A stretch of DNA of 64,000 bases from Candidatus Saccharimonadota bacterium (lineage in GTDB: Bacteria > Patescibacteriota > Saccharimonadia > Saccharimonadales > Saccharimonadaceae): assembly GCA_017515105.1 (NCBI GenBank), contig JAFWHO010000002.1:1-64000 (forward strand). Reading direction: 5' to 3'. The position numbers and the translations under genes were made by a program. How positions within the stretch are numbered: the stretch's first letter is position 1; every line of letters begins with the position of its first letter. Positions 1-64,000 of the stretch are shown here, in pieces. The notes below the pieces were generated by a model. That model had not been told where the DNA came from. It did not search any database and was given only the letters and a program-made list of their open reading frames with translations.

Positions 1-3000
1 CTATTACTGCTTCTCCTAACACTGGTTCTCACTTCACTTCCTGGACTCAGTCTGGTACTGCTGGTACCTTCGGCTCTGCCTCTTCCGCCTCCACCACCTT
101 CACTATGGGTAAGGGTAATAGCACAGTTACAGCGGGTGGTGAATACGAAACGTACAATATTACCCTAAATCGTAACTGTTCCACCACCGCCACCGGTTCA
201 ACCTCCACAGCTGTCAAATACAATGACACGACCTTGGGCGCTATCACTGTACCAACTTGTTCTAATGCTACTGGCACAAAGACCGTCAGCGGATTCACGA
301 CGACCACTTCATCTACTAACGCCACCATAACTTTCCAAACGCAACCTACTGGAAGCTCCTGCAACTCTTCCTCGAGTCCAAAAACCTGCAGCTCCACAAA
401 CTCCACATCATATACATTCAACGGGTGGCGCGCCGGTTCCGGTTCTGGTACCTTAGTAGCGAGCACCGCTGCCACTCCAGTTTTGCAGGCTAATATCTCC
501 GGTTATACTGGCACAGGAGGTAAATGGACAAGGACTAGCGCAACTACCCTTTACGCTGGTTGGACACCAAGTACCGGGTCATATTCATCAATAACTCTAC
601 CGACTATCACTAAGACAAATTACGTTTGTGGTTGGAGCACTTCATCGACCGCTAAGACTATTGATTACGAATCGGGTGCATCACTTATCCCATCATCAAA
701 CACCACACTTTACGGTATCTGTAATGCGATAATGCAAAAAGTTACTATGCCAGAGCTTGACACCTTAATGCCAAATAACCTTGATAGCGCAAAGCTAATC
801 GACTCAAGAGATGGAAAACTTTACTCGGTAACAAAAATTGATGATATTTATTGGATGACACAAAATCTATCCCTAGGAAAAAGTACAACTATGTCGCTAA
901 CAAGTGGTGACACAAACCTTAATGATTCGCTAACATCGCACACCCTCCCGGCGTCCTCGACCTCAGGGTTCTCATCAGATACTAGCGAAAGCGTATATAA
1001 TGCGGGGCAAGTTCCATGCTCAAGCAGTCAACCATGCGGGGGGTACTATTCATACCCCGCTGCAACTGCAGGGACAAACCCGTCATCCGGGGACGCGACA
1101 AGCGACATCTGCCCTAAAGGATGGAAACTACCGTCATATCTATTAGCAAGCAATCTTCGAACAGTAATTAGGGGACGAGGAGAATCCCTCACAGACGAAA
1201 CCTTCGCGGGCGAATTGTCTGGGTATCGTAGCAGTAGCTCATTCGTCGAAGGAGGAGTAAGCGGTAATCTATGGTTATCGAGCACAAATGGTAGTAATTA
1301 TGCCTATGGTCTTATTTTCGAAGAAGATATTATCGGTGACCTAGATTACGCTTACAGAAAAATGGGATTCTCTATTCGCTGCGTAAAAAACGTATTTGAC
1401 CACTCCATCACTTATGACGCGAACGCAGGAAGCGACACGGTTACGAATATGCCAGACCCGAATCCGACAAGATATATAAACGGATCACATACAGTAACTA
1501 TCTCAAATAAAGTACCAGTAAGAACCGGTTACACCTTCAAGGGCTGGTGCTCAGCAAGTACATCCGATGGTACCTGCAGTGGAACAACTTACAACCCAAA
1601 TGGTGGTGGGACAAACTTGAGCTATACATTCGCAGATTCCGATTCCGTATATAAAACACTGTATGCAATGTGGAATAAAAATACTTATAGCTTAACTATA
1701 AACTTTGCGGGGACAGGTATAAATTCCGTCAGAATATGTAAAGGTGGCAACCTGGGAGCATGTAACGCGGCTCCAGCGCAATATGCAATAGGTGAGATAA
1801 CGTCTAGCGGCGGTTCGGTCGGAGGGTTAGTTTATGGATCTAGCATTGGTCTACTTGCCTACACAGACACTGGCTATTCAGCTACTTATACATTAACAGC
1901 TGGATCAGGTTCTTTGATAGGTCAAAACATATTCGGCGTTGGTGCCGGCAATGGGACTTTAACGGCAACTGGAAAGGCAAACGCAATGCAAACATGGACA
2001 CCAAATGACTGTTCAGCGATGTCTACTGGTGATATAACACAATTGAATGACCTAAGAGATAGTGAACAATACTATGTAGGAAAACTAGCTGATGGCAACT
2101 GTTGGATGCTCGACAATCTTCGACTAGATCTAACCAATAGCACAACTCTCTCAAACACTACAGCTGATAACACCAATGCCACATCAACGACTCTCAACTA
2201 TTTAAAGAATGGTGGCGGAACGACTTCGGATAAATATCCGACTGCTAAAGTTAATAATGTATCATGGACTTCGAGTTCTCAAAATTCCTATAGTGTGCCA
2301 ATGGTTTCGGCCACCAATAAAAACAATACTACAACAAGTTATGGCTCTGGCTCTGGTAAAATAGGAGTAAATTATAATTACTGTGCAGCCTCTGCTGGGT
2401 CGTATTGTTATGGCAATGGTACTTCTGCCGGCACCTCTTCTGGAAATGCCACTGAGGATATTTGCCCTAAAGGATGGCGTTTGCCGACTGGTGATGCATC
2501 AGGCGAAACAAAAGCACTCTATCTAGCATACTCTTCTAATGCTACAAACTACCGCAATGCATTCTCCCTAGTCCTCTCTGGATATTTCCTTTCTGGCTCG
2601 GCTTCAGATGTGGGTACTGCAGGCAACTGGTTCTCGTCTACAAGATATAGCAATACCACAATGGGCTATTTAAAATATAGCACCTCCGGAGGCGTAGTAG
2701 TAGATGAACATGGTGGCGCACGCACTGCTGGCGCATCGGTACGATGTATATTCGATAATCAAGGCTATCTCCAAGATCAAACTTCATCGACTATGGACGA
2801 TCACATGACCTCTACAAATAAAATTATTTCAATCCGCGATTCTCGTGATAATGAACCATACCTCATCGGAAAACTTGCCGACAATAAATATTGGTTCCTA
2901 GATAACTTAAAACTTGACGTTACAAATAGCACGGTCCTTTCTAATACTCTAAGCAGCAATACGAATGCCACAACCACGTCACTTACCAGGTTTAAGAGCG

Positions 3001-4244
3001 GCGGCGGTACTACATCAGATAAATATCCAACTGCTAAACTCAACAATGTAGCCTGGACCTCATCCTCGCAAAACTATTACAGTATCCCGATGGCCGTAGC
3101 TACTTATAGAAACAACACTGCTGGCACTACTTATGGCGCTGGTTCTGGTAGGATTGGTTTATATTATAACTTCTGTGCAGCCACGGCTGGGTCATACTGT
3201 TACGGTAATGGCACAAGCGCCGGCACATCCTCTGGAAATGCCACTGAAGACCTTTGCCCTACAGGTTGGCGTTTACCTACAGGCAACACATCTGGCGAAT
3301 ATCAATCACTATACAGTGCTTATTCATCCAACGCCACAAACTTCAAAAATGCATTATCTACATCTCTTACTGGGTTTTTCAATAGTGGATCAAAAGCTAC
3401 TGATAGCTATGGGGATTGGTGGTCTTCTACAAGATCATCCACCGAAGGTAAGTTCTATATGTTAAATGCTGGCGCTTCACAACTCCTACCTAACCATCAG
3501 GACTATAGATATTATGGGCTCACTATCCGATGCATGAAAGATAATTCGAGCGTGCCTACTATGCAAGATGCTACCGCTTCTACTCTTGCCGCCGCAATGC
3601 CAAATAATGGAGATAGTACAAATCTAATCGATAGTCGTGATGGAAAAACTTATCCTATCGTAAAAATATCTGGTAAGTATTGGATGGCATCAAATCTTTC
3701 TCTCGGAAAGAGTACTACAATGTCCCTAACAAACGCAGACACTAACCTGAATGGTTCACTTACTTCTTATACTCTACCAACTTCATCGACATCAGGGTTT
3801 TCATCTGACTCAGCCCAAAATATCTATAATGCGGGGCAGATAGCATGTAGCGATGATGGATACACGCCATGCCAAGGTTATTACTCCTTTGCTGCCGCTA
3901 CAGCCGGGACTAACCCGTCATCCGGTACCGCCGCAAGCGATATCTGCCCCAAAGGCTGGAGAATGCCTACACAATCAGAACTTGATATAACTAGCCTCCC
4001 CTCCACTGCTAACGCACTAGTAGCTAGCCCATTCTACGCAGTGTTCAGCGGCTGGTATGAAGATAGTACATTTAATTACAATTACAACTATGGCTACGCT
4101 GGCACCCTATGGTCATCTAGTGCCAGTTCTTCAACTAAAGCTTATCGACTATTTTATGGATATGTTCTTTATGTGGGAGATACTCGTGAAGTGCAAACTG
4201 AAGATAAACGCGTCGGCAATGCAATCCGCTGCATAAAGAAATAA
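1..4244 (+). CDS. Giant FISUMP-repeat surface protein (5' end outside window)
   Basis: The reading frame is open from position 3, so the gene starts upstream of the window; the ATG at 105 is internal. It is very rich in Ser/Thr/Asn/Gly. From N to C it shows an InlB-like segment (YTFNGW to LYAGW, nt about 415-570); a FISUMP domain (LIDSRDGK, ICPKGWKLP, IRCVKN, nt about 735-1390); an InlB B-repeat (YTFKGWC to LYAMW, nt about 1396-1675); then three more FISUMP domains (nt about 1990-2760, 2765-3540, 3555-4241), each opening with a DSRD- or LRDSE-like motif and closing with RC. FISUMP domains are known from Fibrobacter and CPR surface proteins; the function is unknown, and adhesion or host contact is inferred. 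The C-terminus ends IRCIKK, with no sortase motif or membrane anchor. It is convergent with the PEGA gene. Confidence 0.85.
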   Translation, partial: ITASPNTGSHFTSWTQSGTAGTFGSASSASTTFTMGKGNSTVTAGGEYETYNITLNRNCSTTATGSTSTAVKYNDTTLGAITVPTCSNATGTKTVSGFTTTTSSTNATITFQTQPTGSSCNSSSSPKTCSSTNSTSYTFNGWRAGSGSGTLVASTAATPVLQANISGYTGTGGKWTRTSATTLYAGWTPSTGSYSSITLPTITKTNYVCGWSTSSTAKTIDYESGASLIPSSNTTLYGICNAIMQKVTMPELDTLMPNNLDSAKLIDSRDGKLYSVTKIDDIYWMTQNLSLGKSTTMSLTSGDTNLNDSLTSHTLPASSTSGFSSDTSESVYNAGQVPCSSSQPCGGYYSYPAATAGTNPSSGDATSDICPKGWKLPSYLLASNLRTVIRGRGESLTDETFAGELSGYRSSSSFVEGGVSGNLWLSSTNGSNYAYGLIFEEDIIGDLDYAYRKMGFSIRCVKNVFDHSITYDANAGSDTVTNMPDPNPTRYINGSHTVTISNKVPVRTGYTFKGWCSASTSDGTCSGTTYNPNGGGTNLSYTFADSDSVYKTLYAMWNKNTYSLTINFAGTGINSVRICKGGNLGACNAAPAQYAIGEITSSGGSVGGLVYGSSIGLLAYTDTGYSATYTLTAGSGSLIGQNIFGVGAGNGTLTATGKANAMQTWTPNDCSAMSTGDITQLNDLRDSEQYYVGKLADGNCWMLDNLRLDLTNSTTLSNTTADNTNATSTTLNYLKNGGGTTSDKYPTAKVNNVSWTSSSQNSYSVPMVSATNKNNTTTSYGSGSGKIGVNYNYCAASAGSYCYGNGTSAGTSSGNATEDICPKGWRLPTGDASGETKALYLAYSSNATNYRNAFSLVLSGYFLSGSASDVGTAGNWFSSTRYSNTTMGYLKYSTSGGVVVDEHGGARTAGASVRCIFDNQGYLQDQTSSTMDDHMTSTNKIISIRDSRDNEPYLIGKLADNKYWFLDNLKLDVTNSTVLSNTLSSNTNATTTSLTRFKSGGGTTSDKYPTAKLNNVAWTSSSQNYYSIPMAVATYRNNTAGTTYGAGSGRIGLYYNFCAATAGSYCYGNGTSAGTSSGNATEDLCPTGWRLPTGNTSGEYQSLYSAYSSNATNFKNALSTSLTGFFNSGSKATDSYGDWWSSTRSSTEGKFYMLNAGASQLLPNHQDYRYYGLTIRCMKDNSSVPTMQDATASTLAAAMPNNGDSTNLIDSRDGKTYPIVKISGKYWMASNLSLGKSTTMSLTNADTNLNGSLTSYTLPTSSTSGFSSDSAQNIYNAGQIACSDDGYTPCQGYYSFAAATAGTNPSSGTAASDICPKGWRMPTQSELDITSLPSTANALVASPFYAVFSGWYEDSTFNYNYNYGYAGTLWSSSASSSTKAYRLFYGYVLYVGDTREVQTEDKRVGNAIRCIKK
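2090..2500 (+). repeat. Intragenic repeat, copy 1 (FISUMP unit 2)
   Basis: This segment codes for the central FISUMP block (WMLDNLRLD through GGGTTSDKYPTAK to ICPKGWRLPTG). It is strongly similar in DNA and protein to 2878-3288, which indicates a within-gene duplication. Boundaries are approximate. Confidence 0.75.
2878..3288 (+). repeat. Intragenic repeat, copy 2 (FISUMP unit 3)
   Basis: Second copy of the 2090-2500 block. GGGTTSDKYPTAK, WTSSSQN and SYCYGNGTSAGTSSGNATED are kept, while flanking residues have diverged. The copies mostly differ at synonymous sites within the conserved cores, so the duplication is old and under protein-level constraint. Boundaries are approximate. Confidence 0.75.
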
Positions 4245-4308
4245 ACTACTAAACATGAAACTAGCAACATACTAGCCATAAAAAACCAAACCATTTAAAA
4301 CCTAGCAC

Positions 4309-4962
4309 TTACCCAGCATACCCTCTTTTACTAGAATCTTCATAGATTATTTCATAATCATCTGGGTTGTAGCCTTTTTCTCGCATCAAATCTAGCGCGC
4401 GATCACGATTACCACCGGTAAAATCAGTGATTTTTAAGCAGTATTCAGTCTTGCATTTCTCATACTCACCGCCATCAATCCGATAATATACATATTCTGT
4501 ATAGTTATTAAAATATTTCTCATAAACAATCGGCAAACTCTCCATAATCGGATACTTCGCGCGAATTACCTTTAGTTGTTGCTGCCCCTCAAATTCATAA
4601 ATAATGTCAAGTAAATATAGGGTCGTCTGGTCAGTAAGATTATCATACCATTCCTGATTACCACCAAGATGCGCATAAAGCCTGGTCTTTTCATCTCTTT
4701 TTAGCTCAATTTCAAATTCAGAGGTATCAAAACCCTCCCGGCTAATTACTACCTTTCTTTTACCTACCGCCAAGTTTTCGTAAATACCATTTTCAAACTT
4801 TTCCCCATCAATCATAATCGTAGCATCAGTCGGGACTACCAGGACATCAAGCGAAGCCGAAAAAGTCATTTTTATGGAAACATAAATCAAGACCAAAATC
4901 ACAATCACGACCGAAGTAATTGCACTAATTAATATCTTGTGTTTTTTAATAAAATCTATCAT
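4309..4962 (-). CDS. Membrane-anchored PEGA-domain protein
   Basis: 217 aa. Residues about 9-33 form one N-terminal membrane helix, followed by an outward-facing PEGA domain (residues about 36-95: VVPTDATIMIDGE, then NLAVGKRKVVISREGF). The remaining 120 residues are acidic and Tyr-rich with no motif I recognise. PEGA domains are beta-sandwich modules found in S-layer and envelope proteins. The ATG lies 1 nt after the stop of the upstream 644-aa envelope hydrolase, so the two are probably co-transcribed and translationally coupled. A role in the same cell-surface process is inferred from context only. Confidence 0.75.
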   Translation of the reverse strand: MIDFIKKHKILISAITSVVIVILVLIYVSIKMTFSASLDVLVVPTDATIMIDGEKFENGIYENLAVGKRKVVISREGFDTSEFEIELKRDEKTRLYAHLGGNQEWYDNLTDQTTLYLLDIIYEFEGQQQLKVIRAKYPIMESLPIVYEKYFNNYTEYVYYRIDGGEYEKCKTEYCLKITDFTGGNRDRALDLMREKGYNPDDYEIIYEDSSKRGYAG

Positions 4963-4963
4963 T

Positions 4964-6898
4964 TTATACCTTCAATCTATAAGTTAACCCTGGCTGGTAA
5001 TAATAGCTGGATATATCACCAAACCGCTCACCTGACGAAGCCGAAGCCACCTTTAGTTCCCCATCAACCTCAACAATCATCAAAATGTGTCCACCACCAT
5101 TTTCAATCCTGATATCACCCGGCATCGCCTGCGAGGAATCTGTCACTTCAACAAGCTCCCACATATCAGAACTGGCCAAATAATCTTTTTGGTCACCCAA
5201 CCACACCGGGAAATTAGGATCAATACCAGAAGCCCGAACTACGGTCCCAACAAAATTATCGCAACTTTTACCGACTGGGATCATAGTACCGTCCCCCCTA
5301 TTAAATGCTCCAGCTTGAGCAACAGTAAGCTCATACCCACTGGTCCAAGTTTGCTTGATAGCCTCCGCATATCCCGGACTAATTTGGGAAGTCGAATTCC
5401 ATTGCTCAGCCTCAGGCCAAGCAATTTGAGCTGCAGTTTCATTGAGGTCAAAATTCCCGCCTACAAACTGTGAAAAGCAAACATTCCCATCAGATGACGC
5501 GCCAGCTAACGCCTTATATAAAACAAAGCCACCGAAATCATATTGCGAAGCGTCATCCTTATAACCACCGTCCGTCACATATCGCCCAAGCCAAGCCGGA
5601 TCCACCGAATCACTGTTTGGATCTCTCTTGGCATCATAACGATTCATTACATATGGCGAACCTTCACCTACCTCAGCTTGTGCTTTTGTAAAACCAAGCG
5701 CCAAAGCCTTGTCGATATATTCAGGTGCCTTACCATTGAACCGGAATAAAACCTCCTTGATGCCGTCATCAGAATCCAAAGGAGACTTCGACGAATCAGC
5801 CATCGCCTTCAACTGTTCAGCGACAATCAAGGTTTGGCGTTCAAATTCTTCGTCGTCAACCGGCCCTTCTGGCAAAAATGCATTTTCATTCGTCCCACCT
5901 GCCGTATAGGTATACAGCTGATAGACTCCCTGGCCATTTGAGGGATTCGACCTAGTGAGTCCACCCTCAAGTCTGTGTACGGTTGCAATGAGTTGCCATG
6001 GAATACCAAACTGTTCCTCAGCTTTCTGGTAAACCGGTTTATTGTTATTTATCGCAGCCAACTGCTCCTCAGACCAAACAGTTTCCCCAGCATAGTTTTG
6101 GTTGTTGCCAACCGTCTCATCAGAATTTTCCCCGATCCCACCAGAGAAAGAAGATAGAGCCTTTGAAATAGTGTTTACCCATTCTTTATATCCAGTGAAC
6201 GGATGCACCCCAGATGGGTCTGAACTATAATACTCAGGCTTAGCTATGCTAGCCCAATCAGCGACTCTCATATTTGAGTGTTCGTTTAGGGCTTTCTCAA
6301 GTGCATCATTGCTCGATTTTATGTAATCCTGAGTCGCCGCATCGTCAGTTGTCATATAGAAATTGGCAAAAACAACTTTGGTATCACTACCGGCAAGATT
6401 AAGGACTTTTTCTATTTCATCCTCAGTAATTCCATTATTGGCCCCTAATGCAAAAACCAAATAAGGCCTTAACTCACCGTCGTTAACAATTTTCTCTAAA
6501 ATTTTGATTCCACCCGGATTATCCTCACCGGCGTCATAACTGACACCTTTAGATCTCTTAAGATAAGAAGTCGCCGATTGGGTACCATTCCCCTGCACAC
6601 TACTATCAAAATCGCCAATATCTACCCCTGGAAATGCTTTAGAAATCAAATTACCGCTGACGTCAAGCTCAGCTCCCTCAGAATAGGAATCGCCAATCCA
6701 AGTAACATTTTTACCGAGAACCGGCATTACGGCTCTAGGATTACAGCCACCAGTTGGATCATAAAACAGAATATTGTTCTGCGAATAAAAATCCATAGTG
6801 CTCTGATCAAGGTAAGATTGAGCATGTACGAAATTCGGGCAAAGCGATAAAAGAAAAGATATCGCCACCAAAAACCATTTTTTCAAGCTTTTTCGCAT
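4964..6898 (-). CDS. Secreted multidomain envelope protein: SGNH-like, lysozyme-like and CHAP/NlpC-like
   Basis: 644 aa with a signal peptide (hydrophobic stretch then FVHAQS, residues about 10-27). Residues about 60-250 resemble an SGNH/GDSL hydrolase: a GDSYSEG block with the nucleophile Ser, FALGANNG, and DPSGVHPFTGY carrying the Asp/His pair. Residues about 285-420 resemble a lysozyme/transglycosylase fold (WQLIATVHRLEGG, GVYQLY). The C-terminal 130 residues look like a CHAP/NlpC-type amidase (KSCDNFVGTVVRASG, PGDIRI, GHILMIV) with candidate Cys and His. Cell-wall deacetylation and cleavage are inferred. A -10 box ends 6 nt before the ATG, so the mRNA is probably leaderless. The domain assignments need profile confirmation. 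Confidence 0.7.
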   Translation of the reverse strand: MRKSLKKWFLVAISFLLSLCPNFVHAQSYLDQSTMDFYSQNNILFYDPTGGCNPRAVMPVLGKNVTWIGDSYSEGAELDVSGNLISKAFPGVDIGDFDSSVQGNGTQSATSYLKRSKGVSYDAGEDNPGGIKILEKIVNDGELRPYLVFALGANNGITEDEIEKVLNLAGSDTKVVFANFYMTTDDAATQDYIKSSNDALEKALNEHSNMRVADWASIAKPEYYSSDPSGVHPFTGYKEWVNTISKALSSFSGGIGENSDETVGNNQNYAGETVWSEEQLAAINNNKPVYQKAEEQFGIPWQLIATVHRLEGGLTRSNPSNGQGVYQLYTYTAGGTNENAFLPEGPVDDEEFERQTLIVAEQLKAMADSSKSPLDSDDGIKEVLFRFNGKAPEYIDKALALGFTKAQAEVGEGSPYVMNRYDAKRDPNSDSVDPAWLGRYVTDGGYKDDASQYDFGGFVLYKALAGASSDGNVCFSQFVGGNFDLNETAAQIAWPEAEQWNSTSQISPGYAEAIKQTWTSGYELTVAQAGAFNRGDGTMIPVGKSCDNFVGTVVRASGIDPNFPVWLGDQKDYLASSDMWELVEVTDSSQAMPGDIRIENGGGHILMIVEVDGELKVASASSGERFGDISSYYYQPGLTYRLKV

Positions 6899-6904
6899 AG
6901 TATT

Positions 6905-6910
6905 ATTATA
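6905..6910 (-). promoter_or_regulatory. Leaderless promoter -10 for the 644-aa envelope protein
   Basis: TATAAT on the minus strand is followed by 6 nt and then the ATG at 6898, so transcription should start at or next to the start codon. There is no Shine-Dalgarno. The box lies in the short gap after the sortase stop codon. Confidence 0.6.
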
Positions 6911-6916
6911 CTATAT

Positions 6917-7576
6917 TTAGATACGATTCGCAAATAAAACTAGGCGTTCCGAAGCGTCTCCATCCCCATAAGAAACGCCATGGCAAGTCATGATTGAAAC
7001 ATCGTATTGCACCCCGCTATGACGGGCTGCTGCCACGTTCCACATATAGCTACCAGAGCCATTAAGCTCCAACCTGCCATTTTCGCGGTTTTTCTCAAAG
7101 ATCTGTCGTTTAGCAATACGATAGTTGACAGTTGCACCGTTGAGGGTTACTGAAAAAGTGCTCCCCTCCGCTAGGTTCACTAGACCACCAAACACTGCAC
7201 CAGAATTATGCCCATAATAGAATTTATCGCCATATTTATTGACGTGATTACCGGAATCCGCAGTAGTATCACCGACAGAAATGACCGGCAAAGTCCGGCC
7301 CGCAATCGTAATTGAATCATATATTGCACTACCATAACCAGTATCGCTATTTGCATAAGAAGAACGATTAGCGCTAGATTTTACGGCTGTGGCGGCTTTA
7401 TATGAATCCGAAATTTTCTCATACGGGTCGCTATCAAGATCATTTGACTTGGGAGCATAAGAAGAAGTATCACCAACATAGAGAGAGTCGACTACGTTTA
7501 GGCCCCAAAACTGTAAAGGCTTCAAAAGTAAAGCGCCCACCAAAATGGCTGTAACTGATATGACCAACTTTTTCAT
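6917..7576 (-). CDS. Sortase-family transpeptidase
   Basis: 219 aa with an N-terminal membrane helix (residues about 4-24), a Ser-rich linker, and a C-terminal sortase domain with the full triad: His in YYGHNSG, Cys in IMTCHG, Arg in ASERLVLFA. Sortases attach secreted proteins to the wall or act as Cys transpeptidases. No LPXTG-like substrate is evident in this window, and the neighbouring FISUMP protein lacks one. The leader carries a GGGAG Shine-Dalgarno before the ATG, downstream of an extended -10 (TGCTATAAT). It lies directly upstream of the 644-aa envelope protein on the same strand. I do not assign a class. Confidence 0.85.
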   Translation of the reverse strand: MKKLVISVTAILVGALLLKPLQFWGLNVVDSLYVGDTSSYAPKSNDLDSDPYEKISDSYKAATAVKSSANRSSYANSDTGYGSAIYDSITIAGRTLPVISVGDTTADSGNHVNKYGDKFYYGHNSGAVFGGLVNLAEGSTFSVTLNGATVNYRIAKRQIFEKNRENGRLELNGSGSYMWNVAAARHSGVQYDVSIMTCHGVSYGDGDASERLVLFANRI

Positions 7577-7621
7577 AAAACTCCCAAACTACATCAGTTA
7601 ATGACTATATTATAGCACATT

Positions 7622-7650
7622 TTGCAAAATTAATCAAGAGGTGCTAGAAT
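7622..7650 (+). promoter_or_regulatory. Promoter of the orphan 293-aa gene (TTGCAA-17-TAGAAT)
   Basis: The -35 is TTGCAA (7622-7627) and the -10 is TAGAAT (7645-7650), with 17-nt spacing. The transcript leader holds two purine-rich Shine-Dalgarno copies (GGGAGGTG at about 7673 and 7682). The region is divergent from the sortase promoter. Confidence 0.7.
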
Positions 7651-7694
7651 ATCTCATAGATAAGGGAGGTGTACATTTATAGGGAGGTGATTTT

Positions 7695-8576
7695 TTGATA
7701 ATCATAACAAAGAAATGCGTCGAAGACGATTACTACAAAGAACAGCTCATCGAAGACTATTTAAGTATTATGAAAGAAGAAATCAGGTTGCACGGATGGA
7801 AAAACAGAGAACTTTTATCGCGAAATATCGAAATTTTAAACTTCGTAATCCAAATATTCGAGGTGGCATATTCAGCGGTAGTTCCGAGATCGTATAACAA
7901 AAGTTATGGTTTGTGCAACGATGAAATTGTCTACGAGTCAATAAGTGCTCACACGAGACTAATGGCTGTAATCAATCTCAAAGCTCTTGATTTTATTTAC
8001 GGCCCAGATGTAGATGAATACCCTGGCGGATATCGGTATAAAGATATCGCAAAAGTAAACAATCGTCACGATTTACCAGAGAACGAATCTGGAGACAAGG
8101 CAGACAACGGCGATAGAGATGACAAAGGTTTGGCTATACTCGAATGGAGGTATTTTAAGAAATACAGGAAATTATCCCTAATAACCACAAAAGAGTACGA
8201 AAAAAGAATCAAACAATTACAAAAAGAATTCGAAGAAAAATCGTCAGAAATAGGACGCCTAGTGTATTCAGGTGATAAAGTATCCGCCATAATCATGAAC
8301 CTGTTGCTTGACGCAATTGGCCGTCCACCAAAAATGTCAATATATGATCCGAAAGCTTCATGGAAAGACAAAATAAATATGGGGATGTGCGAAAGAGTGG
8401 AAAACTATTGCTGTTACGCCAGCGAAATGTGGACAGTAGGATATCTGAAAACCAGAGATACGGATACCTACGACGACACCGGATTCTTCACGGCCATCAT
8501 CGTAATGGCAACATTACTCGTAAGACACAAATGGTATAACTGGAGAGAAAAAGATTACGAAACCCCCCTTATCTAG
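7695..8576 (+). CDS. Orphan hypothetical protein, 293 aa
   Basis: I do not recognise this protein. It is soluble and highly charged, with many Lys/Asp/Tyr, a charged helical segment around residues 165-195 (KEYEKRIKQLQKEFEEK), no signal peptide and no clear membrane helix. The start is TTG at 7695, chosen because GGGAGGTGA ends 4 nt upstream; the next in-frame ATG is 29 codons later and has no Shine-Dalgarno. The gene stands alone with its own promoter (7622-7650) and an intrinsic terminator that begins inside the stop codon. This tight single-gene unit resembles those at 12465, 31786 and 62466. Confidence 0.75.
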   Translation: MIIITKKCVEDDYYKEQLIEDYLSIMKEEIRLHGWKNRELLSRNIEILNFVIQIFEVAYSAVVPRSYNKSYGLCNDEIVYESISAHTRLMAVINLKALDFIYGPDVDEYPGGYRYKDIAKVNNRHDLPENESGDKADNGDRDDKGLAILEWRYFKKYRKLSLITTKEYEKRIKQLQKEFEEKSSEIGRLVYSGDKVSAIIMNLLLDAIGRPPKMSIYDPKASWKDKINMGMCERVENYCCYASEMWTVGYLKTRDTDTYDDTGFFTAIIVMATLLVRHKWYNWREKDYETPLI

Positions 8577-8600
8577 CGAGACTAAATAGTCTCGCTTTTT
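8576..8600 (+). terminator. Intrinsic terminator of the 293-aa orphan gene
   Basis: An 8-bp perfect stem, GCGAGACT/AGTCTCGC, with an AAAT loop and TTTTT. The first stem base is the last base of the stop codon. Confidence 0.85.
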
Positions 8601-8655
8601 CTTGCGCTAAAAACCAGAAAAACCCATAAAATCCCAGCATTTTTTAAGAGATGTT

Positions 8656-8664
8656 TGCTATAAT
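8656..8664 (+). promoter_or_regulatory. Extended -10 promoter of thyA-folA-glyA
   Basis: TTGCTATAAT: the TATAAT is at 8659-8664, with TG one base upstream of it. The AAGGAGG Shine-Dalgarno lies at 8671-8677 and the ATG at 8681. The upstream in-frame ATG at 8651 lies within the promoter and cannot be the start. Confidence 0.7.
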
Positions 8665-8680
8665 AAAGAAAAGGAGGTTA

Positions 8681-9646
8681 ATGAGCAAGTTTGATGAACA
8701 GTATATCGACCTATGCAAACGCATTCTGGACCACGGCGAGAAAATCGTCAATTACCAAAAATCCGACAACCGCAGGAAATCAGTCACCACGGCTATCCCG
8801 GACCACACCGCCCAAGGCGCATCAAGCGCACAGACCATCAGACTGCCACATCAAGTCATGAGCTTTGACCTCGAGGAAGAATTCCCGATCCTAGTTAGCA
8901 AAAAAGTCGGTTTCAAATCAGCTGTCCTCGAAATCCTCTGGATTTACCAAGTTGCATCTAATGATGTTCGCTGGCTAAAGGAACGAAATGTCAAAATTTG
9001 GAACGAATGGGAGATTTCCGAAAAAGGCGAATATCAGGGACGAAACATCAATAAGATTTTCGCCAAAAGCCATCCCGACGAACCAAAAATCGACTTCGCT
9101 CACACCATCGGCACAGCTTACGGTTGGATAGTTAACCGCTACAAATTAATCGAAAATTTAATCGAAACCCTAAAGCAAAACCCCGGCAACCGCCGCATGG
9201 TTCTCTCACTCTGGCAAAACGAGTGGCTCGATACCGCCGCTCTCCCCTCTTGCGTCTGGAATTCCCAGTGGAACCTCATCGACGGCCGCCTCAACTGCCT
9301 AGTAACATCGCGCTCTACTGACGTGCCGCTTGGTCTCCCCTATAATATCGTCCAATACGCCGTCCTTTGCCACCTCATCGCCCGCACAGTTGGCGCAAAA
9401 CCCGGCCAATTTACTTTTATTACTAATGATGCCCACATCTACGAAAATCAAATCCCAGGCATCAAGGAACAGATCGAGAAGTATGACAAAGCCGTAAAAA
9501 ACGGCACCCTGCCAAAAGCACCTAAACTCTGGCTAAACCCAGACATTCAAGATTTTTACAAATTTGATAACTCAAAAGAATTAAAGGATATCAGGCTAGA
9601 TGGCTACGAAAATCTCGGCGTCATCAAAATGCCAGTTACGGAGTAA
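8681..9646 (+). CDS. thyA: Thymidylate synthase, divergent ThyA
   Basis: 321 aa. Converts dUMP to dTMP using methylene-tetrahydrofolate. Catalytic Cys is in LPSCVWNSQW, the phosphate-binding and Asn-bearing loop is SRSTDVPLGLPYN, and the late motif is NDAHIYENQ. It is longer than the roughly 264-residue E. coli enzyme because of an insertion after the EWEISEKGEY segment. The usual PPCH is PSCV here, and the N-terminal DRTGTG-like phosphate motif reads DHTAQG, so the enzyme is divergent but keeps its Cys, Arg-Ser, Asp, Asn, His and Tyr. The start at 8681 is set by AAGGAGG. It is first in an operon with folA and glyA. Confidence 0.9.
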   Translation: MSKFDEQYIDLCKRILDHGEKIVNYQKSDNRRKSVTTAIPDHTAQGASSAQTIRLPHQVMSFDLEEEFPILVSKKVGFKSAVLEILWIYQVASNDVRWLKERNVKIWNEWEISEKGEYQGRNINKIFAKSHPDEPKIDFAHTIGTAYGWIVNRYKLIENLIETLKQNPGNRRMVLSLWQNEWLDTAALPSCVWNSQWNLIDGRLNCLVTSRSTDVPLGLPYNIVQYAVLCHLIARTVGAKPGQFTFITNDAHIYENQIPGIKEQIEKYDKAVKNGTLPKAPKLWLNPDIQDFYKFDNSKELKDIRLDGYENLGVIKMPVTE

Positions 9647-9647
9647 A

Positions 9648-10130
9648 ATGTTTACATTGATCGCGTGTGTCGGCCAAAAGAATGAAATCGGCAAAAAAGG
9701 CCAACTTGTTTTTGATATAAAAAAAGACATGGAATTCTTCACTAAAACCACTACCGGGCACCCCGTAGTGATGGGATACAATACCTGGCTATCTTTACCT
9801 AAAAAACTAAAAAACCGCAAAAATATCGTTATTTCGTACGAAGATTTTGAAGGACCCGACGAAGTAGTTACCAATTTAGACCAATTCATAGAAAATCACG
9901 AATCATCTGACAAAGAATATTTCATTATCGGTGGCGGCATGATCTATCACAGATTTCTCCCTCACGCCAACTCAATCTATCTCACCGAAGTTGACGCCAC
10001 AGTACCAGACGCCGATGTGTTCTTCCCTGAATTCGACAAAACAAAATATAATAAAACCGTTATAGAGGAAGGCGACGGACCCCTAACGTACACCATTGTA
10101 AAATATACCAAGAAAAAGGAGGTAAAATGA
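9648..10130 (+). CDS. folA: Dihydrofolate reductase
   Basis: 160 aa. Reduces dihydrofolate, the by-product of ThyA, to tetrahydrofolate with NADPH. Visible signatures are LIACVGQKNEIG at the N-terminus, the acidic active-site residue in DIKKDMEFF, the nucleotide-binding PVVMGYNTW and KNIVIS, and IIGGGMIYHRFL. The ATG at 9648 lies 1 nt after the thyA stop, with GGAG overlapping the end of thyA; a longer in-frame start at 9600 would lie inside thyA and lacks a Shine-Dalgarno. The stop overlaps the glyA start (ATGA). Confidence 0.92.
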   Translation: MFTLIACVGQKNEIGKKGQLVFDIKKDMEFFTKTTTGHPVVMGYNTWLSLPKKLKNRKNIVISYEDFEGPDEVVTNLDQFIENHESSDKEYFIIGGGMIYHRFLPHANSIYLTEVDATVPDADVFFPEFDKTKYNKTVIEEGDGPLTYTIVKYTKKKEVK

Positions 10131-11482
10131 AAGATCCAGTATTTAACCTAATTGACCAGGAGAAAATCCGACAAAGAGATGGTCTCGAACTAATCCCAAG
10201 CGAAAACTATGTTTCAAAAGATGTTTTGAAGGCAATGGGTTCAGTTTTGACCAATAAATACTCCGAAGGTTACCCCAGTTTCAAAGGAATTACCGATTGG
10301 GATGACGCTGAAGTCTCCCAGAAAATTTTACCTAACTACCGTTACTACGGTGGCCAGACCAACGTCGACCGCATTGAACGTTTAGCCATTTCACGCGCTT
10401 GCCGGCTTTTCCATGCCGATCACGCTAACGTCCAACCCCACTCTGGTGCAAACGCCAACGAAGCCGTTTACTACGCCTGGTGCGAACCTGGTGACAAAAT
10501 CCTCGCCATGTCTCTACCTGCCGGCGGGCATCTTACCCATGGCTCTCCAGTTACCCGCTCAGCCAAGATCTATAATTTTATCGGCTACGGCGTAACAGAT
10601 GACGGCGATATTGATTATGAAGAACTAGAACGAAAGGCCCGCATCGAAAAACCAAAAATCATCCTAGTCGGCTATTCTGCCTTTATGAAAATCCCGGATT
10701 TTGACCGTGTATCAGAAATCGCAAAAGAAATTCCCGGCTGCCTCCTCATGGCAGACATGGCCCACGTCGCCGGCCTCATCGCTGGCGGAGTACACCCAAA
10801 TCCTTTGGATCACGGTTTCCACGTCATGACCACTACCACCCACAAAACCCTCAGAGGACCTCGTGGCGGCCTAATCTTAAGCAGAGGCAAAGTATCAACA
10901 CCGCTGAAGCGCCCAGATCACACCATCGAAAACATCCCAACCCTTATTGATCGCTCCGTATTCCCTGGCACACAAGGCGGACCACTAGAACACGTCATCG
11001 CGGCTAAAGCAGTAGCCTTCGGCGAAGCTTTGCAGCCAGAATTCAAAGAATACGCCAAGAATATCGTCAAAAACGCCAAAACTTTAGCTAATGAGCTCAT
11101 TAAAGCTAATTTCGCCCTCCAAGGTGACGGTACCGAAAACCATCTCATTCTGGTGAATGTAAAGGAAAGCTATGGTATCGACGGTAAAATGTACGAAAAA
11201 GCCCTCGACCTAGCCGGCCTCACGTTGAACGCCAATGCACTCCCAACTGACGATTCCGCCGCATTTCGCCCCTCAGGCGTCCGACTTGGCACCCCAGCCA
11301 TAACTACTCGCGGCATGGGAGAAACCGAAATGAAGGCCCTAGCCAGCTGGATGGAAAAAATCGCCAAAATCTGCAAAGAAGCCGGCACCGAAGACAATCT
11401 CCCCAAATACTCTGCCGAGCTCGAAACCATCAAAAAAGAAGTCAAAGAACTCGCCATAAAATTCCCCATTCCAAGCATCTAA
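10127..11482 (+). CDS. glyA: Serine hydroxymethyltransferase
   Basis: 451 aa, a PLP enzyme. Converts serine and tetrahydrofolate to glycine and methylene-tetrahydrofolate, which regenerates the ThyA cofactor. Signatures are ELIPSENYVS, NKYSEGYP, PHSGANANEAVYYA, MADMAHVAGLIAGG and TTTTHKTLRGPRGG with the PLP lysine. It is longer than the usual roughly 415 residues, partly through about 20 extra residues between EGYP and RYYGG. A 4-nt ATGA overlap with folA and the GGAGGTAA Shine-Dalgarno indicate translational coupling. An intrinsic terminator follows. Confidence 0.95.
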   Translation: MKDPVFNLIDQEKIRQRDGLELIPSENYVSKDVLKAMGSVLTNKYSEGYPSFKGITDWDDAEVSQKILPNYRYYGGQTNVDRIERLAISRACRLFHADHANVQPHSGANANEAVYYAWCEPGDKILAMSLPAGGHLTHGSPVTRSAKIYNFIGYGVTDDGDIDYEELERKARIEKPKIILVGYSAFMKIPDFDRVSEIAKEIPGCLLMADMAHVAGLIAGGVHPNPLDHGFHVMTTTTHKTLRGPRGGLILSRGKVSTPLKRPDHTIENIPTLIDRSVFPGTQGGPLEHVIAAKAVAFGEALQPEFKEYAKNIVKNAKTLANELIKANFALQGDGTENHLILVNVKESYGIDGKMYEKALDLAGLTLNANALPTDDSAAFRPSGVRLGTPAITTRGMGETEMKALASWMEKIAKICKEAGTEDNLPKYSAELETIKKEVKELAIKFPIPSI

Positions 11483-11502
11483 GCGAATATTGACAAAAAG
11501 AG

Positions 11503-11533
11503 AAAAACCGCGACGTAATTGCCGCGGTTTTAA
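11503..11533. terminator. Bidirectional terminator between glyA and the 112-aa gene
   Basis: AAAACCGCG/CGCGGTTTT stem around an ACGTAATTGC loop, with A and T tracts on both sides, so it can serve both convergent genes. A near-identical hairpin lies at 11985-12015. Confidence 0.8.
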
Positions 11534-11534
11534 A

Positions 11535-11873
11535 TTAGCGTATACTGTTCTTTTTAAATTGATCAAGGATTTCAAGACGTTGAATCCTGCTTATTGTGCT
11601 AGGAGCCTCACAGTCTTTAGAAAAGACTAACCCCGGAGCAGATGAGAAAGGTAAATAACCCTCCCGCATCGTATTCAACGTCGATTCGGGTAATTCTAAA
11701 CAATCAGCGATTGACCCGAACTCCTTACTTTGAAACATGTTTATGATCTTAGGATCAAAACGTCTTTCGATATTTCCATCATGTTTCAAAGAAACAAATA
11801 TAACGCCCCCCATCATCAAAAAATATAAAGCAACAGTGACTACTATCAACACCTTCACTTTAGTATTATTCAT
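11535..11873 (-). CDS. Small membrane-anchored hypothetical protein, 112 aa
   Basis: I do not recognise this protein. Residues about 7-28 form a single N-terminal membrane helix (VKVLIVVTVALYFLMMGGVI), followed by a soluble domain of about 80 residues with two cysteines (ADCLELPES, SKDCEAPS) that could pair outside the cell. The leader has an extended -10 (TGATATAAT) and a strong AAGGAGGGAG Shine-Dalgarno. It stands alone, convergent with glyA and sharing its terminator hairpin. Confidence 0.65.
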   Translation of the reverse strand: MNNTKVKVLIVVTVALYFLMMGGVIFVSLKHDGNIERRFDPKIINMFQSKEFGSIADCLELPESTLNTMREGYLPFSSAPGLVFSKDCEAPSTISRIQRLEILDQFKKNSIR

Positions 11874-11984
11874 TTTTCTCCCTCCTTATATCAGAAAAAT
11901 GCTATTATTAATGTACAATACTAATATTATATCACACTTAAGCTTAAAAGTCAATATGAGCATAAGCTTTACCCCTATTGGATA

Positions 11985-12015
11985 CAAAAAACCGCGACAT
12001 TACTGCCGCGGTTTT
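11985..12015. terminator. Terminator hairpin, second copy of the glyA-type hairpin
   Basis: AAAACCGCG/CGCGGTTTT with an ACATTACTGC loop. It lies just downstream of the minus-strand 43-aa ORF and near the promoter of the 112-aa gene. Its sequence matches 11503-11533 almost exactly. Confidence 0.7.
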
Positions 12016-12030
12016 GTGGTTAATGAAGAT

Positions 12031-12162
12031 TTAGTCTTGCCCCAATGTCACTTCTATAGAAGAAAGTGACAAAACGAAAATATCCGTGAATCCAAATAAG
12101 AGGATAACAATAGATATTACAGCTAAAACCTTCTTTACCTTTTTCCTTGTTCTCTTTTTCAT
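12031..12162 (-). CDS. 43-aa basic/hydrophobic small membrane protein
   Basis: A tiny ORF starting MKKRTRKKVKKVLAV and continuing into a hydrophobic helix ISIVILLFGF, then TDIFVLSLSS. A strongly basic N-terminus followed by one membrane helix fits a small membrane peptide or a signal-like peptide. TGGGGGTAG lies at a good distance upstream of the ATG at 12162; an in-frame ATG at 12177 has no Shine-Dalgarno. It appears to be in one unit with the 21-aa ORF upstream and ends before the 11985-12015 hairpin. Function unknown. Confidence 0.5.
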   Translation of the reverse strand: MKKRTRKKVKKVLAVISIVILLFGFTDIFVLSLSSIEVTLGQD

Positions 12163-12221
12163 TTTTTCTACCCCCATAGAAAAATATCCACTCTCCGAAT
12201 CGCTAAAAATCTTATACCAAC

Positions 12222-12287
12222 TTAAGCGAACTCATCAAAAGTAAATGTTAAAAGGAACTCCGAGGTACTTAATTCTCTTACAGCCAT
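12222..12287 (-). CDS. 21-aa ORF with strong Shine-Dalgarno
   Basis: A 21-codon ORF (MAVRELSTSEF..., ending FDEFA) placed after GGGGAGGGTT, about 40 nt downstream of an extended -10. It precedes the 43-aa ORF. It may be a leader peptide controlling the downstream ORF or a free small protein. The coding evidence is only the ribosome site and promoter spacing. Confidence 0.4.
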   Translation of the reverse strand: MAVRELSTSEFLLTFTFDEFA

Positions 12288-12333
12288 AGCAACCCTCCCC
12301 TCAAGATGAATAACTTCGAGTAATTACCCTATA

Positions 12334-12342
12334 ATTATATCA
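12334..12342 (-). promoter_or_regulatory. Extended -10 promoter of the small-ORF pair
   Basis: TGATATAAT on the minus strand; no good -35 is seen. It predicts transcription from about 12327 through the 21-aa and 43-aa ORFs. Confidence 0.55.
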
Positions 12343-12399
12343 AATTCCTTACTACGCGAAAAGGAGTATATCGGTTTAAATCGGATCCCAAGGAGGGGG

Positions 12400-12428
12400 T
12401 TAACAGAGAACAAAAATCATGTTACAAT
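12400..12428 (+). promoter_or_regulatory. Promoter of the 153-aa orphan gene (TTAACA-17-TACAAT)
   Basis: -35 TTAACA (12400-12405), 17-nt spacer, -10 TACAAT (12423-12428). The leader holds GAAAGGTGG ahead of the GTG start. Confidence 0.65.
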
Positions 12429-12464
12429 ATAAAAATAGCTCACGGAGAAAGGTGGTGGTTTTAA

Positions 12465-12926
12465 GTGGGTGTAATGAGGATCAATCTGGAATCTGGAGAG
12501 TTCCCAGAAAACCAGTCATTTACGGCTTGGGTTTTCGTAGAAGAAGATGGAGCTCTCTACGGAATTTCCCAAAATAACAACGGGACAAAAACCAGAAGAG
12601 GATACCTTGTAGGAGTGCTTATAAATCACGGGAAAAAATGTGATATAGCATTCCATGAGTTATTCAACAATCCTGGGAAGGCCCCATTACTCTATGTTGT
12701 AGCAAACATAGGCAAAAGAATGAAGCGCGGGACATGGTCGGAATTCAACGATTTTGGCGATTACCGAGAAAAAGGAAAAGTTAAAATATCCATAGAGGAA
12801 GAAACCAGCATGACCCAATCTCAAATCGAGGCCATGTGGGACGATATTGACATGGAAGTCAATTCCAATATGGAACATATGGCCAGATCATACGAATGTA
12901 GAGCAAAACTCACCCGAGCACATTAA
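12465..12926 (+). CDS. Orphan hypothetical protein, 153 aa
   Basis: I do not recognise this protein. It is soluble with no signal peptide. The first half is beta-like (FTAWVFVEEDGALYGIS, GYLVGVLINHGKKCDIAFHEL), and the C-terminal part (IEEETSMTQSQIEAMWDD) is acidic and helical. GTG at 12465 is taken as the start because GAAAGGTGGTGG lies just upstream; ATG at 12474 is an alternative. It is a single-gene unit with its own promoter and terminator. Confidence 0.7.
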   Translation: MGVMRINLESGEFPENQSFTAWVFVEEDGALYGISQNNNGTKTRRGYLVGVLINHGKKCDIAFHELFNNPGKAPLLYVVANIGKRMKRGTWSEFNDFGDYREKGKVKISIEEETSMTQSQIEAMWDDIDMEVNSNMEHMARSYECRAKLTRAH

Positions 12927-12930
12927 ACCA

Positions 12931-12957
12931 AAACCGAGCCCCTAAAGGCTCGGTTTT
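12931..12957 (+). terminator. Intrinsic terminator of the 153-aa gene
   Basis: AAACCGAGCC/GGCTCGGTTT stem with a CCTAAA loop and a T-run. It lies shortly before the convergent tRNA-Ala 3' end. Confidence 0.85.
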
Positions 12958-12973
12958 TACGTTCAATAAAAAA

Positions 12974-13049
12974 TGGTGGAGTGTACGAGATTCAAACTCG
13001 TGACCTCTGCAATGCGAATGCAGCGCTCTATCAACTGAGCTAACACCCC
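12974..13049 (-). tRNA. tRNA-Ala (anticodon CGC)
   Basis: Complete cloverleaf on the minus strand. The acceptor is GGGGTGT with ACACTCC, and the third pair is G3-U70, the alanine identity element. The D arm is GCTC...GAGC. The anticodon stem CTGCA/TGCAG encloses TTCGCAT, giving anticodon CGC. The T arm is ACGAG/CTCGT around TTTGAAT, and the discriminator A and CCA are encoded. Length is 76 nt. It has its own extended -10 promoter and follows the rpsI terminator. Confidence 0.95.
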
Positions 13050-13059
13050 ATGTCATACT

Positions 13060-13068
13060 ATTATACCA
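13060..13068 (-). promoter_or_regulatory. Promoter of tRNA-Ala
   Basis: TGGTATAAT on the minus strand, ending about 10 nt before the mature tRNA 5' end. Confidence 0.6.
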
Positions 13069-13078
13069 TAAAACCCAT

Positions 13079-13112
13079 AAAAATAAGCCCCTCGTGGGGG
13101 CTTATTTTTAAC
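13079..13112 (-). terminator. Terminator of the rplM-rpsI end of the ribosomal cluster
   Basis: AAAAATAAGCCCC/GGGGCTTATTTTT hairpin overlapping the rpsI stop codon, with a T-run on the minus strand. Confidence 0.8.
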
Positions 13113-13509
13113 GCTTGGAGAACTGTTCGCGTCTACGAGCAGATCTAAGACCGTATTTCTTACGCTCTTTCTCGCGTGGATCACGTGACGTAAATCCAGC
13201 TTTCTTGAGCATTGGGCGAAGATCAGGAGCCTCAACCACTAATGCCTTAGAGATAGCAAGCTTAATTGCGTCAACTTGACCAGCCAAACCACCACCTTTT
13301 ACCAAGATAGTGATATCGAACTCTTTTTGCTTTCCAGCAAGTGCTAGAGGATCGGTAATCTCAGCTAGATAAGTCTTGTTGTCAGACAAATAGCTAAGAG
13401 CCGGCTTACCATTGATGGTAATCTCACCCTTACCCTTGTAAAGACGGGCGGTTGCCGTTGCAGATTTACGGCGTCCAAGTCCATATGTGTATTTCTTCGT
13501 AGCTACCAT
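13108..13509 (-). CDS. rpsI: Ribosomal protein S9
   Basis: 133 aa. Small-subunit protein whose C-terminal tail reaches the P-site tRNA. Visible features are YGLGRRKSATATA at the N-terminus, GGGLAGQVDAIKLAISKAL in the middle, and the basic tail KKYGLRSARRREQFSKR, which matches the family's conserved end. The start is 1 nt from the rplM stop. Last gene of the transcription unit; a hairpin terminator overlaps the stop. Confidence 0.97.
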   Translation of the reverse strand: MVATKKYTYGLGRRKSATATARLYKGKGEITINGKPALSYLSDNKTYLAEITDPLALAGKQKEFDITILVKGGGLAGQVDAIKLAISKALVVEAPDLRPMLKKAGFTSRDPREKERKKYGLRSARRREQFSKR

Positions 13510-13934
13510 TATTTAATCTCCTTCGGGTTTTGTGCAGTGTGAGCATGCTCCAACGTGTCAAATACACGAAGTCTTTTTAGCCTATCTGCAGCTAGTTTAT
13601 TCTTTGGCAACATACCTTTAACAGCAGCATGAATCGCTTTGGAAGGATCTTTTTCGATTACCTCTTCAAGACGAAGCTCCTTCAAGCCACCCGGGAAACC
13701 ACTGTGACGATAGTATTTCTTAGCAACTAGCTTGTCGCCAGTAACCTGAATATTCTTGGCATTAACTACTACGACGTAGTCACCGTTATCGATATGAGGA
13801 GTATAGGTAACTTTTGACTTCCCCATTAGTTTATCAGCAATAACTACAGCCAATTTGCCTAAAGGCAAAGTAGAAGCATCGATAATCCACCATTCGCGAT
13901 TAACTTCAGAGCCTTTCTGAGAATAAGTTTTCAT
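13509..13934 (-). CDS. rplM: Ribosomal protein L13
   Basis: 141 aa. Early-assembly large-subunit protein. Signatures are REWWIIDASTLPLGKLAVVIADKLMGK, read here from W-W through the GK repeat, then NGDYVVVVNAKNI, YYRHSGFPGG and GMLPKNKLAADRLKRLRVF. It has the usual length. It overlaps rpsI by one base and rplQ by one base, so the three are translated in a tight chain. The rplM-rpsI pair is conserved across bacteria; here it is attached to the alpha operon. Confidence 0.97.
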   Translation of the reverse strand: MKTYSQKGSEVNREWWIIDASTLPLGKLAVVIADKLMGKSKVTYTPHIDNGDYVVVVNAKNIQVTGDKLVAKKYYRHSGFPGGLKELRLEEVIEKDPSKAIHAAVKGMLPKNKLAADRLKRLRVFDTLEHAHTAQNPKEIK

Positions 13935-14404
13935 TATTTATCCTCCTTCTTTGCCGACTTTGTAGCTTTTGCGGTCTTCGTAGCAGGCTTCGCAGCCTTA
14001 GCGGCAGGCTTAGCAGCCTTAGTTTCAGCTGGTTTAACACTGTAATCAATGTCATCTACGAAACTAATCGTTCCCATCTCTGAATTGTCGCCACGCCTTG
14101 TGCCAGCGTGCTCAATTCTGAGGTAACCAGAATCGCGCTTGATTTGAGGTACAATTACATCAACCAAGATGTTAGCAGCCTCTAAATCGTTTAGTCTAGC
14201 GATAATTAATCTACGGTTAGCAAGGCCACCCTTTCTCGCCATCGTGATCAACTTTTCAGTCCCACGGCGAATTTCCTTCGCACGTGCCAAAGTCGTTGTT
14301 ATAGATTGATATTTGATCAGAGAGCACATTAGCCCCCTCGTTAGCGCCAACCTCTGATCGGTCTTACGGCCAAATTTGCGGCCTTTATATCCGTGTCGGT
14401 GCAT
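13934..14404 (-). CDS. rplQ: Ribosomal protein L17 with Lys/Ala tail
   Basis: 156 aa. Core family region is residues 1-118 (MHRHGYKGRKFGRKTDQR, ALTRGLMCSLI, RIEHAGTRRGDNSEM). The last 30 or so residues are a low-complexity AAKPAAKAAKPATKTAK tail not present in the typical 120-residue L17. Similar Lys/Ala tails occur on S5, suggesting lineage-specific RNA-binding extensions. It follows rpoA by 1 nt, as in the classical alpha operon. Confidence 0.95.
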   Translation of the reverse strand: MHRHGYKGRKFGRKTDQRLALTRGLMCSLIKYQSITTTLARAKEIRRGTEKLITMARKGGLANRRLIIARLNDLEAANILVDVIVPQIKRDSGYLRIEHAGTRRGDNSEMGTISFVDDIDYSVKPAETKAAKPAAKAAKPATKTAKATKSAKKEDK

Positions 14405-14405
14405 T

Positions 14406-15359
14406 TTAAAAATTTAACTCCGTTAACTTTTCTTTAACTTCATCCAACGCTTTTTGACCGAAACCTTTGAGTTCTTTGAGATCAGTCTCAGAGAGGGTAA
14501 CTAGGTCGCGGACAGTCTTAATATCGTTATTAAGAAGTGCGTTAGCTGTTCTTGCTGACAATTCGAGGTCCTCGATGGAAACACTTAGACCAGCATCATC
14601 ATCTTCATCAGTGGTGCCAGGGGCTGGAGCAGATTCGACCGTAGTCTTTCCAGCTAGTGCCTGATACTGATTTACGAGTATTGCAGCAGCTTCCTCAAAA
14701 GCTTCTCTTGGGGTAATAGTACCATCAGTCTCCACAATAAGGGAAAGTTGTTGCAAATTGGTATCCTGTCCAACACGAGTGTTTTCAACTTTGTATCGTA
14801 CTCTTAAAACTGGAGTAAATACAGCGTCAACAGCAATCATGTCAGAGTGAACGCGTTCTGCGCTAGAATTTTCAATTGTGAGGTAACCTCTACCGGACTC
14901 CACAACAAGGTGCATCTTGAGTACATACTTCGGATCATCGATGTGGCAGATAACCTGATTCGGGTTAGCAATTTCAACTTCGGAAGGAAGTTTGATATCA
15001 CCAGCAACCACGCGCTTGTCACCATCTTTTTCCGATGTTTGCTTATCACCTTTCATCTCAAGAGTGAGCTCAACAGGAGCATCAGTGTGGCTCTTGAAAC
15101 GAATATTCTTAAGATTTAGCATAATATCGACTAAATCTTCGCGAATCCCAGGAATAGCGGCATATTCGTGAGTAGTGCCCTCAATCGAGAAAGCTGTAAT
15201 AGCAGCACCCTTGATACTAGAAAGCAAAACTCTACGAAGTGAGTTACCAAGAGTATTACCATAGCCATAGTAAAGTGGCTTGATTATAAACTCTGCCTGA
15301 GTCTCGTTGATATCTTTGACTTCGGCGAGCGTCGCTTCGTGGATATTTTTTGTAGTCAT
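14406..15359 (-). CDS. rpoA: RNA polymerase alpha subunit
   Basis: 317 aa. Forms the dimer platform for beta and beta' assembly. The N-terminal domain shows YGNTLGNSLRRVLLSS and GIREDLVDIMLNLK. The C-terminal domain (residues about 255-315) shows NALLNNDIKTVRDLV and LKGFGQKALDEVKEKL, with the helix-hairpin-helix that binds UP elements and activators. An acidic linker (TTDEDDDAG) joins them. Alpha operon order rpsD-rpoA-rplQ is retained. Confidence 0.97.
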   Translation of the reverse strand: MTTKNIHEATLAEVKDINETQAEFIIKPLYYGYGNTLGNSLRRVLLSSIKGAAITAFSIEGTTHEYAAIPGIREDLVDIMLNLKNIRFKSHTDAPVELTLEMKGDKQTSEKDGDKRVVAGDIKLPSEVEIANPNQVICHIDDPKYVLKMHLVVESGRGYLTIENSSAERVHSDMIAVDAVFTPVLRVRYKVENTRVGQDTNLQQLSLIVETDGTITPREAFEEAAAILVNQYQALAGKTTVESAPAPGTTDEDDDAGLSVSIEDLELSARTANALLNNDIKTVRDLVTLSETDLKELKGFGQKALDEVKEKLTELNF

Positions 15360-15373
15360 ATTATTTTTTCTCC

Positions 15374-15991
15374 TTAGCGTGAGTAATACTCAACGATTAA
15401 TTGTTCATTAATGCCAGCTTCCGCTTCTTCACGTTTCGGAAGGCCAGTAACCTCAATCTTCATTTTCTTAGCGTCGACCTTCAACCAGGACACAGGCGTA
15501 ACATTCGCCGCCCCGATAATATTCGCAAGATTCTTGAAATATTCAGATTTAGCTGATTTTGGACGAACCTCTAAAACATCACCCGGGTTGAGCCTAATTG
15601 ATGGAATATCAATTCGACGACCGTTTAAAAGAAAATGTCCATGCGAAACTAATTGACGTGCTTGACGACGAGTCAAAGCAAAACCTGAACGAAATACAAC
15701 GTTGTCAGCTCTTCTTTCTAGAAATTCTAGAAGCTTTTCACCGGTCAAACCGTCAGCCTTTTGAGCCTCTCTCATCAATTTAGCAAATTGCTTTTCGAGG
15801 AGCCCATACATTCTACGAACTTTCTGTTTTTCACGAAGCTGAGTAAGGTACAAGCTTCCGCCTCTTACTCTCATATCTCCGTGCTCGCCTGGGATACCAG
15901 ACTTTTTAGCCATAACTTTATGCGCTTTTGGCGCAAGCGCGAAACCTTCGCGACGGCTTTGCTTAACAATAGGAGCAGTATCTCTTGCCAT
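15374..15991 (-). CDS. rpsD: Ribosomal protein S4
   Basis: 205 aa. Primary 16S-binding assembly protein and, in many bacteria, repressor of the alpha operon. Signatures are KSGIPGEHGDMRVRGGSLY, LREKQKVRRMYGLLEKQF, and the S4 domain LERRADNVVFRSGFALTRRQARQLVSHGHF, read here as its main blocks. No N-terminal zinc cysteines are present. It overlaps rpsK by one base. Confidence 0.97.
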   Translation of the reverse strand: MARDTAPIVKQSRREGFALAPKAHKVMAKKSGIPGEHGDMRVRGGSLYLTQLREKQKVRRMYGLLEKQFAKLMREAQKADGLTGEKLLEFLERRADNVVFRSGFALTRRQARQLVSHGHFLLNGRRIDIPSIRLNPGDVLEVRPKSAKSEYFKNLANIIGAANVTPVSWLKVDAKKMKIEVTGLPKREEAEAGINEQLIVEYYSR

Positions 15992-16425
15992 TACGGTTTC
16001 CTTTCTCCCTTAGGTCGCACGCCACCGTGTGCGATAGGGGTTACGTCCGTTATACTATCAATCTTGATGCCAACTGTCGAAATTGCTCTAATTGCTGCAT
16101 CCCGACCAAGCCCGATGCCAGAAACATACACGTCTACTGAATTCAAAGCGTGATTTTTCTTAGCAGTCTCAAGTGCTTTTTCTGCGGCTACGCCAGCGGC
16201 AAATGCAGTTCCTTTCTTGGAACCACGGAAACCGTTTGCGCCAGCAGACGATGCTGAAAGAACACCACCAGCTTTGTCGGTTACACTGATAATAGTGTTG
16301 TTAAACGTAGCTTGAATGTGCACAGCACCAGCATTAACGATTCTTTTGCTTTTCTTATTTGCCTTGGACTTTGGAGCCTTAGCTTCCACAGCCTCTGGGG
16401 CCACTGTATTAACTTCTTCTGCCAT
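15991..16425 (-). CDS. rpsK: Ribosomal protein S11
   Basis: 144 aa. Platform protein of the 30S subunit. Core signatures are GAVHIQATFNNTIISVTD, SSAGANGFRGSKKGTAFAA, and ITDVTPIAHGGVRPKGERKP at the C-terminus. About 28 N-terminal residues (VNTVAPEAVEAKAPKSKANK) are a low-complexity extension. It sits 8 nt after rpsM with an AAGGAG site. Confidence 0.97.
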   Translation of the reverse strand: MAEEVNTVAPEAVEAKAPKSKANKKSKRIVNAGAVHIQATFNNTIISVTDKAGGVLSASSAGANGFRGSKKGTAFAAGVAAEKALETAKKNHALNSVDVYVSGIGLGRDAAIRAISTVGIKIDSITDVTPIAHGGVRPKGERKP

Positions 16426-16433
16426 ATTACTCC

Positions 16434-16820
16434 TTAAGTCTTACTTGCTGCCTTAGGTTGTGCACCACCGACCGCGATCGCCTTACCCTTACGAGTACGT
16501 GCGTTCGTACGAGTACGCTGGCCGTTGACTGGTAATTTAGCCTTGTGGCGGACACCCTTGTAGGAATTAATATCCTTTAAACGTTTGATATTGTTGCTCA
16601 CGAGACGCTTCAAATCACCCTCAACATGATATTTCGCGGAAATAATGTCATTGATTTTTTGTTCGTCAGCCTCGGTGAGATCTTTGACCCGAGTGGTAGG
16701 CTCGATTTTAGCCTCCGCAAGGATTTTCTTTGAAGTCGTGCGACCAATCCCATAAACGTAAGTAAGGGCAATCCAAACTTGTTTATCGGAAGGGATCACG
16801 ACACTAGCTATTCTAGCCAT
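16434..16820 (-). CDS. rpsM: Ribosomal protein S13
   Basis: 128 aa. Head protein of the 30S subunit that contacts the 50S. Signatures are [35 protein letters not shown], and [20 protein letters not shown]. It follows rpmJ with a 5-nt gap. Usual length. Confidence 0.97.
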
Positions 16821-16825
16821 ATTTC

Positions 16826-16942
16826 TTAACCCTGCCTTTGCTTATTCTTAGGTTTTTTCTTATTGATAACACGAAGCACACCTTTGCGGCGTACAATGAT
16901 GTCATCAGGGGAGATTTTTTTAACACTTGCACGTACTTTCAT
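16826..16942 (-). CDS. rpmJ: Ribosomal protein L36, cysteine-free form
   Basis: 38 aa starting [20 protein letters not shown] and ending PKNKQRQG. The family's zinc ribbon normally has C-x2-C early and C...H later; here those positions hold SPDD and NKKK, so no cysteine is left. This corresponds to the known zinc-independent form of L36. It has an AAAGGA site and sits between infA and rpsM, the classical place. Confidence 0.93.
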
Positions 16943-17080
16943 TGTGTTAAAATCCTTTCCTTATGTTAGAGTTGTGACTCCAAACACTCAATATTAAAAG
17001 CATTTAGCTAAATACTTTTGCAACTAGTATTTAACTGCTACCTCTCATATTAAACGTTGTAAAAATCACAACAGTTAATA
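16943..17080 (-). promoter_or_regulatory. infA-rpmJ intergenic leader, possible promoter
   Basis: 138 bp of AT-rich sequence. On the minus strand a TTGCAA (about 17024) is followed after about 18 nt by a TTTAAT-like -10, and a short GGAGT/ACTC hairpin lies before rpmJ. This may give the alpha genes a second promoter or a ribosomal-protein-binding leader. Weak evidence. Confidence 0.3.
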
Positions 17081-17305
17081 TTAATCTTTGAGTCGAAAAC
17101 TGATTCTGCCCTTTGTAAGATCGTAAGGGGTTAACTCAACCTCGACTCTGTCGCCCGGGACGAGACGAATATAGTTCTTTCGCATCTTCCCGCTCATATG
17201 GGCAACAATAATATGACCATTCTCGAGTTCAACCCGAAACTGGGTATTCGGTAATGCCTCGACAACACTACCAGTGAGTTTAATCACTTCCTTTTGACTA
17301 GCCAT
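17081..17305 (-). CDS. infA: Translation initiation factor IF-1
   Basis: 74 aa, a single OB-fold protein that occupies the 30S A site during initiation. Signatures are [40 protein letters not shown] and [10 protein letters not shown]. An extended -10 (TGCTAAAAT, 17319-17327) ends 13 nt before the ATG, so the leader is only about 6 nt. Lies between a sortase and rpmJ. Confidence 0.97.
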
Positions 17306-17318
17306 AAATTACCTAACC

Positions 17319-17327
17319 ATTTTAGCA
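17319..17327 (-). promoter_or_regulatory. Extended -10 promoter of infA
   Basis: TGCTAAAAT on the minus strand, 13 nt upstream of the infA ATG. It separates the infA-alpha unit from the upstream secY-sortase genes. Confidence 0.55.
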
Positions 17328-17373
17328 CATAAAAGCTGTGTTGTAAAGGATTAAATTAGCGTTTTTTTGCAAT

Positions 17374-18081
17374 TTAATCTTCGGCAAGCACTGCTCTTAC
17401 GAACTGACGAGAAAGGTAAGTTCCCTGCTGCTGCGACCATTCACCAGTACAAGAAATCAAAGTGATAGACTCTTCGCCATATACCGGGCTTTTTAACGCA
17501 GTAGACATATATGCATCAGCCTCGCTAAGTAACACACTAACATTCTCAACTACCTCATAGTTATAAATAGCGCCGTCACCCCTCTCAACCGCAATTAAAT
17601 CACCCTCAGCCAAGCTTGGTAAATCCTTAAACACCCCGTGTACGTGCGGACCACCGTTATGCCCATCTATAAGCATAGTGCCACCCTGGCCCGGCAAACC
17701 AGATTTATTATACCAACCCACGTCAAAAATATTCCGCGGAGTATCAAGCTCACCACTATTATTGACCCCCATCGACAAAATCCTAGCATTACGAATCCCG
17801 AGCTTACTAACAGTTAAGTATCTCGGATGGTCAGGTGCTACAGTATATTCATACACCTCGTCATCGGTGGGCGGGATCTCAATCAAATCTTCCTGAGATA
17901 CGGTAGACCCAGCCGCCACAGCACGTTCACTCCCCTCTTTCTCGCTATAATAAGAAGCCTCAAAAGTAGCAACCTTTATTATGAAAGTCAAAAATAATAT
18001 ACCAAGAATTCCATAGATCACCCATTTAACAATGCGTTTTGGACTAAACTCAATCTTGAAGTTCTTCATCTTTGTAGTCAT
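17374..18081 (-). CDS. Sortase inside the secY-infA region
   Basis: 235 aa. Residues about 16-40 form an N-terminal membrane helix, then a linker, and the sortase domain holds its triad: His in LIDGHNGGPH, Cys in LISCTG, Arg in SRQFVRAVL. It is a different subfamily from the sortase at 6917. The ATG at 18081 overlaps the end of secY by 32 nt (ATG at 18069 is an alternative), which suggests coupling to secY. A sortase co-expressed with the Sec translocase channel fits anchoring of secreted proteins. Confidence 0.88.
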   Translation of the reverse strand: MTTKMKNFKIEFSPKRIVKWVIYGILGILFLTFIIKVATFEASYYSEKEGSERAVAAGSTVSQEDLIEIPPTDDEVYEYTVAPDHPRYLTVSKLGIRNARILSMGVNNSGELDTPRNIFDVGWYNKSGLPGQGGTMLIDGHNGGPHVHGVFKDLPSLAEGDLIAVERGDGAIYNYEVVENVSVLLSEADAYMSTALKSPVYGEESITLISCTGEWSQQQGTYLSRQFVRAVLAED

Positions 18082-19486
18082 CGTAAGTTATCATTAGAGC
18101 CCTAGAATCCACCGACCTTAGATTCTCTAACGCCACCGTTACTACGATTAGAAGCCCAGTACCCGAAATGGACAAACCAATCGGTGCACCAGTTAGCAAA
18201 ATAAAGATATAATCTGTAATAAACGGAAGCATTGCGATAAGACCAAGCGCAAGAGCCCCGAATAGGTCCAACCTATTCACCACTTTCGACAAATACTTCG
18301 AAGTAGTGATACCAGGTCTGACCCCTTCAATAAACCCACCTTGCTTCTGCAAATTATCCGCAATCTCCTTAGTATTAAAGATAATCGACGTATAGAAATA
18401 AGTGAAGATAAACACTAGAACAAAGTACATTAAAGGATATACGAACCATTGCATAGTAATACCATCTGGATACATGGTCGCGTAGTTATTAGCTGAAGGC
18501 GCCGAAAATACCGACACAAGCGTAGAGCCAACTTCATTGCCCGGATCAACAGAAGTAATTACTTGTCCAACCAAAGCCGGCAAAGACAAGAAAGCGGTCG
18601 CAAAAATCACCGGAATCACACCCGCAGCAATTAACTTAATTGGCAAAATAGATTTGATCCCGCCATAAGACGAATTACCATGCACACGTTTAGCATAATT
18701 AATCGTAATAATCCGTTGCGCCTCATTCAGCTTCACTAAGAAGTAAATTACAATCAGCATCGCTATCGCGAATCCTACAATAATCCAGAACACCGTTGGA
18801 TCAACTGGAAGCTCGAACCAACCAAACAAGCTAAGCGTACCTTTAGAAGTGTCGAATAAGGCGTTACCGAGGGAGGCCATCGTCGAAGGAAGCTGTGAGA
18901 TGATCGAAGCAAAGATAATGGTCGATATACCATTACCAATGCCCTGCTCAGTTATAAGCTCGCCTAGCCACATCAAGATAATCGAACCTGCCGTCATCGC
19001 TGTAACAGACAAGGCCCAGTCCCCGATAGAAGGCGTAAAGTCACTTGCGAGGTTTGCCGACAAGGTTGACTGATATAGGATAAAGATGTAAGCAATTGAC
19101 TGTACAATAGCTAGAGGGACAGTGAGCATTCTAGTCCACTGGTTAATCTTTCTGCGGCCAGTTTCACCATCATTAGATAATTCTTCGAGTGAAGGGATCG
19201 CCTTCGTAAGAAGCTGAATCACAATCGAACCGGTAATATAAGGTGAAAGACCCACCATGATAATACTAAGAGAAGCAAGTCCACCACCGGAAATCAAATT
19301 AAGAAAACTCGAAAAATCAGATTTTTGCATTAGGTTAGAAACAGCTTCCTTAAAGGTAGAAGCGTCACCCATTGGAACAGGAATCTGTGCCAATAATCTA
19401 TATGCCACAATGATACCAAGTATAATCAATACTCGTTTCAACATGTCTTTATTCTTTAGGGATCTGAAAATAGTCTTGAAATGCAT
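18050..19486 (-). CDS. secY: Preprotein translocase subunit SecY
   Basis: 478 aa, ten membrane helices. Forms the protein-conducting channel. Signatures are the N-terminal helix AYRLLAQIPVPMG, the plug-like segment, GLSPYITGSIVIQLL, TEQGIGNGISTIIFA and LQKQGGFIEGVRPG near the C-terminus. Ends in TGA, which supports the standard code. It lies after rpoC and its terminator instead of next to rplO in the spc operon, a relocation relative to most bacteria. AAGAGG precedes the ATG. Confidence 0.97.
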   Translation of the reverse strand: MHFKTIFRSLKNKDMLKRVLIILGIIVAYRLLAQIPVPMGDASTFKEAVSNLMQKSDFSSFLNLISGGGLASLSIIMVGLSPYITGSIVIQLLTKAIPSLEELSNDGETGRRKINQWTRMLTVPLAIVQSIAYIFILYQSTLSANLASDFTPSIGDWALSVTAMTAGSIILMWLGELITEQGIGNGISTIIFASIISQLPSTMASLGNALFDTSKGTLSLFGWFELPVDPTVFWIIVGFAIAMLIVIYFLVKLNEAQRIITINYAKRVHGNSSYGGIKSILPIKLIAAGVIPVIFATAFLSLPALVGQVITSVDPGNEVGSTLVSVFSAPSANNYATMYPDGITMQWFVYPLMYFVLVFIFTYFYTSIIFNTKEIADNLQKQGGFIEGVRPGITTSKYLSKVVNRLDLFGALALGLIAMLPFITDYIFILLTGAPIGLSISGTGLLIVVTVALENLRSVDSRALMITYDDYKDEELQD

Positions 19487-19529
19487 ATAAACCTCTTAAT
19501 AACTTATTTCATGATACCACACCCGAGAT

Positions 19530-19561
19530 AAAAAATAAAGGGCTTTTCGCCCTTTATTTTC
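19530..19561 (-). terminator. Terminator between rpoC and secY
   Basis: AAATAAAGGGC/GCCCTTTATTT stem with a GAAA tetraloop and a T-run on the minus strand. Confidence 0.85.
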
Positions 19562-19574
19562 CGCTCTCAACTTT

Positions 19575-22500
19575 TTACAAGTTTTCGAGATCTTCCTCGG
19601 TTGGCACTTTTGAATCAGGCACCTCGAAATCACTAAGAGGAGCCACGCCAGTACCCACAGGGATCTTACGACCAATGATAACGTTCTCTTTAAGGCCACG
19701 CAAGTGATCAACTCTACCACTAATTGCAGCGTTAATAAGAACACGGGTCGTATCCTGGAAGGATGCAGCTGACAAGAACGAATCAGAGAAGATCGAAACT
19801 TTGGTAATACCAAGCAACAAGTTATTGTAAGTTGCAGGTTGCTTACCCTCTGCTTCAAGCTCTTTGTTCGTAGTACTTACGGCTGTCCTTGAAGTAATAT
19901 CACCAGATACAAATTCTGAATCACCCGGATCAACAATTTGAACCCTGGAGAACATTTGACGCACCAAGATCTCAAGATGTTTCGGCGAAATCTCATGACC
20001 CTGAGCAGCATAAACGTTCAAAACGTCATTCATAATATAGCGCTCTGTAGCCTCAATTCCTTTGTATTTCAAAAGATCTTGGAGGTTCAAAGAACCGGTC
20101 GTAATTCTGTCGCCAGCTTTCACTGAATCATTAGACTTAACAACTAACTCAGCTTCACCCGGAATCTCAAGCTTCACTGGTGCGCCTGCAGCAGATACTA
20201 GGATAATAGCATCCTTTACAAGTTCCACCACGCCAGCATTCGGAGCCTTAATGGCGGCAGACTTTGAACTCTTGCGAACCAAAGTTGCACCAGCTTTTAC
20301 GCTCTCGCCATCTTTTACTGACGGCTTGCGACCGTCAAGCTCAATTCTTTCAATCGCACCAGACTGAGGAGTAATAGTTACGATATAGTGACTGTTCTCT
20401 TCGCGTACTTCAACAACACCATCAATAGGTGTGACATACGCCTGACCTTTAGGTGTTCTAGCTTCGAGAAGCTCTTCCACACGAGGAAGACCTCTAGCAA
20501 TTGCACCAGAACCAGCCACACCAGAACCATGCTTAGTATCAAGTGTAAGCTGCGTACCAGGCTCACCGAGGGACTGTGCCGCAATCACACCAACCGGCTC
20601 ATTTGCAGCAACTAGTTCCCTAGTCGACATATCTACACCGTAAGCCTTACGTGGAATACCATTGATAGCAGTAGTTGACAACACTGATTGGATCTTTACA
20701 GACTCGATCTTCTCATCGGCTTCAACTTGCTCAGCTAATTCTTTAGTGATGAGCTCGTCTGCTTCAAGGTAGCCAGGGATAGGTTCAGCAGTATAACGAC
20801 CAACGAGTCTAGCACTAAAGCTAATACCAGAAACCTCAGATTCGTTACGATAAACCGTAAACCCAGGATCTTCAGCCTCTTCGTCGGTAGTAAACACGTC
20901 CTGAGACACATCTACGAGACGACGAGTTAGGTAACCGGAGTCCGCAGTACGAAGAGCGGTTGACACCTGACCCTGACGTGCACCTCGAGTCGCGATAAAT
21001 GACTCCAAAGTGTTAAGACCCTTCTTATACGAAGACTTAACTGGAAGCTCGATTTCATTGTTGTTGATGTCCACCATGATACCAATCTCAGCAGAAGCGA
21101 GCTTGATGTTCGAAATATTACCACGAGCACCAGAATTCACCATCACCGCGATATCGGTGTCCATTTCAGCCAACTTCGATGACAAGAAGTCAGAAATCTT
21201 CTTATCGATGTCACGCCAGTTAGCGATTGTAAGCTTGTAGCGCTCCTCATCCGTAGTAAGACCATCGTTGTAATCTTGCTGGATAAGAGCAGTCTTAGCA
21301 TCACCCTCAGCGATGAAATCATCAATCTCGTTGTAGGTTGGGTAATCATCCTTAGCAGTAGAAATCGAAGCGATTGTCTCATACTCAAAGGCCAAATCTT
21401 TCAAAGTATCTGCAGTTTTCACCATTACCTCTGATCCGTACAAATCAAAGATGTTTGCCATCACCTTAGAAAGGTTCTTCTTGGTTTGGACAGAGTTATC
21501 ATATGGATAATCTTCTGGCAAAATCTCATTGAAGATCACGCGACCGAGAGTCGTATCGCGAATCGCTTTCTTAGTAAACACGCGAATTGGCGTTTGTAGC
21601 GCGATTAAGCCCTGATCATAAGCCATTTCAGCTTCATAAACAGATGAAAATGCCTTTGGCTCATCCGTATCGGTCCCTGGTTTATCATAGGTTAGATAAT
21701 AAGCACCAAGCACTACGTCCTGATAAATAGCAAGCACAGGTGAACCATCAGCAGGCTTCAGCAAGTTCTTGGAAGCCGACATAAGTTCCTTAGCCTCAAG
21801 CTGAGCAGCGTCAGACAAAGGTAGATGCACGGCCATCTGGTCACCATCGTAGTCAGCGTTAAAGCCGGAAGCTACTAGTGGATGTAATTTGATTGCTTTA
21901 CCATCGATTAGTCTAGGCTGGAAAGCTTGTACCGACAAACGGTGCAAGGACGGAGCACGGTTAAGGAGCACATATTTACCCTTAATTACCTCATCCAAAG
22001 CATCCCAAACTACAGTTTCCTTAGCTTCAATCAATCTCGAAGCAGAGCGGATGTTGTTAGCATATTCATTACCAATGAGCCACGAAATCACGAATGGCTT
22101 AAATAGCTCGAGCGCCATTTGTTTTGGCAAGCCACATTCGTGAAGCTTAAGTTCCGGACCAACAACAATCACTGAACGACCAGAGTAGTCAACACGCTTA
22201 CCAAGCAAGTTCTGGCGGAAGCGACCCTGCTTACCCTTGAGGAGGTCAGAAAGTGATTTAAGCTTACGACGACCGTTGGTTGAGTTAGCGCCTCTGGAGC
22301 CATGCGCAGCAGAGTTATCGATCAAAGCATCGACAGCTTCCTGCAACATTCTCATTTCGTTGCGGCAAATCACCTCAGGTGCATTAAGATCAATCAACTT
22401 CTTCAAACGGTTGTTACGGTTAATAACTCTACGATAAAGATCATTAAGGTCTGAAGTGGCAAATCTACCACCAGGAAGTGCGATCATAGGACGTAGATCC

Positions 22501-23408
22501 GGCGGGATCACCGGGATCACTGTCATGATCAAATCTTCTGGCTTGATACCAGCAGCTTGCATACCCTCGAGAGTTTTAAGTCTCTTTTGGATCTTCTTCT
22601 CTCTTTGACCTTTAGCTTCTTCTTCTTCAGCTTTAAGGTCAGCAATCAACTTATCAAGATCGATTTCATCAAGCATCTTCTTGATAGCAGTTGCACCCAT
22701 TTCTACTGTGATCAAATCTTCGTACTCTTCTGGAAGATTACGATATTGCACCTCAGTAATTACGCCGCCCTTCTTGAACGATTCAAGAGTAGCTTTGCGA
22801 GAAAGATAATCATTTTGAAGATCTTCAAGTTCTTTGGTCTGAGCTTCAGCAAGAGCCTTGACGTCAGCACCTTCTGCCTTTGCCTCTTTCTCGTAGCGAA
22901 TTTTAATCGCATCGCGAGCAGTGTTGGTCTGAGCTTCAAGTGACTCTAATCGCTTTTGTACTTCATCAGTCTTTGCATCGATAATAAGGTAAGTAGCAAA
23001 GTAAACAACCTTCTCAATGTTCTTGACAGTAATATCAAGAAGAAGTGACAAAGCGGAAGGCACGCCACGCATAAACCAAATATGCGCAACCGGGGCAGCG
23101 AGTGAAATGTGACCCATTCTCTCACGCCTTGTGATTGACTTGGTGACTAGGTTACCTTCTTTATCAACCGCAGCCTCACGCGAACGTACGCCTTTAAGCT
23201 TAGCGTCGTGTGGATTAATATCTTTTGTTGGCCCAAAAATCCTTTCACAGAACAAACCGTCCCGTTCTGGTTTTTGAGTTCGATAGTTAATCGTTTCTGG
23301 CTTGGTTACTTCGCCGTAACTCCAATTCAAGATGTCATCTCGGCTAGCTACCGATAGACGAATCGAATCAAAGTCCGAAGCGCTGATAAAATTGTCCATC
23401 CACGCCAT
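19575..23408 (-). CDS. rpoC: RNA polymerase beta' subunit, lacking zinc cysteines
   Basis: 1277 aa. Catalytic subunit with NADYDGDQMAVHLP (three Asp bind Mg), KQGRFRQNLLGKRVDYSGRS and the bridge/trigger region EPVGVIAAQSLGEPGTQLTL. The N-terminal zinc finger is missing: after GLFCERIFGPTKD the sequence runs INPHDAKLKGV and SREAAVDKEGNLVTKS to RRERMGHISLAAPVAH without the usual four Cys. The second zinc cluster, normally Cys-bearing before YGRNLATG, reads SVLSTTAINGIPRKAYG. The start at 23408 follows the rpoB stop by 1 nt with GGAG upstream; a longer frame to 23453 lies inside rpoB. Confidence 0.96.
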   Translation of the reverse strand: MAWMDNFISASDFDSIRLSVASRDDILNWSYGEVTKPETINYRTQKPERDGLFCERIFGPTKDINPHDAKLKGVRSREAAVDKEGNLVTKSITRRERMGHISLAAPVAHIWFMRGVPSALSLLLDITVKNIEKVVYFATYLIIDAKTDEVQKRLESLEAQTNTARDAIKIRYEKEAKAEGADVKALAEAQTKELEDLQNDYLSRKATLESFKKGGVITEVQYRNLPEEYEDLITVEMGATAIKKMLDEIDLDKLIADLKAEEEEAKGQREKKIQKRLKTLEGMQAAGIKPEDLIMTVIPVIPPDLRPMIALPGGRFATSDLNDLYRRVINRNNRLKKLIDLNAPEVICRNEMRMLQEAVDALIDNSAAHGSRGANSTNGRRKLKSLSDLLKGKQGRFRQNLLGKRVDYSGRSVIVVGPELKLHECGLPKQMALELFKPFVISWLIGNEYANNIRSASRLIEAKETVVWDALDEVIKGKYVLLNRAPSLHRLSVQAFQPRLIDGKAIKLHPLVASGFNADYDGDQMAVHLPLSDAAQLEAKELMSASKNLLKPADGSPVLAIYQDVVLGAYYLTYDKPGTDTDEPKAFSSVYEAEMAYDQGLIALQTPIRVFTKKAIRDTTLGRVIFNEILPEDYPYDNSVQTKKNLSKVMANIFDLYGSEVMVKTADTLKDLAFEYETIASISTAKDDYPTYNEIDDFIAEGDAKTALIQQDYNDGLTTDEERYKLTIANWRDIDKKISDFLSSKLAEMDTDIAVMVNSGARGNISNIKLASAEIGIMVDINNNEIELPVKSSYKKGLNTLESFIATRGARQGQVSTALRTADSGYLTRRLVDVSQDVFTTDEEAEDPGFTVYRNESEVSGISFSARLVGRYTAEPIPGYLEADELITKELAEQVEADEKIESVKIQSVLSTTAINGIPRKAYGVDMSTRELVAANEPVGVIAAQSLGEPGTQLTLDTKHGSGVAGSGAIARGLPRVEELLEARTPKGQAYVTPIDGVVEVREENSHYIVTITPQSGAIERIELDGRKPSVKDGESVKAGATLVRKSSKSAAIKAPNAGVVELVKDAIILVSAAGAPVKLEIPGEAELVVKSNDSVKAGDRITTGSLNLQDLLKYKGIEATERYIMNDVLNVYAAQGHEISPKHLEILVRQMFSRVQIVDPGDSEFVSGDITSRTAVSTTNKELEAEGKQPATYNNLLLGITKVSIFSDSFLSAASFQDTTRVLINAAISGRVDHLRGLKENVIIGRKIPVGTGVAPLSDFEVPDSKVPTEEDLENL

Positions 23409-23409
23409 C

Positions 23410-26400
23410 TTAGAACTCCTCTCCGAGATCAACAGTTCCATCCGACTCGTCAATCTCTGTTATTTCGACACCTTCTTCCGCCATCATGGCTTCTGCCTCT
23501 TCCTCATCAAGATCGAGGATCTGCGGCTCGGTATCTTTTTTATGTTGATCATAGATGGATTGATCATCTTTTGATTTTTCAATTTCCTTTGATGTGCGCT
23601 CAATCACATCACCAGCGTCAGCAGCCTCACCGTGATCCAAGAGATCTACCTTAAGGCCGAGACCCTGCAACTCTTTCACCAACACGTTGAAGCCTTCAGG
23701 AAGCTTCGGACCTTCAATTGGTTCGTGTTTGATGATTGCCTCATAAGCTTTCGCACGTCCATAAACATCATCTGACTTGATAGTAAGCATTTCCTGCAAA
23801 GTAGTAGCTGCACCGTAAGCCTCAAGTGCCCAGACCTCCATTTCCCCGAAGCGCTGACCACCGTTCTGCGCCTTACCACCGAGCGGCTGCTGGGTAACCA
23901 TTGTATAAGGACCAGTTGAACGAGCGTGAATCTTATCTTCAACCATGTGGTGAAGCTTTAGCATATGCATCACACCAACAGAGGTTCTTTCGTTAAACGG
24001 CTCACCAGTCAAACCGTCGAAGAGTTGAACTCTACCGTCGCGGGCATAGCCAGCTTTTTCGAGCTCATCAGAGATTACCTCGTCAGGTACACCATTAAAT
24101 GACGGCGTAGCAACCTTATAGCCAAGTGCCCTAGCTGCCATACCAAGGTGAGTTTCAAATAGCTGACCGAGGTTCATGCGGCTTGGCACACCCATTGGGC
24201 TAAGCACTACATCGATTGGCGTACCATCGGCCATAAATGGCATGTCTTCCTTAGGAAGAATCCTGGAAACCACACCCTTGTTACCGTGGCGACCAGCAAG
24301 CTTATCACCTACGCCGATCTTACGCATTTCAGCTACGAAGATCTTGATTTGCATAATCACACCAGCTTTGAGTTCGTGACCCTGCTCTCTGGTGTAAACG
24401 CGTACATCGACAACTTTACCAGTCGAAGAACCATTCATTCTGACAGAAGTATCGCGTACATCTTTGGCTTTTTCACCGAAGATAGCACGGAGAAGTCTTT
24501 CCTCAGAGCTTAGCTCTTGCTCACCCTTAGGTGTAATTTTACCTACGAGAATGTCGCCATTTTTGACCTCGGAACCGATAGCCACAATACCGTCTTCACC
24601 AAGATGCCTCAAAGAATGCTCTGAAACATTTGGAATATCACGAGTTACTTGCTCTGGACCAAGTTTGGTCTCACGAACTTCGACATCGAAATCTTTAATG
24701 TTGATCGAAGTTAAAGTATCATCCTCGACCAAACGGTTCGAAATAACGATCGCGTCGTCCATGTTATAACCACGCCATGGCATAAATGCTACGAGAAGGT
24801 CACGTCCAAGTGCCAACTCGCCGTTATTGATAGATGCACCTTCGATCAAAGTGTCACCCTTCTTGACCTTCTGGCCACGACGAACAGCACATCTTTGGTT
24901 GTAACACCTATCATCATTGGTCTTTTCAAAGTGTTGTAGTTTGTATTCTACATCTCCGCCCTTATCGTAAGTTACGATTACAGACTCGGCATCAGCTTTC
25001 TTAACAACGCCAGCCCCAGTAGCTACTACGATCTGTGAAGTGTTCAAAGCGACTTCACGCTCGATACCAGTACCTACGATAGGATTATCCTGGCGAAGTA
25101 GAGGCACAGCCTGTTTCTGCATTGCGCAGGCCATCAAAGAACGGTCAACACGGTTTTTCTCTACAAATGGAATAAGTGATGCTGACACACCAAGAATCTC
25201 TTTGTGAGCCGCGTCAATATGAGTTACTCTTTTTGCTTCAACCTGTGCAGGAGTACCATGCACACGTGCGGACACCCAGTCTTCGACAAATTTACCATTT
25301 TTGTCTAGCTTAACCGAAGCGTCAGCGATAATCATGTCGTTCTCAGTATCGGCATCCATGTAAACTACTTCATCGGTAACCTTACCGTTCTTTACGACGA
25401 CATAAGGAGCCTCGATGAAGCCATATTCGTTAATCTTGGCGTAAGTTGCAAAGTTAAGCACGAGACCTACGTTACCACCTTCTGGTGTCTCAACCGTACA
25501 AATACGGCCATAGTGGGTCGGGTGAGCATCACGTACGTCAAAGCCAGCGCGTTCCCTAGTCAAACCACCAGGACCCATCGAGCTTAGACGGCGCTTGTGT
25601 GCAAGTTCTGAGAATGGGTTAACCTCATCCATAAGCTGTGAAAGCTGAGAAGTTGAGAAGAATTCCTTAACAGCAGCCACGACAGGACGTGAATTTAGAA
25701 GCTGTGAAGGAGTGACTTCCTCAAGGTTAGCCATTGACATTCTGTCTAGAATATTACGTTGTAAGCGAAGCATACCAAGGCGGAATTGCCTTTGTACGAG
25801 CTCGCCGACGAGCTTCACACGACGATTAGACAACGAGTCGATATCATCCGGCGCTTCTTGTGTGTTGTTCAATCTGATGATTTCGGAAACAATTGCCACG
25901 ACGTCTTTCATTTGCAAAGTTCTGAACTCAGGTTCATTTGGCGTATCAAACCCAAGACGGCGATTAATCTTAAATCTACCAACGTTTGAATAATCATAGC
26001 GTTTCTTGTCGAAGAAAGTACGCTCAATCATTGATTTAGCGTTCTCAACGGTTGCAAGATCGCCTGGACGAAGCTTGCGATAAACTTCAAGCAAAGCTTC
26101 ACCTTGGTTCGAAGTCGTATCTTTTTCGAAAGTAACTTCGATATATTTCTTCTCACCAGTGTCAACCTTAGAAAACGCGTTCTCAATCTCGCTCTTCTTC
26201 ATACCAAGTGCACGAAGGAAAGTTGTGACCGGGATTTTACGACGACGATCAATCTTTACATAGATTGCACCGTTTACAGCGGTCTCGAACTCGAGCCAAG
26301 CACCACGGCCTGGAATTACCTTAGCACCATAATAGCGCTTCAAACCAACCGTCTCAGCGTTAAAGAACACCCCAGCCGAGCGAATCAATTGGGAAACGAT

Positions 26401-26790
26401 CACCCTCTCGGTACCGTTAATAATAAATGTCGCCCTTTCGGTCATCCAAGGATAGTCACCAAAGTAAATATCCTGTTCTTTCTTTTCGCCGGTGGTCTTG
26501 TTCTCTAGTTCCACCAAAACGTGGAGTGGCGCTTCGTAAGTTGCAAGATTGTACTTTGCATCACGCTCCGACTCCTTTGGTTCTTTAAAATAATAATCTT
26601 TGAAACGAAGAGAGAGTTTCTGACCGGTATAGTCGTCAATCGGATTCAACTCCTCGAAGACTTCCCGAAGACCATTTTGCACAAAATCAGCCCACGAATC
26701 CTTCTGATGCGCGGTTAAATCTGGTATTGGCAAAGCCTGATCACCTTCGGTAAAGAAAACTCTTTCTTTCTGACTAGGTTTTGTAACCAT
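23410..26790 (-). CDS. rpoB: RNA polymerase beta subunit
   Basis: 1126 aa. Forms the active-site cleft with beta'. Signatures are QLSQLMDEVNPFSELAHKRR (the rifampicin-binding region, with the key Gln, Asp, His, Arg and Ser residues of sensitive enzymes present), GPGGLTRERAGFDVRD, YGRICTVETPEGGNVGL, MPWRGYNMDDAIVIS, GRHGNKGVVSRI and KLHHMVEDKIHARSTGPY. The C-terminus has an acidic extension (DEEEAEAMMAEEG). An AGAGGTAG site lies upstream. It heads the rpoB-rpoC unit and has a long, complex leader; no rplJ-rplL precede it. Confidence 0.97.
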   Translation of the reverse strand: MVTKPSQKERVFFTEGDQALPIPDLTAHQKDSWADFVQNGLREVFEELNPIDDYTGQKLSLRFKDYYFKEPKESERDAKYNLATYEAPLHVLVELENKTTGEKKEQDIYFGDYPWMTERATFIINGTERVIVSQLIRSAGVFFNAETVGLKRYYGAKVIPGRGAWLEFETAVNGAIYVKIDRRRKIPVTTFLRALGMKKSEIENAFSKVDTGEKKYIEVTFEKDTTSNQGEALLEVYRKLRPGDLATVENAKSMIERTFFDKKRYDYSNVGRFKINRRLGFDTPNEPEFRTLQMKDVVAIVSEIIRLNNTQEAPDDIDSLSNRRVKLVGELVQRQFRLGMLRLQRNILDRMSMANLEEVTPSQLLNSRPVVAAVKEFFSTSQLSQLMDEVNPFSELAHKRRLSSMGPGGLTRERAGFDVRDAHPTHYGRICTVETPEGGNVGLVLNFATYAKINEYGFIEAPYVVVKNGKVTDEVVYMDADTENDMIIADASVKLDKNGKFVEDWVSARVHGTPAQVEAKRVTHIDAAHKEILGVSASLIPFVEKNRVDRSLMACAMQKQAVPLLRQDNPIVGTGIEREVALNTSQIVVATGAGVVKKADAESVIVTYDKGGDVEYKLQHFEKTNDDRCYNQRCAVRRGQKVKKGDTLIEGASINNGELALGRDLLVAFMPWRGYNMDDAIVISNRLVEDDTLTSINIKDFDVEVRETKLGPEQVTRDIPNVSEHSLRHLGEDGIVAIGSEVKNGDILVGKITPKGEQELSSEERLLRAIFGEKAKDVRDTSVRMNGSSTGKVVDVRVYTREQGHELKAGVIMQIKIFVAEMRKIGVGDKLAGRHGNKGVVSRILPKEDMPFMADGTPIDVVLSPMGVPSRMNLGQLFETHLGMAARALGYKVATPSFNGVPDEVISDELEKAGYARDGRVQLFDGLTGEPFNERTSVGVMHMLKLHHMVEDKIHARSTGPYTMVTQQPLGGKAQNGGQRFGEMEVWALEAYGAATTLQEMLTIKSDDVYGRAKAYEAIIKHEPIEGPKLPEGFNVLVKELQGLGLKVDLLDHGEAADAGDVIERTSKEIEKSKDDQSIYDQHKKDTEPQILDLDEEEAEAMMAEEGVEITEIDESDGTVDLGEEF

Positions 26791-26810
26791 TCTACCTCTT
26801 TTTATTAGTG

Positions 26811-26924
26811 TTAATAGTATTTTTCAGCAACCAATCGTACAGGAAAAACAACTCCTGTCACATTAATTACTTCAGCGCCGAAGACTACTGCCCAGTTCCC
26901 ACCTTGAAAGTCGCCACCTTCCAT
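26811..26924 (-). CDS. 37-codon ORF in the rpoB leader
   Basis: An ORF of 37 codons starting MEGGDFQGGNWAVVFGAEVI and ending RLVAEKYY, 20 nt upstream of the rpoB ATG. The composition looks protein-like (a hydrophobic beta-type middle and a charged end). It has no Shine-Dalgarno, so start choice and translation are uncertain. It starts about 33 nt downstream of a promoter-like sequence at 26962-26990. It could be a leader peptide for rpoB or a conserved small protein; I do not recognise it. Confidence 0.45.
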   Translation of the reverse strand: MEGGDFQGGNWAVVFGAEVINVTGVVFPVRLVAEKYY

Positions 26925-26961
26925 AAGATACAAAAACAGGACACACTACTTCTTGTACTTA

Positions 26962-26990
26962 ATATTATCACACCCGAGGCTCAGAATCAA
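26962..26990 (-). promoter_or_regulatory. Proximal promoter of rpoBC (P2)
   Basis: On the minus strand TTGATT (26985-26990) is followed by 17 nt and TAATAT, or alternatively an extended TGTGATAAT at 15-nt spacing. It lies inside the 454-bp gene-free region and predicts an mRNA covering the 37-codon ORF and rpoB. Confidence 0.5.
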
Positions 26991-27014
26991 TACTATTTTT
27001 GCAAATTTTTATCT

Positions 27015-27109
27015 AAAAACCCAAAATCCTCCTTCAACGCAGGAGGATTTCAAGCCATATATAAGCTCTCAACTTTTTCTTTCAAGCCGACTCGCAGTTA
27101 GTTAGCTTA
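27015..27109 (-). ncRNA. Structured leader or small RNA ending in an attenuator-like hairpin upstream of rpoB
   Basis: About 94 nt from the predicted start of promoter P1. ATAAGCT (27101-27107) pairs perfectly with AGCTTAT (27060-27066), and AACT/AGTT can extend inside. It is followed by AAATCCTCC/GGAGGATTT (27024-27032 with 27042-27050, 9-nt loop) and then TTTTGGGTTTTT. The layout of promoter, folded domain and terminator fits an attenuated rpoB leader or a discrete small RNA. It matches no class I know. Confidence 0.4.
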
Positions 27110-27115
27110 TGTTTA

Positions 27116-27143
27116 ATTATACACGCTAAGCGACGATTGTCAA
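27116..27143 (-). promoter_or_regulatory. Consensus promoter P1 upstream of rpoB
   Basis: TTGACA (27138-27143), 16 nt, TATAAT (27116-27121) on the minus strand. Both hexamers are perfect matches to the sigma70-type consensus, the best in the window. Confidence 0.75.
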
Positions 27144-27162
27144 GGACTTTTTGAATCAAAAA

Positions 27163-27199
27163 AAGAAAAGACGCCGCTAAAACTAGCGACGCTTTTCTG
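27163..27199 (-). terminator. Terminator downstream of the 119-aa coiled-coil gene
   Basis: AAAAGCGTCGCTA pairs with TAGCGGCGTCTTTT (one G-U and a small imperfection), followed by a T-rich run on the minus strand. It isolates P1 from upstream transcription. Confidence 0.7.
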
Positions 27200-27244
27200 A
27201 AATGAAAGGAGGAATATGATAATGAAAATGAAGGTAACCAGTCT

Positions 27245-27604
27245 TCATTCATCAATCTTGAGGATTGAATTAATTTTCATGAGCTCATCGTATTTTTTAC
27301 AATATTCTCTTCTGTTATTCGCCAACTGCCGACTTATCATCACACCTTCTTCAACCAATTTGTCGAGACCACTTTCTAAACGCTGTTTGTCCATAACAAG
27401 ATCTTTGATCTCACGACTCTTATCCTCTGTTAAATCTAAGTTTTTGAGAAAATCCGAAGTTAAGCGAGAGCCCTCGTTCTCCAATTCAACCACTTCTTTT
27501 AAGAGTTTCTCTCTCTGTTCTTTAAGAGAATCGAGATCCTGCTTTATCACGGTTTCCTGCTCCAACACAATTGAACGATTCGTTGAGCTTTCCATATATC
27601 CCAT
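27245..27604 (-). CDS. Orphan coiled-coil protein, 119 aa
   Basis: I do not recognise this protein. Nearly the whole length is charged and heptad-like (LDSLKEQREKLLKEVVELEN, then DKQRLESGLDKLVEEG), predicting a long coiled coil with no signal peptide or membrane helix. AAGGAGGTG lies upstream; the ATG at 27604 is used, with 27595 possible. It is a lone gene with its own terminator. The opposite strand has an open frame too, but its Ser/Leu-rich product looks like an antisense shadow. Confidence 0.7.
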   Translation of the reverse strand: MGYMESSTNRSIVLEQETVIKQDLDSLKEQREKLLKEVVELENEGSRLTSDFLKNLDLTEDKSREIKDLVMDKQRLESGLDKLVEEGVMISRQLANNRREYCKKYDELMKINSILKIDE

Positions 27605-27710
27605 AAAAGGTACACCTCCTTCTTTGTAAAGATCGAGTCTATAATGTATTACCTCACCAATAAGACTTTTATTAATACTGTTGTATCACGGATAGGAAGG
27701 ATAGTCAATC

Positions 27711-27741
27711 AAAAATCCCGCTTTTTACGGCGGGATTTTCA
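27711..27741 (-). terminator. Terminator of khpA
   Basis: AAAATCCCGC/GCGGGATTTT with a CGTAAAAA loop and T-run on the minus strand. Confidence 0.8.
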
Positions 27742-27758
27742 AAGTCAAACTTTTGGAA

Positions 27759-28211
27759 TTAGATATCTAGATCATCAAGATCAGCAAGCTCAGCTCTTGT
27801 CTTCTCAGCAAGTTCAGAAGTGCCCTCTTCTTCGTCGTCATCATCTTCATCCTCTTCCTCAGCTTCCTCAACCTCTTCGACCTCTTCATCCTCTACGTCT
27901 TCTTTCTTTTCTTCTTTCTTGCTCTTCTTGGTCTCAGTCTTCTTCGTCTCGCCCTCTTCGTCTTCGTCAGTATTTACGATCTTCAGATTAAATCTTGCAT
28001 CTTGCTTGGTACCAAGTGCGCGGAGTAAAACACGAATCGCCTGCGCTGTAACGCCTCGTTTACCGATAACGCGGCCGACGTCAGATGGATCTACGGTCAA
28101 AGTAAGAAGCACACCCTTTTCATCGATTACTCTTTCCACTGCTACCTTTTCAGGATTGTTGACTAATGTTTTTACGATATATTCTACGAATTGTTGGTCG
28201 ATAGTAGCCAT
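27759..28211 (-). CDS. khpA: KH-domain RNA-binding protein KhpA with acidic tail
   Basis: 150 aa. Residues 1-80 are a KhpA-type KH domain with the RNA-binding GRVIGKRGVTAQAIR (GxxG loop) and RVLLRALG. The remaining 70 residues are an unusually long Glu/Asp/Lys low-complexity tail (DEDDDDEEEGT) not found in the typical roughly 80-residue KhpA. KhpA with KhpB binds many RNAs in Gram-positives and affects cell division. It follows rpsP, a common neighbour, but a terminator lies between them. Confidence 0.9.
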   Translation of the reverse strand: MATIDQQFVEYIVKTLVNNPEKVAVERVIDEKGVLLTLTVDPSDVGRVIGKRGVTAQAIRVLLRALGTKQDARFNLKIVNTDEDEEGETKKTETKKSKKEEKKEDVEDEEVEEVEEAEEEDEDDDDEEEGTSELAEKTRAELADLDDLDI

Positions 28212-28252
28212 GTTGATTCTCCATTTAGTTTATACTTTTTTATTATAACACA

Positions 28253-28282
28253 AAAATAGTCCCAAGACGGGACTATTTTATT
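28253..28282 (-). terminator. Terminator between rpsP and khpA
   Basis: AAAATAGTCCC/GGGACTATTTT stem with a GTCTT loop and T-run on the minus strand. Confidence 0.8.
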
Positions 28283-28295
28283 TTGAATCTTAAAC

Positions 28296-28715
28296 TTAAG
28301 CTTCCGCAGGAGTTTCCTCGGCTGGAGCTTCAGCAGCTTCAGCAGGTGCTTCAGCTGGTGCCTCAGCAGGAGCTTCAGGAGCTTCGGCTGGCGCCTCTTC
28401 CTTTGGCTGATTCTTACGAAGCTTGTCAGCGTGCTTAGCCGTTGCCTTCTTAGGAGCCGGCTCTTTGTACCATTTAGGTAACTTAATGCCGTTTTTCTTC
28501 AAGATAAAAGCAACTCTCGAAGATGGCTGTGCACCATTTGACAAATATTTGTTTACTGCATCCTTATCTAGGGTCAAAGCCTTAGTTGCGGGATTGTAGT
28601 TGCCGACCTCAGCTACCACGCGTCCCGAAAGCGGATGACGCTGTGATTCTTGGACGACTATCCGGTACGTTGGATAATGTGACCGGCCATTACGTTGCAT
28701 GCGAATCGCTAGCAT
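28296..28715 (-). CDS. rpsP: Ribosomal protein S16 with Ala/Pro/Glu tail
   Basis: 139 aa. The N-terminal 80 residues are standard S16 (MLAIRMQRNGRSHYPTYRIV, GNYNPATKAL, SNGAQPSSRVAFILKKNG). The C-terminus adds an AEAPAEAPAEAPAEA-type repeat of about 35 residues, acidic in contrast to the Lys-rich tails of S5 and L17. CTCCTT complement gives an AAGGAG site before the ATG. Its terminator separates it from khpA. Confidence 0.95.
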   Translation of the reverse strand: MLAIRMQRNGRSHYPTYRIVVQESQRHPLSGRVVAEVGNYNPATKALTLDKDAVNKYLSNGAQPSSRVAFILKKNGIKLPKWYKEPAPKKATAKHADKLRKNQPKEEAPAEAPEAPAEAPAEAPAEAAEAPAEETPAEA

Positions 28716-28759
28716 TTTTTCTCCTTAAATTATTTAACAGATAGATTATAACACATCTT

Positions 28760-28794
28760 AAATAAAAAGAAAAGCCCTGGCTAACGCCAGAGCT
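28760..28794 (-). terminator. Terminator of the 178-aa orphan gene
   Basis: AGCTCTGGC/GCCAGGGCT with a GTTA loop followed by TTTTCTTTTT on the minus strand. The stop codon of the gene lies in this hairpin. Confidence 0.85.
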
Positions 28795-29317
28795 GTTTCT
28801 CTCGGGGGTTCATTCTGTCCCCGAAAATTTTTAATGGATGTCCGCGCTTCTCATAAGAAGCCTCAATCTCTGCCAGCATCTGCTTTACAGAGACAAGCTG
28901 TCCGTGATCGAGGTATTTCTCGACACGAGCCTTGAAGCTCCTTTTAAAATTAGGCCGACCCATAAACACAGCAAGCCGATGAACCTCGGCATCGTCAAGC
29001 TTAGGCAAGCCTAGGGCTTCAGCCCATTTATTTATGGCCTTGATGTAACCCTGCCGATTCGCTAAACCGCTTTTGCTAAATTTAACGAGTCTATCGATCG
29101 CAGCCCTGTATCGCATTACATTTTCAACCTGCAATACAGAATTGGTTGATGGAGTCGGTGCTTTTAAGACAATATCGCCGCAATGCGACTCTAAGTCTGG
29201 AAGCATAGCTTCATCATACACCATCAAAAACTCCGGAACCATCATATCTTGCTCTTCGCCTTCATTATAAACGCGAATCATCAAAATGCCGTTTTTTGTA
29301 ATATACTTTGTATGCAT
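28781..29317 (-). CDS. Orphan hypothetical protein, 178 aa
   Basis: I do not recognise this protein. It is soluble. The N-terminal half is beta-like and acidic (MMVPEFLMVYDEAMLPDLES), the C-terminal half helical and basic (NFKRSFKARVEKYLDHGQLV, GDRMNPREKQLWR). AAGGGGGGAAC lies before the ATG. The stop codon is embedded in the terminator hairpin, so the transcript ends immediately after the gene, as for the other orphan units. Confidence 0.7.
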   Translation of the reverse strand: MHTKYITKNGILMIRVYNEGEEQDMMVPEFLMVYDEAMLPDLESHCGDIVLKAPTPSTNSVLQVENVMRYRAAIDRLVKFSKSGLANRQGYIKAINKWAEALGLPKLDDAEVHRLAVFMGRPNFKRSFKARVEKYLDHGQLVSVKQMLAEIEASYEKRGHPLKIFGDRMNPREKQLWR

Positions 29318-29418
29318 AGTTCCCCCCTTCTTATACTAAACACAATACATATCTGCTTATATTATACCACAGATTCGCCAAAAAGTCAATACTCCACCCT
29401 TGTTACAAGCCAAATGAT

Positions 29419-30126
29419 CTATTTGTTATTAGCTGCTTTACGATATTTCTTTACGCCCTCTTTTGCCGCCTCTGTTTGAGCCTCTTGCTTAGAGTGGCCC
29501 TCACCAGTTCCCTTCAATTTATCACCAACATAAATACCGACGGTAAAGGTCTTATCATGATCTGGCCCATCTTCCTTGAGAGTACGATAAACAGGGGTCA
29601 TACCGTCAATCTTCTGCGCAAGCTCCTGTACATAGGACTTCGGATCACGCCAAGACTCCTCCTCGAGGATTGTATCAATTTTCACCAAAATATGCTTATT
29701 AATAAAATCCTTCGCCGTATCATAGCCTTGATCGAGGTAAATCGCACCAATCACTGCTTCAAAACAATCCGCAAGGATCGAATCGTGAGCCCGCTCAGAC
29801 CCCTGTTTCTCGCCCTTAGAAAGCCTTACCAGCGGTTCGTAGCCAAGCTCTTTACCAGCATCCCCGATCGACTCGGTTCTAACGAGGGCCGCTCTAAGCG
29901 CAGTCATCACACCCTCAGGATACTCATAATTACGGTACAAGAAATCAGACGACACCAGCTCAAGCACCGCGTCACCGAGGAATTCCAAGCGCTCATTGTG
30001 CTCGTGCACAGACTTGTGTTCATTGACATAACTTCGGTGAGTCAAGGCCAGTACTAACAAATTTATGTCATTAAACTCAAATCCTAATTTTTCTTTGGCA
30101 AATTCTTTGTATTTTTCGATTTCCAT
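29419..30126 (-). CDS. rnc: Ribonuclease III
   Basis: 235 aa. Cleaves double-stranded RNA in rRNA and mRNA processing. The catalytic domain shows ALTHRSY and NERLEFLGDAVLEL, then ILADCFEAVIGAIYLDQG with the metal-binding Asp/Glu. The C-terminal dsRBD (residues about 160-228) shows YVQELAQ and GEGHSKQEAQTEAAKEGVK. It overlaps the NUDIX gene by one base, as the last gene of rpmF-nusB-NUDIX-rnc. Confidence 0.96.
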   Translation of the reverse strand: MEIEKYKEFAKEKLGFEFNDINLLVLALTHRSYVNEHKSVHEHNERLEFLGDAVLELVSSDFLYRNYEYPEGVMTALRAALVRTESIGDAGKELGYEPLVRLSKGEKQGSERAHDSILADCFEAVIGAIYLDQGYDTAKDFINKHILVKIDTILEEESWRDPKSYVQELAQKIDGMTPVYRTLKEDGPDHDKTFTVGIYVGDKLKGTGEGHSKQEAQTEAAKEGVKKYRKAANNK

Positions 30127-30704
30127 TAATAATCTCCAGCGCGAATTCGTTTCTTCGCTATTAACATTAGTTTCTCAATATCTTCGTATTCAATCGCGTC
30201 AAGTGCGTCGGCAAAGGAGAACCACTGGATCCCCTTCATCCACTTCTCAGGGATCGGCGTCTCATGGCTATCAAGTGCCTGTACCAAATAAATCTGTGTG
30301 GTCATGAGCACCAACTTGTCCATTCTGCGATATTTAAAATGAATTTTCCCAAGCCAAGTCAGGACCGATACGTTCGAAAGGCCAGTCTCTTCTTCAATTT
30401 CACGCTTGGCGGTCATCTTGGCGGTCTCGCCCGGCTCAATATGGCCCTTAGGAATGGTCCAGCGGTCCTTCGAGTCCTGGATCAAAAGGATTTCGATGTC
30501 CTTTTTGTCCTTCGTAAATCGAAAAACAATCCCGCCCGAAGTCGGCTCACGCACAATCGATTGAATTGCTGCCTTCTTTCGAAAAACAGCCGACTTTATC
30601 TTATCAAGGGGAGACTCTTTTACTTGATCCTCAGGCAAAGCCTCAGGAACCTTAAGCCTTCTCCTTGCCGTCGGTTCCATCGACGGACTTACTTTCTGAT
30701 TCAT
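30126..30704 (-). CDS. NUDIX hydrolase
   Basis: About 192 aa from the ATG at 30704. Contains a perfect NUDIX box of the form G-x5-E-x7-REIEEETGL after WTIPKGH, with the metal-binding glutamates, plus IVREPTSGGIVFRF and WFSFADALDAI. It hydrolyses nucleoside diphosphate derivatives; the substrate is not predictable, though the WTIPKGHIE context resembles Ap4A or MutT-type enzymes. The start overlaps nusB by about 50 nt and is uncertain: 30755 and 30680 are other in-frame starts, none with a good Shine-Dalgarno. Confidence 0.85.
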   Translation of the reverse strand: MNQKVSPSMEPTARRRLKVPEALPEDQVKESPLDKIKSAVFRKKAAIQSIVREPTSGGIVFRFTKDKKDIEILLIQDSKDRWTIPKGHIEPGETAKMTAKREIEEETGLSNVSVLTWLGKIHFKYRRMDKLVLMTTQIYLVQALDSHETPIPEKWMKGIQWFSFADALDAIEYEDIEKLMLIAKKRIRAGDY

Positions 30705-31146
30705 TTTTTTCTTCAACAATTCCGAGCTTCTTGTAAGCGGTACCGAGAACACCATTTACAAACTTCGATGAATTCTCACTACCAAATGCTTTTGCAAGCT
30801 CTACAGCTTCATTAATTGCAACTTTCGGTGGTATAGTATCACGACACTCCGAAAGCTCGTACAGCCCCATCCTTAGGATATTCCTATCGATAGCCGCAAT
30901 TGAATCTATTGGCCACTCTGGCGCAAGAGGCGTCAAAGTCTTGTCTAACGTCTCAAAATTCTTTGCGACGTTACGCGCCAAATTGTACACAAACTCCGTA
31001 TCACCGAGAGCTTTGTCATAAGGTTCAATATTCTTAGCTACTACTATATCGAGGTCGACGTTAGGATCTTTTGCGAGCGTTCTTAGCTCATACTCATATA
31101 AGCTTTGTAAAACGATTACTCTACCCAAATGTCGGTTACTTGCCAT
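30652..31146 (-). CDS. nusB: Transcription antitermination factor NusB
   Basis: 164 aa, all-helical. Acts with NusE(S10)/NusA on boxA in rRNA antitermination. Signatures are LGRVIVLQSLYEYEL, IDSIAAIDRNILRMGLYEL and PPKVAINEAVELAKAFG followed by SSKFVNGVLG. An acidic/Ser tail of about 20 residues extends past the family end. The ATG is 1 nt after the rpmF stop. Confidence 0.95.
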   Translation of the reverse strand: MASNRHLGRVIVLQSLYEYELRTLAKDPNVDLDIVVAKNIEPYDKALGDTEFVYNLARNVAKNFETLDKTLTPLAPEWPIDSIAAIDRNILRMGLYELSECRDTIPPKVAINEAVELAKAFGSENSSKFVNGVLGTAYKKLGIVEEKNESESKSVDGTDGKEKA

Positions 31147-31147
31147 T

Positions 31148-31330
31148 TTATTTACTATCTTTCCCTTTTATCTTTTTAGTTGTTTTGACTTTTAAGTTAG
31201 GTGTCTTCTTTTTGGTTTCAAAAGCTTTAACTGGCGAAGTTTTGTTAACTCTGCGAGCTAGCTTCAACCTGAGATGGCTCCTACGAAGCCCGGTTTTGCG
31301 TGGGCTACTCTGTTTCTTAGGTTCAGGCAT
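31148..31330 (-). CDS. rpmF: Ribosomal protein L32, cysteine-free form
   Basis: 60 aa. N-terminal MPEPKKQSSPRKTGLRRSHL matches the L32 pattern (PKKxxSxxRxxxRRSH). The C-terminal zinc ribbon, normally C-x2-C...C-x2-C, is absent; the tail is Lys/Thr-rich with no Cys. It has an AAGGAG site and an upstream extended -10 (TGGTAAAAT). First gene of the rpmF-nusB-NUDIX-rnc unit. Confidence 0.85.
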   Translation of the reverse strand: MPEPKKQSSPRKTGLRRSHLRLKLARRVNKTSPVKAFETKKKTPNLKVKTTKKIKGKDSK

Positions 31331-31404
31331 TTTGCTCCTTACGTTTAATAGATAATTTTATTCATTTTACCACTATTTTTCAAAACTCGCAAGGGTAAAA
31401 ATAT

Positions 31405-31623
31405 CTAGAACTCCACGCCAGCCTTTTTCAAAGCCTTTTTAATTGCCGGACGATCAAATCCTACAATCCTCTCACCACCGATCTCAGTCACCGGCACTGC
31501 GCTTATCCCTTCTTCCTTCGTCGCGTCCATCTCTACGTATTCCACCCCTTTAGATTCGAGCCAATCCATCAAAGCGTGACAGTACACGCAGGTCGGCGTC
31601 GTATAAATCTTAACCTTTTCCAT
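31405..31623 (-). CDS. Glutaredoxin-like thiol oxidoreductase
   Basis: 72 aa. Thioredoxin-fold protein with an N-terminal CVYC redox motif (YTTPTCVYCHALMDWLES), the cis-Pro in AVPVTEIGG and the closing ERIVGFD. It resembles NrdH/YruB-type glutaredoxins. TATAAT ends 6 nt before the ATG, so the mRNA is likely leaderless. Stands alone. Confidence 0.9.
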   Translation of the reverse strand: MEKVKIYTTPTCVYCHALMDWLESKGVEYVEMDATKEEGISAVPVTEIGGERIVGFDRPAIKKALKKAGVEF

Positions 31624-31629
31624 AATTAC

Positions 31630-31638
31630 ATTATACCA
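31630..31638 (-). promoter_or_regulatory. Leaderless extended -10 promoter of the glutaredoxin gene
   Basis: TGGTATAAT then GTAATT then ATG on the minus strand, so the transcript should start at the start codon. Confidence 0.65.
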
Positions 31639-31699
31639 TGTCTAGAATAATACAAACCGGCAAACATAACCAAGGCAAAGAGAAGACAAGCCCTAATAT

Positions 31700-31728
31700 T
31701 TGCAAAATCACAACAAAAATGATATAAT
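31700..31728 (+). promoter_or_regulatory. Promoter of the 185-aa membrane protein (TTGCAA-17-TATAAT)
   Basis: -35 TTGCAA (31700-31705), 17-nt spacer, -10 TATAAT with TG upstream. It uses the same -35 and spacing as the promoter at 7622. A leader of about 50 nt precedes TAGGAGGTG. Confidence 0.7.
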
Positions 31729-31785
31729 CGCAAAACGAATTCTTAATTAGTAGTTTATCAACTTGGCACATTAGGAGGTGAAAAC

Positions 31786-32343
31786 ATGTCAGGATGGGGT
31801 ATTACAATTACGTCATTGTTAGCATTTATCATATCAGCGTTCGCTTTAGAATTCCTTGCGTCTCGGTTAAAAACCAACAGGAGCCTGGAGAAAGTAGAAA
31901 AAGCAGACGTGATGAAAGCAGTAGTTCACGCAACTATTTTTGTCGTATGCGCTACGTACTTGGTATTACTCTTCGTTATAAGGAAAGATGAAACATTGGT
32001 ACAAGAAGTATCCTATAACATTTACAAGATACTACCCTTGTACACCATCGACAACGAAGGTAGTCCAGATTTACCTGAAGGTAAATACGTGCAAAGAAAC
32101 GACGACACGACGGTGCTCTTCTACGAAAAAGATGATAAGAGAATCGGCATGGTAGAGGCAGCAAACGAAAACATCGAGCACGAGGAATCAAACAGAGCTC
32201 CTTACCGCGTAGAAGAAGTCGTAACGAAGGAGACAGAAGTTAATTGCTTCTTTTTCTGGAGAATAGAAAAAGAAGAACAAACCATCATAAGGTACATAGT
32301 TTATGTACCGACGGAGGCGATTCTCTATAGTAACAATTTCTAG
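31786..32343 (+). CDS. Orphan membrane protein, 185 aa
   Basis: I do not recognise this protein. Two membrane helices: residues about 5-25 (ITITSLLAFIISAFALEFLA) and about 46-66 (AVVHATIFVVCATYLVLLFV). A soluble domain of about 115 residues follows, with repeated beta-like charged segments (GKYVQRNDDTTVLFYEKDDK). With this topology both ends are on the same side. AGGAGGTG lies upstream of the ATG. It is a single-gene unit with its own promoter and terminator. Confidence 0.75.
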   Translation: MSGWGITITSLLAFIISAFALEFLASRLKTNRSLEKVEKADVMKAVVHATIFVVCATYLVLLFVIRKDETLVQEVSYNIYKILPLYTIDNEGSPDLPEGKYVQRNDDTTVLFYEKDDKRIGMVEAANENIEHEESNRAPYRVEEVVTKETEVNCFFFWRIEKEEQTIIRYIVYVPTEAILYSNNF

Positions 32344-32351
32344 CACCTTAC

Positions 32352-32376
32352 GAGGCCGCGAATGCGGTCTCTTTTT
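32352..32376 (+). terminator. Terminator of the 185-aa membrane protein gene
   Basis: GAGGCCGC/GCGGTCTC stem (one G-U) with a GAAT loop and TTTTT. Confidence 0.85.
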
Positions 32377-32377
32377 C

Positions 32378-32881
32378 TTAGTTTAAAAGCCCATACATCG
32401 CAATCCCCGCCGCCACTGACACATTAAAGGATTCCTTTTGTCCTTTCATTGGGATTTCTACAAACAGATCAATTATCTCATGGAGTGAATAATCAATTCC
32501 ATGCACTTCCTCGCCAAGCAACAACACGACCTTGTCTGACAAATGTTCACCGAGGTTTTTATCGCCCAAGTCAAATAGTTTATCGCTCTCAATATTATTC
32601 TCTAACCCTACAATTTGCCACCCCTGTTTTTTTAATTCATTTAACTCCGATAATATATCATCAGACGAATAAATCTCTAACATATCTTCCGCCCCAAGCG
32701 CAGTTTTATGGATCTCTTTATCCAATTTCTCCCTTAAATGCGGCAACAAATTCGCGTCATGTACTCTCGGCGTATATCCAGACAAAACCACCTTCTCCAC
32801 CCCAAATCCTTCCGCCGTCCTGAGGATCGCCCCGACATTGTAACAAGACCGAATATTATCTAATACCAAAACTAATTTCAT
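32378..32881 (-). CDS. SpoU/TrmH-family RNA 2'-O-ribose methyltransferase
   Basis: 167 aa. SPOUT methylase with motif 1 NIRSCYNVGAILRTAEGFG, motif 2 VVLLLGEEVHGID and motif 3 VEIPMKGQKESFNVSVAAGI, which together build the knotted SAM site. It lacks an N-terminal RNA-binding domain, so it resembles small TrmL/TrmH-like enzymes. The RNA target cannot be told from sequence. It is divergent from tsaC with only 23 bp between start codons. Confidence 0.9.
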   Translation of the reverse strand: MKLVLVLDNIRSCYNVGAILRTAEGFGVEKVVLSGYTPRVHDANLLPHLREKLDKEIHKTALGAEDMLEIYSSDDILSELNELKKQGWQIVGLENNIESDKLFDLGDKNLGEHLSDKVVLLLGEEVHGIDYSLHEIIDLFVEIPMKGQKESFNVSVAAGIAMYGLLN

Positions 32882-32888
32882 AAAAATA

Positions 32889-32897
32889 TGATATAAT
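32889..32897 (+). promoter_or_regulatory. Leaderless extended -10 promoter of tsaC
   Basis: TGATATAAT ends 7 nt before the tsaC ATG. No Shine-Dalgarno is possible. It lies inside the 23-bp divergent spacer. Confidence 0.65.
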
Positions 32898-32904
32898 ATT
32901 CTTA

Positions 32905-33423
32905 ATGAAAAATCAAATAATCACAGATCTTCGTAGCGACAAAATCGTCACTGTCCCCACCGAAACCGTGGAGGGCTACGCTGTTTCCCTGAAATCCGAG
33001 CAAGCCATAAAAGACCTCATGAGACTAAAAGACCGAGGGTTCGACTCTGGTAAAATTTTCACTCTCGTCCCCGAAAGCAAAAACGCGATTTCAAACTACG
33101 CAATCATCCCCGAAGCCGCAAAACCCCTCATCGACCATTATTTCCCTGGCGAACTTACCCTAATTTTACCGAAAAACCCCAATTTCCATAATTTCTACTA
33201 CGACCACTACGACACCATCGGCCTCCGCATCCCCGACCATCCTCTCTTTGCTGAGATCCTTCCAGAGACCGGCCCACTTATTCTAACCTCTGCCAACCCA
33301 AGAGGCGGCACTCCCAAATCCTTCACTGGCCACAAACCATCCACAATTATTGACTTCACTACAGAAACTCCCAAAATCATCCGCCAAGGCAACTTGGAAA
33401 TCCCTGAAATCAAAACCATCTAA
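32905..33423 (+). CDS. tsaC: Sua5/YciO/YrdC threonylcarbamoyl-AMP synthase
   Basis: 172 aa. Makes threonylcarbamoyl-AMP for the t6A37 tRNA modification. Signatures are VTVPTETVEGYAVSL, the RLKDR-like Lys segment, LIDHYFPGELTLIL, IGLRIPDHPLF and LILTSANPRGG. It has the length of TsaC rather than the longer Sua5. It is expressed from a leaderless promoter in a 23-bp divergent spacer with the SpoU methylase; both products act on RNA. Confidence 0.88.
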   Translation: MKNQIITDLRSDKIVTVPTETVEGYAVSLKSEQAIKDLMRLKDRGFDSGKIFTLVPESKNAISNYAIIPEAAKPLIDHYFPGELTLILPKNPNFHNFYYDHYDTIGLRIPDHPLFAEILPETGPLILTSANPRGGTPKSFTGHKPSTIIDFTTETPKIIRQGNLEIPEIKTI

Positions 33424-33461
33424 TCCACCCCCAGCCAAACCTCAAAATAACCCTATAAATA

Positions 33462-33470
33462 TGGTATAAT
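33462..33470 (+). promoter_or_regulatory. Leaderless extended -10 promoter of leuS
   Basis: TGGTATAAT ends 7 nt before the leuS ATG at 33478. There is no Shine-Dalgarno. Confidence 0.65.
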
Positions 33471-33477
33471 ATTACCC

Positions 33478-35784
33478 ATGGAAAGATACGAACCACTCAA
33501 AATAGAACAAAAATGGCAAAAAATATGGGCAGACACTGAAGCATTCAAGGCGACCGAGGAGAAAGACACTCCCAAAATGTTCATCGCCGAGATGTTTCCT
33601 TACCCTTCTGGCGCCGGCCTCCACGTTGGCCACGTGCGAAATTTCACCATCGTAGATGTGCTCGCACGCTTCTACCGCCAGCAAGGCGTTAACGTCCTCC
33701 GCCCATTCGGATACGACACTTTTGGTCTCCCAGCGGAAAATTACGCCATCAAGACCGGCACCGCTCCACAAGATGTCACCAAACAGAACACCGCAAACTT
33801 CCGCAAACAAGCCGAGACTCTCGGCTACGCCATTGATTGGTCTCGTGAAATCAACACCTCTGACCCAGAATACTACAAATGGACCCAGTGGTGCTTCCTT
33901 CAGCTTTTCAAAAAAGGCCTCGCCTACCAAAAAGAATCTTACCAATGGTGGTGCCCTGTTGACCAAACCGTCCTCGCCAACGAGCAGGTCGAGAACGGCC
34001 ACTGTTGGCGCTGCGGCCACGAAGTCGAAAAGAAAAAGATGAAACAGTGGTTCTTCAAAATCACCGAATATGCTGACGAGCTTCTAGACGAGATCGACAA
34101 CCTCAACTGGCCCGAAAAAATCAAAACCATGCAGAAAAACTGGATCGGTCGCTCAGTCGGCGCCGAGATAGATTTCGCTATCGCATCCGGAGACAAAGCT
34201 ACAAGTAGAAAAATAACCGTATTCACAACAAGACCAGACACCATCAAAGGAGCCACCTTCCTAGTCGTCGCCCCAGAATATCAAGATCTAAACTACCTCA
34301 TTAGTGACAATACCAAAGACGAGGTAATGAAGTACAAAAACGACGCGTTAAAGAAATCTGAAATCGAACGCCAAGAAAACAAAGAGAAAACCGGCGTCTT
34401 CACCGGCTCTTACGTCATCAACCCAGCCACCAAGGAAAAAATCCCGGTGTATGTCGCAGACTACGTCCTAGCAGGGTATGGCACCGGCGCCATCATGGCT
34501 GTCCCAGCCTACGACGATCGCGACCGCGAATTTGCCGAAAAATTCAACCTCCCAATCGTTGAAGCAGAATTGATCGACCGCGACCTCTACGGCACACCTA
34601 AGACAACCTACCGCATGCGCGACTGGCTCATTTCACGCCAACGCTATTGGGGTTGCCCAATTCCTATCGCTTACGACAAAGAGGGCAATCCGCACCCAAT
34701 TCCAGAAGACCAACTTCCGGTCGTCCTCCCAGATATTGAGGATTACAAACCAGACGAATCTGGTCGCTCAGCTCTAGCTAAAGCCACCGATTGGCTCAAA
34801 GTCAAAATCCCAGTCACCGACGAGAAGACCGGCGAAACTCATCTAGAAGAAATGACCCGCGAAACCGACACTCTAGACGGCTACGCCTGCTCATCCTGGT
34901 ATCTCTGGCGTTACGCTTCACCGCATGACGAAAAGGCTGCTTGGGACCAAGAAGCTATCAAGTATTGGGAACCAGTCGATATCTACGTTGGTGCCGACCA
35001 CGCCGTTGCTCACCTCTTATACGCTCGCTTCTGGTGCAAATTCTTTGCCGACGAAGGCTACCTACCATTCCGCGAGCCAATCACGAAGCTAATCTATCAC
35101 GGCTACATCAACGCCCCAGACGGCAAAAAGATGAGCAAAAGTAAAGGTAACGTCATCGATCCGCTCGACGTCATCAACGACGGCTACGGCGCCGATACTC
35201 TTCGTACTTACGAAATGTTCATCGGTCCAGTCGAACTTGACGCAGCCTGGAACCCTCGCTCCGTCGGCGGCGTTTACCGCTTCCTAAACCGCTGTTACAC
35301 TTTATGTTTCGACAACAAAACCGAAACAGATAGAGAAAAGAATATTATTATCCGCAATAAAACGATAAAGAAAGTCACCGAAGATATCTTCCATTACAAT
35401 TTCAATACCGCCGTCTCCGCCATGATGGAATACGTCAACGAGCTTTACAAAGAAGGCGCCGCTAAGGAAGATTTAATCGCTCTCGCAAAACTCCTCAAGC
35501 CTTTCGCCCCGCACCTCGCCTCCGAAATGCTTGAACATCTAGACGCCGACGACGAATGGCCGAAGTGGGAAGATAAATATCTCATATCCGACACCGCCGA
35601 GTTAGTTGTCCAAGTCAACGGTAAACTTCGCGCCACCCTCACAATCGACGTAGCCGAGCTCGAAGACGAAAAAGCCATCATCGACAAAGCTCTGGATCTA
35701 CCAAAAATCAAGAAATACACCGAATCCGGCATCAAGAAAACCATCTTCGTCAAGAAAGCCAAACTCGTAAACATCGTAGTCTAA
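33478..35784 (+). CDS. leuS: Leucyl-tRNA synthetase
   Basis: 768 aa. Class I synthetase. HIGH-type motif is in GLHVGHVRNFTIVDV, and the KMSKS motif is in DGKKMSKSKGNV. The CP1 editing domain shows TTRPDTIKG and GYGTGAIMAVPAYDDRD. The zinc-type insertion WCPVDQTV...CWRCG is retained. It is somewhat shorter than the E. coli enzyme (about 860), with a compact C-terminus. The start fits LeuRS N-termini (ERYEPLKIEQKWQK) and lies 7 nt after a -10, so it is leaderless. Confidence 0.97.
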   Translation: MERYEPLKIEQKWQKIWADTEAFKATEEKDTPKMFIAEMFPYPSGAGLHVGHVRNFTIVDVLARFYRQQGVNVLRPFGYDTFGLPAENYAIKTGTAPQDVTKQNTANFRKQAETLGYAIDWSREINTSDPEYYKWTQWCFLQLFKKGLAYQKESYQWWCPVDQTVLANEQVENGHCWRCGHEVEKKKMKQWFFKITEYADELLDEIDNLNWPEKIKTMQKNWIGRSVGAEIDFAIASGDKATSRKITVFTTRPDTIKGATFLVVAPEYQDLNYLISDNTKDEVMKYKNDALKKSEIERQENKEKTGVFTGSYVINPATKEKIPVYVADYVLAGYGTGAIMAVPAYDDRDREFAEKFNLPIVEAELIDRDLYGTPKTTYRMRDWLISRQRYWGCPIPIAYDKEGNPHPIPEDQLPVVLPDIEDYKPDESGRSALAKATDWLKVKIPVTDEKTGETHLEEMTRETDTLDGYACSSWYLWRYASPHDEKAAWDQEAIKYWEPVDIYVGADHAVAHLLYARFWCKFFADEGYLPFREPITKLIYHGYINAPDGKKMSKSKGNVIDPLDVINDGYGADTLRTYEMFIGPVELDAAWNPRSVGGVYRFLNRCYTLCFDNKTETDREKNIIIRNKTIKKVTEDIFHYNFNTAVSAMMEYVNELYKEGAAKEDLIALAKLLKPFAPHLASEMLEHLDADDEWPKWEDKYLISDTAELVVQVNGKLRATLTIDVAELEDEKAIIDKALDLPKIKKYTESGIKKTIFVKKAKLVNIVV

Positions 35785-35794
35785 GCCACAAAAA

Positions 35795-35823
35795 ACTAGC
35801 GCGAATACCATTATTTGCGCTAG
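35795..35823 (-). terminator. Convergent terminator between leuS and the GT4 gene
   Basis: CTAGCGC/GCGCTAG stem with a 14-nt interior that pairs partly. T6 follows only on the minus strand, so it mainly serves the glycosyltransferase gene. Confidence 0.65.
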
Positions 35824-35828
35824 ACCAA

Positions 35829-37091
35829 TTAATCAGACTCGCCCGTGGCAGTATTGTTTTCCCTAAGCAAATGGTTGTAGATATTAGTAAACTTATCTAG
35901 AGTTCTCTCAAAATCATGCTCATGCGCAATCTCAACAGACTTCGCCGCATATTCTTTTTGCAGCTTCGGGTCAGACATAATTTTCACTATCGCATCAGCA
36001 ATCTGCGACACATTACCTGGCTCACAAAGCACTCCATTCTCACCATTAATACAAATCTCCGAAACTGCACCCTTATCTACCGCAATCAAGGGTAATCCCG
36101 AAGCCGCCGCTTCAATTAATACGATTCCCTGAGTCTCAATTTCTGAAGCTGTGGCAAAAACTGACCCAATCTTGTATAGTTCATGAAGATCATTCCCGAG
36201 CACCTTGCCAAGTATCTTAATATGATCATCTTCACCATATTTATGAATCAAACCAGCCTTAGCTACCCCATCACCCACAATAACAAGTTGCATTTTCGGA
36301 ACATTAGACCGCGCTTCATTAAACGCCTCTACCACCAGCCCCACTTTCTTCTCTGGGTCAACTCTCCCTACATACAACACCACTGGAAGATCTTTTGAAA
36401 TCCCATATTTATTATATAGCTCGGCTTTAGCCTTACCGGGCTTGAAGTTAGACAGATCTACCCCATTACTGACCGCCGCAATCGGCACCTTAATCTTCTC
36501 ACCATTTCCAAGTAAAGACCTAATCGCCCGTTCGGTCGGCATCGTCACGAAATCACTTTTACTCTGCCTATTTCGAAAATACGCCGTAAGCACATAGTTG
36601 GCACCCTTTTTGATTGGTCGCGGCATCTTCAGGGGCTCAGTCAAAACCTCCGGTTGATTATGTTCAGTAGTTACAACCGGCACATTGTGCTTTCTAGCAT
36701 AAGAAACCACAGACAGACCAATTGGGTCCGAAATCTGCACATGCACTATATCAGGATGGAAGTCATCAAGCGCCCTCTTCACCTCAATCTGCGGAAACAC
36801 AGAAACCCTAAACCCATTCCGATAAAACAGTCTCGGTACTTTAGCCCCCAAGACCTTCTTTTGCTTTGGCACATCATGAATCTGATCAGGATAAACTTTA
36901 GAATCCACTGATCTAAGATATACAGTCTTCACACCATCAATCATCTCGGTATGATTCTTGCCATTTTGTGACGGCGCAATCACCATCACCTCATGCCCAC
37001 GGCCAGATAAACCAACCGCTAGATTATGAGAGAACATCGCTACCCCATTAATTTGTGGATAATACACCGCTGTTGCAATTACGATTCTCAT
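35829..37091 (-). CDS. GT4-family glycosyltransferase
   Basis: 420 aa, GT-B fold. Signatures are YYPQINGVAMFSHNLAVGL at the N-terminus, HVQISDPIGLSVVSYARKHN, VLYVGRVDPEKKVGLVVEAF, and the EX7E-type donor site ETQGIVLIEAAASGLPLIAV. It resembles glycolipid mannosyl- or glucosyltransferases; donor and acceptor are not predictable. The ATG overlaps the stop of the S41 protease gene (4 nt), so the two are coupled; envelope glycolipid or wall glycan synthesis is inferred. Confidence 0.9.
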   Translation of the reverse strand: MRIVIATAVYYPQINGVAMFSHNLAVGLSGRGHEVMVIAPSQNGKNHTEMIDGVKTVYLRSVDSKVYPDQIHDVPKQKKVLGAKVPRLFYRNGFRVSVFPQIEVKRALDDFHPDIVHVQISDPIGLSVVSYARKHNVPVVTTEHNQPEVLTEPLKMPRPIKKGANYVLTAYFRNRQSKSDFVTMPTERAIRSLLGNGEKIKVPIAAVSNGVDLSNFKPGKAKAELYNKYGISKDLPVVLYVGRVDPEKKVGLVVEAFNEARSNVPKMQLVIVGDGVAKAGLIHKYGEDDHIKILGKVLGNDLHELYKIGSVFATASEIETQGIVLIEAAASGLPLIAVDKGAVSEICINGENGVLCEPGNVSQIADAIVKIMSDPKLQKEYAAKSVEIAHEHDFERTLDKFTNIYNHLLRENNTATGESD

Positions 37092-38293
37092 AGGCTCTTG
37101 GCCTTATCTAGTTGCGGGTCGCGCATCGCATTAATATCTTCATATGAACGCTCGACTTCGACGTCAGGAGTAATTCCCTCTTTATTGATCGAGCGGCCCT
37201 TCGGCGTCTGCCATTCAGCCGTCGTTACTTTAAGCACGGAACCACCAGACAGATTCATTAGCTGCTGCACAACACCCTTACCATACGTCTTCTCACCCAC
37301 AAGCGTAGCTTTCTCGTAATCCTGCAAAGCACCCGCCACAATCTCGCTAGCCGAAGCAGTCGAACCATTCACGAGCACAATCGTCTTCATGTCCTTTAAT
37401 ACAGCTTTACCATGTCTAGCCGAAGTAGTCGTATCTCCAAAATGCTTAGATTTCTGTAAAACCACTGGCTCACCGTCAATCCAAAGGCTAAGTAGATCTT
37501 GCGCCGCAGAAACATACCCACCACCATTGTTGCGAAGATCCAAAATCACCTTCTTTATCCCCTTATTACTAAAATCGTTCGCCATTTTCTGCACCATAGT
37601 ACCAGTATCGTCATCAAATCTCGTTACCGTAATGATAGCGGTCGAACCATCATATTCAACATAAGACGAAACGTTATTAATCTGCTCTCGTTTCATTTTA
37701 TATTCATGCTCCTTGCCATTTCGAACCACAGTCACAGAAACCTCAGTACCAGCCTCACCCCTAACCTTATTCGAAATCTCTTCAGTCGAAAGCGTATAGA
37801 CTTCTTCGCCATCCACTTTATAGATTATGTCACCAGCTAGTATTCCAGCCTTCCTTGCTGGATTATCCGGAAGAGTCCTGAGCACCCTCACATAACCGTC
37901 ACGAAGCCCCATCTCGACCCCAATTCCGCTACCTACATTACCATGCAGATCATCGTAAAAATCAGAAGCTGTCTCCGCGCTCATGTATACGGTGTATGGA
38001 TCTCCAAGAGCGTTGACCAATCCTGATTTCGCCCCCTCAATCACATCCTTTTCTGATATATCACCATTATATGAAATACTAAGTTCGTCATAAACTTCGT
38101 TCAGTGGTGACCAGTCAATCGACGAACTGGAATTAGCTTTTGATGAAGACAAACCAAGATATGGTGCAAAATTACCAAAGACACTGTCAAAATTATACCC
38201 AATTACCAAACCAATCACTAACGCGATCACTGAAAAAATAATAGCGTTACCAAGACTGGTTTTCTTCTCTTTCCATTCCACTTTTTCGCTCAT
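37088..38293 (-). CDS. S41 C-terminal processing protease (CtpA-like)
   Basis: 401 aa. An N-terminal membrane helix (about 15-37) is followed by a PDZ domain (GSGIGVEMGL, GDIIYKVDGEEV) and the protease core, with catalytic Ser in NGSTASASEIVAGAL and Lys in VGEKTYGKGVVQQL. Such proteases process or degrade envelope proteins, including cell-wall hydrolases. Extended -10 TGATATAAT ends 8 nt before the ATG. It sits between the PcsB-like gene and the GT4 gene. Confidence 0.93.
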   Translation of the reverse strand: MSEKVEWKEKKTSLGNAIIFSVIALVIGLVIGYNFDSVFGNFAPYLGLSSSKANSSSSIDWSPLNEVYDELSISYNGDISEKDVIEGAKSGLVNALGDPYTVYMSAETASDFYDDLHGNVGSGIGVEMGLRDGYVRVLRTLPDNPARKAGILAGDIIYKVDGEEVYTLSTEEISNKVRGEAGTEVSVTVVRNGKEHEYKMKREQINNVSSYVEYDGSTAIITVTRFDDDTGTMVQKMANDFSNKGIKKVILDLRNNGGGYVSAAQDLLSLWIDGEPVVLQKSKHFGDTTTSARHGKAVLKDMKTIVLVNGSTASASEIVAGALQDYEKATLVGEKTYGKGVVQQLMNLSGGSVLKVTTAEWQTPKGRSINKEGITPDVEVERSYEDINAMRDPQLDKAKSL

Positions 38294-38352
38294 ACTTATA
38301 CATTATATCACAAAAAAATCAGAGAAAATGCATAAGAATTTATAAGAATGAA

Positions 38353-39519
38353 TTACAAATGAATAAAGTTATACTGCCAAACTTCGCCAGCCGGAATCGT
38401 CCTAGCACCGAAATCACCGTAATGCATACTACCAGAATATAGATAAGTTGCGTAAGCATTGTTGTATTCCGTCACATTAATCGAACCATCAGCATTTACG
38501 CTCTCAACCCAGAATACGTGTCCGTATGGATAACCATCAACTTGACCAATCGTATTAGCCGCCGGCGAATGATCAACTCTGTAACCTGCCGCTCTTGCAC
38601 CGTCATCCCATGAGTAAGCGTTCCCCCAACCAATCGCAACGCCGTAAGCCTCGTAAGCCTTCCATCCTGCATAGCTCACACATTCACAAACATATCCGCC
38701 AATCTTATGCCAACCATAACCATCTTCCCAGTAAGTTAGATACGCGTCTTGCCTGGCCGGACAGTCGCCCTGCCACGGATAAGTATTAGCACCGGTGTAG
38801 GCCGAACCACGATAGAGTTCTGGGTGAGCTTCCTGCTCAGCCTTTTCTGCCTCACGCTGCGCTAACTGCGCCGCCTTCGCTTCCTCAGCATAAGCCTCAG
38901 CGTCATTCTCAAATTTAGCAACTAAATTCTGTTGCTCAGTCCTCTTCGCTACCATAGTTTCCTTGGCTGCTTTCTGCTGAGTCAATAGTTCTTCAACTTC
39001 AGCCTTGTCGGCTTCAAGCTTCTCTTTCGCTTTCTTCACGGTCTCTGCCGTAGCGCTAATTTGCTGCTTCACTACTTCAGCACGAGCAGCCTTCTCAGCT
39101 AAATCAGAAATTGAATTGGCCCCAGCCAAAATCTTAATCGGCTCAGAATCAGATTCGAAATGCATATTAATCAAAAGCTCTGCGAGGGCTTCCTGCTCCT
39201 CCACGAGTTTAGCCTCGGTCTTTTCAATCTGTTTCTTAAGATCATCAATCTCTACCTGAGTCTCTACGATTTCAGCTTCTTTTCCAGCAATTTCAGCGTT
39301 GAGTTCATTAACTCTAGCTTGGTAAGCATTCGCGGAATTAGCCGCCGAAGCAGCATTCTGTCTTGCAGTTTTTTCTTTCTCAACCGCCTCACGACAAGCC
39401 GCAGAATTCTGGCAAGCTTTAGATATAGCTCCAGCGTTATGATACACCGGTATCATACCAATCAACAAAGCTCCCACCAAAGACAAAACAACGATATTTT
39501 TGTTTTTACGTTTTACCAT
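38353..39519 (-). CDS. PcsB-like peptidoglycan hydrolase: coiled coil plus CHAP
   Basis: 388 aa from the ATG at 39519. Signal or membrane segment (NIVVLSLVGALLIGMIPVYH), a long Ala/Glu/Lys coiled coil (residues about 40-225), then a CHAP amidase domain with the candidate nucleophile Cys in YVCECVSYAGW, His in YGHVFWV, and Asn/Glu in NVTEYNNAY. This is the architecture of PcsB/CwlO-type hydrolases controlled by FtsEX, and ftsEX lies directly upstream. The start is set by TGCTATAAT, which ends 6 nt before 39519; the earlier in-frame ATG at 39537 is upstream of this promoter. Confidence 0.9.
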   Translation of the reverse strand: MVKRKNKNIVVLSLVGALLIGMIPVYHNAGAISKACQNSAACREAVEKEKTARQNAASAANSANAYQARVNELNAEIAGKEAEIVETQVEIDDLKKQIEKTEAKLVEEQEALAELLINMHFESDSEPIKILAGANSISDLAEKAARAEVVKQQISATAETVKKAKEKLEADKAEVEELLTQQKAAKETMVAKRTEQQNLVAKFENDAEAYAEEAKAAQLAQREAEKAEQEAHPELYRGSAYTGANTYPWQGDCPARQDAYLTYWEDGYGWHKIGGYVCECVSYAGWKAYEAYGVAIGWGNAYSWDDGARAAGYRVDHSPAANTIGQVDGYPYGHVFWVESVNADGSINVTEYNNAYATYLYSGSMHYGDFGARTIPAGEVWQYNFIHL

Positions 39520-39525
39520 AAGCTT

Positions 39526-39534
39526 ATTATAGCA
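39526..39534 (-). promoter_or_regulatory. Leaderless extended -10 promoter of the CHAP gene
   Basis: TGCTATAAT then AAGCTT then ATG on the minus strand, just past the ftsX stop. It shortens the gene by six codons compared with the longest frame. Confidence 0.65.
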
Positions 39535-39538
39535 CACT

Positions 39539-40579
39539 CTACGCTTTATTCAAGTACTTTGATACCGCTAGTCTCGCCGACAATCGGCCAATCACGACTC
39601 CAAGTACCATAAATACTAGATAGACCAAAATCAATTTGTTAGATTCGAGTACGTCCAAAATCGATGAAACATCAATTCCATACCCAGACAACTTCGGCGC
39701 CATAAACATAAAGCCAAAGAACGAGATGGTCGCTGCAATTACACCAGCAATCAAGCCGCAAATCTCTGCCTCAATCAAAAACGGCCCGCGAATAAAGTTC
39801 TTCTCCGCCCCCACGAGCTTCATCATATAAATCTCTTCGCGCCTGGAGAAAATTGCCATCCTAATAGTCGAGAAAATAATCAGCACCGAAATCACGAGGA
39901 ACACAATCGCAAGAATAAACCCACCAGTCCTTGCAATCCTCGCCCAAGTCGTAATCGTCGCAATCTCCGCCTGATTCACGTCGTAAGTCGGGGCTTTTTC
40001 TTTATCGACAAACAACTTAAATTCTTCGTCTTCCTCAACGATCTTCTTAATACTAGACAAATCATCAACATTGTAAACCTTAATTCGAATCGTCCCCTGC
40101 ATCTTCGAAACCATCATCTTTCGCATATCTTCATCAAGCACGCTAATCACCTCGTCACTACCTTCATTTTCTTTCAGGAACTTCTCGTATTCTTCCTCAG
40201 AATTAGAAGCCTCAACCGATTTCACATTTGGATCACTCGCCACCGTATCTTTCAAAACTTCAAGTTGCTGCGAAGCTACGCCAGGTTTCAAATAAATCGT
40301 AATATCAATCTTATCTTTCATCATTTCCGCAGTATTTGTTAAAATCACACTAGCCACCACGGTGACAAACAAAATAATTAGGGTAATCGACATCACAGCG
40401 GTCGCTGCAGTTGATAGCCAAATATTCCGACCAAAACCCTTAGCACCATATTTCGCAATCCTAGCCTGCGTCCTTAAAGGATGCTTTTTCCTAGTGCGCT
40501 GCATCGTTTTTAGGCTTTTCTTAGCAGTAGTCTTCAATTTTCGATCTTTATTTACCGTTTCTTTTTTCTCTTTTGCCAT
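39539..40579 (-). CDS. ftsX: Cell division protein FtsX
   Basis: 346 aa. Four membrane helices with a large outside loop after the first (IDITIYLKPGVASQQLEVLK) and FtsX/MacB-type helices at the end. A basic N-terminal extension of about 50 residues (DRKLKTTAKKSLKTMQRTRK) precedes the first helix, longer than usual. It pairs with FtsE to gate peptidoglycan hydrolases during division. The ATG is 1 nt after the ftsE stop, with AAGGTGG upstream. Confidence 0.95.
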   Translation of the reverse strand: MAKEKKETVNKDRKLKTTAKKSLKTMQRTRKKHPLRTQARIAKYGAKGFGRNIWLSTAATAVMSITLIILFVTVVASVILTNTAEMMKDKIDITIYLKPGVASQQLEVLKDTVASDPNVKSVEASNSEEEYEKFLKENEGSDEVISVLDEDMRKMMVSKMQGTIRIKVYNVDDLSSIKKIVEEDEEFKLFVDKEKAPTYDVNQAEIATITTWARIARTGGFILAIVFLVISVLIIFSTIRMAIFSRREEIYMMKLVGAEKNFIRGPFLIEAEICGLIAGVIAATISFFGFMFMAPKLSGYGIDVSSILDVLESNKLILVYLVFMVLGVVIGRLSARLAVSKYLNKA

Positions 40580-40580
40580 T

Positions 40581-41342
40581 TTATACCACCTTCTTCTTTA
40601 ATGCATGACCAGGAGTCTGAACCGTACGAACAGGAGTTTTCGGTGCTGGAGTTTCATCCAATTTGTAAATACCATGATTTTTCTGATCGTTCACAATCTT
40701 ACCATCTTTCAAGGTAATCACACGTTTTTGCAAAGTATTCACAATCCCCTCATTGTGGGTAGTTACTAAAATAGTCGTACCGAAATCATTAATTTTCTTG
40801 AGGAGCTGGATAATTTCTTCAGTAGTCAACTTGTCGAGATTAGCAGTAGGCTCGTCTGCAATCAAAATCTTCGGCTGCCTTGCTACCGAACGTGCAATCG
40901 AAACTCTCTGCTGCTGACCACCAGATAGCTGATCTGGGAATTTCTTCGCCTGATCCAACAAATCAACCAACTCAAGCACCTTGGGTACAGTTTTATGAAT
41001 CTCTTTATTGCTCATGCCGGCAATTTCAAGCGCAAAAGCCACGTTTTCGTAAACCGTCCTTCTCGGGAGCAATTTAAAGTCCTGGAAAACCACACCAAGA
41101 CGTCGCCTATAACCAGGTACGTGACGTTTCTTTACATAATCAAGGTCAATCCCACCGATAATTATCTTACCAGAATCCGGATTTTCTTCCTTGGTAATCA
41201 TCTTCATCAAAGTAGATTTACCGGCACCAGATTTACCCACTAAGAATACAAACTCATTCGGCTCAATGTGAAGCGAAACAGAATCAAGCGCTGGAGTATC
41301 ATCTCCAGGATACTTCTTAGTAACTGAATCAAGTAATATCAT
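40581..41342 (-). CDS. ftsE: Cell division ATP-binding protein FtsE
   Basis: 253 aa. ABC ATPase with Walker A VGKSGAGKSTLMKMI, Q-loop GVVFQDFKLLP, signature LSGGQQQRVSIARS, Walker B ILIADEPTANLD and H-loop TTHNEGIV. A C-terminal extension of about 30 residues is lineage-specific. Extended -10 TGTTAAAAT ends 6 nt before the ATG, so it is predicted leaderless. It forms an operon with ftsX. Confidence 0.96.
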   Translation of the reverse strand: MILLDSVTKKYPGDDTPALDSVSLHIEPNEFVFLVGKSGAGKSTLMKMITKEENPDSGKIIIGGIDLDYVKKRHVPGYRRRLGVVFQDFKLLPRRTVYENVAFALEIAGMSNKEIHKTVPKVLELVDLLDQAKKFPDQLSGGQQQRVSIARSVARQPKILIADEPTANLDKLTTEEIIQLLKKINDFGTTILVTTHNEGIVNTLQKRVITLKDGKIVNDQKNHGIYKLDETPAPKTPVRTVQTPGHALKKKVV

Positions 41343-41348
41343 GATGTT

Positions 41349-41357
41349 ATTTTAACA
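41349..41357 (-). promoter_or_regulatory. Leaderless extended -10 promoter of ftsEX
   Basis: TGTTAAAAT then AACATC then ATG on the minus strand. Confidence 0.6.
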
Positions 41358-41400
41358 CAAGTATTATTATTTGCAACAGACGAACCACTAAGAATTAAAA

Positions 41401-43716
41401 CTAAGCGATCTTGATGTGGAAAGTGATATTACGCGTCTTTTGACCATCCGCCTGATAAATCGTTCCTGGAGTAATAATTGCATTCGGATTCTTTGCCTGG
41501 ACTTCGGCCAACGCTTCGTCGTAAGTTTTATCCGTAGTCACGGTTAAATCTTCTTCCTTATATACACCAAGATCAATCTCCTTCTTCCTGGAAGCTTTTT
41601 CGAGCAACAAGTTCATGTCAACCTCAGCCCCGGCAGTATAAGCCGTCAACTTAAAATCATGCAACACAGACTTCTTAAACTCACCCACAACGCCGATTAA
41701 TTCATCACCAACATAAATGAGAGCCGCGCGCTTCGGATCATACGAGTCCATCTCTGGAGCTGGCTTCACAAAAGGGGCATATTTCACCACGACACCAAGC
41801 TCTTCAAACACCTTAGCGATATACTTCTTAGCTTTATAAAATGCGGTCTCGTTAGACTTTCGCTCGGCTACTAAAATCCCCAGCGACATTTTCTCCGCCG
41901 GCACCTTCTCAGAATCAAGGCCAAATCGTTTAGGATAAACCTTATTCATTTCAAAAATCGCAAATTTCTCAACCGGTAATTTCTCATTCTTATAAGCTTT
42001 CTCAAGAAGACTTGGCATCAGTGACTGCCTCACATACATCAGCTCCGGCGAAATCGAATTTACAATCCGATAAGAATTCGCTGTATCCTGTGATGCGTTC
42101 TTTAACAGTCTCTCACTAACAAAACTATATGACAAAATCTCATTAGCACCATATTTTACCAGCAAGTCCCTAAGATTACTCTTAAGCTCCCACATTGCAT
42201 TTGAACCAGCCGTCGCGTGTAGCGGCAAAACCGGCGAAATATTATCGTAACCAAGTAAACGTCCAACTTCTTCGATAATATCTTCCTTAATATGAATATC
42301 CATTCGCCAAGCCGGGGCGGTAATCTTAAACAAATTCTTTCGATCCTTAACCTCAAAACCAACGTTCTCCAAAGTCTTAATTACAAGCTCTTTGCTATAA
42401 TCAGTCCCGAGCAAGCCATTGATTTCGCTAAGACCAATCATTATCTCACTGTTGTCATTTTTACAACAATTCTCATCGGCCATACCGGCAATCTTAAACC
42501 CTTCCGACAGCATCTCCGCGCATTTACCTGCAACACCCAAAGTCTGATAAGGCGACAAGCCTTTTGTGAATCTCGTAATCGCTTCCGAGAAAATACCATG
42601 CGCCATCTGAGTCTTACGCAAATTATACAAACTAAATGTTGCGGCTTCAATTATTATATTCTTCGTATTTTCATCAATCATCGTAGACTTCCCGCCCATC
42701 GCACCAGCCAGCGCCACCGGTACATCGCCAGAACAAATCACGATATCATTCTCATTTAAAGAAACTTCTGTATCATCAAGTAGTATAATCTTCTCGCCGT
42801 CACGAGCTAGTCTAACTTTAATCTCGGGTCGCGAAGTCTTAGATACTTTTACGAATTTATCGTAATCAAACGCATGTAGAGGTTGCCCATAAAGTAGCAT
42901 CAAATAATTTGTAGCGTCTACAATCGGGTCGATCGGCTTCATGCCGGACTTTGAAATCACCGTATCTTGCCAGGTGAGATATTTCTGCTTCATCTCACCA
43001 TGTTTTTCAAGTACAACCGCACTATATCTCTGGCAAATCTCTGACTTTTCAATTGCTACCGTAGGATTAAACTCCGCCTTATCCGCTACATGACCAGAAG
43101 TCTTAAACGCCAGCGGCTGCTCTACGAATTTAACACCAAGAATTCCCGCCACTTCCCTAGCAAAACCAATAATTCCAAAGCAATCCGGGCGATGAGTTAA
43201 AGATTTGTTCTCAATTTCAAGCACAAGATCAGACAATTCAAATATATCAGCTAATGAGTCGCCTGGTTTAGCAGCCTCAGGTGAAATTTCAACAATCCCA
43301 CTATGATCATCACCAAGGTCCAACTCGTCCGCACCAGCCAACATCCCACAAGAATCGTATCCGCGCATCTTGCGTTCGCCGATTACAAAAGGTGCATCCT
43401 CGTGTACACTGGCCGGCACGATAGCTCCCGGCGCAATCCAAGCCGCGAGCATCCCTTCTCTCACGTTTGGCGCACCACACACCACCTGCACCAAGTCTTT
43501 CTTGCCAACATTTATTTGACAAAGTGTCAAATGTGTGTCAGGAATCTTTTCACATGATTCTACTTTCACCACATAAATCTTGTCGTACTTATGAGTCTCG
43601 TCAATCACACCCTCAACCTCAACTAATCTCGCGCCAATCAAGCGAATCAAGTCCTGATTCTTAACGTCTTCAGGAATTTCTACATATTTTTTAAGCCAAT
43701 TTAATGATATCTTCAT
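41401..43716 (-). CDS. pheT: Phenylalanyl-tRNA synthetase beta subunit
   Basis: 771 aa. Domains in order: N-terminal fold and EMAP/tRNA-binding domain (VVKVESCEKIPDTHLTLCQI), B3/B4 editing domain (NKSLTHRPDCFGI, DATNYLMLLYGQPLHAFDYD), B5 DNA-binding-like domain, catalytic-like core (GRLLGYDNI) and ferredoxin-like C-terminal anticodon domain (DLTVTTDKTYDEAL). Usual length. GGAGGAGATG lies before the ATG, 12 nt after pheS. Confidence 0.97.
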   Translation of the reverse strand: MKISLNWLKKYVEIPEDVKNQDLIRLIGARLVEVEGVIDETHKYDKIYVVKVESCEKIPDTHLTLCQINVGKKDLVQVVCGAPNVREGMLAAWIAPGAIVPASVHEDAPFVIGERKMRGYDSCGMLAGADELDLGDDHSGIVEISPEAAKPGDSLADIFELSDLVLEIENKSLTHRPDCFGIIGFAREVAGILGVKFVEQPLAFKTSGHVADKAEFNPTVAIEKSEICQRYSAVVLEKHGEMKQKYLTWQDTVISKSGMKPIDPIVDATNYLMLLYGQPLHAFDYDKFVKVSKTSRPEIKVRLARDGEKIILLDDTEVSLNENDIVICSGDVPVALAGAMGGKSTMIDENTKNIIIEAATFSLYNLRKTQMAHGIFSEAITRFTKGLSPYQTLGVAGKCAEMLSEGFKIAGMADENCCKNDNSEIMIGLSEINGLLGTDYSKELVIKTLENVGFEVKDRKNLFKITAPAWRMDIHIKEDIIEEVGRLLGYDNISPVLPLHATAGSNAMWELKSNLRDLLVKYGANEILSYSFVSERLLKNASQDTANSYRIVNSISPELMYVRQSLMPSLLEKAYKNEKLPVEKFAIFEMNKVYPKRFGLDSEKVPAEKMSLGILVAERKSNETAFYKAKKYIAKVFEELGVVVKYAPFVKPAPEMDSYDPKRAALIYVGDELIGVVGEFKKSVLHDFKLTAYTAGAEVDMNLLLEKASRKKEIDLGVYKEEDLTVTTDKTYDEALAEVQAKNPNAIITPGTIYQADGQKTRNITFHIKIA

Positions 43717-43728
43717 CGCATCTCCTCC

Positions 43729-44688
43729 CTAGTTAAACTTCCTTAAGAATTTCAGATTTCCACTTTCGAAATATCGCACATCAGGAAGACCGTACTTCAG
43801 CATCACCAAGCGGTCAATACCACCACCCCAGGCAAAACCATGATATTTGCTCGGATCAATCCCTGCCATTTTGAGCACATTTGGATGAATCATTCCGCAC
43901 CCAAGCATCTCAAGGAAGTCACCCTTCTTGCCACCAAGATCGCGTGGTTTCTCGATCATAAACTCGAGGCTAGGCTCCGTAAACGGGAAATATCCAGGCT
44001 GCGTTCTAATGTTTAATTTCTGTCCATAATATTTTTCAAAAAATTCACGTAGAATCCCTAACATCTGCCCCATAGTACAATCCGATGAAACATACACGCC
44101 TTCACACTGATAGAAAGTATGCTCGTGTGTCGCGTCGACATCCTCGTTACGGAAAACTCTACCTGGCACTACCACCGAAATGGCTTTGCCTTCATCCAAA
44201 TTCTTCTTAAACTGTTTCAATACGCGATGTTGCATTGTAGATGTATGAGCAGGCGGGATCAAACCCTCCTCGGTTCGAAAAGTATCATAACCATCCCTTG
44301 CCGGATGTTCTTTTGGGAAATTCAAAGTATCAAACATATGATATTCATCATCAAGCTGACGCGATTCCACCACATCAAACCCCATCATTTGGTAAATTGA
44401 TGTCACTATGTCAAGCTCTTTCATCAAAGGATGCGCTGAGCCCATTTCTGCAGGATAAAACTCTGGTGAAGGTTCATTTGTCCCCGACCATGCTGTGATA
44501 TCAATAGCAACCGAGTCCTCATTGATCGCAGCCTTCTCCGCTTCGGCAATCGCACCTAAAACCTCGTTTCGTTTCGCATTAATCATGCGACCGAACTCGG
44601 CTCTCTTTTCCGGCGCCATCTCACGGATTTTTGCCGCTTCATCATTTATCTTTTTTAATTCTTGTTTTAGCTTATCAACATCTACCAT
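43729..44688 (-). CDS. pheS: Phenylalanyl-tRNA synthetase alpha subunit
   Basis: 319 aa. Class II catalytic subunit: motif 1 in GSAHPLMKELDIV, motif 2 in GRVFRNEDVDATHEHTFYQ, motif 3 in GFAWGGGIDRLVMLKYG. The N-terminal coiled coil (MVDVDKLKQELKKINDEAAK) is short. TATAAT ends 9 nt before the ATG, so the leader is at most about 2 nt. Operon pheS-pheT. Confidence 0.97.
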   Translation of the reverse strand: MVDVDKLKQELKKINDEAAKIREMAPEKRAEFGRMINAKRNEVLGAIAEAEKAAINEDSVAIDITAWSGTNEPSPEFYPAEMGSAHPLMKELDIVTSIYQMMGFDVVESRQLDDEYHMFDTLNFPKEHPARDGYDTFRTEEGLIPPAHTSTMQHRVLKQFKKNLDEGKAISVVVPGRVFRNEDVDATHEHTFYQCEGVYVSSDCTMGQMLGILREFFEKYYGQKLNIRTQPGYFPFTEPSLEFMIEKPRDLGGKKGDFLEMLGCGMIHPNVLKMAGIDPSKYHGFAWGGGIDRLVMLKYGLPDVRYFESGNLKFLRKFN

Positions 44689-44723
44689 ACTTAGTATATT
44701 ATACCCCTAAATGCCAATTTATT

Positions 44724-47700
44724 CTAGGCCGCAAAGCTACGATTTCGAACATCGGCAAATGAAATAGCGTTTAGAAGCACAGCATCCGCAGCCACACTGT
44801 TTTCATTGTCAAACAGAATAGTATTATCCTTCTCAACCGCCGGCACGCCGAAAGCGTAGCGTTCGGTTGGATCGTACTCCGCAATATAGTTACCGTAATC
44901 AATTAAGTCAAGGATGGCGACCACGGTTTCTTTATCAAGACCCGATCTCCTAGCCAAAATCCCTTCATAAGAATTATCTAGAGGATTCTCTTCATAATAT
45001 TTATCGAGGAAAACCGACACGGCGGATTCTTCGATTACGCCCATAGATTCCATCAGAGCCTGATCTTCAATAAACCTCTGATAGTATTGACTCGTATCCC
45101 AACCCGGCGAAGCGCTAAACTGAATACTCCCATTCTCGTCCAAATATTGATCCATTGTGTTTCCGGCCACACAAGATTCCCCACCAACATAACCGACATT
45201 CGCAACGGCAGTTGCGTTGCCAAACACGTCAATCGCATCACCAATTACCGGAATTGCACCAATCGCCGAATCGGCCACCGAGCTACCAGTCGAACCGGCA
45301 GTCACAGCATTAACAATATTTTGATCGGCAATCCCAAAGGCTGACTGACGCTGATCGCAGAATGTAATATAATTAGCAAGATCCGAATTTGGATCAATTA
45401 CCACATTACCATCGCTCGTTTCGCCGTTGAAATTATCGCCAATGGCATCAACCACAGTCAGAGGGTCGAGCCCCATAGTAGAAGTATCGCTGACCACATA
45501 CGGGTTACAGTATGCATCACCAACTGCGCCAATCGAAGCTAGATACGGGCAAGTGTCTTGATATTCTTCTTCAGTTGGCAAAGTCTCATTGATACTATAA
45601 GCTGAAGCCGACGGAGTCATAGCTACAATCGAAGAAGTTACCGCAGAGCTACTCGTTGTTATGGCATTCATCAATGTACTAGACGACGCAAACCCCATTA
45701 ACTTAGTGACAAGTACCCCCATAAAAGTGTTACTCGACGTCGTATCAAATGGACTAAGCGTCATCCGTTCATATCTAGCATCCTCAGCTAATACCTTATC
45801 CTGTTCAGCAGCAAAAGCAATATATTTAGCACGATTCGACAAAGACCCACCATTTGCTCTATGCGCACCACCTAGATACATTTTACTTCCAGACCGTAAC
45901 GCGTTTCCAAGGGCTTCTCCACCTATATCCCCCACCAGATCTCGGGTCAAAGCCTTACCCGCGATAGGGGTAATTGCTCCTACTACAGCCGCAACAACTA
46001 CGCCAACAGCAACCGAAACAGCAATACCTTTAATCGTATTGGCAATCAAAGGCCCACAGCCAGCAACCGAAGCACCAAAAGTAAACGGCGCACCAATAGC
46101 GCCAGCAATACAAGCAGCTACTTCAAGAGCATCCGTAACCACACCCGCCAAACTAACCGCAAGTTTAGCCAAAGCGCAAGTTGAAAACATAGTCATACTC
46201 GTCCCAAGCCCGCCCATGAGCCTCTTTAGACTAGAAGTCATGTTAAAACTTTGGACGCTCGGATCATTCGGATCAACTGGCCCACCACCAAATAAAGAAG
46301 CAATCCCACTTGATTGTATAGCTGATTTCTTCGTAGTAATCGTCTCAGTAGTAAGAGTTTTAATGCCATTTGCCTCACCAGAAGAATCGTAAGTAAAGTT
46401 TTGTGATTCGTCATAATCGTTCCAAGCCACACCAGAACTCTTTATAATATCATTCTCATTTTCAACCTGTTCATTTAGGACACCGCTAAGCTCCTTATAG
46501 GGAGCATCGCTACCCTCTCCGGCCTTTGTTTTGTCAACAGTCTCATAATATAAAGTGGTCAAATTGATAATTTGAAGAGCCTCACTTGCCGACACCAATA
46601 GACTGATCGCCCCTACCACATTCATTACGTTACAACCAATGTTCACGACTTTTGAAGCGTTCCCGGTGACCTTATCCGCAACTTTAGAAAACTTTGACTT
46701 CGCCTCAGACATATCAACCATATTCTTGCGACTAAATCCTTCGATGTCTTCTTCCTCCGTATCGGCTTTATATTTCGGGTTTCCATCCCCATCCTGCCCA
46801 TCGTCTTCCGCATCTACGCGTGAATATTTCCCACCTTCAACCTCATCAGTCCTCTCAGCGAGAATTTCCTGAGCTACCTTGCCCTTCATATCAGCATCCG
46901 CTTCATCGTACTTTTCTCTATAGTCTTCCGTCATATTACGTGTGAGATTATTATCTTTAATATACTTATTCGTGAGATTCCCAAACCAGTTAGCAATCGC
47001 CCCCCGCCATGTCATTGACCCTGCATCATATTTAGTAGCAAAATCAGGATTATCGGCATAATAAGTCTTAAAGTCTACCGCGCCGTCACCAATTTTATTT
47101 GCAACATCCGGATCAGCAGCAATGATTTTTACATCACCATTGCTATCTGTAAATTTCAAAACACGCGCCTTCTTAGACCCATCGCCATAACGGAAGTCCT
47201 TATCGTACTCAATCCCTTGCGACGCAAGCTTATTAGCCTGTTTTTTGGAAATCGAAAAAGTATCAGAACGTAAAAACCTACCTTTCACTGGGTCTTTGAC
47301 ATTAACTCCATCAGGAACTTTCCTCCCCTCAGGATCCATTTGCGCTTTAAATAGGTTACCAGACCTGAGAGCCGCAGAAGATCGCATAGTATTATCCTGT
47401 CCTGACATATTGGCAAAAATGTTAAACATTTGAGAAAACTGCGTCGCACCCATTAAGCCGCCAACACCAAGAATCGAAATTGCCGCAGTTATGAAAGCTC
47501 CTTTTGCACTAGTAAACATACCTTTAAAACTGAATTTCTTTTTACCCTTACCTTTGCCTTTTCCTTGAGTCGTGGCATTGTATAGCCCGCCGCCCGACTC
47601 CTCACGTTTTTTGGCATCAACTACACCATTATCGCCACGATAGAATCCCCCATCTTCGCCATCCTGCCCAGCAGCACCAGATTCAGCATTGTTAAACTCA

Positions 47701-47876
47701 TGCCTGGCTCTATCGTATTTTCCATCCGGGCCAGGAGAACCATCCAAAAAAGTATTGCCTAGATGACTAAAGTACCCGTCACTACCATTACCACCTGCAA
47801 AACCAGGAGTAATATCGGACTTCCGAGAATCCTCCATCTCACGATACGGGTCATTTTTCTTCAATCCATCAGCCAT
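44724..47876 (-). CDS. Large membrane protein of unknown function, 1050 aa
   Basis: I do not recognise a family. Residues 1-115 are hydrophilic and Gly/Asp-rich, ending in a KGKGKGKKK stretch. A membrane segment follows (about 128-155), then a charged domain (160-405), one or two helices (about 410-445) and a long hydrophobic Ala/Gly region (about 555-650, ISLAG- and VAVGVVVAAVVGAITP-like). The C-terminal 350 residues are hydrophilic with several Cys (TCPYLASIGAVGDAYCNP, ESCVAG) suited to an outside location. TATAAT ends 9 nt before the ATG. Size and layout resemble transport or secretion components, but nothing proves this. Confidence 0.6.
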   Translation of the reverse strand: MADGLKKNDPYREMEDSRKSDITPGFAGGNGSDGYFSHLGNTFLDGSPGPDGKYDRARHEFNNAESGAAGQDGEDGGFYRGDNGVVDAKKREESGGGLYNATTQGKGKGKGKKKFSFKGMFTSAKGAFITAAISILGVGGLMGATQFSQMFNIFANMSGQDNTMRSSAALRSGNLFKAQMDPEGRKVPDGVNVKDPVKGRFLRSDTFSISKKQANKLASQGIEYDKDFRYGDGSKKARVLKFTDSNGDVKIIAADPDVANKIGDGAVDFKTYYADNPDFATKYDAGSMTWRGAIANWFGNLTNKYIKDNNLTRNMTEDYREKYDEADADMKGKVAQEILAERTDEVEGGKYSRVDAEDDGQDGDGNPKYKADTEEEDIEGFSRKNMVDMSEAKSKFSKVADKVTGNASKVVNIGCNVMNVVGAISLLVSASEALQIINLTTLYYETVDKTKAGEGSDAPYKELSGVLNEQVENENDIIKSSGVAWNDYDESQNFTYDSSGEANGIKTLTTETITTKKSAIQSSGIASLFGGGPVDPNDPSVQSFNMTSSLKRLMGGLGTSMTMFSTCALAKLAVSLAGVVTDALEVAACIAGAIGAPFTFGASVAGCGPLIANTIKGIAVSVAVGVVVAAVVGAITPIAGKALTRDLVGDIGGEALGNALRSGSKMYLGGAHRANGGSLSNRAKYIAFAAEQDKVLAEDARYERMTLSPFDTTSSNTFMGVLVTKLMGFASSSTLMNAITTSSSAVTSSIVAMTPSASAYSINETLPTEEEYQDTCPYLASIGAVGDAYCNPYVVSDTSTMGLDPLTVVDAIGDNFNGETSDGNVVIDPNSDLANYITFCDQRQSAFGIADQNIVNAVTAGSTGSSVADSAIGAIPVIGDAIDVFGNATAVANVGYVGGESCVAGNTMDQYLDENGSIQFSASPGWDTSQYYQRFIEDQALMESMGVIEESAVSVFLDKYYEENPLDNSYEGILARRSGLDKETVVAILDLIDYGNYIAEYDPTERYAFGVPAVEKDNTILFDNENSVAADAVLLNAISFADVRNRSFAA

Positions 47877-47904
47877 ATATTATATATTATACAACACTTA
47901 TGCT

Positions 47905-48144
47905 TTAAATAAAGATAATCGAAATAATCGAAAGAATCGCAAGCACGATTAGCACAATCCAAACCCAGCCGAATTTGCCGGTTTTCTTAAGATTCTTCAT
48001 ATATTCTGCATCCTCCACAAGGTCAACATCATCATCTTTATCCTCATCCTTCGAGGCCTCCATCGCCTTCTCACGCAAATCCGCACTTATCCTTCGCGAC
48101 AGTTCATTTTCCCCTTCATCGTTTTTATTTACAATTACACCCAT
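47905..48144 (-). CDS. Small tail-anchored membrane protein, 79 aa
   Basis: Acidic N-terminal 55 residues (KASKDEDKDDDVDLVEDAEY-like), then one C-terminal membrane helix (FGWVWIVLIVLAILSIISII), predicted tail-anchored with the acidic part inside. I do not recognise it. It lies directly upstream of the 1050-aa gene on the same strand, possibly as a partner. The extended -10 (TGCTATAAT, 48177-48185) lies about 30 nt upstream, with a weak AGGGA site. Confidence 0.65.
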   Translation of the reverse strand: MGVIVNKNDEGENELSRRISADLREKAMEASKDEDKDDDVDLVEDAEYMKNLKKTGKFGWVWIVLIVLAILSIISIIFI

Positions 48145-48176
48145 ATTTTTCCCTAAATAAATTAATATTATTTTTC

Positions 48177-48203
48177 ATTATAGCATAATATTTGTGCTAT
48201 AAT
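48177..48203. promoter_or_regulatory. Back-to-back extended -10 promoters
   Basis: TGCTATAAT occurs on the minus strand at 48177-48185 (for the 79-aa gene) and on the plus strand at 48195-48203 (for the channel gene), 9 bp apart. They are likely to interfere with one another or be co-regulated. Confidence 0.6.
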
Positions 48204-48230
48204 AAATTTAAATACAATTAAAGGAGGAAT

Positions 48231-49172
48231 ATGGCGACCAAAAAGTCGAAAACGTCCACAAAGTCTTCTGCGAAGACTAAGACGACTAAACCAAAAACTG
48301 CCGCGAAACCTGCAGTAAAGTCAGAAATCGAGGCTCCTAAAACCAAAAAAGTAGAAGCAACTTCTACTGCAAAAAAGTGCGAAGGCAAATCTTGTCTTTG
48401 TGGCTTCTTTGCCAAAAAATATGAAGGCAACGAAAGTTTTCTTACCGTATTTAAGAACCCTAAGTTCTACGGTTCATTACTTGGTGAAGTAATCGGTACT
48501 ATGCTTATCGCATTGCTATTCTTCGCCGCATCACTAATGGGACTTCACACAATTGCAACTTATGCAATCGCGCTCATTGCAGTCCTAGCTGGCATCTATG
48601 CCTTCTCAGGCGCTTGCCTTAACCCACTAGTGTCAGTCGGTATGATGGCTTCCCGCCGTCTTTCAGTTGTACGTGGTATTATGTATATCATCGCTGAAAT
48701 CATCGGCGCATGGCTCGGTTGGCTCATCTTCAACGCCTTCCACTTGGCTGGCGGCGAAACAGCTTACGAAATCCCAACTATGGCAGCTATCGCAGAAAAC
48801 GGTTTCTGGGTTGTAGCTATTTTGGAGCTTCTCGGTGGAGCAATCATTGCATTCTTCTTCGCAAGAGCTCTTAAATACAAACGCAGCGTCTTTACCTTTG
48901 CAGCTATCGTAGCTGGCGGTATTGCTCTCGCTATGGTACTTGGTTATGTTGTTTCAGCAGCATTCCTAGGTCTAAATAACAACTTCATCTTTAACCCTGC
49001 ACTCGCAATGATGTTCCAAATCTTCCCGACCGCAGGCGACAGCTTCGGCGAAATCATCGGCGGCATAATGCAGGCACTCTCAGCCTATGCAATTATCCCG
49101 ATGATTGGTGGTGTAATCGGCTTCTACTTGTCAGATTTCACAGCCAAATTGTCCGGTAGCTGCGAAGAATAA
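48231..49172 (+). CDS. MIP-family channel (aquaporin-like) with Lys-rich N-terminal extension
   Basis: 313 aa. Six membrane helices with the two half-helix motifs: NPL in FSGACLNPLVSVG and NPA in FIFNPALAMMF, plus the helix-1 signature GEVIGTMLIALLFF. The first asparagine box deviates from NPA. Residues 1-70 are a Lys/Thr/Ala-rich extension followed by CEGKSCLCGFF, three cysteines close together, unusual for MIP proteins. Water or small-solute passage is inferred from the family. AAAGGAGGAAT precedes the ATG. Confidence 0.85.
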   Translation: MATKKSKTSTKSSAKTKTTKPKTAAKPAVKSEIEAPKTKKVEATSTAKKCEGKSCLCGFFAKKYEGNESFLTVFKNPKFYGSLLGEVIGTMLIALLFFAASLMGLHTIATYAIALIAVLAGIYAFSGACLNPLVSVGMMASRRLSVVRGIMYIIAEIIGAWLGWLIFNAFHLAGGETAYEIPTMAAIAENGFWVVAILELLGGAIIAFFFARALKYKRSVFTFAAIVAGGIALAMVLGYVVSAAFLGLNNNFIFNPALAMMFQIFPTAGDSFGEIIGGIMQALSAYAIIPMIGGVIGFYLSDFTAKLSGSCEE

Positions 49173-49181
49173 AAGCTAGAC

Positions 49182-49213
49182 AAAAATTCCCCCTCGCAAG
49201 GGGGAATTTTTTA
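49182..49213. terminator. Bidirectional terminator between the MIP gene and metG
   Basis: AAATTCCCCC/GGGGGAATTT stem with A and T tracts on both flanks; it overlaps the metG stop. Confidence 0.8.
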
Positions 49214-50632
49214 TTGCTTTGGGAAAAGCGGTGTTTCAGGTGGCGTAATCTCCGAGTCAAATATCTCAAAAATCCGAGCCGACGCATCCGGCAAGAATGG
49301 AGACAATTCATAATTCGCAGCAAGAAGCCCCACGATCAAGTCATTCATGCATTTCTCCAACTTCTCAGTCTCACCATTTTTAGCTAAGCTCCAAGGCTTC
49401 TCGTCGTCAATCTTTTTATTGAGATCTTGGATCTTGCCCCATACAAGATCAAATGCCTTCGAGAACTCATAATTCTCCATCAAATCAGTATATTCTTTCG
49501 AAAACTCATAATCCTTCGGCAAGCTAACATTCTTAATACCATTTTTCTTAGCAAGAGTTGCAAGTCTCTGTACCAAATTGCCCAGGTCATTCGCAAGCTC
49601 ATTGTTGTATGCATCATCATATTTCTCCCATGTAAAATCAGAATCAGCAAAAGTATCAATGTGTCGCAAGAAATAATACCTAAATGCATCTAGCCCATAC
49701 TTATCCAGCACATCCACTGGATCCACTACGTTACCGACCGATTTAGACATCTTCTTATTATTGATTAGCACCATTCCGTGAGACGCAATCGTACGTGGAA
49801 ATGGGAGCCCGAGCCCAAGTAGCATTGCTGGCCAAATAATCGCATGGAATCTCAAGATATCTTTACCAACAAACTGGACAGTAGCCGGCCACCAATCAGC
49901 ATATTTTTCATCATCAGGATAACCTAGCACAGTCAAATAATTCGAAAGCGCATCAATCCACACATACATAACTTGCGAATCATCTCCCGGCACGCTCACA
50001 CCCCAAGTGAGTTGCGAAGTTGGACGAGAAATAGACACATCCGGTGACTCTTCAAGAAGTCTCAACATCTCGAGCTTTCTAAACTCCGGCAGAATTAATA
50101 GTTCATCGGATTCAATTGCCTCCTTGATCTGATCCTTGAAATCACTAATCCTAAAATAATAATTCTCTTCTGTTAATTTCTCATACGGCTTTTGATGATC
50201 CGGACAAACGCCTTCCGTTTCCTTGTATTCCTTATCAGTAATGTATCTTTCACAGCCAGGACAATACCAGCCATCATATTTTGCTTTATAAATATGGTCT
50301 TCTAATCTCTTCCAAATCTCCTGCACTCTTTTCTCATGCGCATCATCTGTAGTTCTAATAAAATCAGTATAAGAAACACCGAGTTTCGCAATAAAATCTT
50401 TGAAAGATTTTGCGTTTTCATCAACAAGCTCGCGAACCGGAATACCAAGTTCTTCTGCTTTTTTGAAGATTTTGCTACCATGTTCATCAGCACCGGCCTG
50501 GAATCTTACTTCGTCACCTTTTAATCTCGAATACCTTGCAAAAACATCAGCCAAACAATAATCAACCGCATGTCCAACATGAGGCTTACCGTTAAGATAT
50601 GGTATAGCCGTTGTAATATAAGTCTTTTTCAT
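49211..50632 (-). CDS. metG: Methionyl-tRNA synthetase
   Basis: 473 aa. Class I synthetase: HIGH-type LNGKPHVGHAVDYCLADVFA, KMSKS in NKKMSKSVGNVVDPVDVL, and a zinc knuckle WYCPGCERYI...GVCPDH that is retained. The C-terminal tRNA-binding extension is absent. The start is MKKTYITTAIPYLNG at 50632, because TACAAT (50639-50644) ends 6 nt before it; the in-frame ATG at 50647 lies within or upstream of the promoter. Confidence 0.96.
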   Translation of the reverse strand: MKKTYITTAIPYLNGKPHVGHAVDYCLADVFARYSRLKGDEVRFQAGADEHGSKIFKKAEELGIPVRELVDENAKSFKDFIAKLGVSYTDFIRTTDDAHEKRVQEIWKRLEDHIYKAKYDGWYCPGCERYITDKEYKETEGVCPDHQKPYEKLTEENYYFRISDFKDQIKEAIESDELLILPEFRKLEMLRLLEESPDVSISRPTSQLTWGVSVPGDDSQVMYVWIDALSNYLTVLGYPDDEKYADWWPATVQFVGKDILRFHAIIWPAMLLGLGLPFPRTIASHGMVLINNKKMSKSVGNVVDPVDVLDKYGLDAFRYYFLRHIDTFADSDFTWEKYDDAYNNELANDLGNLVQRLATLAKKNGIKNVSLPKDYEFSKEYTDLMENYEFSKAFDLVWGKIQDLNKKIDDEKPWSLAKNGETEKLEKCMNDLIVGLLAANYELSPFLPDASARIFEIFDSEITPPETPLFPKQ

Positions 50633-50638
50633 GAAAAT

Positions 50639-50644
50639 ATTGTA
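50639..50644 (-). promoter_or_regulatory. Leaderless -10 of metG
   Basis: TACAAT then ATTTTC then ATG on the minus strand. It decides the metG start at 50632. Confidence 0.6.
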
Positions 50645-50679
50645 CAATATCTCTATGAATTAAGCAAGCAAAACCCAAA

Positions 50680-51774
50680 CTATTGCTCTTCTGAGGCAGT
50701 ACAAGCAACTTTCGTGTCAGCAGTAACGCCCGCAGAAAGCTCGTTTTCAAGATCCTGAGCAAAGGCAAGAGGAGTAACCTTGAGGGTACCGTCTTCAGCG
50801 ATCAAAGCATTGCTTTCACTGGTAGAATTTTGACGATAAGCAACGTATTCAGTATATGATAGAGTTTGCTCTGTAGGGGTAGCAGCATCCTCTTCGGCAC
50901 CAATCACTTCGGTCGTGAGAACCACTTCCTTAATCTTGTTGTCTACAATGATATATTTATTGGTCGTATTAGTAGTAATACCAGTTTCTGCGTTGGTCTG
51001 CGACGTTGTACAAAGAATAGAACTCTCCACAGCATCGGTATCATCCGTATCATCTGGCTCTTCAATAACCTCAGGGGCTGGCTTGTTGTTTGAAGTATCC
51101 GTATTCGTCTTATTACCAGAATTACTATTATTATCGCTACCAAGTTGGAATACCAAGACCGCAGCTAGACCAATTATAATCGCCACAAACACAAATATCA
51201 AAGCGATATATGTAGTCTTGCTAGTTTTCTTTTTTGGCTTAGCATCGCCGGATTGACCAGGCTCAGGCTGAGTAGCTGGATCATTAAATGAAACGCTCTG
51301 AGCTTTGCTTTGATCTTCTGTAAATGGACTGTTCGCCGGATCGGCAGCTGGAGCCGCATCCGCAGCAGGACCCGAAACGGCAGAACCAATCGAACCAGGA
51401 ACAGGAGCCGCAGCCTTCATTGGAGCCTTCAATTCTTCTTCAACAGGGTCTGGTGCCTTTGGAGGCTCTGGTGCCATAATTGGATCAGTCGCACCCATAC
51501 TAAAACTACTTGGGCTCACAACTGGATTAGCGGGAGTAATCACAGGATTAACAGGCGAAACAGGAGCAACAGGAGCAACCGGAGGGGTAACTGGCGCAGC
51601 CGGAGCGACAGGAGCAACCGGTGTAACTGGTGCCGCAGGCGCAGCAGGTGCTACAGGAGCTGTAGGCGCAGCTGGTGCTGGCGCTGGCGCAGGTGCCGGA
51701 GCGGCCGGTCCTGGCGCTGGTGTTGGTGTCGGCGCTGGCGCCGGTGTTGGTGTTTGGTTGTCTGTTGGATCCAT
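50680..51774 (-). CDS. Pro/Ala-rich membrane protein with small outside domain
   Basis: 364 aa. Residues 1-90 are a Pro/Ala/Val repeat (PAPAPTPTPAPGPAAPAPAP, APVAPVTPV). A disordered stretch is followed by a basic patch (PKKKTSKT) and one membrane helix (about 190-212, IALIFVFVAIIIGLAAVLVF). Next comes a Asn/Thr/Asp linker and an outside domain of about 115 residues with two Cys (SSILCTTSQT, TKVACTASEE) at its ends, which could pair. I do not recognise the domain. An AGGTAAC site precedes the ATG. Confidence 0.75.
   Translation of the reverse strand: MDPTDNQTPTPAPAPTPTPAPGPAAPAPAPAPAPAAPTAPVAPAAPAAPVTPVAPVAPAAPVTPPVAPVAPVSPVNPVITPANPVVSPSSFSMGATDPIMAPEPPKAPDPVEEELKAPMKAAAPVPGSIGSAVSGPAADAAPAADPANSPFTEDQSKAQSVSFNDPATQPEPGQSGDAKPKKKTSKTTYIALIFVFVAIIIGLAAVLVFQLGSDNNSNSGNKTNTDTSNNKPAPEVIEEPDDTDDTDAVESSILCTTSQTNAETGITTNTTNKYIIVDNKIKEVVLTTEVIGAEEDAATPTEQTLSYTEYVAYRQNSTSESNALIAEDGTLKVTPLAFAQDLENELSAGVTADTKVACTASEEQ
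51540..51770. repeat. Degenerate GC-rich tandem repeat coding for a Pro/Ala tract
   Basis: Short GGAGCAACAGG- and GCTGGCGC-type units repeated in the 5' part of the gene at 50680-51774. Prone to slippage and length variation. Confidence 0.7.
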
Positions 51775-51863
51775 GTTTAGTTACCTCAAAATTATAATTA
51801 ATAACTTGCTTATGCTTATATACTACCACACTTTTTCAAAAATTCAAAGACAGTTTAGCGAAT

Positions 51864-53744
51864 CTAGCGGCCGCTAAAACCGCCGCCTCCGCCGCCTCCG
51901 CCGGAGAACCCACCGCCTCCGCCGCCAGAAAATCCAGAAGACGAAGAACCGCCCGAGCTACTCATAACCGTAGCGTTCGAAATATAGTTTGAGGCATTTT
52001 GCATAGTTCTAGCAATTTCCGAAGCCGTAATACCAGCAAGCAAATAATCCGGTTCCTCGACTTCCTGTACTTCACAATATTGTTTCATTTCATCCATCCA
52101 GCTTTTTTCTAACCCAAATACTGCTGCGTAAGGTAATAACTTCTCGTACAACTTCACAATCCCCTTCGGCGACGTGTCGGCACCCTTCACGCTTTGAAGC
52201 ATCTCCATTCTCTCCGCCTCAGCCATCTTGATATAAAGCTTCAATCCATCCATATAGCGCGAGGCTTCGAGCCCTTTCTCGGTATGCTTGATATATCGTT
52301 CAGCAGCAGTGCCGAGTGAAGCCCAAATAACAATCGTGGCCGTAACCATAACGATCACTGTCGGCAAAAACTCATCTTCATAAATCATATTCTGTCCCGC
52401 CGTAATCGACATTCCAAAGAAATCCGTAAGGAACGGAAAAATAAACATCAACATAAGAAATGCACCCGGCACAAACACAAACACGAGCGATAGTACATTT
52501 CCGAGCCCCCTATTCCCGCTATACCCCATAGTATAATTATTCTCAACCAGGCCGTCTTTCTTAAGATCACCTAATATCTTACTCTGCATCGAAGACTTCA
52601 AAGTCACTAGTCTATTGCTCGCACGATGTTTCTCAATCTTAATCGTATCGCCATTTGCCGGACGAGTCCCACCATTCAAAATACTAAGAAGATCGATGCA
52701 TTCCTCAGGAATTTTATCGAGCTTATCAACAATAATACTCCACTTCTTCCCATCTTCATCTTTTTTCAATTGAATCTGATGCTTTACAATCATATCAAGC
52801 AGCATCGCCACCTTCATATCCCTCTTCTCGCCAATATATATTTCGGCCAACTCAGAAATACTATAATCCTTGCTAGGTTGATACTCCGGTTTGACAAAAA
52901 TCCCTTTATAAAAACTCGCTTTACCCCGCGTCTTCATGTACTTACGCACAGAATATAATAGCAGAAGCGCACAAAGCACACCAAGCGCAATAATCATCCA
53001 TACGTAGCCATAGTTGTCTTTCGGTGCTAGCAACACAAACGACCCTTCCTTTAGCTCCACATCAAAAGTCAAATTCTCCTTCATCGCCAAATTCTCAGCC
53101 TGGAACGTTACCCCATCATCAGTATTCGTAATAGTACATCTTTCCTGACCATTTTCGCCATACTTTCCTACATAGCACCAACTATCCCCCGTCCACACCG
53201 ATTTATCTTCAAAACGAAGCTTCGCTGTCACCTTATCAAACTTCTGCACCGAACCATTTCCGTTCGTATCCCAATATAATTCTTGAAATATCCGATCATT
53301 TTCAGCAAATTCCGTCACCACATTATCAAATTCATATTGAAAAACATAAGTCTGCGACCCTAGCACATACTCTTCAGTTCCAGTACATACATTATAATAG
53401 TCACCTTCGCGCTCAATACTATAAATCGGTTCGGGATTGCCATTACGGGTCAGAGTAAGATTATCCTTAGTTAAATTAGGTAATACTAAATTCTTGCCGT
53501 TTTGGTTAGTGAACGGAATTTGCCGGCAAATGCCCTTGTTTTGATTGTAGTCCGGGAACTCCGCCGTAACGCTTTCCGTCACTTTAAGATGCGACACGCC
53601 CTCATCGTCTGCATATAAATAATAGTCACCAGTGAAATCGCTAAAATAAAAATCATTCACCGAGGCAGCATTTGCAGGCGCTACCACACCAAAAACAGCT
53701 AGAAAAATTCCAGCTAACCCAATAAAACTAATACTCTTTTTCAT
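51864..53744 (-). CDS. DUF2207-type membrane protein with Gly-rich tail
   Basis: 626 aa. Signal peptide (residues about 5-27), an outside beta-rich DUF2207 domain (about 30-235), a membrane helix (about 250-268), a winged-helix-like inside domain (DMKVAMLLDMIVKHQIQLKK), two further helices (about 412-490), another inside part, and a tail of SSGGSSSSGFSGGGGG type ending FSGR. This is the typical layout of DUF2207 proteins; the function is unknown. TGGTATAAT ends 6 nt before the ATG, so it is leaderless, divergent from ldh. Confidence 0.88.
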   Translation of the reverse strand: MKKSISFIGLAGIFLAVFGVVAPANAASVNDFYFSDFTGDYYLYADDEGVSHLKVTESVTAEFPDYNQNKGICRQIPFTNQNGKNLVLPNLTKDNLTLTRNGNPEPIYSIEREGDYYNVCTGTEEYVLGSQTYVFQYEFDNVVTEFAENDRIFQELYWDTNGNGSVQKFDKVTAKLRFEDKSVWTGDSWCYVGKYGENGQERCTITNTDDGVTFQAENLAMKENLTFDVELKEGSFVLLAPKDNYGYVWMIIALGVLCALLLLYSVRKYMKTRGKASFYKGIFVKPEYQPSKDYSISELAEIYIGEKRDMKVAMLLDMIVKHQIQLKKDEDGKKWSIIVDKLDKIPEECIDLLSILNGGTRPANGDTIKIEKHRASNRLVTLKSSMQSKILGDLKKDGLVENNYTMGYSGNRGLGNVLSLVFVFVPGAFLMLMFIFPFLTDFFGMSITAGQNMIYEDEFLPTVIVMVTATIVIWASLGTAAERYIKHTEKGLEASRYMDGLKLYIKMAEAERMEMLQSVKGADTSPKGIVKLYEKLLPYAAVFGLEKSWMDEMKQYCEVQEVEEPDYLLAGITASEIARTMQNASNYISNATVMSSSGGSSSSGFSGGGGGGFSGGGGGGGGFSGR

Positions 53745-53750
53745 ATTTTC

Positions 53751-53782
53751 ATTATACCAAATTAAAATGCTTATGCTATAAT
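53751..53782. promoter_or_regulatory. Divergent leaderless promoters of DUF2207 and ldh
   Basis: TGGTATAAT on the minus strand (53751-53759) and TGCTATAAT on the plus strand (53774-53782) serve two genes whose start codons are 44 bp apart. Each -10 ends 6 nt before its ATG. Confidence 0.7.
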
Positions 53783-53788
53783 ATTATT

Positions 53789-54703
53789 ATGGACAACAAT
53801 AAGATCATGATCGTTGGGACGGGTAATGTTGGCGCGAGCATTGCTTTTGCATTGATCAACCAGCGCAGCGCTGTTAACGAAATAATTCTTACAGACATCA
53901 TCGCCAAAGATGCCGAAGGCGAAGCTATGGACCTTCGCGACGCTTTGGCCGTATCGCCTAGCTACGTCAAAATCAAAAACGGCACTTATAAAGACGCCAA
54001 AGATTGCGACATCGTAGTTATTACCGCCGGCGCCAATCAGAAGCCGGGCGAAACCCGCATGGATTTGTTGGCCAAAAACGTCAACATTTTAAAAGGCATG
54101 ATCGACCAAATCATGGCCAGCGGCTTTGATGGCATTCTTCTCATTGTTACCAACCCAATGGATGTCCTAACTTATTATGCTATGAAATTCTCCGGGCTCC
54201 CATCCGAGAAAGTCATCGGCTCCGGCACTGTCCTAGATTCCGCTAGACTACGTTCTCGCATCGCAAATTACTTAAATGTTAATCCAAAATCCGTCCACGC
54301 TCACCAAATCGGCGAGCACGGTGATACCGAATTAACCCTCTGGTCTCTCGCCGACATCGGCGGCCAAAAAATCACCGAACTTCTAGATCGCAAGATCCGC
54401 AAAGATATCTCCGACTTCGTCAAAAACGAAGCCTACGATATCATCGAGAAAAAAGGCGCCACCTATTACGGTATCGCCGACTGCGTCACACAAATCATTA
54501 ACTGTATATTAAACGACGAGATGCGAGTCCTCGCCGTTTCTTCCTATGATCAATTTAGCGACACTTCATTCGGCTTCCCATCAGTAGTCGGCCGCCAAGG
54601 CGTCATCCGCCGCTTAGATCTTAAACTCTCCGAACACGAAGGCGTAGAATTGCAAAAATCCATCAACGCACTAAAAAAAGCTATCAAATCAGTCAAATAC
54701 TAA
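53789..54703 (+). CDS. ldh: L-lactate dehydrogenase
   Basis: 304 aa. Reduces pyruvate to lactate with NADH, a fermentation endpoint. The Rossmann motif is IVGTGNVGAS, the substrate loop is TAGANQKPGETR (the Gln favours pyruvate/lactate over malate, and the Arg binds substrate), NPMD is present, and the catalytic His is in QIGEHGDTE. The C-terminus is normal. The stop codon directly abuts the sbcB stop codon on the other strand with no spacer. Leaderless promoter. Confidence 0.95.
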   Translation: MDNNKIMIVGTGNVGASIAFALINQRSAVNEIILTDIIAKDAEGEAMDLRDALAVSPSYVKIKNGTYKDAKDCDIVVITAGANQKPGETRMDLLAKNVNILKGMIDQIMASGFDGILLIVTNPMDVLTYYAMKFSGLPSEKVIGSGTVLDSARLRSRIANYLNVNPKSVHAHQIGEHGDTELTLWSLADIGGQKITELLDRKIRKDISDFVKNEAYDIIEKKGATYYGIADCVTQIINCILNDEMRVLAVSSYDQFSDTSFGFPSVVGRQGVIRRLDLKLSEHEGVELQKSINALKKAIKSVKY

Positions 54704-56020
54704 TTACATCAACGATTCAGCATAAAGCATCAGTTCGTCTTTTATAAACTTATCTTTAACTAGCTTCAACTCATTTACGAATCTTGACATCTGGCGATCT
54801 AGCCTAGCTTTGCGATATTCCTCATACTTCTCCATCTCCGATTCCGACAAGCACTCCGCAAAGTTCCGGCCCTTATAGTGCAATAACAATTCCGGCAGTC
54901 TTTCGTCGTCAAAATCCGGATTAAAATCAGCTAGTTTCATACTATCCGCATTTCGCACGGCAGCCACCTTAATCCTATCACTATCATTCAAGAATCCCTC
55001 ATAAATCGCCGCTTCAGGCTCCACGGCTTTCGGAAATTCAGGCCGCGCTTCGTATTCAGACCTCATCTGTTCTGCAAACTCCGGATGCTTCAATAATTCC
55101 TGCAAGTTTTGCTCTACAATTTCTTTCGTTAATCCAATCTTCTTCCAACCGTCATGCTTTTCGAGCACACCAATCGGTGCAACTGCCGGGCATTTATTAA
55201 GACATAGTTCCTTCACTACCGGATACGTTTTCTCAACATCCGCCAAATTATGCCGAAGATCATATACTAGCACATTCCCATTCCGGGCCGGCGCAATCGG
55301 AAACGCCACCGTCGTTTTATTAAACTCATTCGAATACCGCCCCGAAGCGTAGACGAAAGGCTTCTTCTCGTCTAGGTTCACTAACTTCTTCACATCATTT
55401 TTATTACGAATCTCATATAAAAATTTAAACAAATCTGGCTGCTTATCCCGAATTAACCCCGCCACTGCGATAGTTGCATACACGTCCGACAAAGCATCAT
55501 GCGCGTGCTCGTGTGACACACCGTTTAGTTTCGTAATCAATTCGAGTCGATTTGTCGGCGCACCATCTTCACGGAAAGGCCATTCAATCCCCTCCGGGCG
55601 AAGCGCTCGAGTTAGTCTCACCACGTCCAAAATATCCCAACGGCTCCGGCCATCTTTCCATTCAAATTCATACGGATCGTAAAAATTCCGCCACAGAATC
55701 GCCCGCATGAATTCGTCATCAAACCGCACCGTATTATAACCCACAGCGCAAGCATCCGGCGTAAATATCTCCTCCGTGACATACTTACAAAACTCCGCCT
55801 CACTCATACCGTCCATTAAAGTCTGCTGAGGTGTAATGCCAGTTACGTTAATCGCACCCGGGCTCGGCAAAGCATCATCCGTCATTTTGACTAAGATATT
55901 CACCGGCTCCCCCACTGGGTTTAGATCAGGATCAGTTCGCTGCCCAGCGAACTGCATGATCCTATCTTCTCTAGGATTTAGCCCCGAAGTTTCCAAATCA
56001 TAGAAGAAAAATGTTTTCAC
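54704..56020 (-). CDS. sbcB: Exodeoxyribonuclease I
   Basis: 438 aa. 3'-5' single-strand DNA exonuclease of the DEDD type: Exo I motif FYDLETSGLNP, Exo II GYNTVRFDDEFMRAI, Exo III HEHAHDALSDVYAT. The C-terminal SH3-like and helical parts are shorter than in E. coli (475 aa). The gene lies 9 nt after the FKBP gene. Exonuclease I is mostly seen in gammaproteobacteria and CPR lineages, which fits the proposed origin. Confidence 0.93.
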   Translation of the reverse strand: MKTFFFYDLETSGLNPREDRIMQFAGQRTDPDLNPVGEPVNILVKMTDDALPSPGAINVTGITPQQTLMDGMSEAEFCKYVTEEIFTPDACAVGYNTVRFDDEFMRAILWRNFYDPYEFEWKDGRSRWDILDVVRLTRALRPEGIEWPFREDGAPTNRLELITKLNGVSHEHAHDALSDVYATIAVAGLIRDKQPDLFKFLYEIRNKNDVKKLVNLDEKKPFVYASGRYSNEFNKTTVAFPIAPARNGNVLVYDLRHNLADVEKTYPVVKELCLNKCPAVAPIGVLEKHDGWKKIGLTKEIVEQNLQELLKHPEFAEQMRSEYEARPEFPKAVEPEAAIYEGFLNDSDRIKVAAVRNADSMKLADFNPDFDDERLPELLLHYKGRNFAECLSESEMEKYEEYRKARLDRQMSRFVNELKLVKDKFIKDELMLYAESLM

Positions 56021-56029
56021 TTTTAATCT

Positions 56030-56758
56030 CTATTCTTCAGCTCCAGCGACGTCGTCGTAATCCATTCCGTATAATGCATACTGGTAACGTAGATATGCCT
56101 CTTCGAGCTCACTATTTAGTTTCACTAAAGCATCTGATTTTGGCACTGCCATAACGATAAATTTAAGAGGCTTAGACGTACCTCCGCAGATTTCCTGTGT
56201 TTCACCATAAGCTAACTCTTGTGGAATGGTAATCTCTCGCACGCCACCAATCTTCATCCCATCTACGCCAAGTTTCCAACCCTCAATAAGTCCCACTGAT
56301 GGGTCTAGAGCCCTAGTAAACTCAGTTGGATTACTTGGGTCATCAAATGAAGAATCAAACACAGACTCATCCGCACAAAAACCAATATAATATGCAAGAT
56401 AATTATCTTCACTAACTGAGGAACCAGTCCCCTCTTTCAGATCCTTCTTTATTACGCCGCCCTCATTGGCCGCCGCCTCATTATAAGCCTTTACCTCAGA
56501 TTTATACTTTACAAAAGTATTAAAGTCCTCCTTTGAAGCCTCGGCAAATTCTGCTACTTTATTCTCGTATGCTTCTTGAAGCTCGGCAACTTTCGCTTCA
56601 TCAACATTAGAATCTGCACCAGAAGTACTATTAGATTTATTATTGCCACTAATCACAATTGCAGCATAGCTCGCAATAATAGAACCGAGCATAAGGACCG
56701 CAATTACAATAATAATTATCCGCTGCGCAGGACTGGTTTTTAGTTCTTTTTCTTGCAT
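56030..56758 (-). CDS. Membrane-anchored FKBP-type peptidyl-prolyl isomerase
   Basis: 242 aa. N-terminal membrane helix (about 12-34), a helical/coiled segment (about 50-95) and an FKBP domain (about 98-215) with DLKEGTGSSV, SFDDPSNPTEF, LIEGWKLGVDGMKIGGVREI and PQELAYGE. It probably folds exported proteins. Extended -10 TGCTATAAT directly follows the rplO terminator, and a GTGGAG site precedes the ATG. Upstream of sbcB in one unit. Confidence 0.9.
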   Translation of the reverse strand: MQEKELKTSPAQRIIIIVIAVLMLGSIIASYAAIVISGNNKSNSTSGADSNVDEAKVAELQEAYENKVAEFAEASKEDFNTFVKYKSEVKAYNEAAANEGGVIKKDLKEGTGSSVSEDNYLAYYIGFCADESVFDSSFDDPSNPTEFTRALDPSVGLIEGWKLGVDGMKIGGVREITIPQELAYGETQEICGGTSKPLKFIVMAVPKSDALVKLNSELEEAYLRYQYALYGMDYDDVAGAEE

Positions 56759-56795
56759 TTCTGAATCTCCACTTATTAATTCCCTTTATTATAGC

Positions 56796-56828
56796 ACAAA
56801 AAATGACTCCCTAAGGAGTCATTTTTCT
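56796..56828 (-). terminator. Terminator of the rplF-rplR-rpsE-rplO unit
   Basis: AAAAATGACTCC/GGAGTCATTTTT with a TTAG loop on the minus strand, immediately followed by the FKBP promoter. Confidence 0.85.
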
Positions 56829-57293
56829 TTATTCAGCTTTCTTTTCAGGTCGCTTTAAGATTTCAACTTTCTTGAAAGATCCACCTGCTTTCTCGATCGC
56901 AGCAACTGCAGACTTTGAAGCAAATTGAGTCTCAAGGTTGATTTTCTTGGTAAGCTCACCGCGAGTGATCACCTTAACCTTCACAAATGGTGAAGAGACA
57001 AGTTGAGCCTCAGCAAGCTTGTAGTTGTCTACATTACCTGACAAATCATTGAGTCTGTCAGTGTAAACCACCTCAGCCTTTGGATGGAAAGATTTGAAAC
57101 CTTTGAGCTTAGGCACAGCTTGCATAAGAGCACGCTGACCACCCATGAATCCAGCCGGCATCTTGCGATGACCAGAACGAGATTTCTGACCTTTAGTACC
57201 ACGACCAGCGGTCTTGCCCTGACCAGCAGAGATACCGCGACCCTTACGGGTAGGACGGGTGTTTTTAGAAACTTCTAAATCATTGTATTTCAT
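56829..57293 (-). CDS. rplO: Ribosomal protein L15
   Basis: 154 aa. Large-subunit assembly protein. Signatures are RKGRGISAGQGKTAGRGTKG, SRSGHRKMPAGFMGGQ and the C-terminal KVKVITRGELTKKINLE. It overlaps rpsE by one base (TAATG), leaving no room for rpmD (L30), which normally lies between. The next gene is an FKBP isomerase rather than secY. Confidence 0.97.
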   Translation of the reverse strand: MKYNDLEVSKNTRPTRKGRGISAGQGKTAGRGTKGQKSRSGHRKMPAGFMGGQRALMQAVPKLKGFKSFHPKAEVVYTDRLNDLSGNVDNYKLAEAQLVSSPFVKVKVITRGELTKKINLETQFASKSAVAAIEKAGGSFKKVEILKRPEKKAE

Positions 57294-58099
57294 TACTTGT
57301 CCTCCTTCTTAGAGGTGCTTTTTGTAGCAGCCTTTTTGGCAGCAGCTGGCTTCTTAGCAGCAGTAGCTTTCTTAGCAGCAGGCTTTTCAGCCTTAGCAGG
57401 AGCAGCTTTCTTAGCAGCTGGCTTCTCAGCCTTAGTCTCGGCCTTAGTAGCCTTTTCAGCCTTCTCGGCCTTAGGCGCTGGCATTGGCTTACCCTCGTTT
57501 GCTACCCATTTGCTTCTAGGCGTCTGTTGCTTCAAACCTTCAACCACTGCATAAGCAATGTTTACCTTGTTGGTTGAACCAAGCGACTTAGAAATCAAGT
57601 TCTTTACACCAGTAAGACCGATGATAGACCTAACGGTACCACCAGCAATAATACCAGTACCAGGAGCTGCTGGCTTCAATAATACGTCAGCACCAGTAAC
57701 CTTAGTACGAGTCTCGTGGCAGATAGTCTCACGATCCATAGAGAAAGTGATCATTGATTTCTTAGCTTTGCGCTCAGCTTTAGCAACCGCAGTCGTCACA
57801 TCGTTACCCTTAGCGACGCCCACGCCAACCTTATCTTTGTGGTTACCGATTGCTACTAATGCCTTGAAGCGCATTCTACGACCACCAGCTACAGTACGGG
57901 ATACGCGATCAACTGCGATGGTGATTGTGTCATATTCTTTTTTGCCCGCATCTGCGCGCACGCGGTCACGACGATTGCGTCGATCCATCTTGCGTCCGGA
58001 GATATCGCGAGTTTGCTTAGTCGCAGCAACCTTATCATCCATTTTAAGGGTGCCGGACTTATTAATTACTCTCGGGGCTTTGTTATCAGTCTCGGCCAT
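57293..58099 (-). CDS. rpsE: Ribosomal protein S5 with long Lys/Ala tail
   Basis: 268 aa, against about 165 for typical S5. Residues about 60-205 are the S5 core (VAGGRRMRFKALVAIGNHKD, GVGVAKGNDVTTAV, LLKPAAPGTGIIAGGTVRSI). Both ends are extended: a 50-residue N-terminal part (DDKVAATKQTRDISGRKMDR) and about 60 residues of KPAAKKA-type repeats at the C-terminus, similar to histone H1-like tails. It is 2 nt from rplR. Confidence 0.96.
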   Translation of the reverse strand: MAETDNKAPRVINKSGTLKMDDKVAATKQTRDISGRKMDRRNRRDRVRADAGKKEYDTITIAVDRVSRTVAGGRRMRFKALVAIGNHKDKVGVGVAKGNDVTTAVAKAERKAKKSMITFSMDRETICHETRTKVTGADVLLKPAAPGTGIIAGGTVRSIIGLTGVKNLISKSLGSTNKVNIAYAVVEGLKQQTPRSKWVANEGKPMPAPKAEKAEKATKAETKAEKPAAKKAAPAKAEKPAAKKATAAKKPAAAKKAATKSTSKKEDK

Positions 58100-58101
58100 A
58101 A

Positions 58102-58431
58102 TTAAAACTCCAATCCTTCTTTACGAGCGGCATCAGCTAGCGCCGACATACGCCCAGCATAAATCCTTGAACCGCGATCAAAGACAACTTTCTTGATCTT
58201 AGCGGCTTTTGCCTTCTTAGCAATTTCGGTACCGATAGTAGCTGCTTTTTCAGTCTTGGTACCAGTCATTTTACTACCAACAGTAGTAACATATGCCAAA
58301 GTGGCCTTTGTATCATCATTGATGATCTGTGCAATAATGTGTTGATTCGAAAAATGCACTGAAAGACGAGGCCTCTCTGCTGTGCCATGAATCTTGGCAC
58401 GAGTTCTCTTAGCTCTAAATACCTTATTCAT
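58102..58431 (-). CDS. rplR: Ribosomal protein L18
   Basis: 109 aa. Binds 5S rRNA. Signatures are RAKRTRAKIHGTAERPRLSV, FSNQHIIAQIIND, and FDRGSRIYAGRMSALADAAR plus KEGLEF. It overlaps the rplF stop by one base. Somewhat short at the N-terminus, as often in CPR. Confidence 0.97.
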   Translation of the reverse strand: MNKVFRAKRTRAKIHGTAERPRLSVHFSNQHIIAQIINDDTKATLAYVTTVGSKMTGTKTEKAATIGTEIAKKAKAAKIKKVVFDRGSRIYAGRMSALADAARKEGLEF

Positions 58432-58967
58432 TATTTCTTACCCGCCTTTCCTGCCTTACGAAGAATAACTTCGTCGACATACTTAATACCTTTACCCTTG
58501 TAAGGTTCAGGCTTCTTGAGGCTACGGATTTCAGCTGCAACCTGACCGACTTTTTGCTTGTCGATGCCAGAAACAGTGATTTCCATTTTGTTGGTAGCAA
58601 GTTGGACTCCCTCAGGAGCTTTGTATTTCACAGGATGTGAAAAACCAAGTGCCATTTCGATCTCCTGACCACCGCCAGAAAGACGAAAACCAACACCGTT
58701 AACTTCTAGTTTTTTCTCGTAGCCCTTGGTGACACCAACCACAGCATTGTTAAGCAATGCGCGCTGTAAGCCATGCCAAGCACGAGACTTTGGCTCGTCA
58801 TCCTCACGAGTGACAGTAGCCACGTTACCATCGATCGTAACCTTTGTTTTAGGTTGGACCGGTACAATGAGCTGACCCTTCGGGCCTGCAACAGTGATTT
58901 CACTATCGCCGACCGTAATTGTCACTCCCGCCGGAATCTCGATGGGTTGTTTTCCGATACGACTCAT
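58431..58967 (-). CDS. rplF: Ribosomal protein L6
   Basis: 178 aa. Two L6 repeats near the sarcin-ricin loop. Signatures are MSRIGKQPIEIPAGVTI, TVAGPKGQL, VGVTKGYEKKLEVNGVGFRL and the C-terminal EPYKGKGIKYVDEVILRKAG. First gene of this unit with its own extended -10 (TGTTATAAT, 59000-59008) and an AAGGAGAC site; rpsH and the rest of the spc operon are not upstream. Confidence 0.97.
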   Translation of the reverse strand: MSRIGKQPIEIPAGVTITVGDSEITVAGPKGQLIVPVQPKTKVTIDGNVATVTREDDEPKSRAWHGLQRALLNNAVVGVTKGYEKKLEVNGVGFRLSGGGQEIEMALGFSHPVKYKAPEGVQLATNKMEITVSGIDKQKVGQVAAEIRSLKKPEPYKGKGIKYVDEVILRKAGKAGKK

Positions 58968-58999
58968 TTGTCTCCTTTGTTATTTTGATATTACCCCTC

Positions 59000-59008
59000 A
59001 TTATAACA
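59000..59008 (-). promoter_or_regulatory. Extended -10 promoter of rplF
   Basis: TGTTATAAT on the minus strand, with a leader of about 26 nt carrying AAGGAG. It starts a split-off spc segment. Confidence 0.65.
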
Positions 59009-59049
59009 TACTTTCCCCTAAAAGTCTACATTTTTTAAGGGGAAAATCT

Positions 59050-59754
59050 CTAAGCCAAAATCTTCTTAGCGTTGCCTTCAAGTACACGCTTCAAACCATT
59101 CTTGTCGTAGTATTTCGAAAGCTTCTTCATCGCCGCCTTTACATACCCATTATGGCCAAAATGGTGCGCGTCATTACCAAATGCAAAGATGAAATCATCC
59201 TTCGCAAGTCTCCGCACAGTCTTAAACGCATTCTTCCCGTATTTACCGACCAAGCTCGCCATATTACACTGGAACAAAACTCCATTTTTATGTAATTCCA
59301 CTAATTTCTCATAATCATCATGGAAAAACGGATAACGCTCAGGATGAGCCAAAAGCACCTTGTATCCATTTTCAAGCAAACTTGCAAAAATATCCTCGTA
59401 GCTCATCGAAGTTTCACTGAAAGGAAGCTCCACTAGTAAATATTTACTCCCAACGAGAGGCGAAATCAAACCTTTCTTCAGAAGTCCAAGAGTATCCTCA
59501 TCAATAAATATCTCATTCCCGAGATACAAATTCACCTCAACACCTTCATCCTTCAAGAACCCACGCAGTTTCTCGAGTAGTTCCTTGTTACTCTTAGCCG
59601 GCGACACGTAAATAGTCTCGTTCACAAAATGCGGGGAGGCAATAATGTCGGTCACGCCCTGCGCGGCCAATTCCTTAATAATCCCCACGCTCTCGTCGAA
59701 ATTCCTAGCCCCATCATCTACGCCAGGAATAATGTGAGAATGGATATCAATCAT
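59050..59754 (-). CDS. CpsB/YwqE-type PHP-domain tyrosine phosphatase
   Basis: 234 aa. PHP metal-binding motifs are MIDIHSHIIPGVDDGARN at the N-terminus, IASPHF, LLAHPERYPFF and FGNDAHHF. Family members remove phosphate from the tyrosine cluster of the BY-kinase encoded next to them, which is the case here (4-nt ATGA overlap). A hairpin (TTCCCCT/AGGGGAA) lies between the stop and the rplF promoter. Confidence 0.93.
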   Translation of the reverse strand: MIDIHSHIIPGVDDGARNFDESVGIIKELAAQGVTDIIASPHFVNETIYVSPAKSNKELLEKLRGFLKDEGVEVNLYLGNEIFIDEDTLGLLKKGLISPLVGSKYLLVELPFSETSMSYEDIFASLLENGYKVLLAHPERYPFFHDDYEKLVELHKNGVLFQCNMASLVGKYGKNAFKTVRRLAKDDFIFAFGNDAHHFGHNGYVKAAMKKLSKYYDKNGLKRVLEGNAKKILA

Positions 59755-61124
59755 TTTTTATGCGAATCGTTATTATTATAATAGTAATAATTATTGTAAT
59801 ACTTTGTAGATCTATGGTTCGCCATATTAAAGACAACGCCAGCAACTTTTGCGCCAACTTTCTCAAGTGTGTCTCTTACGGCAACAAGATCAGCCTTATT
59901 CGTAAACGAATCTTTCACAACAATAATAGTTTCATCTACCAAGCTAGATAGAATCACCGAATCAGCCAAACCGCCAACAGGTGCACCATCAAGTATTACA
60001 ATATCATAATACGAGAAGAGAGAAGTCATTAACCGTTTATTCTTCTTAGAAGCGAGAAGTTCACTCGGGTTCGGCGGATAAGTACCACAAGTCATCACAT
60101 CAAGATTACTCACCTTGGTCGGATGAACGAAATCTGACCAGCTCCTAATATCATTAGTCAAGAGATTAGACAAACCATGTGTATTTGGAATGCCAAATAA
60201 TCTATGGAGTCGTCCTTTACGAAGGTCGCAGTCGATTAGAAGCACTCTCTTCTCGGCCTGAGCAAAAGAAATCGCAAGATTAGACGAAATGAAGCTCTTA
60301 CCTTCGCCTGCATTAGTACTAGTAATCAAGAATGACTTAACTTCTTCATCAACGGCGGTAAATTGCAAATTAGTTCTAAGACTCTTAATGTTCTCGCTCA
60401 CAATTGCTTTCGGTGAATTTTCAACGATTAACTCGCTAACTGCTCTCTTCCCCTTCATCTCATGCCTACTAATACGTCCAGTCACTGGCAAACCGATATT
60501 TTTCTCAACCTCATCATTATATTTCACCGTGTCATCAAGATAGAATCTGAGGAATGCAATACCAGCCACAAGCAACACGCCAATCGCCACCGCAAGTATC
60601 AAATCGCGCACCAAAGTATTATTGGCTGGAGATGTCGGCGGTACCGCCACACTAAGCTGAGTAACATTTTCGATCTTATAAATCGTAGCCACCTGTTTCG
60701 AGAACACTTCCGCAATCTCATTTGCAATCGTAGCCGCAAGCTGCGCATTCAAATCTCTCACCGAAATACTAAGTATAGAAGTATCAGTCACTGGCTTCAC
60801 GGTGATGCTGTTTCGAAGCTCATTCACAGTCATATGGAGACCAAGATTCTCAATCACTTGATTCATCACAAGCTCGCTCTTTGCAATCTCGCTATAAGTA
60901 TTCGCAAGTTTCTGGCTAGCATTAACTTCATTTAGGGACGCAGCAGTACCATCGCTAGTATCTGACTTCGCAATCACCACCGTAGTATTAGCCTGATAGA
61001 TTGGTTTCTTAAAGACTTTGTCATAAGTAAGCACACCAACTACGGCAACCAAAATAATCAGTACAAAATACAAAATATAATGTTTCAAATAACTAAAAAA
61101 TTCTTTGATGTTTATTTCGTCCAT
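59751..61124 (-). CDS. Fused chain-length regulator and BY-kinase (CpsC-CpsD)
   Basis: 457 aa. The N-terminal Wzz domain has two membrane helices (about 20-40 and 178-200) around an outside helical part. The C-terminal kinase has Walker A TSTNAGEGKSFISSNL, Walker A' VLLIDCDLRKG, Walker B YDIVILDGAPVGG and a tyrosine cluster KYYNNYYYYNNN. Such kinases regulate polysaccharide export or assembly. The start at 61124 is set by GAAGGAG; a longer frame to 61196 lacks a site. Fusion of both parts resembles the Gram-negative Wzc form, though the rest is Firmicute-like. Confidence 0.93.
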   Translation of the reverse strand: MDEINIKEFFSYLKHYILYFVLIILVAVVGVLTYDKVFKKPIYQANTTVVIAKSDTSDGTAASLNEVNASQKLANTYSEIAKSELVMNQVIENLGLHMTVNELRNSITVKPVTDTSILSISVRDLNAQLAATIANEIAEVFSKQVATIYKIENVTQLSVAVPPTSPANNTLVRDLILAVAIGVLLVAGIAFLRFYLDDTVKYNDEVEKNIGLPVTGRISRHEMKGKRAVSELIVENSPKAIVSENIKSLRTNLQFTAVDEEVKSFLITSTNAGEGKSFISSNLAISFAQAEKRVLLIDCDLRKGRLHRLFGIPNTHGLSNLLTNDIRSWSDFVHPTKVSNLDVMTCGTYPPNPSELLASKKNKRLMTSLFSYYDIVILDGAPVGGLADSVILSSLVDETIIVVKDSFTNKADLVAVRDTLEKVGAKVAGVVFNMANHRSTKYYNNYYYYNNNDSHKK

Positions 61125-61233
61125 AAATAACTCCTTCTCATATTGTAACATAACACCATAAAAAGGCAAGCATAAAAACTTTGGTTTTCTCACCAAAATA
61201 AAAACCCAATTTCTGCACAGTCAAAACTATGTT

Positions 61234-62397
61234 TTAAACAGTCAAATATTGATTAATTTCCGCCTTGATTTTCTCGAACGATTCCTCATCCGGAATCATC
61301 ACCCATAACGGCGTGTCTTCGCCATAAGTATAAGTCGGGAGCATATCACCCACACCGTCTAATCCAATCGATTCCACCTGCCACTCTCGTGGCTGGTTTA
61401 GCTGCATTCGCATAAAATCAGTAATCTCGTCCCGACTAAAACTCGTTTCGAACGAATCGCCAATGATCTCCAGTATTTCCGGAAGCTTCATAAGATAGCT
61501 TCTCGACCCCATCATTTTATTAATAATACCCGTCAACACTTCCTGCTGATTCTCGCCACGGTGTTTGTCGCCACGCGCATAAGATTTACGTTCCCGCGAA
61601 AATCTCAACGCACAGTCACCATCCACGACCTGCTTTCCTACTACAAAATTGCACATTTTACCCTTTGGTGCCGTCTCTCCCGCCGACAAATTAAGCGCCG
61701 TGTCAGAATAAATCTCCACCCCATCTAATTCATCCACCACCTTCACGATTGTGTCAAAACCAACCTTCACCACATGATTGATATCAATCCCGAGAAAATC
61801 CTCAATCGTCGCTTTGCTAAGCTCAATATTATTATTGAGCCCCGCGTGCGTCAACTTATCCTTAAGCCCCGTCGTCCCATGCAACTGTACATACGTATCC
61901 CGCGGAATCGATACCAGTAGAATCTTGCTCTCCGCCGGATTCACCACTGCCAAAATATTCACATCCGACCGCGCATCTGGATCGTCCACGCTCGTATGCG
62001 AATCACTACCTGAAATATACAAAATAAACGGATCACGGGTGATATCAAGTTCATCATACGCCAGATCAATCCCGTTCCCAGTTAAACTAACCTTATCAAG
62101 GAATGCATTAATCGAATCAGTATATCTCAGGGCAAATATACCTCCAGCTATACAGGTAATTGATATAATCATACAAATAATACGTAGCGGAATTAACTTC
62201 TTCCTTTTCCATACTACGAGCGGCATGATACAAATTACAAATAATATCGCAAACACCCCCGCCACCAAGACAATCATCCATGTCTCAAGAAAATCCATGC
62301 GTACAAGTGATACTACACAAATTGTCGCCACCACTAATTGCGCCACCGCAAGAAGCAATGCTACCACCCGATAAACTCTCTTCGTCGTTTTGTTCAT
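61234..62397 (-). CDS. LytR-CpsA-Psr family glycopolymer ligase
   Basis: 387 aa. Three N-terminal membrane helices (about 10-30, 40-62, 75-95) and an LCP domain with DARSDVNILAVVNP, LLVSIPRDTYVQLHG, LKDKLTHAG, GVEIYSDTAL, and the Arg-rich ALRFSRERKSYARGDKHRGE. LCP enzymes transfer lipid-linked glycopolymers to peptidoglycan. It lies upstream of the CpsCD/CpsB genes on the same strand with a 110-nt gap. A plausible -10 ends about 8 nt before the ATG. Confidence 0.94.
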   Translation of the reverse strand: MNKTTKRVYRVVALLLAVAQLVVATICVVSLVRMDFLETWMIVLVAGVFAILFVICIMPLVVWKRKKLIPLRIICMIISITCIAGGIFALRYTDSINAFLDKVSLTGNGIDLAYDELDITRDPFILYISGSDSHTSVDDPDARSDVNILAVVNPAESKILLVSIPRDTYVQLHGTTGLKDKLTHAGLNNNIELSKATIEDFLGIDINHVVKVGFDTIVKVVDELDGVEIYSDTALNLSAGETAPKGKMCNFVVGKQVVDGDCALRFSRERKSYARGDKHRGENQQEVLTGIINKMMGSRSYLMKLPEILEIIGDSFETSFSRDEITDFMRMQLNQPREWQVESIGLDGVGDMLPTYTYGEDTPLWVMIPDEESFEKIKAEINQYLTV

Positions 62398-62418
62398 ATC
62401 TGTATATTATGTTATAAT
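62390..62418 (+). promoter_or_regulatory. Promoter of the 62466 orphan gene
   Basis: TTGTTC (62390-62395), 17 nt, TATAAT (62413-62418) with TG one base upstream. The -35 overlaps the LCP start codon region on the other strand. Confidence 0.65.
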
Positions 62419-62465
62419 ATATATTCATATATGTAAAGAGATTATTTAAGGGGGTGCACATTATC

Positions 62466-62951
62466 ATGGATAAAAAAGAAAGAGCAGCTGAACGCAAGTT
62501 TCGCAAAATGGTTCGCAAAATGAACGAAGACGAGTTGGCTTGTCTTTGGCGAGAGTGCATGGTCAAAGGCTACAAGGACAGAACTAACCTTGAATTATAT
62601 AAACGCTCAGAAATCATTCGAGCGCAAATAGCCAAACGCAAAAACCAAGAACCGTTCATTGCAAAAGTAAACGCGCTCGGAGCAATGGGCGTCATTACGC
62701 CTTGGGCCGTACTCCGCGAGTACTTACCGTATGTCATCAATCTGAATGGCGAAGACGAAAGAGGAATTTTCCATCGCGCAGCACAGGGAAATCTAAAGTA
62801 CTACATCAAACTCATCGTATTACCACGTATGCCGGCAGTTTTACGCGACCAGATCACAGAAGACGACATCGACGGTGTCGTTGAGATTATCGATTCAAGA
62901 ATGACGCATAAACTGGGAAATCCCAGTAGAACCAACGCTGTGTTCAACTAA
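62466..62951 (+). CDS. Orphan hypothetical protein, 161 aa
   Basis: I do not recognise this protein. It is soluble, helical and very basic at the N-terminus (MDKKERAAERKFRKMVRKMN), with a Pro-containing hydrophobic middle (GVITPWAVLREYLPYVINLN) and an acidic end (EDDIDGVVEIIDS). The start is ATG at 62466, because AAGGGGGTG lies 7-12 nt upstream and overlaps the GTG at 62454. It is a single-gene unit with its own promoter and terminator. A nucleic-acid-binding role is possible from charge alone. Confidence 0.7.
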   Translation: MDKKERAAERKFRKMVRKMNEDELACLWRECMVKGYKDRTNLELYKRSEIIRAQIAKRKNQEPFIAKVNALGAMGVITPWAVLREYLPYVINLNGEDERGIFHRAAQGNLKYYIKLIVLPRMPAVLRDQITEDDIDGVVEIIDSRMTHKLGNPSRTNAVFN

Positions 62952-63243
62952 TCTTCATGAAATCCCGAGTGAAAACTCGGGATTTTTCATGGCAACACAT
63001 CGCCTTATACATCCGGATCAGCGCCCGGCTCTGCTTCACCGCAAGCGACCCCCGCAAGATGGTCATCAACATATAAATCCCCTGCTCAGTAAATGCGTAT
63101 GGTAGATACCTGAAATGTCCTTCTATTTCATTTTCTAAGGTGCAATTTTTGCACCTTAGAAAAATATCATCTTCCATCCGCAATAATGTTAAATCCGTCC
63201 TTAGCTTTTTGCTATCTTGATTTGTTTTTGCCTTATTATCTCC
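62944..63243 (-). pseudogene. ORF6N-domain protein remnant
   Basis: The frame contains the C-terminal half of an ORF6N domain (LRCKNCTLEN, YLPYAFTEQGIYMLMTILRG, IRMYKAM), known from phage antirepressors and toxin-linked proteins. The frame is open from 63243 but has no ATG: after GAGGAG the expected start reads AAG-GCA (63234-63232), one base from ATG-GCA. The 3' end runs into the terminator of the opposite gene (KAMCCHEKSRV...), and the usual N-terminal 60 residues are largely missing. A short product from TTG 63183 cannot be excluded. Confidence 0.6.
62960..62987 (+). terminator. Terminator of the 161-aa orphan gene
   Basis: AAATCCCGAGT/ACTCGGGATTT stem with a GAAA tetraloop and T-run. It overlaps the end of the convergent ORF6N remnant. 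Confidence 0.88.
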
Positions 63244-63257
63244 TCAGATTATTAAAA

Positions 63258-63313
63258 AACAACCCTACCACTTCCCCTCAAAAATCTCAACCCCAAGATA
63301 ATTCTTATGCAAA
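63258..63313. repeat. 56-bp direct repeat, copy 1
   Basis: Matches 63823-63878 at 54 of 56 positions. On the minus strand it reads LHKNYLGVEIFEGKW-stop, like the end of a coding sequence. It lies on one side of the PemK gene. Confidence 0.85.
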
Positions 63314-63342
63314 TCAGGGTATTCCAATTAGTGATATAGTGT

Positions 63343-63406
63343 GCTATAATGAAAATATTCGGGAATACCCGCACTACCCCATTCTTTAAGATGGGGGATA
63401 TTTTTT
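63343..63406 (+). ncRNA. Short hairpin RNA candidate downstream of the PemK gene
   Basis: Extended -10 TGCTATAAT (63342-63350) predicts a start near 63357. The roughly 50-nt RNA holds CGGG-AATA-CCCG (63360-63371), then CCCCAT/ATGGGG (63377-63382 with 63391-63396) and TTTTTT (63401-63406). It has no ORF of note and ends facing the 3' end of the convergent toxin gene. It may be a small RNA, or just a promoter plus a terminator of the toxin unit. Confidence 0.4.
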
Positions 63407-63800
63407 ACAGATAAAGATTACGAAACCCCTCCTTGACAGTATCTAAATCAGAATGAGGAACCATCCCCATTTTCTTATAAAGTCTAGAAACGCTAAGAAC
63501 CCGTATCTGCGCCAGAGATGCACACTGTATTCTACCTTTGAACGCAAAAGGAACATACCGGTCCCCAACATGTTTTTTCGACGTTAACGGAATACCCAGG
63601 AAACCAAAACGGCTAAACTTCTTCATTATTAATACAGGTCTAGAGAAAGCATCGCTTTTCCCATTAATCTCGATACCAACGTTCTCTCCGATAGCACACC
63701 ACCAAACCTCGCCTTCGCGAATCGACGGTAATCTATTTGCAAAATGTACATTCTCCTTTACTGCAATCCATTCATTGAATTTTTTCTCATTTGTTTCCAT
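63405..63800 (-). CDS. PemK/MazF-family toxin
   Basis: 131 aa. Residues about 28-125 match the PemK/MazF fold: IREGEVWWCAIGENVG, the conserved SRPVLIMKKF, FLGIPLTSKKH and the closing SVSRLYKKMG with C-terminal Leu/Arg residues. Family members are mRNA interferases. The N-terminal 27 residues (KKFNEWIAVKENVHFANRLP) are extra and may form an antitoxin-contact or fused regulatory part. AAAGGAG precedes the ATG. No antitoxin gene is adjacent. The gene is framed by the 56-bp direct repeats. Confidence 0.85.
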   Translation of the reverse strand: METNEKKFNEWIAVKENVHFANRLPSIREGEVWWCAIGENVGIEINGKSDAFSRPVLIMKKFSRFGFLGIPLTSKKHVGDRYVPFAFKGRIQCASLAQIRVLSVSRLYKKMGMVPHSDLDTVKEGFRNLYL

Positions 63801-63822
63801 TAAACTCCTTTAATTATTCCGC

Positions 63823-63878
63823 AACAACCCTACCACTCCCCCTCAAAAATCTCAACCCCAAGAAAATTCTTATGCAAA
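63823..63878. repeat. 56-bp direct repeat, copy 2
   Basis: Second copy, two mismatches with 63258-63313. On the minus strand it reads LHKNFLGVEIFEGEW-stop, and the frame stays open upstream (GWGGGLWVAL), though that part overlaps a plus-strand promoter. Confidence 0.85.
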
Positions 63879-63912
63879 AGTGCAACCCATAGACCACCAC
63901 CCCAGCCAAATA

Positions 63913-63921
63913 TGGTATAAT
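63913..63921 (+). promoter_or_regulatory. Extended -10 promoter of the gene entering the right edge
   Basis: TGGTATAAT, followed by GGGAGGAG (63942-63949) and an ATG at 63958. Confidence 0.6.
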
Positions 63922-63957
63922 ACACAAATACATTTTAAAAAGGGAGGAGCACTTTAA

Positions 63958-64000
63958 ATGAAAGAAGTCAAAACAAACAGGAGACTAACACGAAGTAGCC
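63958..64000 (+). CDS. Start of a gene cut by the right edge
   Basis: ATG at 63958 with GGGAGGAG 8 nt upstream and an extended -10 farther up. The first 14 codons read MKEVKTNRRLTRSS, basic and hydrophilic. Too short to identify. Strong Shine-Dalgarno and leader resemble those of the orphan genes. Confidence 0.55.
   Translation, partial: MKEVKTNRRLTRSS

Follow-up and report, generated by a model that had tools for sequence, protein, structure and literature searches.

In this Saccharibacteria genome, the interval directly upstream of rpoB (positions 26791-27160, minus strand, of the window, i.e., the whole 64,000-nucleotide stretch of contig JAFWHO010000002.1 that was analysed) appears, when compared with its relatives, to comprise two separate conserved RNAs and not one leader. 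Element 1 (M1; 27015-27110, minus strand) is a candidate stand-alone small RNA of about 95 nt including its terminator, and element 2 (M2; 26807-26954, minus strand) is a predicted structured 5' UTR of rpoB of about 100-150 nt, reaching from approximately its +1 to its closing stem. The anatomy of both RNAs is well supported by the comparison, and it is their function that we infer. A previous sequence-only reading had described the interval as a single complex rpoB leader; a conserved RNA is indeed present in each half, but the first unit has no fixed link to rpoB.

Relatives were collected by DNA similarity (30 loci, same family) and by the RpoB N-terminus (80 named loci, most of them titled Saccharibacteria), and the wider sampling consisted of covariance-model searches over genome samples of the class and of the phylum. 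In the 30 same-family loci the DNA similarity breaks into separate blocks. In the M1 block, AACUGCGAG and GUUGAGAGCUUAU precede a terminator, whereas the M2 block contains AAGAAGUAGUGUG, UGGCGA, AAUCUUCGGCGCU, and ACACUAA and extends to the Shine-Dalgarno sequence of rpoB. The fetched loci place M1 and M2 independently of each other relative to rpoB. When single sequences were folded, the two halves gained little over shuffled sequences (z -1.8 and -1.9), and therefore the claim of structure rests on the comparison with relatives.

The rpoB gene (23410-26790, minus strand) encodes a protein of 1126 aa that is up to 94% identical to Saccharibacteria-annotated relatives over the N-terminal 196 aa. 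The khpA gene (27759-28211, minus strand), positioned after rpsP, is the conserved upstream neighbour of M1 and encodes a KH domain protein (Pfam KH_KhpA-B, E 2e-20) whose long acidic C-terminal tail ends in DLDDLDI, the same ending being found in relatives. The rpsP product (S16; 28296-28715, minus strand) has a tail of alanine/proline/glutamate repeats, APAEAPAEAPAE. Between khpA and M1 there is, in the window's genome only, an ORF for a predicted coiled-coil protein of 119 aa (27245-27604, minus strand), which lacks homologues among the other loci fetched and matches no Pfam family above the cut-off.

The promoter of M1 (27116-27143, minus strand) is a TTGACA-16-TATAAT sequence (TTGACA at 27143-27138, TATAAT at 27121-27116) that agrees with the consensus in 12 of 12 positions, just as the sequence-only reading had it, and the predicted +1 lies at about 27109. 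The TATAAT is kept at the same position in most genus-level relatives, a near-consensus separate promoter precedes M1 in the window's genus, and separate M1 promoters are found in several loci. Comparison with relatives delimits the conserved segments AACUGCGAG (27091-27099) and AAGUUGAGAG (27066-27075), both on the minus strand, and at genus level M1 contains regions of up to 87% identity. The intrinsic terminator (27015-27050, minus strand) is formed by the hairpin AAATCCTCC/GGAGGATTT at 27050-27024 and the U-rich TTTTGGGTTTTT. Nearly all relatives have a hairpin and a U run 3' of M1, but the sequence of the hairpin differs. Judged from sequence and conservation, M1 thus carries a promoter and a terminator of its own, as a stand-alone small RNA should, and we consider it a candidate small-RNA gene linked to khpA.

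The fold of M1 is not settled, and the RNA may be bistable. The 7-bp outer stem (ATAAGCT at 27110-27104 with AGCTTAT at 27067-27061), which had been described as a closing stem, is conserved in sequence, even invariant, but its covariation signal is absent, since it reached z 0.2 in a swap test on sequences thinned to under 90% alike and otherwise uncorrected for shared ancestry. The same test gave z 4.9 for the outer helix of other genera, z 3.6 for the near hairpin, and z 3.8 for the inner stem, so that an alternative hairpin of AAGCU with the near AGCUU, together with the inner stem, outperforms the 7-bp outer stem. Two other ideas on M1 were discarded by eye: a translated short ORF starting at the AUG after GAGAGCUUAU, because this AUG is absent in several relatives and the frames differ, and a pairing of the CCUCC terminator arm with Shine-Dalgarno sites, because the sequence of the arm is not conserved. 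The terminator loop often repeats GUUGA or GUUGAGAG (L060, L052, L055, L041, and L006), which also occurs in the M1 core and could be a repeated binding site.

M1 is present in a single copy in the genome (57.6 bits, the next match having 26.1). At E<=0.01 it has matches in 141 of the 295 genomes of the class, and many of the weaker matches among these are unverified. Twenty moderate matches were fetched and re-scored, and almost every parsable locus had khpA upstream of M1 and in the same orientation. The position relative to rpoB is far less constant: M1 lies on the strand opposite to rpoB in a dozen loci, some of which may represent one species twice (L008, L009, L010, L015, L032, L034, L035, L045, L051, L065, L066, and L141), and more than 2 kb upstream of rpoB in others (e.g., L071-L073 and L092). 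Its orientation is therefore independent of its neighbours: about a dozen loci have it on the strand opposite to rpoB, to khpA, or to both. Because it is found on the opposite strand or far away in these loci, M1 is not an rpoB attenuator. The premature termination that had been attributed to the first hairpin finds no support, since this hairpin terminates a small-RNA gene in its own right, and in some loci that gene is directed away from rpoB.

M1 is usually found just downstream of khpA and in many genera starts within about 20-60 nt of the khpA stop codon, which would also fit the view that it is merely the khpA 3' UTR with its terminator and that there is no small-RNA gene. We find this view rather unlikely, since some ten loci have M1 running in the direction opposite to khpA and since, in the window and in L031, khpA has a terminator-like hairpin of its own ahead of the M1 promoter. 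Moreover, a -10 hexamer is retained at the khpA stop where M1 adjoins it: in genera where no more than about 40 nt separate the stop from M1, TATAAT is read across the stop codon into the base that follows. The khpA stop is followed by T in 29 of 35 scanned loci, and the remaining six, with A, have M1 farther away. In many relatives, the khpA stop codon thereby doubles as part of the -10 hexamer.

The small RNA linked to khpA might be a ligand of KhpA itself. KhpA and KhpB are reported to interact with sRNAs in Gram-positive bacteria (PMC10117718), and the genome studied here likewise combines a small RNA with genes for KhpA and a KhpB-type R3H protein. What differs is that here the RNA gene adjoins khpA and is conserved as a family. 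The gene neighbourhood, the R3H protein, and the Gram-positive reports suggest that M1 could be bound by KhpA/KhpB, acting in trans or as a KhpA/KhpB sink, a proposal less certain than the one made below for M2.

M2 would be the 5' UTR of rpoB, with a conserved structure and a fixed place before this gene. The rpoB promoter, TTGATT-17-TAATAT (26962-26990, minus strand), ends 7 nt before a conserved AAGAAG. Of 75 leaders, 65 have a TATAAT-like hexamer in the 20 nt that precede AAGAAG, and in 45 the spacing is exactly 7 nt; given this fixed distance, M2 should start at about the first transcribed base. The element, all on the minus strand, is closed by stem P1 (5' AGUGU at 26943-26947, 3' ACACU at 26811-26807), recovered in the fitted alignments and formed, as read by eye, by different pairs in the distant lineages L094 and L097. 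Inside P1 are stem P2 (5' GUCC at 26939-26942, 3' GGGC at 26893-26890), with CG, UA, and GC pair types among leaders, and hairpin P3, GGAAG[GUGGCGA]CUUUC (26906-26922), with a conserved UGGC loop. The segment UAGUCUUCGGCGCUG (26873-26887) is conserved among relatives. A fourth helix, irregular in the window, carries the variable arm AGUAAUUAAU/AUUGGUUGCU (26826-26871), which is absent in many relatives and lies within the 37-codon ORF discussed below. The arms of this fourth hairpin vary greatly, up to more than 100 nt (L043, L060, L061, and L063), and look like a site where expansion is tolerated.

In addition, GAAG (26949-26952) could pair with CUUC (26883-26880) as a helix P0 that would cross P1 and create a pseudoknot. 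GAAG/CUUC is present in 88 leaders and the single double change, GAAU/AUUC, occurs in L103, so the pseudoknot is suggestive, with few changes behind it; a contact of the UGGC loop with GCY is possible, with very few changes behind it. The minimum-energy fold of the window's M2 contains P1, P2, P3, as well as the arm, with the rpoB Shine-Dalgarno sequence AGAGGU (26794-26799, minus strand) open and unpaired. In most close relatives the distance from the closing stem to the rpoB start codon is 12-16 nt. M2 is therefore a predicted structured RNA that lies in the rpoB 5' UTR and adjoins the rpoB Shine-Dalgarno sequence.

The covariation of the M2 helices was analysed with an alignment-free swap test, in which short sequence anchors were used to compare own with swapped strand partners and no structural alignment entered. 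Two helices covary very strongly: P2 reached z 14.5 and P3 z 12.5 in 49 leaders thinned to under 80% alike and otherwise uncorrected for shared ancestry, and the scores of mismatched strand pairs, used as controls, were not raised. Model-fitted alignments agree, with 0 of 500 shuffles for most measures and far lower values for slid helices.

M2 is also a single-copy element; one weak second match (L120) was rejected as a chance match within a coding region. Flanks were fetched for 19 further loci. In 18 of them M2 directly precedes rpoB in the same orientation, and the last is a short contig in which rpoB has no match. At E<=0.01 it was detected in 125 of the 295 class genomes, nearly all from the window's family and three spread over two more families of the order. 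These figures are minimum values, since manual reading finds related leaders in many distant Saccharibacteria that escape the models or receive poor scores from them. In the phylum samples the M2 models retrieved nothing beyond Saccharimonadia-type relatives, and their sensitivity already falls within the class.

The ATG-started 37-codon ORF (26811-26924, minus strand) that ends 20 nt before rpoB was judged to be spurious, being most simply M2 RNA read by chance. Among 85 leaders, ATG ORFs of 30 or more codons turn up in just three: the one in the window and two more (L093 and L095), which encode unrelated peptides. The shared peptide-like AVIFGAE is a conserved RNA segment read in frame, and the ORF has no Pfam match. 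The idea that translation of this leader ORF regulates rpoB is accordingly not sustained.

Taken together, these data make it reasonably probable that two independent transcripts arise between khpA and rpoB and that M2 is an autogenous translational leader. Beginning at about +1, M2 would form a closed multi-helix element (P1, P2, P3, and the fourth hairpin with its optional arm), to which a pseudoknot or a loop-loop contact would possibly be added, and would stop a few nucleotides short of the ribosome binding site of rpoB. A regulator linked to the product would stabilise the closed fold beside the Shine-Dalgarno sequence and block 30S loading. No intrinsic-terminator-like site was found in the window between the second promoter and rpoB, and an RNA that runs from about +1 to 12-16 nt from the start codon without a terminator fits a control of translation initiation; in the window's genus M2 would be a translational switch and not an attenuation switch. 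RNA polymerase or its beta/beta' subunits would be the first choice of regulator, because rpoBC of Escherichia coli is reported to be under autogenous translational control, separate from that of L10-L12 (PMC10931766), and another RNA-binding protein the second. The two cases would resemble each other in that RNA polymerase subunits are controlled apart from L10-L12, whereas in E. coli rpoB lies inside the rplJL-rpoBC operon and here it has its own promoter and a leader folded from about +1. The most likely use of M2 would be translational feedback on rpoB, where both the regulator and the sign of the regulation are what we infer. The earlier suggestion that RNA polymerase synthesis is tuned at the RNA level survives insofar as rpoB has a conserved structured leader of its own, but not by way of termination or of a leader ORF.

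Several other explanations were weighed. The view of one long rpoB leader, transcribed from the M1 promoter and containing an attenuating terminator, a second promoter, and a regulatory leader ORF, draws on the window itself, where the 7-bp stem, the 9-bp hairpin with its T-rich tract, the second promoter, and the 37-codon ORF are all present as sequence, in order and on one strand. We consider it highly improbable, since in about a dozen loci the whole M1 unit, promoter and terminator included, faces away from rpoB, and in others more than 1 kb separates the two, the ORF is not conserved, and rpoB has a promoter of its own at a fixed distance before M2. A descent from the ribosomal-protein leaders, with M2 as an L10-type leader still controlling rpoBC once the operon had split, has in its favour that rplJL and rpoBC form part of a single operon in E. 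coli (PMC10931766). The loss of this context from rpoB, as noted in the sequence-only reading, is borne out here. The genuine L10 leader of this genome, however, is on another contig (C3:79044-79194; 51.7 bits for a cut-off of 44), directly before rplJ (173 aa) and rplL (132 aa), both named from their sequences, and M2 does not match the L10 leader model RF00557, whose one match (15.5 bits, E 4.4) falls outside M2. Although both would be 5' UTR regulatory RNAs and the L10 leader was historically upstream of rpoBC, that leader stands separately before rplJ and M2 precedes rpoB and not rplJ-rplL, so that M2 was rejected as an L10 leader and this descent seems quite improbable to us. A metabolite riboswitch (e.g., nucleotide-sensing) that sets the level of RNA polymerase would account for the compact multi-helix fold, the conserved loops, and a pseudoknot that may form next to the ribosome binding site. 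Metabolite riboswitches usually precede several genes, but M2 is found solely before rpoB and once per genome, and we hold this alternative to be unlikely. In locus L189, an ORF for a predicted membrane protein (427-1008, plus strand) is located between rplA and the unit formed by the L10 leader and rplJL.

Neither M1 nor M2 matches an Rfam family, relaxed thresholds giving chance-level matches alone. The closest known kind is Lacto-rpoB (RF01709), which sits in the rpoB 5' UTR. It had no match above the cut-off in this genome and 19 relatives, with a positive Lactococcus control, and is not among the M2 matches at E<=10; M2 was therefore rejected as a Lacto-rpoB RNA. Lacto-rpoB is a conserved rpoB-associated RNA of Lactobacillales that is listed as a probable cis-regulator (PMC2864571). 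The two are alike as conserved rpoB-associated RNAs, but the Lacto-rpoB model has 58 positions and M2 is longer, with at least four helices and other conserved sequence. The open-licence literature searched yielded no other rpoB-associated RNA and very little on RNA-based regulation in Patescibacteria. Within these open-licence papers, both RNAs are candidates for previously unlisted ones.

The tiny parasitic Saccharibacteria thus seem to control the production of RNA polymerase through RNA. The full reading, in which a lineage-specific pseudoknotted leader, in place from the very first rpoB nucleotide to be transcribed, is recognised by RNA polymerase as a means to set the enzyme's own synthesis and is accompanied by a dedicated KhpA-associated sRNA, is one that we advance only tentatively and that would, if true, add two unlisted families of RNA regulators in a group with very reduced genomes. 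A covarying rpoB leader across the family and neighbouring families would imply a selected control at the RNA level after rpoBC left the rplJL operon. M2 offers a defined RNA of about 100-150 nt for binding tests, and M1, through its link to khpA, would open the way to KhpA function in these organisms. In two distant loci (L107 and L109) there is a terminator-like hairpin with a U run between M2 and rpoB, and some distant lineages may use control by termination.
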